DNA of 64,000 nt from Apus apus (taxonomy: Eukaryota; Chordata; Aves; Apodiformes; Apodidae): assembly GCF_020740795.1 (NCBI RefSeq), contig NC_067285.1, forward strand, positions 20,914,241-20,978,240, in the 5' to 3' direction. A program made the position numbers and the translations under genes. Shown piece after piece: positions 1 to 64,000 of this stretch. The stretch's first letter is position 1. Each line of letters begins with the position of its first letter. The notes beneath the pieces are model-generated. The model searched no databases, was not told the origin of the DNA, and saw only the letters and a program-made list of their open reading frames with translations.

Positions 1-2859
1 GGGTTGCTCTTTGTCTGAGGTTTTAGCTACCTCTGCCCCACCTGCCATGCCAGCAATGCTGTGTTGATCTCTCTAAGTGAGGACTGGTAGACCTGCTTTA
101 GGGTGTGCATTGCCCCCCAGGGGTACCCCGATGCCATGGGACTGCTGCCTGGTGGAGCCCTGTGGAGCTCACATGCCAGTGGGCATGGCTTGGGGGAGCC
201 TGCACTGCCTTGGCCAGCTGCCCCTCACATCAGGGCCGGGTCAAGGGCAAAAAAAAGTTTGTGTGGGTGTATGTTCCAAAAGGAAATGCATGATATTTGC
301 ATTCCTGTATGTGGAAGTTTCCGGAAGACTCCAGTTTCCTGTGAAACAGTTCTCCTGCTAACTTGGCATTGGCCTGCACGTGTACAGCTTGTCCAGGTGA
401 AGGTTTGGGGTCACAAAAGAGGAAGTTGTTTTACTGCAGTGCCCTTACAGTGCAAAAAATAGCTTGTTTGGGCAGCAAGCAGCTGTCAAGTCTGTTAGCA
501 GTAATGTGTTAACTCCTGCAAATCTTGTCTTGCTCCAGACACTTGTCTTAGTCTAGATACATTGCAGTTTGTGCTCCTCCTGTGGAGTCTGATAAATGCA
601 GTCAGTACTCAAAATAAGCAAAGCCTCTCTGTACAAGAAAAGCCTCACTGCACCTTCTTTGCCTCTCACATGGATGATCCTGCCCCAGGTGATTCTCAGA
701 CTACAGAAAGCTGCCATCCAAGTCAGCACCTGCTTCACTGATTCTGCTTGCTGGTGTCTCCACCAGCCTTTTCAGAGCAGAGAAGGCTCAAATGCTGAGC
801 ATGTTTTGGATCCTGGGGCAGGTATATGGTTCACACTCCTCCCTGCTGTGAAAGGAGCCCCTGTGAGCCAGGCAGGAAGCCCAGCACTGGGGACTAGGGT
901 CAGCCAGCTTGGGGCCAGTTGCTTGCCAGGTACATCACTGCCCTGTGTGTATGATGGAAACACCTTTGTGCTCACTATGTTGGGCTGAAGGGACCTTTGA
1001 CTCTAAAAGCTGTTGTAACATGTTTAAACTCAGGTTTCTGCTCTCCAGTTTTCTGGAACCAACACAGTCCCTCTTGCTTTTCTATGGATTACCTGTCCTG
1101 AAGCTCCATACCTTTCCCAATAAAGGGATAAGCTGGCATACCTCATCAACACCTTCCAAAGGCAAGCTGTGCTGTGGTGCACTTTGCTGGCTGCTTTCTG
1201 GGTTATGGCACAACCCAACCCTCCATTTTCCTCCCATGATGCTGCAGACTCACAGGTGGCACGTGAGCACAGGGGGCTCCCCATCAGCTCTTCTTCCCCT
1301 CTGCACCCTTGCACCCCAATCTGACAGTGGTTTGGCATTGGGTGTCTGAGTCAACAAGTGCCAATGATCAGCAAGGAGAGAAGGGTGTCTAGCTCATGCT
1401 GGGATGGGCAGCAGAGCAGTGGTGGGCATGATGGGGACACACACCAGTGAGGCAGCCAGGCAGTAGTGGAGGAGAAGAGTAGAGTGCCACCAGGGAGTAG
1501 GAAAGCAGCAGAGATGCTTAAGGAGTGACGGCAGCCCCTCAGGAAATGAGGAAGGAAGGGTGGAGGCTTAGCCAGGTTCAGGAGAGAGGCACGTCATTTT
1601 TCTGCTGGGACCTCGATGGCCCAAACATAGGGCAAGTCACAGCCAGAAGCAATTTGCTGCTGGACTCTGCCAGGGGGCATTGCCCTTCTCCAGGGGTGGG
1701 AGACCGAGCCCACTTTTGCTGCGCTGCCTTTATTTCTATGATTCTTTCATTTATCTTTGTGATGGAGAGCAACATCCCTGCCAGTTTGGCAGCCTTCAAC
1801 TCAGTCTCTCTGTGGGAAAGTCCTAATAGGTGCTATGAGGTTCCTGTGAGGAGCACTTTGGCAGCCTCCCATCCCAGTTCACCTCCTGACACCAGCCTGC
1901 TTCATGCCAGGCAGTGGGCAGCACCCGTCACCAGAACCATGGGAGCTGCCTTTGGGTCAGCCTTGTCCTTTCTCTCACCACCTCACAGGTAATGCCAGAA
2001 CAGATGGATGGGGAGTTGTAGGGTTAATACATCACCAGGAGCAGAAGATGTGGGAAGGTGTCCACCTTGAAGAGCTGTGCCTGCTGCCGCCTGGCTCCTG
2101 GCCTCCCTGGGGTCTGTGAGCCCGTGCCCAGTACTGACCCTGGGCTCTGCCACCCATCTGGCTCATGGCTTCTCCAGAGCTGAACAAAGCTTTGTTCCCA
2201 CTCCCACAGGTCTTTCACCCACAGAACCATCCCACGGTAGTGAGTGGCACTGAGTCCAACCTTGCATCTGTGTGTGAGGCACTGGCCTGAAACACAGTGG
2301 TGGGGCAGGTTAAGGAGAGGGTCGGGCACAGCACAGGAGGGCTGGGTGTATGACAGCAGGAGCTCTTCCCTTCTGCACAGCCCAGGCTGAGCACACTGGA
2401 AGAGCTGCATAGTTTCATGCTCTGCTTTGTCAAGAGGAGACTGGTAAAATTTAATGAGAATCTAGTGGACCGTGACAGAAAAGATCAGAGGTCATGAGGG
2501 AAGGGTTGAGGAGTTTCCCACCATGAAATTGGGGAATAAGGTGATGAGGAGAAGCTCAGAATAGTGGTGTTATTGGTCTGGGCCACTCTTTCCACCCTCC
2601 AAGTTGTTTGCAGTGCACCAAAGCTCCAGCCAGGCCTGGGCTTGGCCCATTTTTCTATCCCCATCATGACTCTGCCCAGTGCAGAGTGAGGGATACCATC
2701 TGCCCTTCGGGGGTCTGCTGCCAGGAGGCAGCCAGGTTGGGCACGCCCCAACACTATGTCCTGGGCCAGAGCTGGGGAGCAAGAGTATCCCAGAACATCC
2801 CTCAGCCTGTTTATTTGCTTTTTAACCCTGGAGAATCCCTGCAGTTGTGAAAGTGCTGT

Positions 2860-3410
2860 TTAAACCTTTCAATTAACAGGGCTGAGAGTTTAGCAATATC
2901 TGTCTCATTTTAACCTTGGTGCAAATGCTGTGTTGTTATAAATGCTGCAATTGTTTTAGTTTGGAAATGTTTGCTACCCATTTAGAGAAATCTGATTCAG
3001 TGGAGTGTAAGACGAGAGTTAGATGTAACTTGCAAGTCGTAACCCGAGTTTGAAGTAATACAAATAGCAATTAATGAGATCCTGGACAATTTGCATTGCT
3101 TTCCCCCGAATATATGTGCACACACCAGTAGAACTAAATATTTTTCTTGTGTAGTAATTTAATTAGAACTGATTAAAGTAAACATGTCCTGAAGGTTTGA
3201 ATATGAGAGCCACATCGCATTATAAATGTCACTTTGATTAAATAATGGCTTCTTTGCTTGAACAGGATAACTATCCACCCAAAACACAGAGGTGAAACTT
3301 TAGTTAATAATAAAACTCTCACCAACTTCAATAGAGCTATATTTCACCTTAATTGTATTCATAATTATGCTTTCATAGTTTGATTACAGAATTGATGGTT
3401 TCCTGCTTGG
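2860..3410. promoter_or_regulatory. AT-rich block dense in ATTA cores, candidate conserved noncoding element
   Basis: Composition shifts here from the GC-balanced flanks to AT-rich sequence without simple repeats. It contains many homeodomain-type cores, for example AATTAATG near 3070, TTTAATTAG near 3158, GATTAAAT near 3236, TTAATTG near 3350 and ATAATTAT near 3361. It has no coding frame. Such non-repetitive ATTA-rich blocks are often distal enhancers, but conservation cannot be judged from one sequence. This is an inference from composition only. Confidence 0.25.
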
Positions 3411-4183
3411 AGGGGGTATACATTGTTGTACACCTCCTACAAAAAGACTAGGAGCTGAGGACTGTTGACATGCAGTACGTGAGCCTGGGATCAGGAATGA
3501 GATCATTTGCCCCATATGACAGGAGCACTGAGAGTTGCCACATTGGCTTTCACTAAAGAAGGTACCATAAGATTAGCCTGGAGCAGTGGTTGCCAGTTCC
3601 TGTGGATCTGCCTGCTCTAGTATTTGAGAGAAGTAACTGAGGCAACCAGGCAGACGGCAAATAGGTTTAAATACACTGCACGAGAGCTAACCTCCACTGG
3701 AAAACAGGCAGTCTTCCCAGGCTGAAAAATGTTGATAACAACTGTCCTTGATGAGCAGATAGTGTTCAGTAGCCAAGGACCTGTCTGGATAACCCCAGGA
3801 CATACTTAACAAATAGCATCTGTTTCTGCAAACCTGCTATTTAAAAAATCTCTTGCTGAAGCCAAATCAATGCTCTTTCATTTGTGTACAACTCTGATAT
3901 CCAGTTCTTGGGTGTGTATTTCCTCTGGACATCCCAGAGGATATCTCTGGCTCCACCATTTGTGAACTGAAGTTAGTAACGTGACTGTGGACCATACACC
4001 ATGGTCTGTGTACAAGACTGTGTACAAGCAGCAGGTGCCTGCTGTTGCTTGGCCCCACATCTAGTGCTACCTTTAAGCAGAGGAAAGGGCACAGGAGCCC
4101 AGATTTCACACCAGCATCAAGGTTCTTTGCCTCCTCAGTACATCAGTTCAGTAGTGTGTGCTTTTCATCTCCCTCCATGGAAG

Positions 4184-4202
4184 AAAAAAAAAAAAAAAAA
4201 AA
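4184..4202 (+). repeat. poly(A) run
   Basis: Nineteen consecutive A residues. No SINE or LINE body is recognisable upstream, so this could be a slipped homopolymer or the tail of an old retroposed sequence. Confidence 0.8.
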
Positions 4203-6663
4203 GAGGTAAAACTGTTCTCCTTTTTAAAGCTGCCTGGGCACTAAGGCTCTGAGACTGTATTAAACTAGGTGTTTCTATGAGCAATAAGTGACTGCTGCTG
4301 TACGGAGTAACAAAAGCAAGTTCATAACAAAGAGACCTTTTTTCCCCTCCAAACTAACCATAAAGCAGGGCTCTTCTAGGTCCAGATGGGAAATGCCAGT
4401 CATATGTTCTATATTCCCTTTGTTCAGATCTGATCTAAGACCCCCTAAGAAAATTAAATGCTACCAAGGACTTTCAGGGCTTGGGACCAGGACCTTTTTG
4501 ACTTTCATCTTAGCAGTGCTACTTGTGCTTTTATCTATAAAACTCTGCTCCTCTTTGTATCCTTGTTTAATGTGGGATGAATTGAGACAGTCTGCTGTTT
4601 TACTGCAGGCTTCCCTGTGCTTACTAATTTAAGACCGCCTTTCAGGCTGAAATTTCCAGGTTGGCTCATGATGAATTCATAATCTATATGTAGCACTGGA
4701 GAGATATTTCCGTATCCTGAAATAACCAGAGGTTTGTGATACATCATGATGCTGTGGTGCTCTGAGGCTCACAGGATGGAGGACAGGTGTCCCCGAACCA
4801 TTGTACACCAAAACAGACACTGGGCAACATTCCTTCATCGAAAGCCAATACGATTGAACTGATGAATTTAAACATGCAGGTTTCCATGTCAGACTAAAAT
4901 GATGGTCATATGCATTTCTGTGGATTTGTTTAAGGTGAGCTTTCTCTGGTGCTTTTCACAGAGTTCCTGGCAGTACTCTTAAGAAAGAAAAAAAAAAAGG
5001 AGAATGAGAGCAAGTACTGACCTCCAGATGACCCAGCTTTGAATCTGGGTAATCTGCAGTCCGACTGCACAATTTGCTTGTTTCTGAGTTAGTTTTAATG
5101 TGAAGGAACAAGCAAAGACACAATAAAATATTGTCCCAAAATTTGCAAACTGAATTACTTAAGTTCCATTCTGTCAAAAGCAGCAGTAGGTGGGTAAGTA
5201 AGTAGACTTAACCTGGCCCTGATAACCCACATTCATGCAGTCTGAGACCACAGAAGGAAACAAGGGAAGGGCTGGGAAGGGCTGCAGAGCAGATTTCAGG
5301 TAAGCTGCCAGGGACTCACTGAGCTAGAGTCTGATTTTTCAGCAAAGGTACCACATCTGACTGTTTCAGGAACATTTAAAGTCATGTTTTTAAAGCACAC
5401 AATTACGGAAAGCCCTCTGGGAAGAGCTGGAAGCCCATTTTAGTGCCAAAAAATGCAGGCTAAGCTGTTCTGAAGATCCAGCTCTGTTTGTGGCTGCTGA
5501 ACTGTTTTGAAAGCCAAACCCTTTTTTCATATAAACACCAAACTGCCTGATGTCAGTTCAGGTTTGCAAGATAAGATAAGAGTGTTTCAGTGAGGAAAAA
5601 ATGGAGGAGAGTTTATGGAAACTGAATTATTGTAAATAGATAGCATCAAGAAGAGGAGGATTTTATGTGGCGCTGTGCAAAGCAGAGATGGATTGAGAGT
5701 GCATATATGTATTTTTCAGAGCTGTGGAAAAAGAAGATGGGTAGAAGTCCAAGGGGTTCCCCACCACATTACTGCAGCAGCCAGGAACCTCATGCCACTG
5801 GTCTGAGCAAGGGGATCTGGAAGCCAGTGCAGTGCAGCTGAGAGCTTCAGAGGCAAGCTCAGAGGGCGATGAGAGGAATGGAGGGAATGTGATAAGGTGG
5901 GGGGAGGATTCAGTGAGGGAAGGAGAAGGAACAAACAGGAGAAAGAAGAAAATGTGGGGAGGCCAGGAGTTCTCCTTACCACTCATTTGCGGTTTCCCCA
6001 TACTGGACGCAGGTTTGGGTCCCTTAGCTGAAACACCAGGGAAGTGCTGGACTGTACTGTTCCTCTATTGGATGAAGCAGATACCATGACCAGTGTCCCT
6101 TCAGCTGTCCTCAGTGGCAGGCACAAGGGACAGCATGCTGCCAGCAGCCACTCATCCTGGTCATCAGCAACCTTCAAAATAACAAGCTTTTGGTGTCATT
6201 GTCCTTGTGTTTTCAGATGACTTGGCCCAAGCAGAGATGAAAGCTAGTGGAAATCTATAAAATAATGTGGATGTTTCTGTGAAGAGAGTACAGATCCACA
6301 GGATCTTCCCTTAGCAATATTGTGTTTTTTTTAAACAGAGAGGTCTTTCGTTTTGAAAAGGTGGACCACTGTAATTCCACAACACAGGAAAAAGCTCAAG
6401 GGATAAGAAGTGGCTACAGTGCCCAGGAAGCTGCCAAGCTGCACCATGTGGCTGCAGTGGTGTTAAATGTTGAAGGCAGAGCTGTCACAGAGGTGCACCA
6501 CCACTCCCTGTCAGATCTGGCATAACGTTTCAGGCTACAGCACTAACCCAAGAGTCTGCACATTCTTATCAGCAAGTCTTGCAGGTAGCATTACATGTTT
6601 ATCCACTTGAAATAGAAATACTCCTTAACTCTGAACCTCCCTGGACTCTCTCTTCTCTCTTCC

Positions 6664-6918
6664 TTGTAGCTGTAGGCTTTGTGATTTTCTGAACCCTAAC
6701 ACTAAACCTAAGGACAGCTTGGGACTGAGGCTGAGGCCACCAGTACCAGTAGTGGCCCAGATTAGAAAGATGTGTAGGTAGCAACGTAGATGCAGTGTTG
6801 TGCTCCGCCTGGGAGATCTTTTCCAGCACCAGCGCCCCTGGTGCTGTAGGCCTTGTGGTTTTCTGAACCCTAACCATTAAATTACATTGGACCTGAGGCT
6901 GAGGTCCCAAGCACCAAT
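6664..6918. repeat. imperfect tandem duplication next to CR1 tails
   Basis: The segment near 6666-6750 and the segment near 6839-6918 are diverged copies of each other. Both carry a CTGTAGG, a TTTTCTGAACCCTAAC and a CTGAGGCTGAGG block in the same order, about 173 bases apart. Between the copies lies sequence resembling a CR1 tail (GGGAGATCTTTTCCAGC near 6810). A fuller CR1 tail follows the second copy. The pattern fits duplication of a unit that included a CR1 3' end. Confidence 0.55.
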
Positions 6919-6919
6919 C

Positions 6920-7128
6920 ATAAAATGGAGGCATTTAAGAAACATGTAGATGTGGCACTTCAGGGCGTGCTCTGGTGGGCATGGTGGGATTTTGCAGGTT
7001 TTGCATTAGTGTTCATTTTGGGGGGTGTGTGGTTGTGGTTTTGGTTGGGTTTTTTTCCCCTGGCTGGACAGCTGGACTCAGTGACCTTAGAGATCTTCTC
7101 CAACTATGATGATTCTGGGATTCATACG
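6920..7128 (+). mobile_element. CR1 LINE, 3' fragment
   Basis: The sequence follows the diagnostic CR1 3' end: an initial GAGGCATTTAAGAAA, then GATGTGGCACTT, a GGACTCAGTGACCTTAGAG block, TCTTCTCCAAC and a terminal ATGATTCTGGGATTC octamer-like tail. A T/G-rich interruption sits near 7010-7060. The element is truncated at its 5' end and has no intact reverse transcriptase. CR1 is the dominant avian LINE. Confidence 0.8.
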
Positions 7129-10100
7129 TGAGTCTCTCTTGGTGGCCAATAGCAACTAAATATATTTATATTTAACCTTTCTGGCTATACAAATACATGC
7201 CTGTAATGGCTCACAACATTTAAAATTCAGAAAAAATAAGAACATTAGAGAAAGTCCATCATGATGCAAACGTACAAATGAATCTGTAACTCACTTGCTA
7301 CCCCCACAGATGCGAGCTATGATCTGGTAGTTTTGAGCTATGAACATAACCACAGCTCAGCTCTATCTCTGAATACCTGGACCTTTACAGAGATAAACAC
7401 AAATTTGCTAGACAGGCTAGACAACTCTAGTTAGCATCCTTCTGTCATTTTTAGGGGATTCTTTGGCATAGATCCTGAATGTTTTGGTAAATTTTTATTG
7501 ATCAAAACATTGATCAGTTTTACCTCTCCGTGTCTTGCAAGGCACCTTATGTTTAGCTGAAAGCACTAGAGGGATGGTGCTCTGCAGATTTCCTGGCTTC
7601 CCAGAGCAGACCAGACTTCACTGCTGGCACAGAAAATACTAGTGGAAAGCATTGTTGTGGGGAGAAGATTTCTCAGTGTCAGCAGTACCCAAAGGGAGAA
7701 TGAGGTGGAGCTCTTGATGAGTAATGTGAGGTTTGGTACCAGGAGGTCTGAATAGCTCAGATAAAAGTTGTGATTTCATCCTGGTAACTGAGTGAAGATC
7801 TGGCCTACCCCTACCTCTTCCTCCTTTTCCTCAAACCAGATGCTGCTTTCCCACCATCACACAAACTAGCCACACTCTCTGCTACAAAATGGACTAACAG
7901 GGGTTTAAGTTGATGTAAGGTGGCTCCCCAGTTGTCACACCTGCCTGAGAGGCAGGCAGCTGAATTCTGTTTGGGCTTCAGCAAAGGGTTGTGTAACTGG
8001 ATCTTGGTGGGATATTTTGATCATATAATCAGACAATGTGTTGGTGAAAAAGCTGTGTGATTGGTGTGCTGTCAATTTGTTTTGGAGGAGAAAAAGTTGA
8101 GGAGCCTGTATTAATCAATATTAAGCCACATCTGGCAGATGCTGACTTCTCCGCAGAGGCTCGGTTGCTAGAGGGCATGAAAATATGCGTGTTGATTTGG
8201 ATGGGTGAGGTGCAGAGGTTGTACCAGAAAGCAGGATTTACACTGAGACAGTGCAGAAACCAGTGTGATGTTCTTGGGAAAAGAAAATCACTTAAAAGCA
8301 AGTAGTGATGTCCATTAATCTCCCTTTTCATTTTTTTCACTTGGGCATTGAAGTCATAGATTATTAAAGAGAAAATAGTTGGCCTGTTCTAGGCAGGAAA
8401 ATGCAACTGTGATTGCTGGCAACTGTCTGGGAGCTCTGGGAAGAAATATTCTGGCATATGGAAGTAGCAATGTGTATCTATTGGTGTTTCACTGGTAGAT
8501 CTCAATATGTTTTGCAGCAGAAGTGTCTATGGTTATTTCCACTTTTCTGTGGAGAATACAGAGTTCAGGTACTTGAGGTACAGGGAAGGGAGTCAGCCAT
8601 TGTAGGAAATCTGACTGAACTGTTGCCCTCTCTAGGGACACAAAAAAACAACAACACAGAGAGACTTTGGCTGGCATGAGGTCTCAATAAACTCAAACTG
8701 AGTTACCTGCAATTCATTGCCTCGATTTTGTGACTGTCATTTGTGTGTAAGAGCAAGTCCTGGACAGGGATGTGTATTTTTTCTCCTGTTTACCTCTTCC
8801 CAGCAGGTGAAAACTAGAATTTCCTATAAAAAATGCAGGGAACGAGTACAGCTGGCAACTGCAATAATTTCCCCGGGCTCTCAAGTTGGCATTCATTTTG
8901 CTAGGAACCTCCATCTCAGTTGGTCTTGAGGGCATATTCAGTGTTCCTATTCATGTTCTCACAGGCTTCAGGGGAAATTAAGTGTCACTTCAGCTTCTTT
9001 CCCCACAAATATTTGGTTTTACCACCACCACCCTAACAAAACCCTCCAGCACTGAACACAATAGACTGTTAAACCTAAATTGATGCCTTCAGTATTACTG
9101 GAACACAAGTAAAGAAAATTTCAACACAACATTAAAAACATGTCACCTTCACTGTGGCATTGTACGGGAACTGACGTGACTTCTTATTTAGTTTGCCCAT
9201 GGAAGGGAACTGTCATTTTCATTGCTAAAATGTTTGTCCATTGGATGGAAATTATTACAAATGGAACAAAACAAAACATTTTTATTAAATACCGGGCTGG
9301 TCTTGTTTTTTCCAGTAAGTGTTTGTTTTCAATTCTCTTCCTTCTCTCCAGGGGATAATATAATGGACTGTTATAGATCACCTCCCATCTTAGAAGATCC
9401 CAGATTGCACAGGGATTGCTTTCTTTGCCACTGACATATTCATACCCATATAGCAAACACCAGTGAATAATTTATTCCTATGGGGTACTGTAGTGAAGGT
9501 GAGTCATCTTCCACAGAGCAGGGCAGTTTTCAGGAGACATACTCCAATTCATACCTCAAGCCAAACCCAGGGGTTAAGACTGAAGTGTCAGATCTGGCTA
9601 CCCCATGGCTGAGGAATGGAAACCAGCAGCTGTCTGAATTCCAGGGAAGGTGCTGGGAATAGCTGTGATGAGACAAAATTCCACCAACTTTGATCTTGGA
9701 TCTCTTGCACAGGATTAAAGGAGTAACTGAGTTTGGGTCTGAGGCACAAGCATTTGGGGAAGAAGCAGGGCATTTTGCTAAGTTTTCATGAAAGTCTGCT
9801 GAGTATATGATGGTAAAGTGAAGATAACTCTCTTTTATCATCGTGATCCATTTCTTCTGTGAGTGCTTTGAGGCCCCTCTAGGATCACAGAGAGGACATT
9901 AGCGACTTGCAGTGCTCCCTGCACGGTGCTGCTTTGTTTGGCTTGAAGAGGTGATGCTTTGCCCTGGATCAACCCTCTAAATAAGAATGGAGCAAGAAAA
10001 TATTTGTTTGTACAGATCCAAACACTTCCCTTGTTCTCTTGCTTTCTCCCAAGTTTGATGTGACCAGTTCATATACCTGTCATTTCCCTGGGATATGAGT

Positions 10101-12327
10101 AGCTGCCATAACCCCCCCTGGCTGCTGTCAGTCCAGCTCAAGACACCTTTGCAGGAGTGGCTCCAAGAGAAGAGAGTGCTGTCCATACAGTTACAGCACT
10201 CGAACTCTACCTTTGTCAGAGAAAGGAATTGTGTTTCCCCCACTCCTGCCCTCTGGGTAAGAAAAGGTAAACATATCATACAGGTACTGTAATAATTCTG
10301 CTAGATAGGTATTTGCAGTCTTCTTCTCCTCCCCAAACTGGAATGTGCCTAAGCTCCTTTTGGTCTGTGTATTTCTCTTTTTCTGGCTGCCCCTGGGGAA
10401 GGCACCTTATACCTTTTTGCAAACATTATTTATGGACACCGAACACCAGGAACATGTCATTACAAATAGTCTGTACAACGTGTCCTGAGCCCTCCTGTCT
10501 GGCACCTAGTTATGTCAGTCCACAAATGCTCAGGTTTTTTTTACTTTTTGCTGTATGTCAGATTTACTGATCCTGGGTTGTTTCCCTGTGAGCAGAGTAC
10601 TGTAATGACCGATGAGCTGCTCTCATATGACTTGCACAGTAGCATCCCAATTGTTCACAGCTCCTGGTGATTCCTATTTCGGTCCTAGGGCCAATGTTTA
10701 GTGATTCAGGAAAAGCAAAAGGTCAGTGCAAGCCCCACAGTACATTGCACAGCACCTCAAGATACCACAGGCTTGCCTCACAGAGGGTAAGCTCACTTGA
10801 TCTATAGTGGACCTTCTCTTACCTAGCACCTCTCCCTGCTGTGAGGTCTGTATTAATTAGATGCATCTATAGGTTCAATTGGGAGCTCTGCTTATGTACC
10901 CAGCACTAAGGTTCAGGATCGGGTTCATACCAGAGAGGCAGCTGTAGATATATTTTGTACCAAAACCACCTAAAAACCTTCCTTTGGATGAAAATCACTG
11001 GCTTTGTTAGTATTTCTCTCTCTTCAGGATCAAGACCACAGCATAAAATCTTCAGAGAGAAGCTTGGTGTGTTTTGCCTTTTCTCTTACCTAAAAGAAAG
11101 AGAGAAATGCTGCACTTTCACACCTCTATAGTGCTTCCCATTCCCTGTGAATCTGGAATATTTATAATTGTGGTAGATGTTGGTTTCAATCTAAGAGCAT
11201 TAGAGGAAATGCCTCACTCCCAGTCAAGAGTTTGAGACAAAATGGAAACCAGTGTATTCATCTGAAAGCATAGGGCAGGAACTGATCTAAGAAAGAATTT
11301 CATCTGGGTGCAAATATTAACATCTCTATTTTTCAGTGGATACTACATGACCCTTAGTGAGTTGCAGGAAAACTCCAGGTTTACATTTAAATCCAAGTGC
11401 AGTATTTCCAGCCACACAGGACCTGTAGCTTATCCTGTGTTGTCCCCATGTAGTCTGTACCATAATGATTTCTGTGATTTGGAGGTTAAAAATGAAGAGC
11501 ATCACTAGGCTACCACTTATCATTGCTTGTCTTCTGTGCATTCCTTACTTTGACTGATTAATTCTTAGGCTGTGCAATCTGACTGGATCACAGCAGGAGC
11601 TTTCATGAACAGTAGATTCTAGAGATGCAGAAAATCTCTGAGGTGAAATCCTGGATACGCTGACAGGGCAAAATATCCAGGCTGGGTTCACTGAGGCTGG
11701 GATTCCCTCCGGTGGCCCCTGGAGGTTTTGCTGGCCATCTTAGCCTCTCTCCAAGGCCTCACCTACAGCTACTGCTGAACCACTGCACCCCTTTGTCTTC
11801 AAGGAAGGCTCTGTCTTCTAGACCAGTGTTTCTGAATGCTGGCAGAAAGGATGGGACTTGCTGACTTCAGACAAGATGTCAAAGCATGCAGAGGGAACTC
11901 TACTGTAAATAATATCTTAAAATTCCTTTTAAAAGGAGAAAGTGATGAGGGGAGGAAAAACAAAATACCCAGAGATTCCGACTTGCCATTTACAGTCATC
12001 CTCCCTCTCTGGTGATTAATCACCTCCCCCTTTGAGCCAAACAGACCAGCTACACACATTCCTTGTTCTTTTATTGCTGTGGCAAGAAATCTTATTTTTG
12101 GCATGCCTTTTGTAGGATTCAAAATACCTCTGTGGTGTGGTGAGTATGATGGAAGGGAGTTTCACTTCTTAGCAGATATCTAAAAGCATATATTATGTGG
12201 TGGGCTCTCCACCCCAGCTGGGTTGCACAGAACCATTTGTGGCTGCCTGGTCCCACAGCTCTGGCACATGCAGGACTCACTAGGCTGGAGGCTCTGAGTC
12301 TGTGTATATTGCTGCACATTGCTGGAG
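7129..12327. other. intergenic stretch, no gene recognised
   Basis: No exon-like segment or known repeat body is recognised. The open frames present, such as one at 8057-8305 on the plus strand, lack family motifs and are overlapped by equally long frames on the opposite strand, as expected by chance. Confidence 0.55.
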
Positions 12328-12800
12328 ATCATAGAACAGTTTGGCTTGGAAGGAAACTTTAAAAGTTATCTAGTCCAACCTTCCTGCAGTGAGCAGGGAC
12401 ATATTCAACTAGATCTGGTTTCTCAGAGCCCTGTCCAACCTGAGCTTCAGTGTTTCCAGGGATGGGACATCTGCCACCTCTCTGGGCAACCTGTTACCCA
12501 GTGTTTTACCACCCTTATTGAAAAAAAAAATTCTTCCTTATATCTCGTCTGAATCTACTCTCTTTTAGTTTGAAATCATCACCCCTTGTCCAGTTGCAAC
12601 AAGCCCTGTTAAAAAGTTTGTCCCCATCTTTCTTATATGCCACTTTTAAGCACTGAAAGGCTGCTATGAAGTCTCCCCAGAGCCTTCTCTTCTCCTGGCT
12701 GAAGAACTCCAACTCTCTCAGCCTGTCTTCATAGGAGAGGTGCTCCAGCCCTCTGATCATCTTTGCGGCCCTCCTCTGGACCTGGTCCCAGATCAATATG
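12328..12800 (-). mobile_element. CR1 LINE, 3' part of ORF2 plus tail, antisense
   Basis: Read on the minus strand this is the end of the CR1 polyprotein: an AAKMIRGLEHLSYEDRLREL segment, then SQEKRRLWGD, TRGDDFKLKE and FRRDIRKNFF, all hallmarks of the C-terminal end of avian CR1 ORF2. On the plus strand the tail starts at 12328 with ATCATAGAACAGTTTGG, the reverse complement of the usual CR1 3' end. A short poly(A) near 12521 interrupts the frame. The element is 5'-truncated. The 118-residue open frame here is transposon remnant, not a host gene. Confidence 0.93.
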
Positions 12801-15800
12801 CCCCTGTAGAGTGCAAGTCCTTTCTGAGCCATCAAAAAAACTGGGAAGAGAGAAATCAGAATGAATGGCATTTCAAATGAGATAGTAAGTTCCCTTCGTT
12901 GTGCATGCTGTGAACTAAGTGAATTTTGGGTCCTATATTGTAAAACATAAATTGCATTAGTAAGTACAGTTGCAGTAAAACCATGTACAATGTAGATTCT
13001 CCTGAAGACAGCCTAAGCCTAGTAAAGAAGGTGTTGATTATGCCCTGGGAGAGGATTCTTAATGGCACTGACAGATCCCTTTCCACCATGGTTCTGGTAC
13101 AGTTCAAGGTGGCATGCAAGAAGCATCAAGAAGTTGATGTGGATGGGTATCTCCTTACTCTGGGGTGAAAACATGGCCTTGCTAATGAGGCAACATTTCC
13201 TGGTATTTGCCAGGACAATTAAATGGGTAAAGAACATTTACTTGGTGATAAAGCTTGTAGCTAGCCCTGTTCTGAAAGACTTACAGAAAGATGAGGCTGA
13301 TCATCTCATGTAAACCAGCTGTCATGCCATGTGGCTGAATCACAGTGATCAAAAGCCACAAAGGAAGGAGCTGATTTACTACCCATGGACAGCTTCATGA
13401 ACATTGTAGTGCTTGGACCACACGCTCACATGTTGTCAGTGCTGGGGTTTGCCTGTACATACATGTCTCCCCACTCTGCTGTCAACCTATAGTAAATTTT
13501 CAACATGCATGCTTGATATGGTTGAGCTCACACACATTTGTGTTCCCTCTTTGCCTTCCAGAAAAAAATTCACAAGTTTTCCTTTAGTGTCACTTGGAGG
13601 TCATTTACTCATGTGACACTCAAAAATGTAATCATTCCTGGTTGGAGTTGACTGACTGTGAAGAGAAGCAGGGAGTTGGCATGTTCAAATGTAGGCAAGG
13701 ACTGTCTCTGAGCCTGTACCTCTGTGGGTTGCTGTGCAGCACGTGCAAAGCTGCACATGTGATCAACATTTTCAGATCCCTTAGAACAGCCTGTGAACTC
13801 CCATCATCCATCATGGGTCACAGGCTGCATTCAGTGACCCCCATGCTTCACTAGTAGGTTGGCAAGAGTGCTGGGCAGGTAGCAAGCTGCAGCACACCAG
13901 GATTTGTGTGCTCCTCCCTCTCTTCCTCACCTCTAATATTTTCATTTCTTGCAGCCACAAGCAAGAGGTGGTTTAGCTTTGTCCAACAGGGTTGGATGCC
14001 TCCCAGGATTTGGAGCTACCTTGCCCACCTGAGATGCCTGGAAATGAAGTCATAAACTCTGATACTAGTACATATTCATGTCAAGTGGAAGCAGCCTGTA
14101 GTTTTGGAGCAGGCTAACAGAATGACTGCGGTTTCTCATCATGTGTGAAGTTGGTGCCTGTGTGAACACGCAGTCACAAATCATTGCAAATAGACAAACA
14201 GTTGTGGGTAGAGAAACTGCGAGAGGGTTTCGTTATAGCTACCCAAATGTAAGCCAGGAAATACACTGCTGACAGAACTTATGCTTGAAAGATTTGGACC
14301 TGGTGATAAACTGGGTAAAACTGTCATCTCTTAGGATGTTGTCATATTCTCCAAACCTAGGCATGGTGAGAAAATACAAGCAATCTTCTAAGCAATGTAA
14401 AAGCTGTGCATTCAAACACCAGGCTAAGGGGGTGGAAAACTGAGAGCTGTATGCCAAAAAAACCTTGGAGTGTTGATGTACAGAATGGTGGGTGGTGTTA
14501 TTTAGATATTTTTGTAAACAAATACAGCTGATTAAAGCTGGATGGCTGTATAGGTTTCTGCTTCCATCTGCACACCCCACCCTTGTCTTGGCATCTATGG
14601 GGATTTCAGGTAATTCAAAAGGCCAGATTAGAAATGGGTGTCTCAGGAGCTGCTTTGCATGTTCAGCTCCTGTTGATGGAGACAGCGAATCTGGAGGAAG
14701 GCTGCATCACTGTAGCACAGTATTCTCATTATTTGGTGGGATGTTTCAGTCAAGCTGTCAGCAAATGTTGTTCCTACTGCCCTGCAGCTCTGACTACTAG
14801 CTCAGAAGAGAACTTGATTGCTTACTGACACAGAGGGGCTGGCACATAAACATGGTCCTGCTTCACTGATCAACACATTTTACCTTACATATTTCAGGCC
14901 CAAAGACACAATTAAACTTGAAGGTAACCGCAGTTTCCTGGAGGCTGTGCAGCCATCTAGCGTTCCTGGATGTATAGCATGCTGGTTACCTGCCGAGGCT
15001 TCAGTGCTTTTGTCCTATGCATCTCCCAGCTGGATGTTTAAGTTACAAGAGGCTTAGTTAAACTTGCCAATCCACTGCTCTTGATGATCTCTGAAATTTC
15101 TGACCACCTGGAAGTTATGCTTGTGGATGGAGGAGAGGATCCGGCTACTGTATTGTAACTAGTTTGTTACTATATCAGGAAGAGCAACCAAGTGTCCGTG
15201 GCTGCTACCGCTGTGTCGTAGCACGCACTGACCCTTAAGCAAGAGAAAAGGTAAACAAACAAAAACCAAACCAACAAACCCCAAAACCTTAAAAATTTAA
15301 ACTTGAGGATCAGTGAGCAGACTTCAGGAATGTCTCTGCTAGCTGCTACAGTGCTTTGGAGACTTTCTCATTTGATTAGGAACAGGAAAACCTTGTACCT
15401 ATATTGCAAATAGGTAAAACAAGGGCAAAATAGCCTGAATTTGTATGTCTCACTTTTCTCATGTAGAGAAAACCATCTTCCTTCAAAGTCCCATCTTTCC
15501 TCTTTGGTCATTCAGCAGACAGAGCAATTAGCACAAGGAACTACTTTTACAGTTCGTAGTAAATTGGTTAGGCAACCTGTGCAGGCAAGGAGCATGACAG
15601 ATCAACGTGCATTCTTGTGTTGCATACCAGAATGACAAGTAAATCTCTAAGGTGACAACCCACAGTTACTGAGACTTAGCAGCAGACACTTGGCCAACCT
15701 GAGAACAGAACTGTCTTTGTTTACAGTCTGCATTTTTCTAACTCTTATCTGTTCTCTTGCACTGTAATTTCCCCCAGCTCCCTCTGTGCCACTAGGCTGA

Positions 15801-17900
15801 TCTTTCTCCGCACCTTGTGTTATACTGTAATGAGTGTCCAGGTGTGTTATGAGGGACTTTCATCTTCTGAAACAATAGGTGATGGAGAGGGGACTTTCTA
15901 ACTGTAGTTACAAGTCTCCAACTACCGAGATGAAACACATTGATTCTGGATAGAAGTTACATGTTACAAACTCTTTGCTTAGGCTAAGCAGTGGATTTAT
16001 GCTGTGGAAACACAGTTTTCTGGATCCTGCTACACTTATAGCAAGTGTTACCGGCTCTGCCATCTTAACATCCTTTGATGGTGGAAACAGCCCTGTTCCT
16101 AACCTGTAATTATATACCCCATGAAAAATTTACATGAATATTGCCTTATTCCCCTCATTACCTCACCCCATTAATATCAATGCTGAGGTCTCTGTCTCCA
16201 GAGCAGTCGGAGAGGAGCAGCGACAAGCAGCACCTGGTCACTCCGCAGTAACAGCTGCAACTGGAGGAGGATGTTTGTCTGCATTGCCTTGCTCACGTGT
16301 GCTAAGCCACGACAACTGCCCTTGTCTGCAAGACTGGACATGAATCTTTTGCATACTCCCCTTCTAAGTGTGTGTCTGCCTGTGGGATGTTAAAAACAGA
16401 CTGTGGAATGTGTCCAACAGGCTTCAGCCACAACTGACTGCTCTGGTAGCATTCGCATGGCGTATTTTTTTTTTAAAGGTGTGTTTTACAAAGTCTTTTA
16501 CTGCAACACGTTTTGTGGGTATTGGATATCTGAATGTCACCAGAGATGACTACTTAATTATCGTCCTGTCATTTACGTCTGATGACTTTTACCAATAAAC
16601 AGGGGAAATCATATTCTAGCCCTCAATTATGACTACTTGAATGCAGAAACACCCTGCACACAAAGGCAAATACTCCCCTTGAAGCTAACAGAGCCACTCT
16701 GCCACTGCAGGGGGTCCTGGGTCAAGGGTGGGTGCAGCCAAGGCAGCGGTGGGAAGGAGCATGATGAGGGTTGCTACACAACAGCACAGTGTGTTCCTGC
16801 AAAAATGAATTGCAGCCGTGACACGGCCATCCACAGGGAGCCACAACCCCACTAGCCACAAGCAAAGCTCCTCCAGCCCCAAACAGCTTACAGACAAGGT
16901 GCTGGGCAGAGCGGGAAATGGCTGAAACAAAATTGTCTGATTTAAGATAATAATCTGAGGTAAGCTAGTGTATGTCTTACTGTCTCACAACTCAAAAATG
17001 GTTTTAATGATATTACAGAATAACACAGAGACATACAGGAGTGAGATGGAACATTTGTATTCTGTGATGTATTTTACTGAGAGGCCTATTTTCTTTGGAT
17101 AAGGGATATAAATTGTGTTCTTTACAACTTCTGAGAAGGACAGATCTTATGTGTTTTTTTGTTTTTGTTTTGTTTTGTTTTTTTAAAGAAGCAGAGGTGT
17201 TAACATTTATATCCCAGGAAAAAAATCTTTGCAGTTTCACTTTCCTCAGTGCTCCTGAAGTTCTAGTTACACTTTCATCCTCACTTGCTGCCTGCAAATG
17301 GTGTCAGGATCCACTTAGGCCAGCATCATATTCCAGCTTGGATGCATATGAGTTGTCATCTAGGTGATTATTCTACTCTAACAATATAGTTTGGAATGCA
17401 CTTTAAGTCTCACAGAATGGAAGTTGCCTTAGAAAATAAAGGTTTCCTTTGTTTATTCACTGTGATGTCTTGAGAATAGTTGCAAGAAACAGAAGCTTGA
17501 AAAAGGCTGCATTCAATTGCCACACCACCACAAAAATAACTTTTTTAGGGGGTTAAAAACATTCCTCCCTGCTAGATTTCAATGATGCAGAACCTTCTCG
17601 AGTTAGCCTCCAAGCGTCTTGCAAAACAGAATCACTTACCCATAAACCACCACATCCAGAATTAGCCTCTAAAGCACTGGGAATGAGAAGAATGCCACCC
17701 ACCACAGTTATTACTAGGCTTGTTTGTTCTTCTGCTGCCCCTTTCCTCCCCCTCTCTCCCTTTCAAGGTCTCTTTTTAGAACCAGGAGCTCGGGTCCCCA
17801 TGTGCGCAGGGCGAGTTTGAAGTAGTGACCTGTGGGACAGTCAGGTGGAAGGAATCACTCGCACAGCGGCTTTTAATGGGTCTGAGGTGATAAGGCCAAA
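12801..17900. other. intergenic stretch upstream of HELLS
   Basis: No exon or RNA gene is recognised. There are A/C-rich low-complexity runs near 15255-15300 and a T/G-rich run (GTTTT repeats) near 17155-17185. Distal HELLS control elements could lie here but nothing specific is visible. Confidence 0.5.
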
Positions 17901-18150
17901 GTTATTTTGACAAGCTTGTGTTATTTAGCTGGAGATAAAGCCCTCGCGCACACCAGAAACGTTTCCTTCAATGCAGACTGCTTGGGGCACGCGGGTTTCC
18001 ATGGCTCAGGAGGCGTAGCTCTCCTTTGGGTCTTAGGTTCCTCTGCCCTCTCGTGGTACAAATCGGGCGTGTCCCGGTAGCCCGCGGTTCCTGCCGCCAA
18101 CCGGGACCGTCGGTCCCCGCTGCGCCCACACCCCCAGGCCGGGTCGGGAG

Positions 18151-18182
18151 CGGTGCCGGTGCCGGTGCCGGTGCCGGTGCCG
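18151..18182. repeat. GGTGCC hexanucleotide repeat
   Basis: About five copies of GGTGCC in the CpG island, roughly 300 bases upstream of the HELLS start codon. If transcribed, the repeat would read Val-Pro dipeptides in an upstream open frame. Confidence 0.85.
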
Positions 18183-18312
18183 CTCCGGCTGGCAGCGCCA
18201 GGCAGGGCGATGAAGCCCGGGCAGCTCCGTGCTCGGCCGCCGCTGCCGGGGCGCGCGGCGCCGCACAGCGCCCGAGGCGCGGCCGAACGGGAGCGCCCGA
18301 GGCGGGGCCGAC

Positions 18313-18321
18313 CTCGCGAGA
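18313..18321. promoter_or_regulatory. CGCG palindrome (BANP/Kaiso-type element), copy 1
   Basis: CTCGCGAGA matches nine of ten bases of the TCTCGCGAGA element common in CpG-island promoters and bound by BANP in an unmethylated state. It lies about 170 bases upstream of the HELLS ATG. Binding is inferred from the motif. Confidence 0.5.
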
Positions 18322-18365
18322 GCGCCGCCACCTCTCGCGCGGCTTGGGCAGCGCGCGTATTTCGG

Positions 18366-18374
18366 TCTCGCGAG
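18366..18374. promoter_or_regulatory. CGCG palindrome (BANP/Kaiso-type element), copy 2
   Basis: TCTCGCGAG followed by G, again nine of ten bases of the TCTCGCGAGA consensus. It lies 53 bases downstream of copy 1 and about 115 bases upstream of the HELLS ATG, a usual position for this promoter element. Confidence 0.55.
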
Positions 18375-18419
18375 GCGGGCGGCTGGCGCGCGGGGAGGCG
18401 GCGCGCGCGCGCGCGGGAG

Positions 18420-18430
18420 TTTGGCGGGAG
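18420..18430 (+). promoter_or_regulatory. E2F-type site of HELLS
   Basis: TTTGGCGGGAG is very close to the consensus E2F site (TTTSGCGSS). It sits 57 bases upstream of the start codon. HELLS is known to be a proliferation-linked, E2F-responsive gene in mammals, so the site fits S-phase expression. Confidence 0.6.
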
Positions 18431-18486
18431 GCGGCGTCTGCGGCAGCGCGTGCGGCTCCCGCGCCTCACGGCCCCGGCGCGCGGCC

Positions 18487-40252
<21,766 letters not shown>

Positions 40253-40665
40253 TGTACAAATGTGGCTTGTAGTCTTACAGGACGAAAATAGGACTGACAT
40301 CACGTTTTCCAGAGATATCAGTTATATTCATCCTTTATACTGTCTTTCTCTAAGGCCTTGTTCAAATCCCTTGTGTTCTTTCAGTGAATTTTAGCATGGT
40401 GATAGTTTCATGTTCTAGCTTTGGTAGGCTCTCTGAAAGAAATAGGAAAAAGCATGTTTCAAATTTGCTGTTGACTCTTGTGATCAGTAGTAAAAACTGG
40501 CAATTTTGGGTAAAAATCTTCCTGTGGAAGTCTTACAAAGAATTATGGTTTTATTTGGAAGGGAGAGAACACGTGCCTTTGTTACAGCCCATTGTGTAGC
40601 TTCTGTTTTTAATTTCTGCAAATTATTTTGGTTAAATAAATGTCTGGTTTGTTCTAAGGGTGTAG
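40253..40665 (+). other. HELLS: HELLS 3' UTR
   Basis: About 400 bases from the stop codon to a polyadenylation signal followed by T/G-rich sequence. The end is inferred from the signal, not from transcripts. Confidence 0.7.
40635..40640 (+). terminator. HELLS polyadenylation signal AATAAA
   Basis: Canonical AATAAA about 385 bases after the HELLS stop. A GT-rich stretch (TGTCTGGTTTGTTC) follows at once and fits a downstream element. Confidence 0.75.
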
Positions 40666-40669
40666 GGCT

Positions 40670-43600
40670 GTTTGCATAGCTTCTTAAACAGCAAAGCTTA
40701 TGTTGTGTCCATTAATTCACACTGAAAAACAAAACCCAAACAAATCCACTCAGAACAAAAAAGTGGCAGCTTTTGGCAGGTCCCAAAAAACCTATTTCTG
40801 GTGCACCTGTAACTTCTGTGCTGACTGGCTTGTCAGCTTGGACAGCTTAGGTGCTGGTTTGAAGCACATAGAGGGAGCTAAGGGTACTGGAAGGGGAAGA
40901 TGCAGAATGTCTCTGGGGATGGGTTGAAGACCAAGGAGTTCTTTCTGGGATGGGAGGGTTTTAGCCTACAGTGGGGCAGAAAAGGTGGAAAAGGAGGATA
41001 TTACTTGGATCTGTAACCTCAAAGAGCCAGCTGTAAGCAGTGATTTTCAACTTGGGTGACAGGTAGCTTTTAAACTTTTCAATTCTGTTTTGTGAAAATG
41101 TCATCTAGGTGTAATTAGAAGCTGCAGTCATGGAATTGCAGTTGGAGCTGTCACAGTTGCAGTTGTGCTAGCTAGGCCAAGGCATAGGTAACATGGAATA
41201 AAATAAAATCCTATCTAATCTGTCAGATTTCATAAACTAGTTTACAGTCACTTTGTTGGCCTGATTTAGGAAAAAAATATATTAGTAAGAGGTGTTTATC
41301 CTTACCTAAGGGAACAAATAAATCTGTTAAGTTAATAAGTAGGCTGGCTTTGACCTTTGCCTGTGGAAAGCCCTGTTTTGTTTCTAATTGCTGAAAACAA
41401 AAGTTTCTAAGTTTTCTGTTCAGTTACTTATTAGCCTGAATAATGCAAAGTCTAACGTGCTGTCTCCACTAGGGAGAGGCTGTTGATGGTTTTTCCAGGT
41501 GATTACAAGAAATGTGTTGTAAACTTAGCTCGTGTTAGAATCTAGTTAATGGCATTTCATCAGCACTCAAATGAACTATGCGTATACAATCTGTCAAGAA
41601 ATATTACTTACCTGACTAGTAAAGATGATGTTTGAGCCACCAAGATCCCACCTTGACAATAGTTGGGCTCAGAGGGTTGCCATTAGCAAATGAAACTTAA
41701 ATCTGCAAACTGGAGCAATTGGCCAGGCTGTTCAGTGCTGTTTTGCTGGGGGGGGGGAAGGTGGTTGATGGTGTGAGGAGGAGATAATGAGAGGACTGTC
41801 TTGGTTATGCTGTTTTGGTTTATTTTTTTAAAACATTTTTCTATCTACTTTATCTCCCAGAGGCCAGCTCTGTTGGGTCACTGCCAGGAGCAGAGTCTTT
41901 TTAACTGTGTGAAGTTTTTTAAGAACAGTGATTCATGTTCTGAGCTTGGAAGGGAGATGTGCTGCTCTTTTCCATGCTAAGCCCTCTTCTCCAGCCTGCT
42001 CATGCTGTGCTCACTGCTTTCCACACCACGGCTGAGCTTAGTGCCCTAGACTGTGTGAGGAAGGCACCTGCAAGCCGAGAGGCAGCAAGAACACACAAGT
42101 CCCCCCATCTGCTGCACAAGGAGAAATGGGAGCTGTGGCAGGGAGAGCCACCACCAGAAACCCAGGTAATGTCTGTTAAAAATGACAGTCTGCTTTGTGT
42201 TGCACTGCACACCTAGGTGAGACAGTCCCTTGGGCAGGATGCTAGCTCACAAACTGCCTGACTCTCTTCAGATAGGAGTCTTTTACATATTTCTTACATT
42301 ATTGTTAACTTCTGGAGCAGGCGACTCAGTGTGGTTGCAAGTGTGACCACTTTACCTGTTCTGCCATTGTTGGCAAACTCCAGATGCCAACTGTTAAACT
42401 GGAGAGGAGTTTGGAAAGTTTGACTACAGTGAACACTGTAGTTGCCAAATATTTTGTCCTGCATCATAAAAAACGGAAGCCCTTTTTTCAGTGAGCTACA
42501 GTGATTGGAGTCTTCCTGGGTCATAAATGTGAATTGCCTTGGCTACCCTGTTCCCATAGCAATAAATGTGATCAACACTGGTATCTGCATTAGAAACTGC
42601 AGCTCCAGTTACCCCACAAACCTTTTGTAGTTCCCGACTGGTGCGTCAAGCCCTGCACAATCAGTGTTTTCTCAGCAGTGCTGCCAGCCTTTGCTGCAGG
42701 AGCTAGGCTGGGGCAATAGAGCACGTGGCCCTGGACAAAGTGGGGCTTGTCCTCTGTGCAGTGCTGGGCTGGGGCTGAGGAGGGCAGTGGAAATACCAAG
42801 CAAGGCTCAGGTGCTTGTCCTGACGCCCTGACGCAAGAGTGTGAGGTTATCTGGGATGAACACTGTTTTGCTGATGGATGTTTGTACAGTATGAAAGCAT
42901 TTAGTGACTTTGTATGCTCTGGAGGGCTTGCCTGCCTGCTGGCATTGGGGTGCAGGACATCAGATGGCCCTGGTGGCCAGCATTTTCCTGCTGCAAGGCA
43001 AGCATGCAACCAAGCATGGAGGCAGCCAGATTGCCCAGAAAGTGCAAGGAGAGTGCGTTGTTGGGAGCAGCCACTGTGGTGTGGCAGGGCCTGAGCACTG
43101 ACATGAGATGCAGCCAGAGCAATATTTTTACAGGTTTACTCCTTCAGCACTGCCACTCTGCTCTTGATGCCTGCACTGGCTTTTTGTCCAGTCCAGCCTG
43201 CCTGCATTTGCCAGTGCTGCAGCAGTGAGGCTTTCCTTGGGTTACTACACTGTGAAGGGGAGAGAATTAACCCTCATTGCCAGCAGTGAGAGGAGATAGG
43301 ATAAAAAATGATAACCCCACTCTCACCTTGAAAAATAAAGCTGTGTTGGTAGCTGGAGGTTGTGTGAGCGTGTGCAGGCATTTGTTGGTCAGGCTTTTCC
43401 CAGAGATTAGCTGGACAAGGAGTTTCCTGGTTAAGCAGTGTTTATTTCCTACTGCCCATAGAAGGAGTCTGGGCATTAGCTAAATTTAGCTGGACTTGTC
43501 CATTAATTCTCTCCCCAGCCTGCCAAAAAACTGTAAAGTTGGTCTGGATAGTGGGAGGCTTATAATCTTGGTGACAGGTCAGCTTTACCTCAAATGAGGA

Positions 43601-43890
43601 CTGTTTTGGATTGTGTTTTCAGTTTGGTTTTGTGGTTTGTTGATTTTTGGAAGGCAGCTGTGCTGTGGTGTGATTCGTTGTGAAGGTGAGGAAAGAGGGT
43701 GCAGCAGTTAAAGCATTGCTGGAGATGGCCAGGGCTTGCCAGGACCTTGTCCATAGCTGATGCAGATGCACTCACTAACCCCAGGGGTGGGGGCAGCCCT
43801 GTGCCTACCAGAGGGGGCCTGTATGTATATACAAACCCTCCTGTTTTCAACTTCTGGCAATGTGTTTTAAAGCAAAGATGACACTATTTC
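40670..43890. other. intergenic gap between convergent HELLS and PDLIM1
   Basis: No gene is recognised. In mammals the CYP2C genes and ACSM6 occupy this interval. I looked on both strands for the P450 heme-binding loop and for other P450 blocks and found none. A G run lies at about 41750-41758. Confidence 0.6.
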
Positions 43891-44339
43891 TTAGAAACTG
43901 TTTATTTTTACAGCAAAAGAACAGCCAGTAGCTCATTCAGAGGTGCGAGTAGAGAAATAATGTCACCACAGATCACCCCATCAGGCCCTCACCCAGTGTA
44001 CGTGGGGCATGTGCCCACTCCCCACACCAACCCCAAAGACAGCCATGCATCATCATCAAGCAATGCTGGAGGCAGCTCTCAGCCACCTTGCACTGGGGAC
44101 AGGCAGCCAATGCCAGCTGTGATCTGTGGCCTGGCTGTGCCCACTTGGCCCTTGCTGGGTGCCAGCAGGCAGCTGCTAACAGCAGCTGGGCAGCATGAGA
44201 GGTAAGTGAGGCTGAAATTTGTAATTCTCTCACACTGCTGTCCAGGGCAAACACAGGCGTACACTGGGCACCTCTTCTGCTGCCCTGGGAACCCCAGTCC
44301 AGGGCACAGGGATACCAGGAGAAAGCAGACAGCTGCCTT

Positions 44340-44707
44340 ATGAATTCACCCCATTTATTGAATGCAAACAGAAGGCAACCTGTGACACAGACGAGTTATA
44401 GTCTGACTTTGGCTGCTGATTTTCCTGTGTGATTGACAGGACAAAGGAGGGGAAAAAATAAAATCTGTATATTTAAAAACCGCACCCAAACAGTGAAAAA
44501 GGAGACAAGAAAAAATTTTGAACAATTAGTGACATCTCATGTGAACAGATGGAGGACTAATAATGGCTGGGAACTTCAAAGCCATGCCTAGCAGTCCTTA
44601 TTGCAAACAAGATTTGGCAGGGCAGGGGGTGGGCGGGGATGATGCTTTTTTCCAAGGAAAAGCAGCAGAGAAGGAACCATCCACACTGGGTTTGTGAGCA
44701 GCCCAGC
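44340..44707 (-). other. PDLIM1: PDLIM1 3' UTR
   Basis: Sequence between the PDLIM1 stop codon and the nearest fitting polyadenylation signal, read on the minus strand. The boundary is inferred. Confidence 0.55.
44354..44359 (-). terminator. PDLIM1 polyadenylation signal AATAAA (minus strand)
   Basis: TTTATT on the plus strand, AATAAA on the minus strand, about 350 bases after the PDLIM1 stop, a length similar to the short 3' UTR of mammalian PDLIM1. A second AATAAA on the same strand at 43901-43906 could serve a longer 3' end. Confidence 0.6.
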
Positions 44708-44894
44708 TTACTTTGGGAAGACAGTGACCACCTCGTAACCCTCCGGAGGAATCACCCGCTCCCGTGCGTGCTTCTCGCAGTAGATTTGGTCTTCCACGAA
44801 GAAGTGTCCTTTCTGCTTGAGGTTGGTGCCACAGTCGCTGCACACGTAGCACTCGGGGTGACGCTGCTTGTCCCGGATCTTCACAAACACCCCT
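44708..44894 (-). CDS. PDLIM1: PDLIM1 last coding exon (second half of LIM domain, stop)
   Basis: Encodes [10 protein letters not shown], then [20 protein letters not shown] and a segment with YCEKHARER, ending [11 protein letters not shown] and TAA. The ligands H, C, C, C, C and H of the LIM fingers are present. The acceptor is TTCTTCCCCAG. The first base completes the Val codon begun in the preceding exon. Confidence 0.97.
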
Positions 44895-47800
44895 CTGGGG
44901 AAGAAACCACCACTCCTCAGTGCCAGGTACTGCCTCCCTCCTCCTGAGCCACCTCCCACCCAGGCCCTCACCAGCACTGAAGGTGGACAATTTACCTCTG
45001 GTCAGACAGATATGAACAGCACTGACCTGCCCGAGTTTCACAGGGACAGTCCTTCTACCAGTGGTGACAAGACTGCTGTAATGGCATCTGCAGCTGATGG
45101 CTGGAGACAGTGCAACAGCTTTCAAATGCCCAGGATCAAATGGCAGTCATCGACCATCTCTGGGGAGGGGAGCAAATTCCAGGTCCAAACTATCGGAATT
45201 GCAGCACAAATCCAGAAATGACTGCCCATCACCAACTGAAGGGGATGAAGGCTGCACAACCAGCCACTACTGCCCTTTTTCTACCAACTGACACACCAGG
45301 TATGTGTGGGAGAAGCACAGAGACTACCGAAGACTGCTGCACTGAAGGGATCCAACCAAATGTGGGCCAGCTCTTACTGGAAAACTTCACAGCTTAACCC
45401 AGTAGATGATGAGGAAAACTACATAGCAACTTCTTAACTACCACCAGCAGCAACACAATGCTTTGCCAGGAGTAGCATTTTGTTCCAGCAGCCACCTATA
45501 CTTTCCATAATTTTCTTAGTTTCTAGTTTTATTTATAGCTTTGTGCTTTCTCTGCAGATCTACTTAGCTGGTAGAATACTTGCAGGATTTGTCTCTGAGT
45601 CGTATTTTACAGGGTAGGGTTTGCCTCAAGAATGACTGCTGGACCTTGGTGCTCTGAGATGCCAGGACCATGCAGTTACCTGATAGTTTATGGTGGGCAG
45701 CATGGGACCAATCAGAATTCTTGCATGCTGATGTAGGTGGACTACCAGCACTTGACTGCTGAAATAAACTGTTGAGCTAAGGTGGTTGTAGAGTTTGTGA
45801 CTAAGAAACTGAACAGAGTTGGGTCCCTCATGCTGCCACATTTATGGTACAGCAGCTATGCATTGAACTCATGCCCGTTCTGTGCCACAAGTCGGACATA
45901 ACCACAGCAAGACAACAAAAATTTATGTCTGCATAGACAGAGCAGAGATGTGTGGGCCTACAGCAAAGCTGGGATCAGAAAGCAGCTCTCCTGCTCCACA
46001 TTGCCTGTGACCACCAAGGCAAGTCACCACCCTACGTCTGGAAATGTGAAGATATGAAAAGCATTAAAAATACAGACCCTGAGTGGAAAGGTTATTTTTT
46101 TTCTGGGTGCTGTAAACAGATCTCAGGTAGGAAGCAAAAAAACCCCACAACCTGCAACAACTGTCTTAAGGTTTGTGTCTCATAGGGACTTGCTTCATCT
46201 CCATTGATACGGCTCTGTAGAGAGAAATCCAATGCCTGCTTCACTGTGGGGAACTGCAATGTTAGTGCTATCAAAACTGGTGAGAATAAATGTGCCTTGA
46301 GCCAGCTCCTGGATGCCCTGGATGTAGATAGGTGAAGTGTTCTGGGTGCAGTGCCTCAGCCCCACACAGGCATGGGCTGCTTGGCCCATGATATGCAACC
46401 CCAGGGACAGCCTTACTTACACAATGCCAGATCCACACTTCTCACACATGGGCAGCTTCTGGGCATTCCCAATAGATGAGGCCACCTTTGTTGTAGGGGC
46501 TTTGACGCTCCTAAATCCAGATGGTTTGGTAGGGTCTCCTGGGGGTGGAAGGAGAGTGCTTCAGAGCATGTGAGATGCGTGGCTCTAGGCTCTTCCTCCC
46601 AAGCAGATGCTCTGCTAGGGAGGGATGTTCTTTAACCCCAGCTCATGAGGCAGGGATTCATGCATGGGGGGGGGGTGGGGAGGAGAGGGGAGGGATTTTG
46701 GGGTATGTGAAGGAGGGAGAGAAGGGACACAGCTGAACCTGGCCCTAGGCTGGAAATCTGAGTGCTTGAGACTGGGCAGTCAGGTGAGCTACTGTCCCTT
46801 CTCACCTTAAAAGTCCACACTTCAGCTGATGTGTTGCATGCACAGATGCGCAAAGCAAAGCCTCAGCCCTGGTCCCAGCCTTGGCAGCACTGGTCTGCCT
46901 GCTATGTCCTGATCACACAGTCAGGGTGAAGCCGATTGCCAGATCAGAGAGAGGAGGTGAGTGTCCTGGTAGACTAGGAAAGACCATCAAAGGCCTCTTC
47001 CAGTCTGCTGGCTGGTGTGAGTTGGGACAGGCTGCCCCAAGACTCCTGGAAAAGTTGGTTAACAAACCCCATGTGTAGCAGGGCCCCAAGGACACTGGGG
47101 CTGCCTTCGCACTCTCCTGCTGTATAGTATGCTTCAGGGATGGTATTTCCCTGCTGCAACCTTTTTTATGGGACAGGGATGTCTTGCAGGTCCTTCACAG
47201 GAGATATCTGCTGACCTGGAGGCCTACAGTGGCAGCAGATGCTGATACAGGATACAAGGCAAACCTCTTAATATCTGCAGTGAAAAAGAAGCCTCTTACA
47301 AAATTACACCATTGCTATGACTAGTCTTATCTATAGGACTTTTGCAAGAGGCTCAACACCAGGCAACAAGGGAAAGAGCTGCAGAGACTCCCACCATGTT
47401 TCACCAGAAACAACAGGCTGATGGGCCACCTCAGTCTGGGAGGGATGCTGATAAAACCCTTCTGACTACTGTCAAGCCAAGACCACACTGCACTAGTTTT
47501 TCAGTTTTAAGGCAAAGACAAACTGGTGAGCTGCAAGGTCAGACACACATTGCAGTCCAGGGCAGCACCACTGACAGAAAAGCTCAGGGGAAAAGCTGGG
47601 GAACTGCCCACTGCATGTCTCTGTCACCCAGCTGAGCACAAAGAGCAGCCCAAGTGCCACTGGTCACCTGTGGGGCAGATGATGCACTGCTTTGCCTCCA
47701 GGGCATCCTTAAGCTTAGAGGTTTGCATCCAGCTCTGTGTAGAGCTGTGGGTCCAGAAATGCAAAATCCCTAATAGAGTCTACAGCCCATGCACCCTCCA

Positions 47801-50800
47801 AAGACAGCAGGAAGTACCTGGCCTCCAACAGCTATTGCAAGTGACCCTTGCTGGGAAGGAAGCTGCAGCAGTCACATTTTTCAGGCTCTTCTTTATCACC
47901 TCTGCTCATTCCCTTTGCCTCAAGTAGCATTTTGCTCACATCAACAACATAGCACGTTTTTAAATCTCTAAAGGAATCAGCTAAACAATTATCCCCAGGA
48001 ACTGTAACCTGTTCTGCCCTGCAAAACACCCTGCACCTAAGAGCACAGGGTCAGGTCTGGGCACAGACCTACCACACTGCTTCCACACACCAGCACCCGC
48101 ACACAGGCCCATGCCCAGGGCCAGGCGCTCACCTGCAGTCAATCAGCAGAGCTGAGACAGCCAGCCATGCCCCCAGGGGACTTGTCCCAGCTGAGGAGAT
48201 GGGTCCCTGCTGCTACTCACAAGCCATTGCCTCAAGACAGGATTGGAGAAGCAGCCAACAAACTTATCATCACTGCGGACACGCTCTGAGGCGGCAGCAG
48301 CGCTGGGAGCTCGGCTGCAGCAGCCTGGGGCACTGTCTCCTCAGGAACAGACATTCCTTTGGGAGTGTGTAACCTCCCGGCCCTGCTCTGCACGGGTGAT
48401 TATCAGCTCACAGTGGAGTAATGCCAAAGCCTATCCTGGCCTGTGATCAGGCAGGCAAACCTTGTGCCAGAGAATCCCCATAATGCTGCAAATCTTCAAA
48501 GAAAGATAAAATGGGCTTTTGCTTCTTATCTTCTTCAGCTCTACTAAGCACAGGGGAGGACCTTGGATGCGTGAGAAGTCCCGGCTACTCCAGTCCCTTC
48601 CATGCAGGAGCTGAACCCTGAAGGGCAAGTTGCAAACACTCAATATTTAAAAGATGCTTCCAGGTTGGTATTTTAACAGCATACTAAAGACTCCAAGATC
48701 CCTTTTTCTTTCTTCCTATTGTTTCCTTATTTCCTTCATTTTGCTCTTTCCTTACAAATCCCTCAGACATACCAGCACTTGGCCAATCTGTTTCCCTTTG
48801 TGGCAAATATCTCAGCACCAGGCTTTTGTTGGATGAAACTGAACATTCCACTGCCAAGCTAATAACACAAAAGACAAAATTTCAACTGGCCTAAGGAAAA
48901 AAAAAAAAGTCATTCTTCAAATTCTTTTCCTATGTATTTGTTTATTTTATTTTATTCAAAGGGAGAAGAGAGTATGGTTTGGCACCCACCTAAGTGAATC
49001 AGCTTTTTATCTTAAAGCCTATAGTCCTGAACTGCACAAGTCCAGATGGCAGACCAAGAATGTCAAGCAGAACAAAGTTTCAGAGATTAAAAGCTATGAA
49101 CTGCTCACTGTAACCCGGCTTCTACATTTTTACTTACAGCTGCAGAAATGGATCCTTTTGCTTGTGTAGTGGGATGGAGATCAGAAGCTTTAGGACTCAC
49201 TGAAGAGCCCCATTTTATGGTATTATTCAAAGCCTTGAATCTAAGATGGTCTTTAATCAGTAAATATTATCTTAAAAGGCAAAACTTTAGAAACCAAATA
49301 AGTTTTTGCAGCTTCTAAAATTCCTTCTTGATAACTAAATGTTGTAGGGCGTTATTTCTTTAGCACTCCATAAGTAAGCAATGATAAGGGCTCCTAGACA
49401 CTGAAACTAATCAAGGAGAGGAAATTTAAGAGTAAAGTTAGTGAAATGGTCTGTTCCTGTGGAAACCATCTACACACACAATCACCAGCTAAGGAAGGGA
49501 AACAAAGTTCTAGATGTTTCTCTTACACACTGTCCAAGGAATGGCAAAAGGGAAGAGCACAGTCAGATTAGGTGTGCAGTGAGTGCTTACCTTTCTCTTC
49601 TGACTCCAAAATCTCTTGCAACACAAGGAAGGAAGCAGATTGTCTGGGTGGCTCATTTGACTCTTGATTCTCCTGGAGCATCTTGTAAACCTCAGATTCT
49701 CTGTCTATTGCGATGCTGCCTGGGGGCTGGTTATGCTGATCTAAACTGAGGAAGGAACAGAGAACACACTTGTTAGACAGCTGAAAACTATAGCCAGTCC
49801 CGTTAGCAAAATTTTCACAATGCATCATATAACTGAAGAATGAACGTGCAAAACAAACCGACAAGAGGATGCCATAAAACACAGATGTGCTGGATGTGCT
49901 TGCACAAGACAGATGCAGCCTGGGTGGGATTGGCACGCTGGGCTATCCATGTACACCACACTGTCACCAGGTTCTCTCTCACTGCCCCTGGCCAGTTCCC
50001 CAGTGTTGTTCCTGCTTTAACATTAACACGTACTCCAGAAACTAGAACTTTTTGACCAATTACTGCTCTGTTAATAGGAAAACAAAGTACTCATGTGCTG
50101 GGATGAGAACCCCACATGGTAGCTGTGCCATCTGTGCATATTCCTTGCATGCATTAACTGCCTTCAACTGCTGCCTTAACTGCTGTGAAACTCAAGTAAA
50201 GTTTATTCCATTAAAAATAAATCTTTGCAAGTACACTATGAATTGTTCCTAAAGGCAACTTTGATAAAGTAGGATCTAACTAAAAGATCCTCTGATTGTC
50301 AATAATTTACAGCTTTTAAGTAAGGTTAATGAGCAGGTCAAGAGCAGAGGTGATGTCTGCCTGCTGACAATAAGCCATCCTTTCAGCTGCCCTCTGAGAT
50401 GCTGCTGCTGCCACTCGCATCACAAGGGACTTGCACCCTGAGGGGTGGGGGCCTAGAGCCCGAGGTGCTTGAGGGGAAGTTTTCACAGTGCAAGGTGGCT
50501 GAAAAGGTGGAAAAAGAAAAAAAAAAAGGCTGGTGGCATTACCTAGGATATTCTCCACATCCAGTGGGTAGAGGCTAAACTACAGGCTTAAAACTGGAGG
50601 AGAATATTCAGAATATCCCCTGCAAAAAGTTTTCCAACGGACAGACACCGAAGTACCAGAGAAGACTGCTGTGAATGAGCAACCTGATCTAGTTGAAGAT
50701 GTCCCTGTTCACTGCAGGGGGGTTGGACTTCATGGCTTTTAAAGGTCCCTCCCAACCCAAACCATTAAATGAGTCTACAGTTCTATAATTTAAAAAAGAA

Positions 50801-53800
50801 TCTGGAAAAATCCACTGGGGATTATTTAAATCAATGGTTTAAACTGACCGAATGATGGGCTAGGGGATGGACTAAAGGACACAGGAGGTTCCTGCATGCC
50901 TTTTATCGTGTGGCTGGAATAAAACATCTCTGGAAAAAGAGACAAGTCTCTGACAGCTCAATTACATAATGCAGCCTTATAAATGTGTATAGTCTATTAG
51001 GTTTCACCATCCTTGCACCCTGTGATTGCCTGAAAAGTACACAAGCATCTGGAAGCTCAGACTAAATTGCAGAAGGAAGTCCTTCTTGAGGAGACAACTG
51101 CACACTTTCTGTACCAATGTGCAATTGGGAGTTTCTATAAACTCTTCAAGCACAAGAGGTAAAATCATAGTGTGTGTTATAAAATGTTGCTTTAATAAAA
51201 AGAATTTCATAAGATGTTTCCATCTTTATTACTTTCCAGTGGAGCAGGAAGCACATTAGACTTGCAAGCATCTGAACCCTTGAAGCCTAAATCTCATTTA
51301 CTGAAGTCTCTAAAATAGATTAATGATATGCCTTTTATTGCACAGAAAATGTCCTAGGTTATCCTAAATGAATCCATGTTCCACATTATATTCATCACAT
51401 GGAAACTCATATACTCCTACCACTCTCCACCCACAAAAACATTAGGCAAGAAGCCTGTCGTTGCAGCTTGCATACTAAGAATGTTTCACTAGCATGCAGT
51501 CAAAAAGCGAAGGCTAAATCATCTTAAAGAGCACTAGAGTCAAACAAAGCCATCACATTTCAACCATGCATTGTGACAGTGTGCAAAACATTCAGATTAG
51601 CTCTCCCAGGTATGCACTCTAGATATACTTGCATATACAAGACTTCTGAAAGACTAAAAAAGCAAACACCTCAAGTCCTAGAATTTTTTTCCAGCCAAGT
51701 GAATTACCTCAACTTGTCAGGGCAGAAAGCACTGTTGCTTAAAGAAAAAAACCAAAACCCAACCCCCCCAAAAAAAACCTCACCAAAAAGCACAAGCAGC
51801 TATTGAATGGGCAAGGCCACAGGCACAGGAATTGTGCCTGCAGGAAAATAATGAGTCTCTGCATATCTGCTGATTTACGGAGCCTCCTGTTAAGCAGGTA
51901 CTTTACCTGCAGCAATCACCAGCAAGTGGTGTCCTTTTCCATGCACAGGATCTCCCCAGTGCAGAAACTTTGTAGGGGACAACTCCAACAAACTTTAGTG
52001 GATTTGAGTCTCACAAAACCATTTCTGGATTTCATCGCTGCTACCATGGGCAGCTTGCAACACTGACTGAATGACACTGGCTCATTGAGGTTTGAAAATT
52101 GGCAAGATGGTAGTAAAAACCATAAAGACACAGCCTTGCACAGTGTCTTCAGAAAAGCACAGCTTATTCTTTACTAACATCGTACTATTTTATGCTAGCA
52201 CGTTTTGTAAAGTTCACAAGGATCTCAAGGCTGGGCTACAAGAAGGCCCAGTACTTGGGGCACTTGCTTTTGCAATGAAACAATTGCTGATGCCTGGGGC
52301 TTCTCTGTGAGCATTATCAGCCATCTGGACCAGCTCAGCCTGCCAGCAGAGTGTGACCTCTCCTGGTACACACATTATCAACTGCGAGCCAGAGCAGTGA
52401 CTTACAGCAAGTAACTGGACTGAGTAACAAGGCAGGGGTAAACCCACAGCCTACCATTATCTCTTTGCTGGTGCACAGCAAAGCTTGGCTGTGTGGGTCC
52501 ATGGATGAAGACACCAACTTTCCTGCTTTGAAGCACATGATGCTCAGCCCAGGAGGAGACTACGAACAGTGGAGAAGCTAGAAGATCTGGCTGTGCCCTT
52601 TTCCTCTGTCCCGTGGAGGCCATGGGACTGACTGTCTCGCTGAACCGCAGGTCACAGATGCAAGCTGCTTGGTCACACACTTTGCTGAAGGTTCACATCT
52701 TTCGAAACACTTCAGCCTCGATTGGAACCCTCCTGCTTTCTGTTTCACCCTTCTCGATACTGAAGTCCTCCCTGTAAAACCCTGCACTGCTTGGCTCCCA
52801 ACTGCCACAAAGCAAGCACCAAAGAGCACCGAGGCCCCATGATGCCAAGGCTCTCCACAGATCCTGCAGACCTCAAAGCATGTCAAGCATTCTCTGCTCC
52901 TACAGGCAAAGATGCTGCCCCAAGAACAGCAACCTGTGCAGACAACTGGGTAAGGGTGGAAACACAGACTGGGTCCTCCATGTGCCTGCCCAGGATGCTC
53001 CAAACTCATGATTGTTATCAGCTAAAGACAGAAACCCACGGGGACCTGCTTTGGCCTGAAATGAAACCTGCCCAGCACACACCCACGGCCCAGCCCACAG
53101 CCAGCGAAACAAAAGCACAAGAACACACATGGCAGCACTTTCCAGTCACAAACCACAACAGTTGTTTCAGTGCAGGAGAAATGCCAGCACTCCACAGCAG
53201 CCACCAAAATCCATCTGCTGCAGATGGCTCCTCAAGAAACACCAGCAGCTGCTGTCAAGGCCCTGCTGTGCACATGGGCCAGGGCGATGGACACACCAAC
53301 AGGCTGAAATGATGCTTTGGTGCTTCCCGTGGCACTGGACACACACACAGTGCAGAGAAAGCTCCCGTGAAGTCATGCACCGATGTTGGTAAGGTGAAAT
53401 GTAAATGCTGCTTCCTTGTGACTCATGCCGTGAGCCAGAGTCAGGGAGGAGGCACCCGTGGACACCAAGACGTGGATGAACGGATGTGCCGAGCCGGCCG
53501 CAGAGGCAGCGGGCAGGTTACCTGGGAAAATCGGGGCTAACGGAAGAGATCTGTCCCTGCAGGGAATCCATGATGTTGCTCTGTGAATAGAGCTGCAGGG
53601 GAGAATTGAACTGCACGTGCAGCACTTTGAGTCCTGGCACCTCCACTTCCACGGGGCTGTTGGGGCAGGCCTGGGCCACGTGCTTCAGCTGCTGGGGCCC
53701 CGCTCGAAGCTGCCCGGGGCCGGACGGGCTGTGCCCGCGCTGCTGCGCCCGGGCGCCTGGCGCTGGCGGGGAGGGGGGGACGGAGGCGCGGGGAGCCTGC

Positions 53801-56800
53801 GCTGCGCCCGGCGGCGAGGGGCGGCTACAGGCCCACGGTCACACGGGGGTTTGGGGGTTCATTTGCGTTTTACGTTGTGGAATTGAGGGAGAAATTCCGA
53901 GGAGGAAGAGAGGGAAGAAGGAAGAAATTAATGAAGGGCTAAACCGAATGCTCCAAGCAATAAAAGCAGTTGCAGAATGCTGTCTGATCCTTGTGCGGAG
54001 GGGACACAGCACTGAACATTACAGGCTTCTGGCTGATGCTGTGGCTTTGGTCTCGCACTCTAGGTGTGTCCACACAAAAAATAAACTGCAGACACTCCAC
54101 TGATTAGCAAATGCGGGGGTTGTAAAAGCAACAAAGACATGGCAACAGGAGTTTTCCTATGAACTAGCTACCTGAGTTCACACTCATGGTCCCACTGTCC
54201 CGTCAAGGAATGCCACCTCCACTGCTGCCCTTCCCAGAGTTAGCCTGGGCACTCTACTGAGGGGCAATCTCACCTCTGATTCCAAAATAGATGAGCTTAG
54301 CTGTTGAGCTTCTCCTTGCCCTCCCCACCTGCTTTGTGACACCAAATCCAGTAGAGATATTTGCTGGTGGTTCTGTCTGTATCATAGCCCTGCATTTACA
54401 TCACACAATCTTTAAGGATGGACTATGGACCAGATCCCAGTGTCATGTCACCATGTGCAGTGCAGGATCAGGCTGCTGCTAAGTGCCAAGTAAACCAGAG
54501 CAATGTTGGCCACACATAAGTAACTCAGCAAAAAAACCCAGACTGGCAGGAATTTGAAGGCAGCTGGGAGGTCGAGTGAAGGGAGAACCTACACATCCTG
54601 TGCTTGTGCACTGGGGAGATCACAGTGGGCTTTTAATGGCAGGGTGAGGCCCCTGGCTGTCCCTGAAAACCAGCAGCATTTATTTTGCTTTTGGTGACTG
54701 TGTAAACAAATGTGTATTAGCATCAAAATTGTCCCCCACAGTCCCCCCAGCATTCCTTTGCAACTTGCTGTTTCAGCAAGGGAAAGATTAAAGAGATGTC
54801 ATGTACTCCACATGCAGCAGAGCTGGCAATGGACCTTCCTGCTAGGAGGAGCACATTAAGCCACAGCACTAGAAGAAACCTCTTTGCTGATTTCTGAAAG
54901 GAAAAGGGATCACCTACGTGTTTCCAGCCAAATATACCTGGCTTCCAGGGAGTGCTCTCACCTGGAGGGGACTCCAGACTAGCCATGAGGCGGTACTGGA
55001 CTTCCAAATGGTCCCATCAGTTTAATGCAAAGTCAGATTTCCCTTTGTCCTTGCCCTGCCTTTGCTCAGCCCCTGAATGAGGCTGCTGAGATCTACCAGA
55101 AGCAAATAAGGAACAAACATCTGTCACCTCATCTGCCAGCTGCAGCACTGTAACTCTGCCTAGAAGGGCCCATGTGAAACCAGGGCTCTGCTTTCAGTCA
55201 GACTTGTGTTAAACCATAGTCTCAAGTCTTTGTGTCCTGCAAAAGCAGATGCTGAAGTTACTTTTGTCTCCCCATTCACAAATAAGGAATTTAGCTGAGT
55301 ATTATCTAAAGCATTGGTCTTGCAGCTTCTGCTGTAGAAGTGGTCAGCGTTTTCCAGTTTGGTACTGCTATACAGAGACCTAGAGCAGCTAAGCAACTTC
55401 ACCAACATAGCCAGAAAGATTTCAGAAAGCTCCTAGTCTATTGCTTCTAATGAAAAAAAAATGAACTTTGGGCTTCTGCAATAAAGCAATGTCTTTGGTG
55501 CAGTAAGATAAAACCACAAGAATCAACAGGCCCTTAAAAGGTTGGGACCCTTTCCAATCCTATATATAAAATCCCTCATACACGTATCAATGTTTCAGCT
55601 ACTTTCTAAAACTCCTGTGAAAAACAAGGTTCAAAAATTAAAAATGGAAAGATGAAAACTTAGAGCCTGTCTCTGAATCCCAAGCCAGCCAGGAACGGGG
55701 ACACATGTGCTTCCTACACTAGCTGGTACCCATCCTTCCTGGCATTGCCCGCAAAGCCAGCACAAAACACTAAGTGTACACAGTGCTCATAACAAGCTGT
55801 CAAGCACCTGTTCAGGCCAGCGGGCTGGAATGTCATGCTGAACGCACGTGGGAACTGCGTCGGTCTCTGCTAAACAAAGAAACACAACAGCATTAATTTC
55901 ATTTCTGCATCTCATGAAATGTTGCCCGCTCCTGAGCCCTGCCCCTGGGAACCACATCCATGCTCATGCCTCTGCTCCTTCTCTTGTCCTGAAAAAAAAG
56001 CTTTTTGGGGTTAATGAATTGGTACCCTTGCAGAAAACTCATGTCTCCTGGAGCCTAGACAGGGAAGGAAAGGTGATGAAGATACTTACAGCTTGGTAGG
56101 CTCGGGGGCCCCAGGTGATGTCTTTGTCTCCACTGCACTGTTGAAGGTTTGGATGTTCTCTGAGGAGTACAGGCCTGCTGGGCTGTTGTACTGAGCAGTG
56201 ATCACTCTGGGGGCAGAAGCTGTGGCAGCAGTGAAGGGCACCGCGCTCCGGTTGTGTGCACTTCCTATGTGCCTTATTTCCTGCATGCAAAGGAGCAAAG
56301 GCAAAAATCAGAGGTGCTCAGGCATGCGGGTGGGATGTGACAGGGCAGCCTGGAGTGAGCAGCCACTGCAGTGGTGGTCTTTGCATGTGCTGTCAGCTGA
56401 GGAGCACATGACCACCAAAGAAGACAAGCATCCTTTATATATCAAGGCCCCCAGCCCCGTCCTGGATGACTTCAGGCTGACCTTCAGGACATTTCAGAGT
56501 TGATGCGCTGGGAACATAATTGCTCAGAAACACTGCCAGAGCTGTTAACTCAAGCTGACACACACCTGATTTTTTGCATTCCTCACAATCCCTGAAAGTA
56601 GAGCTGATTTCTATGGAAAAGTGTAGATGAGGGCCAGAAAGAGCAGCACTCTCCAATGACATCTGAAAGTCTGGCTCTAGGCAACCCAAAAGGAAGAGAT
56701 TTATCATTACTAAAAGTGCTCTGGAACATGTCTGCTCCTTCAGCTAAGACTGAGGTTCACAGCTGCCTTTGATTAATAACGTTGGACTTCCTGGACAAGA

Positions 56801-59800
56801 AATTCACACAATATAGGTGGGAAGATGACGGCTGTTACTACAAAAAATTGCCCACAGACAGTGACAGCTAAATGCCAGAGACCTCTTTAGGGCCAGAAGT
56901 ATGAGATATCACCCAGATGTTCTGGGTTTGAGGCAAACTGGAGACTTCCAGAGGTACTAGTAGATACTTGGAAACACTGGTTGCAATTTAATAAGAAAGG
57001 GGCCAAATCTAAGTTCAGTAAGACATGAGGTAAGAAAGACTCCTCTGAATCACAGCACTAAAACAATGAGGAAATTTCTAAGCTTCATCACCAGCTCAGC
57101 AGGCTGGGAATTCACAGCCTTGGGCAGAGATAACATCCCGGGCTTACTTCCTCCCCAGAGGAAACAACTGACCAAAGCAGGGAGAAAGCACAACAGGGCC
57201 TCACTAAAGCAGCTAGAAGAAAGGAGACATTCACATAACATTCACAGAGACAGCTGAAATATCCAGGACTAAAAGATGGTAACCAAAATGTGTATTTTGG
57301 AATGTTTCAACCAGCTGTAGAGATTGAGAATGGCTCTATTACAGGACTAGCACCCAGTGGCACAGGATGAAACAGCCCTTCTTGACATGCTGGGCCCATG
57401 CTTCCCAGCTCTAATTAACACAACCAAATCCCACTCCCACTCCATACAGGCACTGGCTTCAGCAACGAAGGGAGCCTTCAGTGCCCTTTGAACACCTCAT
57501 GGCATTTGTTTGATAGAGCTATAGTTACAGGATAAACACTTACTAGAAAGAAGAATGACTAAATTCCCCCACAGGTTTTTCTTTAAATTGCTTTTATGTC
57601 CCCCAGTTTCCTTAGGCAGCTAGCTAGCATTCCCAGACTGACAGATGGGAGTCATCTCACTTCAGGGCACTCAAATGCTATTTATGGCGTAAAGCACAGC
57701 ACTGGATCCCTCAGAGAAGAGCTGCATGCATCCAAACACATGAGCTACAAGTCATTTGAAATCAGTGGGGTAGCTCAAGATGTTCAGGTGTGGGGCTGTT
57801 CTCCCACGGCTTTCTGGCCGATGTGTGTGGACATAAGCCATGAAGCTTTCCCATACACCAAAGGAAGAAAGACCCTGGAGTAATTAGCTAATCTCCCTTT
57901 GTTGCAATCTCATTCAAAGCATATAATGTGTCTCATAAAAATAGTCTTTCCCATGGCAGAAACTGTGGATTTTAGCAAAAAAAAATATATTACTTCAGCC
58001 TGTATATCATACCATGGGGAAAAGTATCTGTGATCTTATATCAGCCTTAAATACGTGTTAGCCCACCATTAGGAGGCCACAAGTAGGAGGGTTCCAGACA
58101 CGCACATAAATAATTGGTTCAATGAAGACAGAGGGAGAAGTTTTAGTCTAAAGGGGTTATACTCTTGGGTCAAATGGGCTTAAAGTTGAAACCACGTCAC
58201 AACTTGTATTGCGGAAATGTTTAAGTTTTAACCAAGAATTAGTGCAAGGGAAGTAATTTAGAGTTGTTGTTTTTTTTAATTCTGGTTTCCTAAGGAAGTA
58301 AAGTGTCTCAGTTACATACTCCACATACATGTGGGCACATTCCCACCCCCACCAAGGATTTTGGAATCTGTCAGCCAAGCCCAAATCACTTTGACAGTGA
58401 TGGAGGACTCCAGGATGTTGAAGTTCCTACAAATGTTGAGAAAATAGCCAGATGGAGGAGAGACTGAAATCACATTAGTGCCTTCACCCCAATAACTGCA
58501 ACATGCACCCAGGCACGGAGTCCACATAGGAGATTTTTTACCTAGCTTTGGCCACCAGGTAGGGTTTCTGCTATATAGTAACACCCTAGACCATAAATGA
58601 AGCTTTCAAAAGTGTCAGAAGACCTGTAATCTGTTTTATCATGTGGATAAAGTCCACTGACTATATGGGAGTTTGTAATAGGTTAAACAGAGATATAGGT
58701 GCAGAAGGTGGTGTCTTTAGATTAGAAAAGTCCCATCTGGAGTACAGTGTAGAAAGTGTGTAACCCAAGAGTCTACAGACAAGTATTACAAGCAAAGTAA
58801 CAACATTATAAAGGGCATTTGGATAATCCAGATCCTCCAGCACTTCCCATCACACTCTGCTACACTTTCTGCTTGAGCTATGGAAGGAATTTGCTAAGAA
58901 CAAGGGCTTTCATGATCTCAAGATCAAAAGATAATGTGTTCTTACTGTCAAATATATTTACACTGGGATTTTCCAGAAGTGCCAATCCAGACCCTGTGCT
59001 GTGCAGCAGTTTTGTTAAAGCCTTAGCTCCTGGAATCATGCGTTTATATGAGAGTCTCTGACTTAATACTGGAGGGGGGGGTGTGAAATCAGAAATGTGA
59101 GCCAGGATGCCACTTCTGAACTCGGACAGGTCTCTTCTTGCTTTGTTTTCAAAATGAAGTAATTCCTCCAAAAGCCCCTCCCTACCTGAAACTACCTCCT
59201 CTATATGAAAAGCTCAAAGTGGCTTTTGAGCACAATCCCCTGTGCTTCCCAAGTCCTTCAACCACTAGTGCAACACACTCCCCCTGACAATCATAAAGAA
59301 AAAAATTAAGTCCCAAGGACAAACAAGGTTTGCAGGCCCCAGCTTCAGGTCAAATTTGTCAGCCTCTTGCCAGATGTTTTCTGGGTGCCAGTTGTTAGTG
59401 GCAGCAGCGCTCTCTGAGGCAGCCGGGAACACTGCTGTGCGCTGCAGGCCCTGCAATGCAGCCCTTCCAGATGGGTGCACCAAGGGGCTTCCCTCATCCC
59501 CCCTTCCTGGCAGGGCGTCACCAGTCACAGTGCCAGGCTGCCGGGAAAGGGAAAATGTCCCTGCGCCAGGGCAGGAAGCAGATCAGCATTTCCTACCGCA
59601 CCGGCTGCAGGCTGCGTCATGGAGAATTATCTGGGAAAACAATGGCCCCTTCCTCCCTTTCGTCCCGCTCACGCCAGGCCATGCTTGGTGATGCTGAAGG
59701 CCAGCCTGTGAAACCCCCACAGCTGCACCAGCTGTCACCTCTGTGCCTCGGGCTGGCCAGCAGCTGGTGGCGTGGGTGGCTGCTGCCTCCTTGCCATGCA

Positions 59801-62800
59801 CCAGAGATGGATGGGCTGCCACCATGGGAAATGCTCGTCCCAGAATCAGGACTTGGGACTCCAGGGCAATTCCCAGCTGTCAGCAAGGCAGACAGATGGA
59901 CAGACAGCTCAGAACAAGCCACCTCTATCAGCTGAGTTGGGGCACATCCCAGGCACCAGGGTCACAAAGCCACTTGGATGCCTCCATGGCCCCATGTGCC
60001 CTTGGGGAAGTTAGGGATGGTCTGGGGTGAGGGTGGACTCTTGGGTCACATCTGCCACACAGTGACATGGCCAAGTCATCCTGGCTGCACTGACCTCACA
60101 ACCACCAGAAACAGGAAAAAGCTGGAAGCTTTTTGTACTTGCTAAGTAAACTAAGCTGAGGGGTCAGGCACTCCTTTCCCCAAAGCGGGGCTTTCCTCTC
60201 CCCACAGCACTGCCTGGAGGCAGTGGCAGGGCTGGGGGCTCAGAGGTGCTGGCTACCACCCCCCTGCCCCTGCACCCGCAGCACCCTTGCTCCCCTGCCT
60301 GACTCCTGACCCTGCCAATGCCACCTCCTTGCAGCCCCCAGAGGAAAAGCAGATCACATACAGAGCAGCAGGGTGCTTAAAGCCACTGAAAACTAGTTTC
60401 AGGTGTGGAGTCATGTTTTAGAGACTGGCCAGCATAGTTATTTACTGAAGTTCCAACTCCTGGAGTCAAAGGATTCACTCTGATCTTATGTTACAAATAA
60501 ACAAATAGAGCACCCGGGCTCTGCAGTTGCAGGGAGAAGTGAAAGCCCCCACAGCCCTGCAGTCCCCTAAAGCAGCCAAGTGAGCCAGAAAAACCCACTA
60601 CCCCATCAGATCCCAGAAACATGGGATATTTTTGAGTCCTGAGTCAGAGCGCAGCAGCCCAGAGCAGGCAATCCTGGAGCACACACCTCAAGAACCACAC
60701 CAAGAGGAAACAAGATTAAACATTTCTCAGTATGTTTACTCAGCTCTAAGAAAACAGGCCCCTGACCAATTCTCAGCATATGAGAGGAGGGGAAGGAGAT
60801 TGGAGACCAGCAACCAGACCTCTCGAGTCCCATCTTTGCCCTTGGGAAGCTGCCCAGGGAGCTCAGGCAATGCCCGTGCCCAGCCAGCGCGTGGAGGGGG
60901 AGGCTGCTTACATCAAACATGCAGCAGCAGCTCAGAAGAGGACATTTTCATGGCCAACTCTACCCTATGCTATGTTTCATCAGCTGCAATCACAAGTATT
61001 TAGAAGTGCCTTTACTTTCACCTCTTTCTGTTATTGTTTGAGGTTTTTCAGCTATGGAAAGATCTTTTGCAATGCTTTGAAATCTGATTAGAAATTAGGA
61101 AGGGTTTGGGGGCTAAAACCACAGGGCTTGCTTCCCACATCCCCTCCCTCCATGTCCCTGACACATTCCACAATCATGCGGTAACACCTTTAACCAAAAA
61201 CAGCAGGTTGTGATATGCCAGTGCAGTTCCCTCATCTGAAATGAGATGCTGTTACTTTATATACCTATTGCTCCATGCATTGCCCACACATGCATGGCCT
61301 TATCAAAGGCCAAGCCAGCCACACACCCAGTTTCTATAGCCTCTGCCTTCTCTGTATCCAAGGAGATAAAACATACAAGACAGAAACAATGACATCACTC
61401 TGCAAGGACAAAGAGGACAGGGGAGGCACTCTCCAGAAGTTTGGAAAGACAGAAGTGGCTGTCTGTCTGTCATCCCAGAAATACTGTGATTCACCTCTGG
61501 AGCTCCTCCAGCTGCATGTCTAGAGATTACTTCTCATTTAAAAGAAACAAAACACTCTCAGGTTTGAAAGCCCCTATCTTCCATGGCACAAATAGCTGAT
61601 CTATCAATCTCAAACCAAGAGTTTGCACTCACCTTCTTAAGGAGTGACATTAATACTGGTGCCTCACTGCAAATGGAGCATGTGGCCTTCAGGACAAGCT
61701 TTTATGGAGACAGTCCTGGTGTTGACTGCCCTCAAAACTCATTCCTCTCTCAAATCATTCCTCACATGAGCTCTCTCTGCTCAGAGACCTAAGCCCCATT
61801 GACCATTGTCCCACAAATATATGGGGAAAAAAAAAAAGAAAAACCTTCTCCCACAGAACCCAGGTCTGACAAGACACAGAACAGTCATGTCATATGCATT
61901 AAAATTACCTTAGTCACAAAGTAACTTGTTCTCTCTTCCTGGGCTCACTTTTTTCAAGAAATGTTTAGCAGAAGGGAGAGGCAGACATGTTATTTTAGTC
62001 TTTCCCACTGTGGTGAGGAAATGCTGTTGATGGAAAAATTACAGTGAGCGATAGCCCTCGGGAGCTGGGTGAGAAGTGCAAGTGAAATAATTGAGTAAAT
62101 ATATAAGAAGACTCTCTCATTTCCTTCCCTTAAAGTTGCCATGGTTACACCCAAAACAAAGCTGGTTCAGCCACTGAGCCATCACGATCTACAAGCTGCT
62201 GCACCTTTTAATGAAATGTGATTTTGTCATCACTCTTGCCTCAGTTTAAATTAACTTAGAGGGATAAAGATAATGGTAATGAAATAATAATAAGGCTGTA
62301 GCTGTTTCATGAACAAAGGTCAGCTCAGACAATGAAGTCAGCCTTGGGATTCAGGACTTCAGGGAATGCATGGGAGGCTGTGGAACGCCTTGAGACCTTA
62401 CATTCCAAGTAAGGGAAAATACTTCCACAGGACGACACAGCATTTCACCAAGTATCAGCCTCTAAAAAGACTACAGAAGTAAACAAATAGTCTACTTAAA
62501 ATAGGGTAAAAAAAATGTGTAAGCAGTGATCTTAAAATATGTATCTAGTCATACAGTTCTTGAAACAAACAAAACTAATTTATTTCACAAGATATTTTGC
62601 AAAGATCTAATTATTTAACTGCATTAATAAAATGGGAAGAGGAAAAGAAGATGGACAAGCATTGTGAGAAATTTCAGCTAAAATACTGAAGGTAGGAGAG
62701 TCAACATCAACTTTATTCTAAGAAAGGTAGAAACTTATTTTAATAACTGCAGCCTGAAGCAAGTCTATTCACATATATGATTTTGTATATCTCCATTCAA

Positions 62801-64000
62801 AGAAATGTGAGCAAAATCACTGAGCAACATTGTCAGAGGACCCCAGATCAGGACTTAAACGAACCTTTTGGACTCAGCAGGTCCTGTTTTCTTTGGTAAG
62901 TGAATTAATGATACTGTTGCCAAGGAAAGCAGATCTTGTTTTCACTGGCAAGAAAATTTAAAAACCTGAAACAGCTCAGTGCTGCCTTTGAAGATTCAGC
63001 TCTACTCACAACTTCTACTAGTCCTGCTGGAAAAATAAGATCTGTGTCTTTGTGGTAAAACTCCTAGCAGTTTGCCATGCTCATGTGTATATATATATGC
63101 ACAGCCTTCTCTGCACTCTGCTGCTGATGATTTGCAGCAGGCCTTGCTGAAGTCCTTGGTGATGCTGCAAAGACACAACCCCGGAGTGACTTGGCTGACA
63201 CTTGCCACAGCTCTGGCAGGAGTAGGTGTGCTCTGCTGACTTCATTCTCTAAGCAGACAGTTCTGACCACAAACCTTACTTGCTGCAGTGAGCTACTGAA
63301 AAAGGAAATGGGTGTGTATTTAAAAAAACAAACCAAAACCACCACCACCAAAAAAACCCAACCTTAAAAATTGATGGTGCTCATGACACTTTTCTTTGGC
63401 ACAGCAGACTAGGATGCTCAGGCATTGTTAAGCAGTATGAGTAAATGGGAGCTTGTGGTCTGGAGACATGATACATCTTTCCTCATGCTGCTGGATTCCT
63501 TTGAGTATGTGGCAGGCAAAGCCCTTTAAAGGAAAGCCCTGTGCTCTGAACAGCAAGCACCACTCACATAGGCCACTGCAAATGACTTAATTGGCTTCAT
63601 TTTAGGGAAGGAAAGAAGAGAGCAAGACTTTTGTGAGAGCTTGAATATTTCTTTTACACCAGGAGATAACTCTTCTAGTATCAGCCATCACAAGGGGTCA
63701 AAGCCTAATTTTCAAGAAACAGTTGGTTCCTAGTGCATGATTAAGATAAGAGTGACTGCTCAGAGATAGGTTTTGAAACAGGAATCTGTCCACTGTCAGT
63801 TTCTCACTAAATTCTCCTGCTGAAGTCAGTTGCAGGTTGGTATCAACAAATTCAATTGTGACACACTCAGAAACTGGCAGCATTGCCGTATCTACACATT
63901 GGCCAGAGTAAGAACCAGGATTAGGACTAAGGTTAGGGTTTAGGAGGTGATGTGCTCCACTGCCAGGATCACTGCTGAATACTGAACAGTCTCACCTTCA
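44708..64000 (-). CDS. PDLIM1: PDZ and LIM domain protein 1 (CLP36/Elfin), 3' part of gene, 5' exons beyond window
   Basis: Cytoskeletal adaptor of the ALP/Enigma family. Its N-terminal PDZ and internal ZM motif bind alpha-actinin, and its C-terminal LIM domain recruits kinases such as CLIK1 to stress fibres and Z-discs. Four coding exons are visible on the minus strand: 56090-56280, 49591-49745, 46421-46538 and 44708-44894. They join in phase to 651 nt, 216 residues plus stop, the same as the matching part of the 329-residue human protein. The ZM motif ([15 protein letters not shown]), the linker ([26 protein letters not shown]) and a LIM domain with all eight zinc ligands are intact, ending YEVVTVFPK. 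Exons 1-3 (PDZ and the start of the linker) were searched for up to 64,000 and not found. The open end of this feature is therefore the window edge, not the gene start. Confidence 0.95.
46421..46538 (-). CDS. PDLIM1: PDLIM1 exon 6 (start of LIM domain)
   Basis: Encodes [30 protein letters not shown] and CEKCGSGIV. The C-x2-C pair is the first zinc ligand pair of the LIM domain. Donor GTAAGTAAGG, acceptor CCACCCCCAG. The entry phase fits exon 5 and the exit phase fits the last exon. Confidence 0.96.
49591..49745 (-). CDS. PDLIM1: PDLIM1 exon 5 (linker helix)
   Basis: Encodes [33 protein letters not shown] and [15 protein letters not shown], the conserved linker before the LIM domain. Acceptor TTCCTTCCTCAG, donor GTAAGC. 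It needs an upstream exon ending with two bases of a codon, a condition met by exon 4 and also by the extra exon at 53.5 kb. Confidence 0.96.
50670..50790 (+). mobile_element. CR1 LINE 3' tail in PDLIM1 intron
   Basis: GCAACCTGATCTAGTTGAAG, then a GATGTCCCTGTTCACTGCAG block, GGTTGGACTTCATGG and AAGGTCCCTCCCAACCCAAA, ending in a degenerate octamer tail. This is the standard CR1 3' end. Only about 120 bases remain. It is antisense to PDLIM1. Confidence 0.9.
51747..51790. repeat. A/C-rich low-complexity run
   Basis: Mixed A and C homopolymers (AAAACCCAACCCCCCCAAAA-like). A similar run occurs near 63325-63362. No element body is attached. Confidence 0.7.
53460..53835. promoter_or_regulatory. second CpG-rich patch, inside PDLIM1 gene
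   Basis: CpGs are dense between about 53640 and 53825, unlike the surrounding intron. Together with the candidate exon this is the only CpG-island-like stretch of the window apart from the HELLS promoter. It could be an internal promoter, or simply a GC-rich coding exon. Confidence 0.45.
53522..53709 (-). CDS. PDLIM1: candidate alternative PDLIM1 exon with a PDLIM3/ALP-type ZM motif
   Basis: Minus-strand open segment reading [19 protein letters not shown], then [19 protein letters not shown] and [17 protein letters not shown], ended by a CCCAG/GTAACC donor. It closely resembles the alternative exon of the paralogue PDLIM3 (ALP) that carries the motif HAQFNTPMQLYS, and differs from PDLIM1's own exon 4. 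Its exit phase (two bases) equals that of exon 4, so it can splice to exon 5. With an acceptor at GGGCAG the entry phase is also 0 and the length is 188 bases, against 191 for exon 4. The upstream edge is uncertain: the frame stays open to a stop at 53839-53841, there is no upstream ATG, and the candidate acceptors are mediocre. It could also be an alternative first exon. Such similarity between genes that split early in vertebrates implies selection. Confidence 0.72.
56090..56280 (-). CDS. PDLIM1: PDLIM1 exon 4 (ZM motif)
   Basis: Encodes [18 protein letters not shown], then [19 protein letters not shown] (the ZM motif that binds alpha-actinin rods) and [17 protein letters not shown]. Acceptor CTTTGCATGCAG, donor GTAAGTATC. 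It enters in phase 0 and leaves in phase 2. Confidence 0.96.
56281..64000 (-). other. PDLIM1 intron 3, open to window edge
   Basis: At least 7.7 kb without a recognisable coding exon. I searched the minus strand for the exon 3 segment (the WSPLVTEEGK and YKMNLASEPQ region) and for the PDZ exons and did not find them. The stretch holds a short TA run near 63091-63100, A/C runs near 63325-63362 and a telomere-like stretch near 63919. A 97-residue minus-strand frame at 58878-59171 has no family I recognise. Confidence 0.6.
63919..63946 (+). repeat. degenerate telomere-like repeat
   Basis: ATTAGGACTAAGGTTAGGG followed by TTTAGG contains one exact TTAGGG and several one-base variants. A short interstitial remnant, not a functional telomere. 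Confidence 0.5.

Follow-up and report, generated by a model that had tools for sequence, protein, structure and literature searches.

PDLIM1 is described as the more widely expressed member of its gene family, harboring a single ZM motif. The PDLIM1 locus of Apus apus raises the question of whether the gene also retains a second, alternative ZM exon of the type found in PDLIM3 (ALP), and if so, where this exon begins and how it could be joined to its neighbors. In the sections available of the 2007 family study by te Velthuis and colleagues (PMC1781342), ZASP and ALP are assigned two ZM motifs and elfin (PDLIM1) one. Reviews, in the excerpts available, name the ZM motif in PDLIM1, and those excerpts do not mention a second. 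Among the matches listed by a literature search, with most subscription journals outside its range, no title dealt with such an additional ZM exon of PDLIM1.

The sequence basis is the window, i.e., the whole 64,000-nt stretch of Apus apus DNA that was analyzed, together with its flanks, and a single genome of 1.10 Gb in 110 contigs.

Gene Organization and the Alternative Segment

PDLIM1 lies on the minus strand with exon 1 near 88.3 kb, outside the window. The exons relevant here and the parts of the alternative segment are the following:

65618-65534, minus strand: PDLIM1 exon 3, outside the window, ending in phase 0
56280-56090, minus strand: PDLIM1 exon 4, the known ZM exon, 191 nt, phase 0 to 2
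53522-53824, minus strand: alternative ZM exon of PDLIM1, homologous to PDLIM3 exon 6; with the boundaries proposed here, 303 nt long and in phase 2 at both ends
53524-53697, minus strand: part of the alternative exon homologous to PDLIM3 exon 6, 58 codons, containing the segment that corresponds to the alpha-actinin-rod-binding peptide as well as the N-terminal portion of DUF4749
53520-53524, minus strand: 5′ splice site CAG/GT of the alternative exon, donor score 3.4
49745-49591, minus strand: PDLIM1 exon 5, the shared downstream exon, entered in phase 2, with the C-terminal half of DUF4749 (63 bits)
46538-46421, minus strand: PDLIM1 exon 6
from about 44.9 kb, minus strand: PDLIM1 LIM exon

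A PDZ domain, the exon 4 ZM motif, a second DUF4749 half in the next exon, and LIM are all shared with PDLIM1 (elfin, CLP36) as described. Between exons 4 and 5, the coding (minus) strand carries an open frame (53838-53518) with the donor CAG/GTAACC directly after 53522, in agreement with a preliminary description of this DNA that had reported an open segment with a proper donor at this place. With one and the same matrix, the donors of exons 4 and 5 score 2.1 and 7.0, respectively, and that of the alternative exon 3.4. The segment exits in phase 2, as exon 4 does, and reads without a stop through exons 5 and 6; the equality of exit phases claimed earlier is thereby borne out.

Identity of the ZM Segment and Its Relatives in the Genome

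The alternative ZM segment is genuine and not a chance match. It is recognized by the Pfam profile DUF4749 (ZM, PF15936) with 38.6 bits and an E value of 1.9e-9 (cut-off 28.7), the alignment covering positions 1-31 of the 93 profile positions, and the joined frame of the alternative exon and the C-terminal half of the domain in exon 5 is free of stops. The score is not lower than that of exon 4 (35.9 bits). A whole-genome search with the DUF4749 profile returns nine places, three of which are in PDLIM1 (exon 5, the alternative exon at 37.9 bits, and exon 4). On the basis of sequence likeness, the three places on contig C5 at 82.26 Mb are taken to be PDLIM3, the two at 28.4 Mb are taken to be LDB3, and the single C-terminal half on contig C14 is probably PDLIM4.

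The closest relative in the genome is exon 6 of PDLIM3. In a tblastn search of the window plus 10 kb, the PDLIM3 exon 6 peptide from the same genome matches PDLIM1 over 58 amino acids with 52% identity (73.2 bits, E 2e-19), while the second match of this query, PDLIM1 exon 4, reaches only 27.3 bits. When the alternative-exon peptide is searched against the 1.10-Gb genome, PDLIM3 exon 6 is the best non-self match (54%, E 2.5e-15) and the LDB3 ZM exon is next (38%, E 2.6e-4); PDLIM3 exon 4 is third (E 0.2), and two more places (E 2 and 9.9) are chance-like. Over 28 aligned columns, the BLOSUM62 score of the alternative peptide is 106 against PDLIM3 exon 6 and 39 against PDLIM1 exon 4. These values, together with the tblastn score, confirm the earlier claim that the peptide is nearer to the PDLIM3/ALP ZM exon than to PDLIM1 exon 4.

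The profile and tblastn matches rule out a chance open frame. A search of the PDB with the segment gave one chance match only (E 1.2), and no relatives were found in IMG/VR and GTDB genomes.

Probable Start of the Alternative Exon

The 3′ end of the exon is marked by its donor, and its start is delimited by an in-frame stop at 53841-53839, which forbids a start further upstream. The region just downstream of this limit and the intron before it contain the following features:

53825-53940, minus strand: AG exclusion zone before the alternative exon, between the AGs at 53940 and 53826
53931-53927, minus strand: branch-like TTAAT within the AG exclusion zone
53927-53899, minus strand: 29-nt pyrimidine run within the AG exclusion zone
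53826-53825, minus strand: acceptor AG at the end of the AG exclusion zone, placing the exon start at 53824

The 114-nt AG-free gap that ends before 53824 is the longest among the 1,196 AG-to-AG gaps from 65490 to 49740, and a gap of at least 114 nt was obtained in 3 of 1000 shuffles of 54300-53522. AG-free zones of 95 and 104 nt precede the counterpart exons of PDLIM3 and LDB3, respectively, the starts of which were taken as the first AG past the in-frame stop, without transcripts. At six other PDLIM1 and PDLIM3 exons, the zone measures 23 to about 56 nt, the upper value, that of exon 3, being approximate. Since the gap is the longest of the region and the same architecture is seen in PDLIM3 and LDB3, 53824 is preferred over 53709, the start given in the preliminary description. 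A phase 2 start at 53824 is thus the most likely one for the alternative exon, and the 53709 start is probably wrong.

Two observations count against 53824. The acceptor scores low (−1.9), as does that of PDLIM3 exon 6 (−3.2 on the same matrix), and two other AG-free gaps reach 100 nt, the one at 58045 measuring 102 nt and the one at 53421 measuring 100 nt. Both of these gaps are in PDLIM1 introns, the one at 53421 just downstream of the alternative donor. Entry in phase 2 holds only with the acceptor at 53824 or with another phase 2 AG. An AG at 53656 is in phase 2 and scores 0.5, but its use would remove the first 14 homologous codons; an AG at 53762 scores 2.9 and follows a strong pyrimidine tract but is out of frame. 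The leader encoded by 53823-53698 is GC-rich and has no homology in the searches made.

If exon 3 were instead joined directly to 53709, a 188-nt exon would replace exon 4 one for one. The entry would be in phase 0, as for exon 4, the joined frame is open, detectable homology starts close by at 53697, and the acceptor score (−3.3) is on a par with that of PDLIM3 exon 6. However, several AGs lie 19 to 53 nt upstream of 53709 and no long pyrimidine run precedes it, while in PDLIM3 a long AG-free zone leads up to an exon with phase 2 entry, and such zones are also present in LDB3 and, ending at 53824, in PDLIM1. A direct join to 53709 is therefore considered improbable. The near equality in length with exon 4 that had been pointed out earlier holds from 53709 (188 vs 191 nt) but not from the favored start, from which the exon is 303 nt long.

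Long AG-free zones have been characterized in other genes. According to the available portion of the work of Gooding and colleagues (PMC1431707), 838 introns among 67,334 from human have zones of at least 100 nt, and between one fifth and one half of these zones are taken to mark distant branch points; exons behind such zones undergo alternative splicing more often, and each of the few examined by experiment was regulated by PTB. The distant-branch-point exons of alpha-tropomyosin and alpha-actinin, as treated in the same portion, are alternatively spliced and have their branch point far upstream behind an AG-free zone. In contrast to these exons, the PDLIM1 branch point and any role of PTB are read from sequence only. 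The acceptor at 53824 is probably served by a distant branch point approximately 100 nt upstream, and the 29-nt pyrimidine run next to it would suit repression by PTB outside muscle.

Joining Rules and a Candidate Partner Exon

With the start at 53824, the possible exon joins are constrained. Exon 3 joined straight to 53824 runs into a stop, and so does the transcript in which everything from exon 3 to exon 5 is skipped; in both cases the frame is interrupted upstream of exon 5 or right where exon 5 begins. Because 53824 is entered in phase 2 and exon 3 ends in phase 0, the alternative exon must follow either exon 4 or a small phase 0-to-2 exon.

The joined frame of exon 4 followed by the 303-nt alternative exon is also open, so phase does not enforce mutual exclusion of the two ZM exons, which the preliminary description had put forward as a possibility. 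The same arrangement would allow the 303-nt exon to act as a cassette inserted after exon 4, yielding two tandem ZM motifs with no separate exon 5. The exit phase of exon 4 equals the entry and exit phase of the exon from 53824, and no recognizable PDLIM3-like exon 5 was found in PDLIM1, both of which speak for a cassette. Nevertheless, it is unlikely, given that the described human PDLIM3 isoforms, in the part of the source available (PMC3983107), carry exon 4 or exons 5/6 but not both, and that a candidate for exon 5 does exist in PDLIM1:

55808-55866, minus strand: candidate for the partner exon (59 nt, phase 0 to 2), located where PDLIM3 has its exon 5; alternative start at 55869

In a splice-score scan of the interval between exon 4 and the alternative ZM exon, 55866-55808 tops the four phase 0-to-2 candidates listed, two of which are the same exon with either start. 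Its splice score is unremarkable alone, being matched in 83 of 300 shuffled introns. The candidate also carries five CpG dinucleotides in a CpG-poor intron; at least four CpG occur in 90 of 17,708 same-size intronic windows, which fall into three clusters including the candidate, although this CpG test was chosen once the sequence had been seen. Score and CpG content were jointly reached in 0 of 1000 shuffles, and in 11 of 1000 with looser limits (score 4, four CpG). Elsewhere in the gene, CpG clusters at 59558-59673 and 48244-48340, in introns 3 and 5, could be exons or regulatory elements.

PDLIM3 exon 5 is 68 nt long (DMNYFEHRHNIRPKPFIVSGRS) and is ranked first in its own interval by the same scan. 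The likeness of 55866-55808 to this exon is not significant (618 of 2000 shuffles were as good), and a tblastn search for a PDLIM3-like exon 5 in the PDLIM1 intron gave nothing above chance. In LDB3, a partner exon was not found by short motifs, and the splice-score scan gave one weak candidate. On sequence grounds, 55866-55808 is thus a candidate for the partner exon 5 of the alternative exon.

A choice between exon 4 and exons 5 plus 6, as in PDLIM3, is favored as a better model than a one-for-one exchange. As a whole, the preliminary description is supported in its ALP-type ZM exon, its exit phase, and its age (see below), whereas its 53709 start, its phase 0 entry, and its direct join to exon 3 most likely need revision.

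Regulatory Sequences around the Exon

Three further features surround the ZM exons:

53551-54000, minus strand: CpG-island-like stretch covering the alternative exon and its acceptor region, inside a CpG-poor intron
53374-53379, minus strand: RBFOX-type site TGCATG, 143 nt past the donor of the alternative exon
56284-56289, minus strand: RBFOX-type site TGCATG, immediately upstream of the acceptor AG of exon 4

In three 300-nt windows from 54000 to 53501, the GC content is 0.64-0.70 and the CpG observed/expected ratio is 0.62-0.99, as compared with a ratio of 0.00-0.24 in nine windows from 55000 to 53901. The stretch is one of five such CpG runs in the window plus 30 kb. Two adjoining CpG-island-like runs at 17901-19100 and 19151-19450 of the window are a possible promoter of a neighboring gene. 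Local GC enrichment may have produced the stretch at 53551-54000 as a side effect, or the stretch may mark an internal promoter.

With an internal promoter, the segment would be a first exon, translated from the ATG in NIMDSL into a short LIM form without PDZ. The sharp CpG island in a CpG-poor intron would fit such a promoter, and the NIMDSL ATG is flanked by A at −3 and by G at +4. However, much of the homologous stretch lies upstream of this ATG, is not explained by a first exon, and has no earlier methionine in its open frame; the presence of homologous codons upstream of the first ATG speaks against a pure first exon. Moreover, the long AG-free zone is common to PDLIM3 and LDB3. In these two genes, the exon plus the 150 nt before it has a CpG observed/expected ratio of 0.42 and 0.56, respectively, which is below the 0.76 of PDLIM1. 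A first exon of this kind is very improbable.

The two RBFOX-type sites are suggestive only. TGCATG occurs 14 times in about 16 kb of the gene, with 9.7 expected, which is not striking. For the MBNL-type motif YGCY, counts in eight stretches revealed no enrichment over local composition; the highest, seven in the 150 nt before exon 4, compares with an intron average of 2.4 per 150 nt and with 6.8 predicted by the local composition before exon 4.

Age, Constraint, and Origin of the Exon Pair

The alternative exon is old and constrained, as judged from its comparison with PDLIM3. Thirty of its 58 residues are identical to PDLIM3 exon 6, and the agreement is 59% at first, 81% at second, and 41% at third codon positions. 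For the alternative exon, exon 4, and exon 5 (the last vs PDLIM3 exon 7), dN against PDLIM3 is 0.387, 0.403, and 0.511, respectively, the exon 4 pair comprising 43 of 63 codons (a gap and an unalignable tail excluded) and the exon 5/7 pair 35 codons. For the same codons, pS is 0.71, 0.98, and 0.84, respectively, so that silent sites are near saturation. The similarity of dN to that of used exons indicates that the protein sequence of the alternative segment has been kept about as well as theirs.

These values also bear on whether the segment is a relic, functional until fairly recently but now unspliced in this lineage. The low acceptor score and the single genome examined leave some room for a relic. 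On the other hand, the frame is open, the donor is intact, the DUF4749 score is not below that of exon 4, and amino-acid change is not in excess of that in exon 4, making a relic rather unlikely.

The origin of the exon pair was addressed by comparing three trees of the six ZM segments of PDLIM1, PDLIM3, and LDB3 over 28 columns. The best tree groups the segments by exon type, placing the three alternative exons together. A fully gene-wise tree is worse by the AU test (p 0.035) but is not excluded by the SH test (p 0.058); a tree with a duplication in PDLIM1 alone is worse by both (AU p 0.016, SH p 0.045). The preference for the exon-type tree argues that the exon pair is older than the gene split. 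Thus, the two ZM exon types most likely predate the divergence of PDLIM1, PDLIM3, and LDB3, consistent with the proposal in the preliminary description that the pair is older than the PDLIM1-PDLIM3 split and extending it to LDB3.

Two other origins were considered and set aside. A recent PDLIM3 copy inserted in PDLIM1 does not fit the third-position identity of 41%, the pS of 0.71, and the lack of any other DNA match; in the whole genome, no further DNA-level match of the alternative exon was found at E 0.001. Duplication inside PDLIM1 is disfavored by the tree test, within its 28 columns and three trees and with the SH value of the gene-wise tree noted above.

The Proposed Switch and Known ZM Systems

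PDLIM3 is the closest known system. In the available portion of the study of the human gene (PMC3983107), PDLIM3b uses exon 4, is the fetal form in skeletal muscle, and is more widespread, while PDLIM3a (exons 5 and 6) and PDLIM3c (exon 5 alone) are found mainly in postnatal muscle. PDLIM3 exon 6 and the PDLIM1 alternative exon share a homologous ZM segment, exit in phase 2, and a long AG-free zone. PDLIM3 exon 6 also enters in phase 2, as would the PDLIM1 exon at its proposed start. The two genes differ in the leader, which in PDLIM1 is unrelated, GC-rich, and accompanied by a CpG island, and in the partner exon, which in PDLIM1 is a candidate only.

The ZM region of ALP binds alpha-actinin. 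In the sections available of the relevant study (PMC2670261), an apparent Kd of 3 micromolar is given for binding of the ALP peptide PLEMELPGVKIVHAQFNTPMQL to the alpha-actinin rod, mutation of the Tyr-Ser right after PLEMELPGVKIVHAQFNTPMQL abolishes stress-fiber localization, and the internal region of ALP is reported to be largely unfolded. The PDLIM1 segment is identical to the rod-binding peptide at 13 of 22 residues and keeps the Tyr-Ser (LQLYSQ), so that the alternative PDLIM1 segment would be expected to dock on the alpha-actinin rod.

LDB3 (ZASP/Cypher), placed in the Enigma subfamily, offers a more distant parallel. Its alternative ZM exon contains a homologous segment (38% identity), and a second ZM-type exon upstream (YNNPIGLYSAETLRE) parallels PDLIM1 exon 4. 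The 104-nt AG-free zone of LDB3 holds a CCTCTCTTCC stretch that is present in PDLIM1 too. The LDB3 ZM exon is located at G000:C5:28405721-28406030, and the common CCTCTCTTCC suggests shared splice regulation of ZM exons.

On balance, it is somewhat favored that PDLIM1 keeps an ancestral two-state ZM switch as in PDLIM3, with exon 4 as one alternative and a 59+303-nt block as the other. This proposal builds on homology, long constraint, exit phase, and the long AG-free zones that precede the homologous exons in three genes. By default, exon 3 would be spliced to exon 4 and exon 4 to exon 5. In the second state, exon 4 would be skipped and a small phase 0-to-2 exon (best candidate 55866-55808) used together with 53824-53522. 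The resulting protein would be 57 residues longer (59+303 vs 191 nt), as compared with a gain of 48 residues in PDLIM3 of the same genome (68+264 vs 188 nt), and its exon 4 motif would be replaced by a PDLIM3-type segment, the ALP counterpart of which binds the alpha-actinin rod. A longer PDLIM1 with ALP-type docking on alpha-actinin would thereby be made in striated muscle, and a muscle switch would be consistent with the RBFOX-type sites, one at the acceptor of exon 4 and one 3′ of the new donor. The exact start, the partner exon, the use in muscle, the trans-acting factors, and the binding are predicted parts of this scheme.

Implications

A broader hypothesis, for which the chances appear evenly balanced, is that PDLIM1, PDLIM3, and LDB3 inherited one splice switch together with its distant-branch-point acceptor and that PDLIM1 still uses the switch, giving an undescribed sarcomeric isoform from a hidden exon 5 plus 6 block that was lost or overlooked in mammals. 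PDLIM1 may thus have an overlooked muscle form. Retention of a muscle-type ZM exon would add a Z-disc form to PDLIM1, and would place the origin of the ZM exon pair and its acceptor architecture before the gene family split. In that case, an isoform may be missing from annotations and from loss-of-function studies of PDLIM1.
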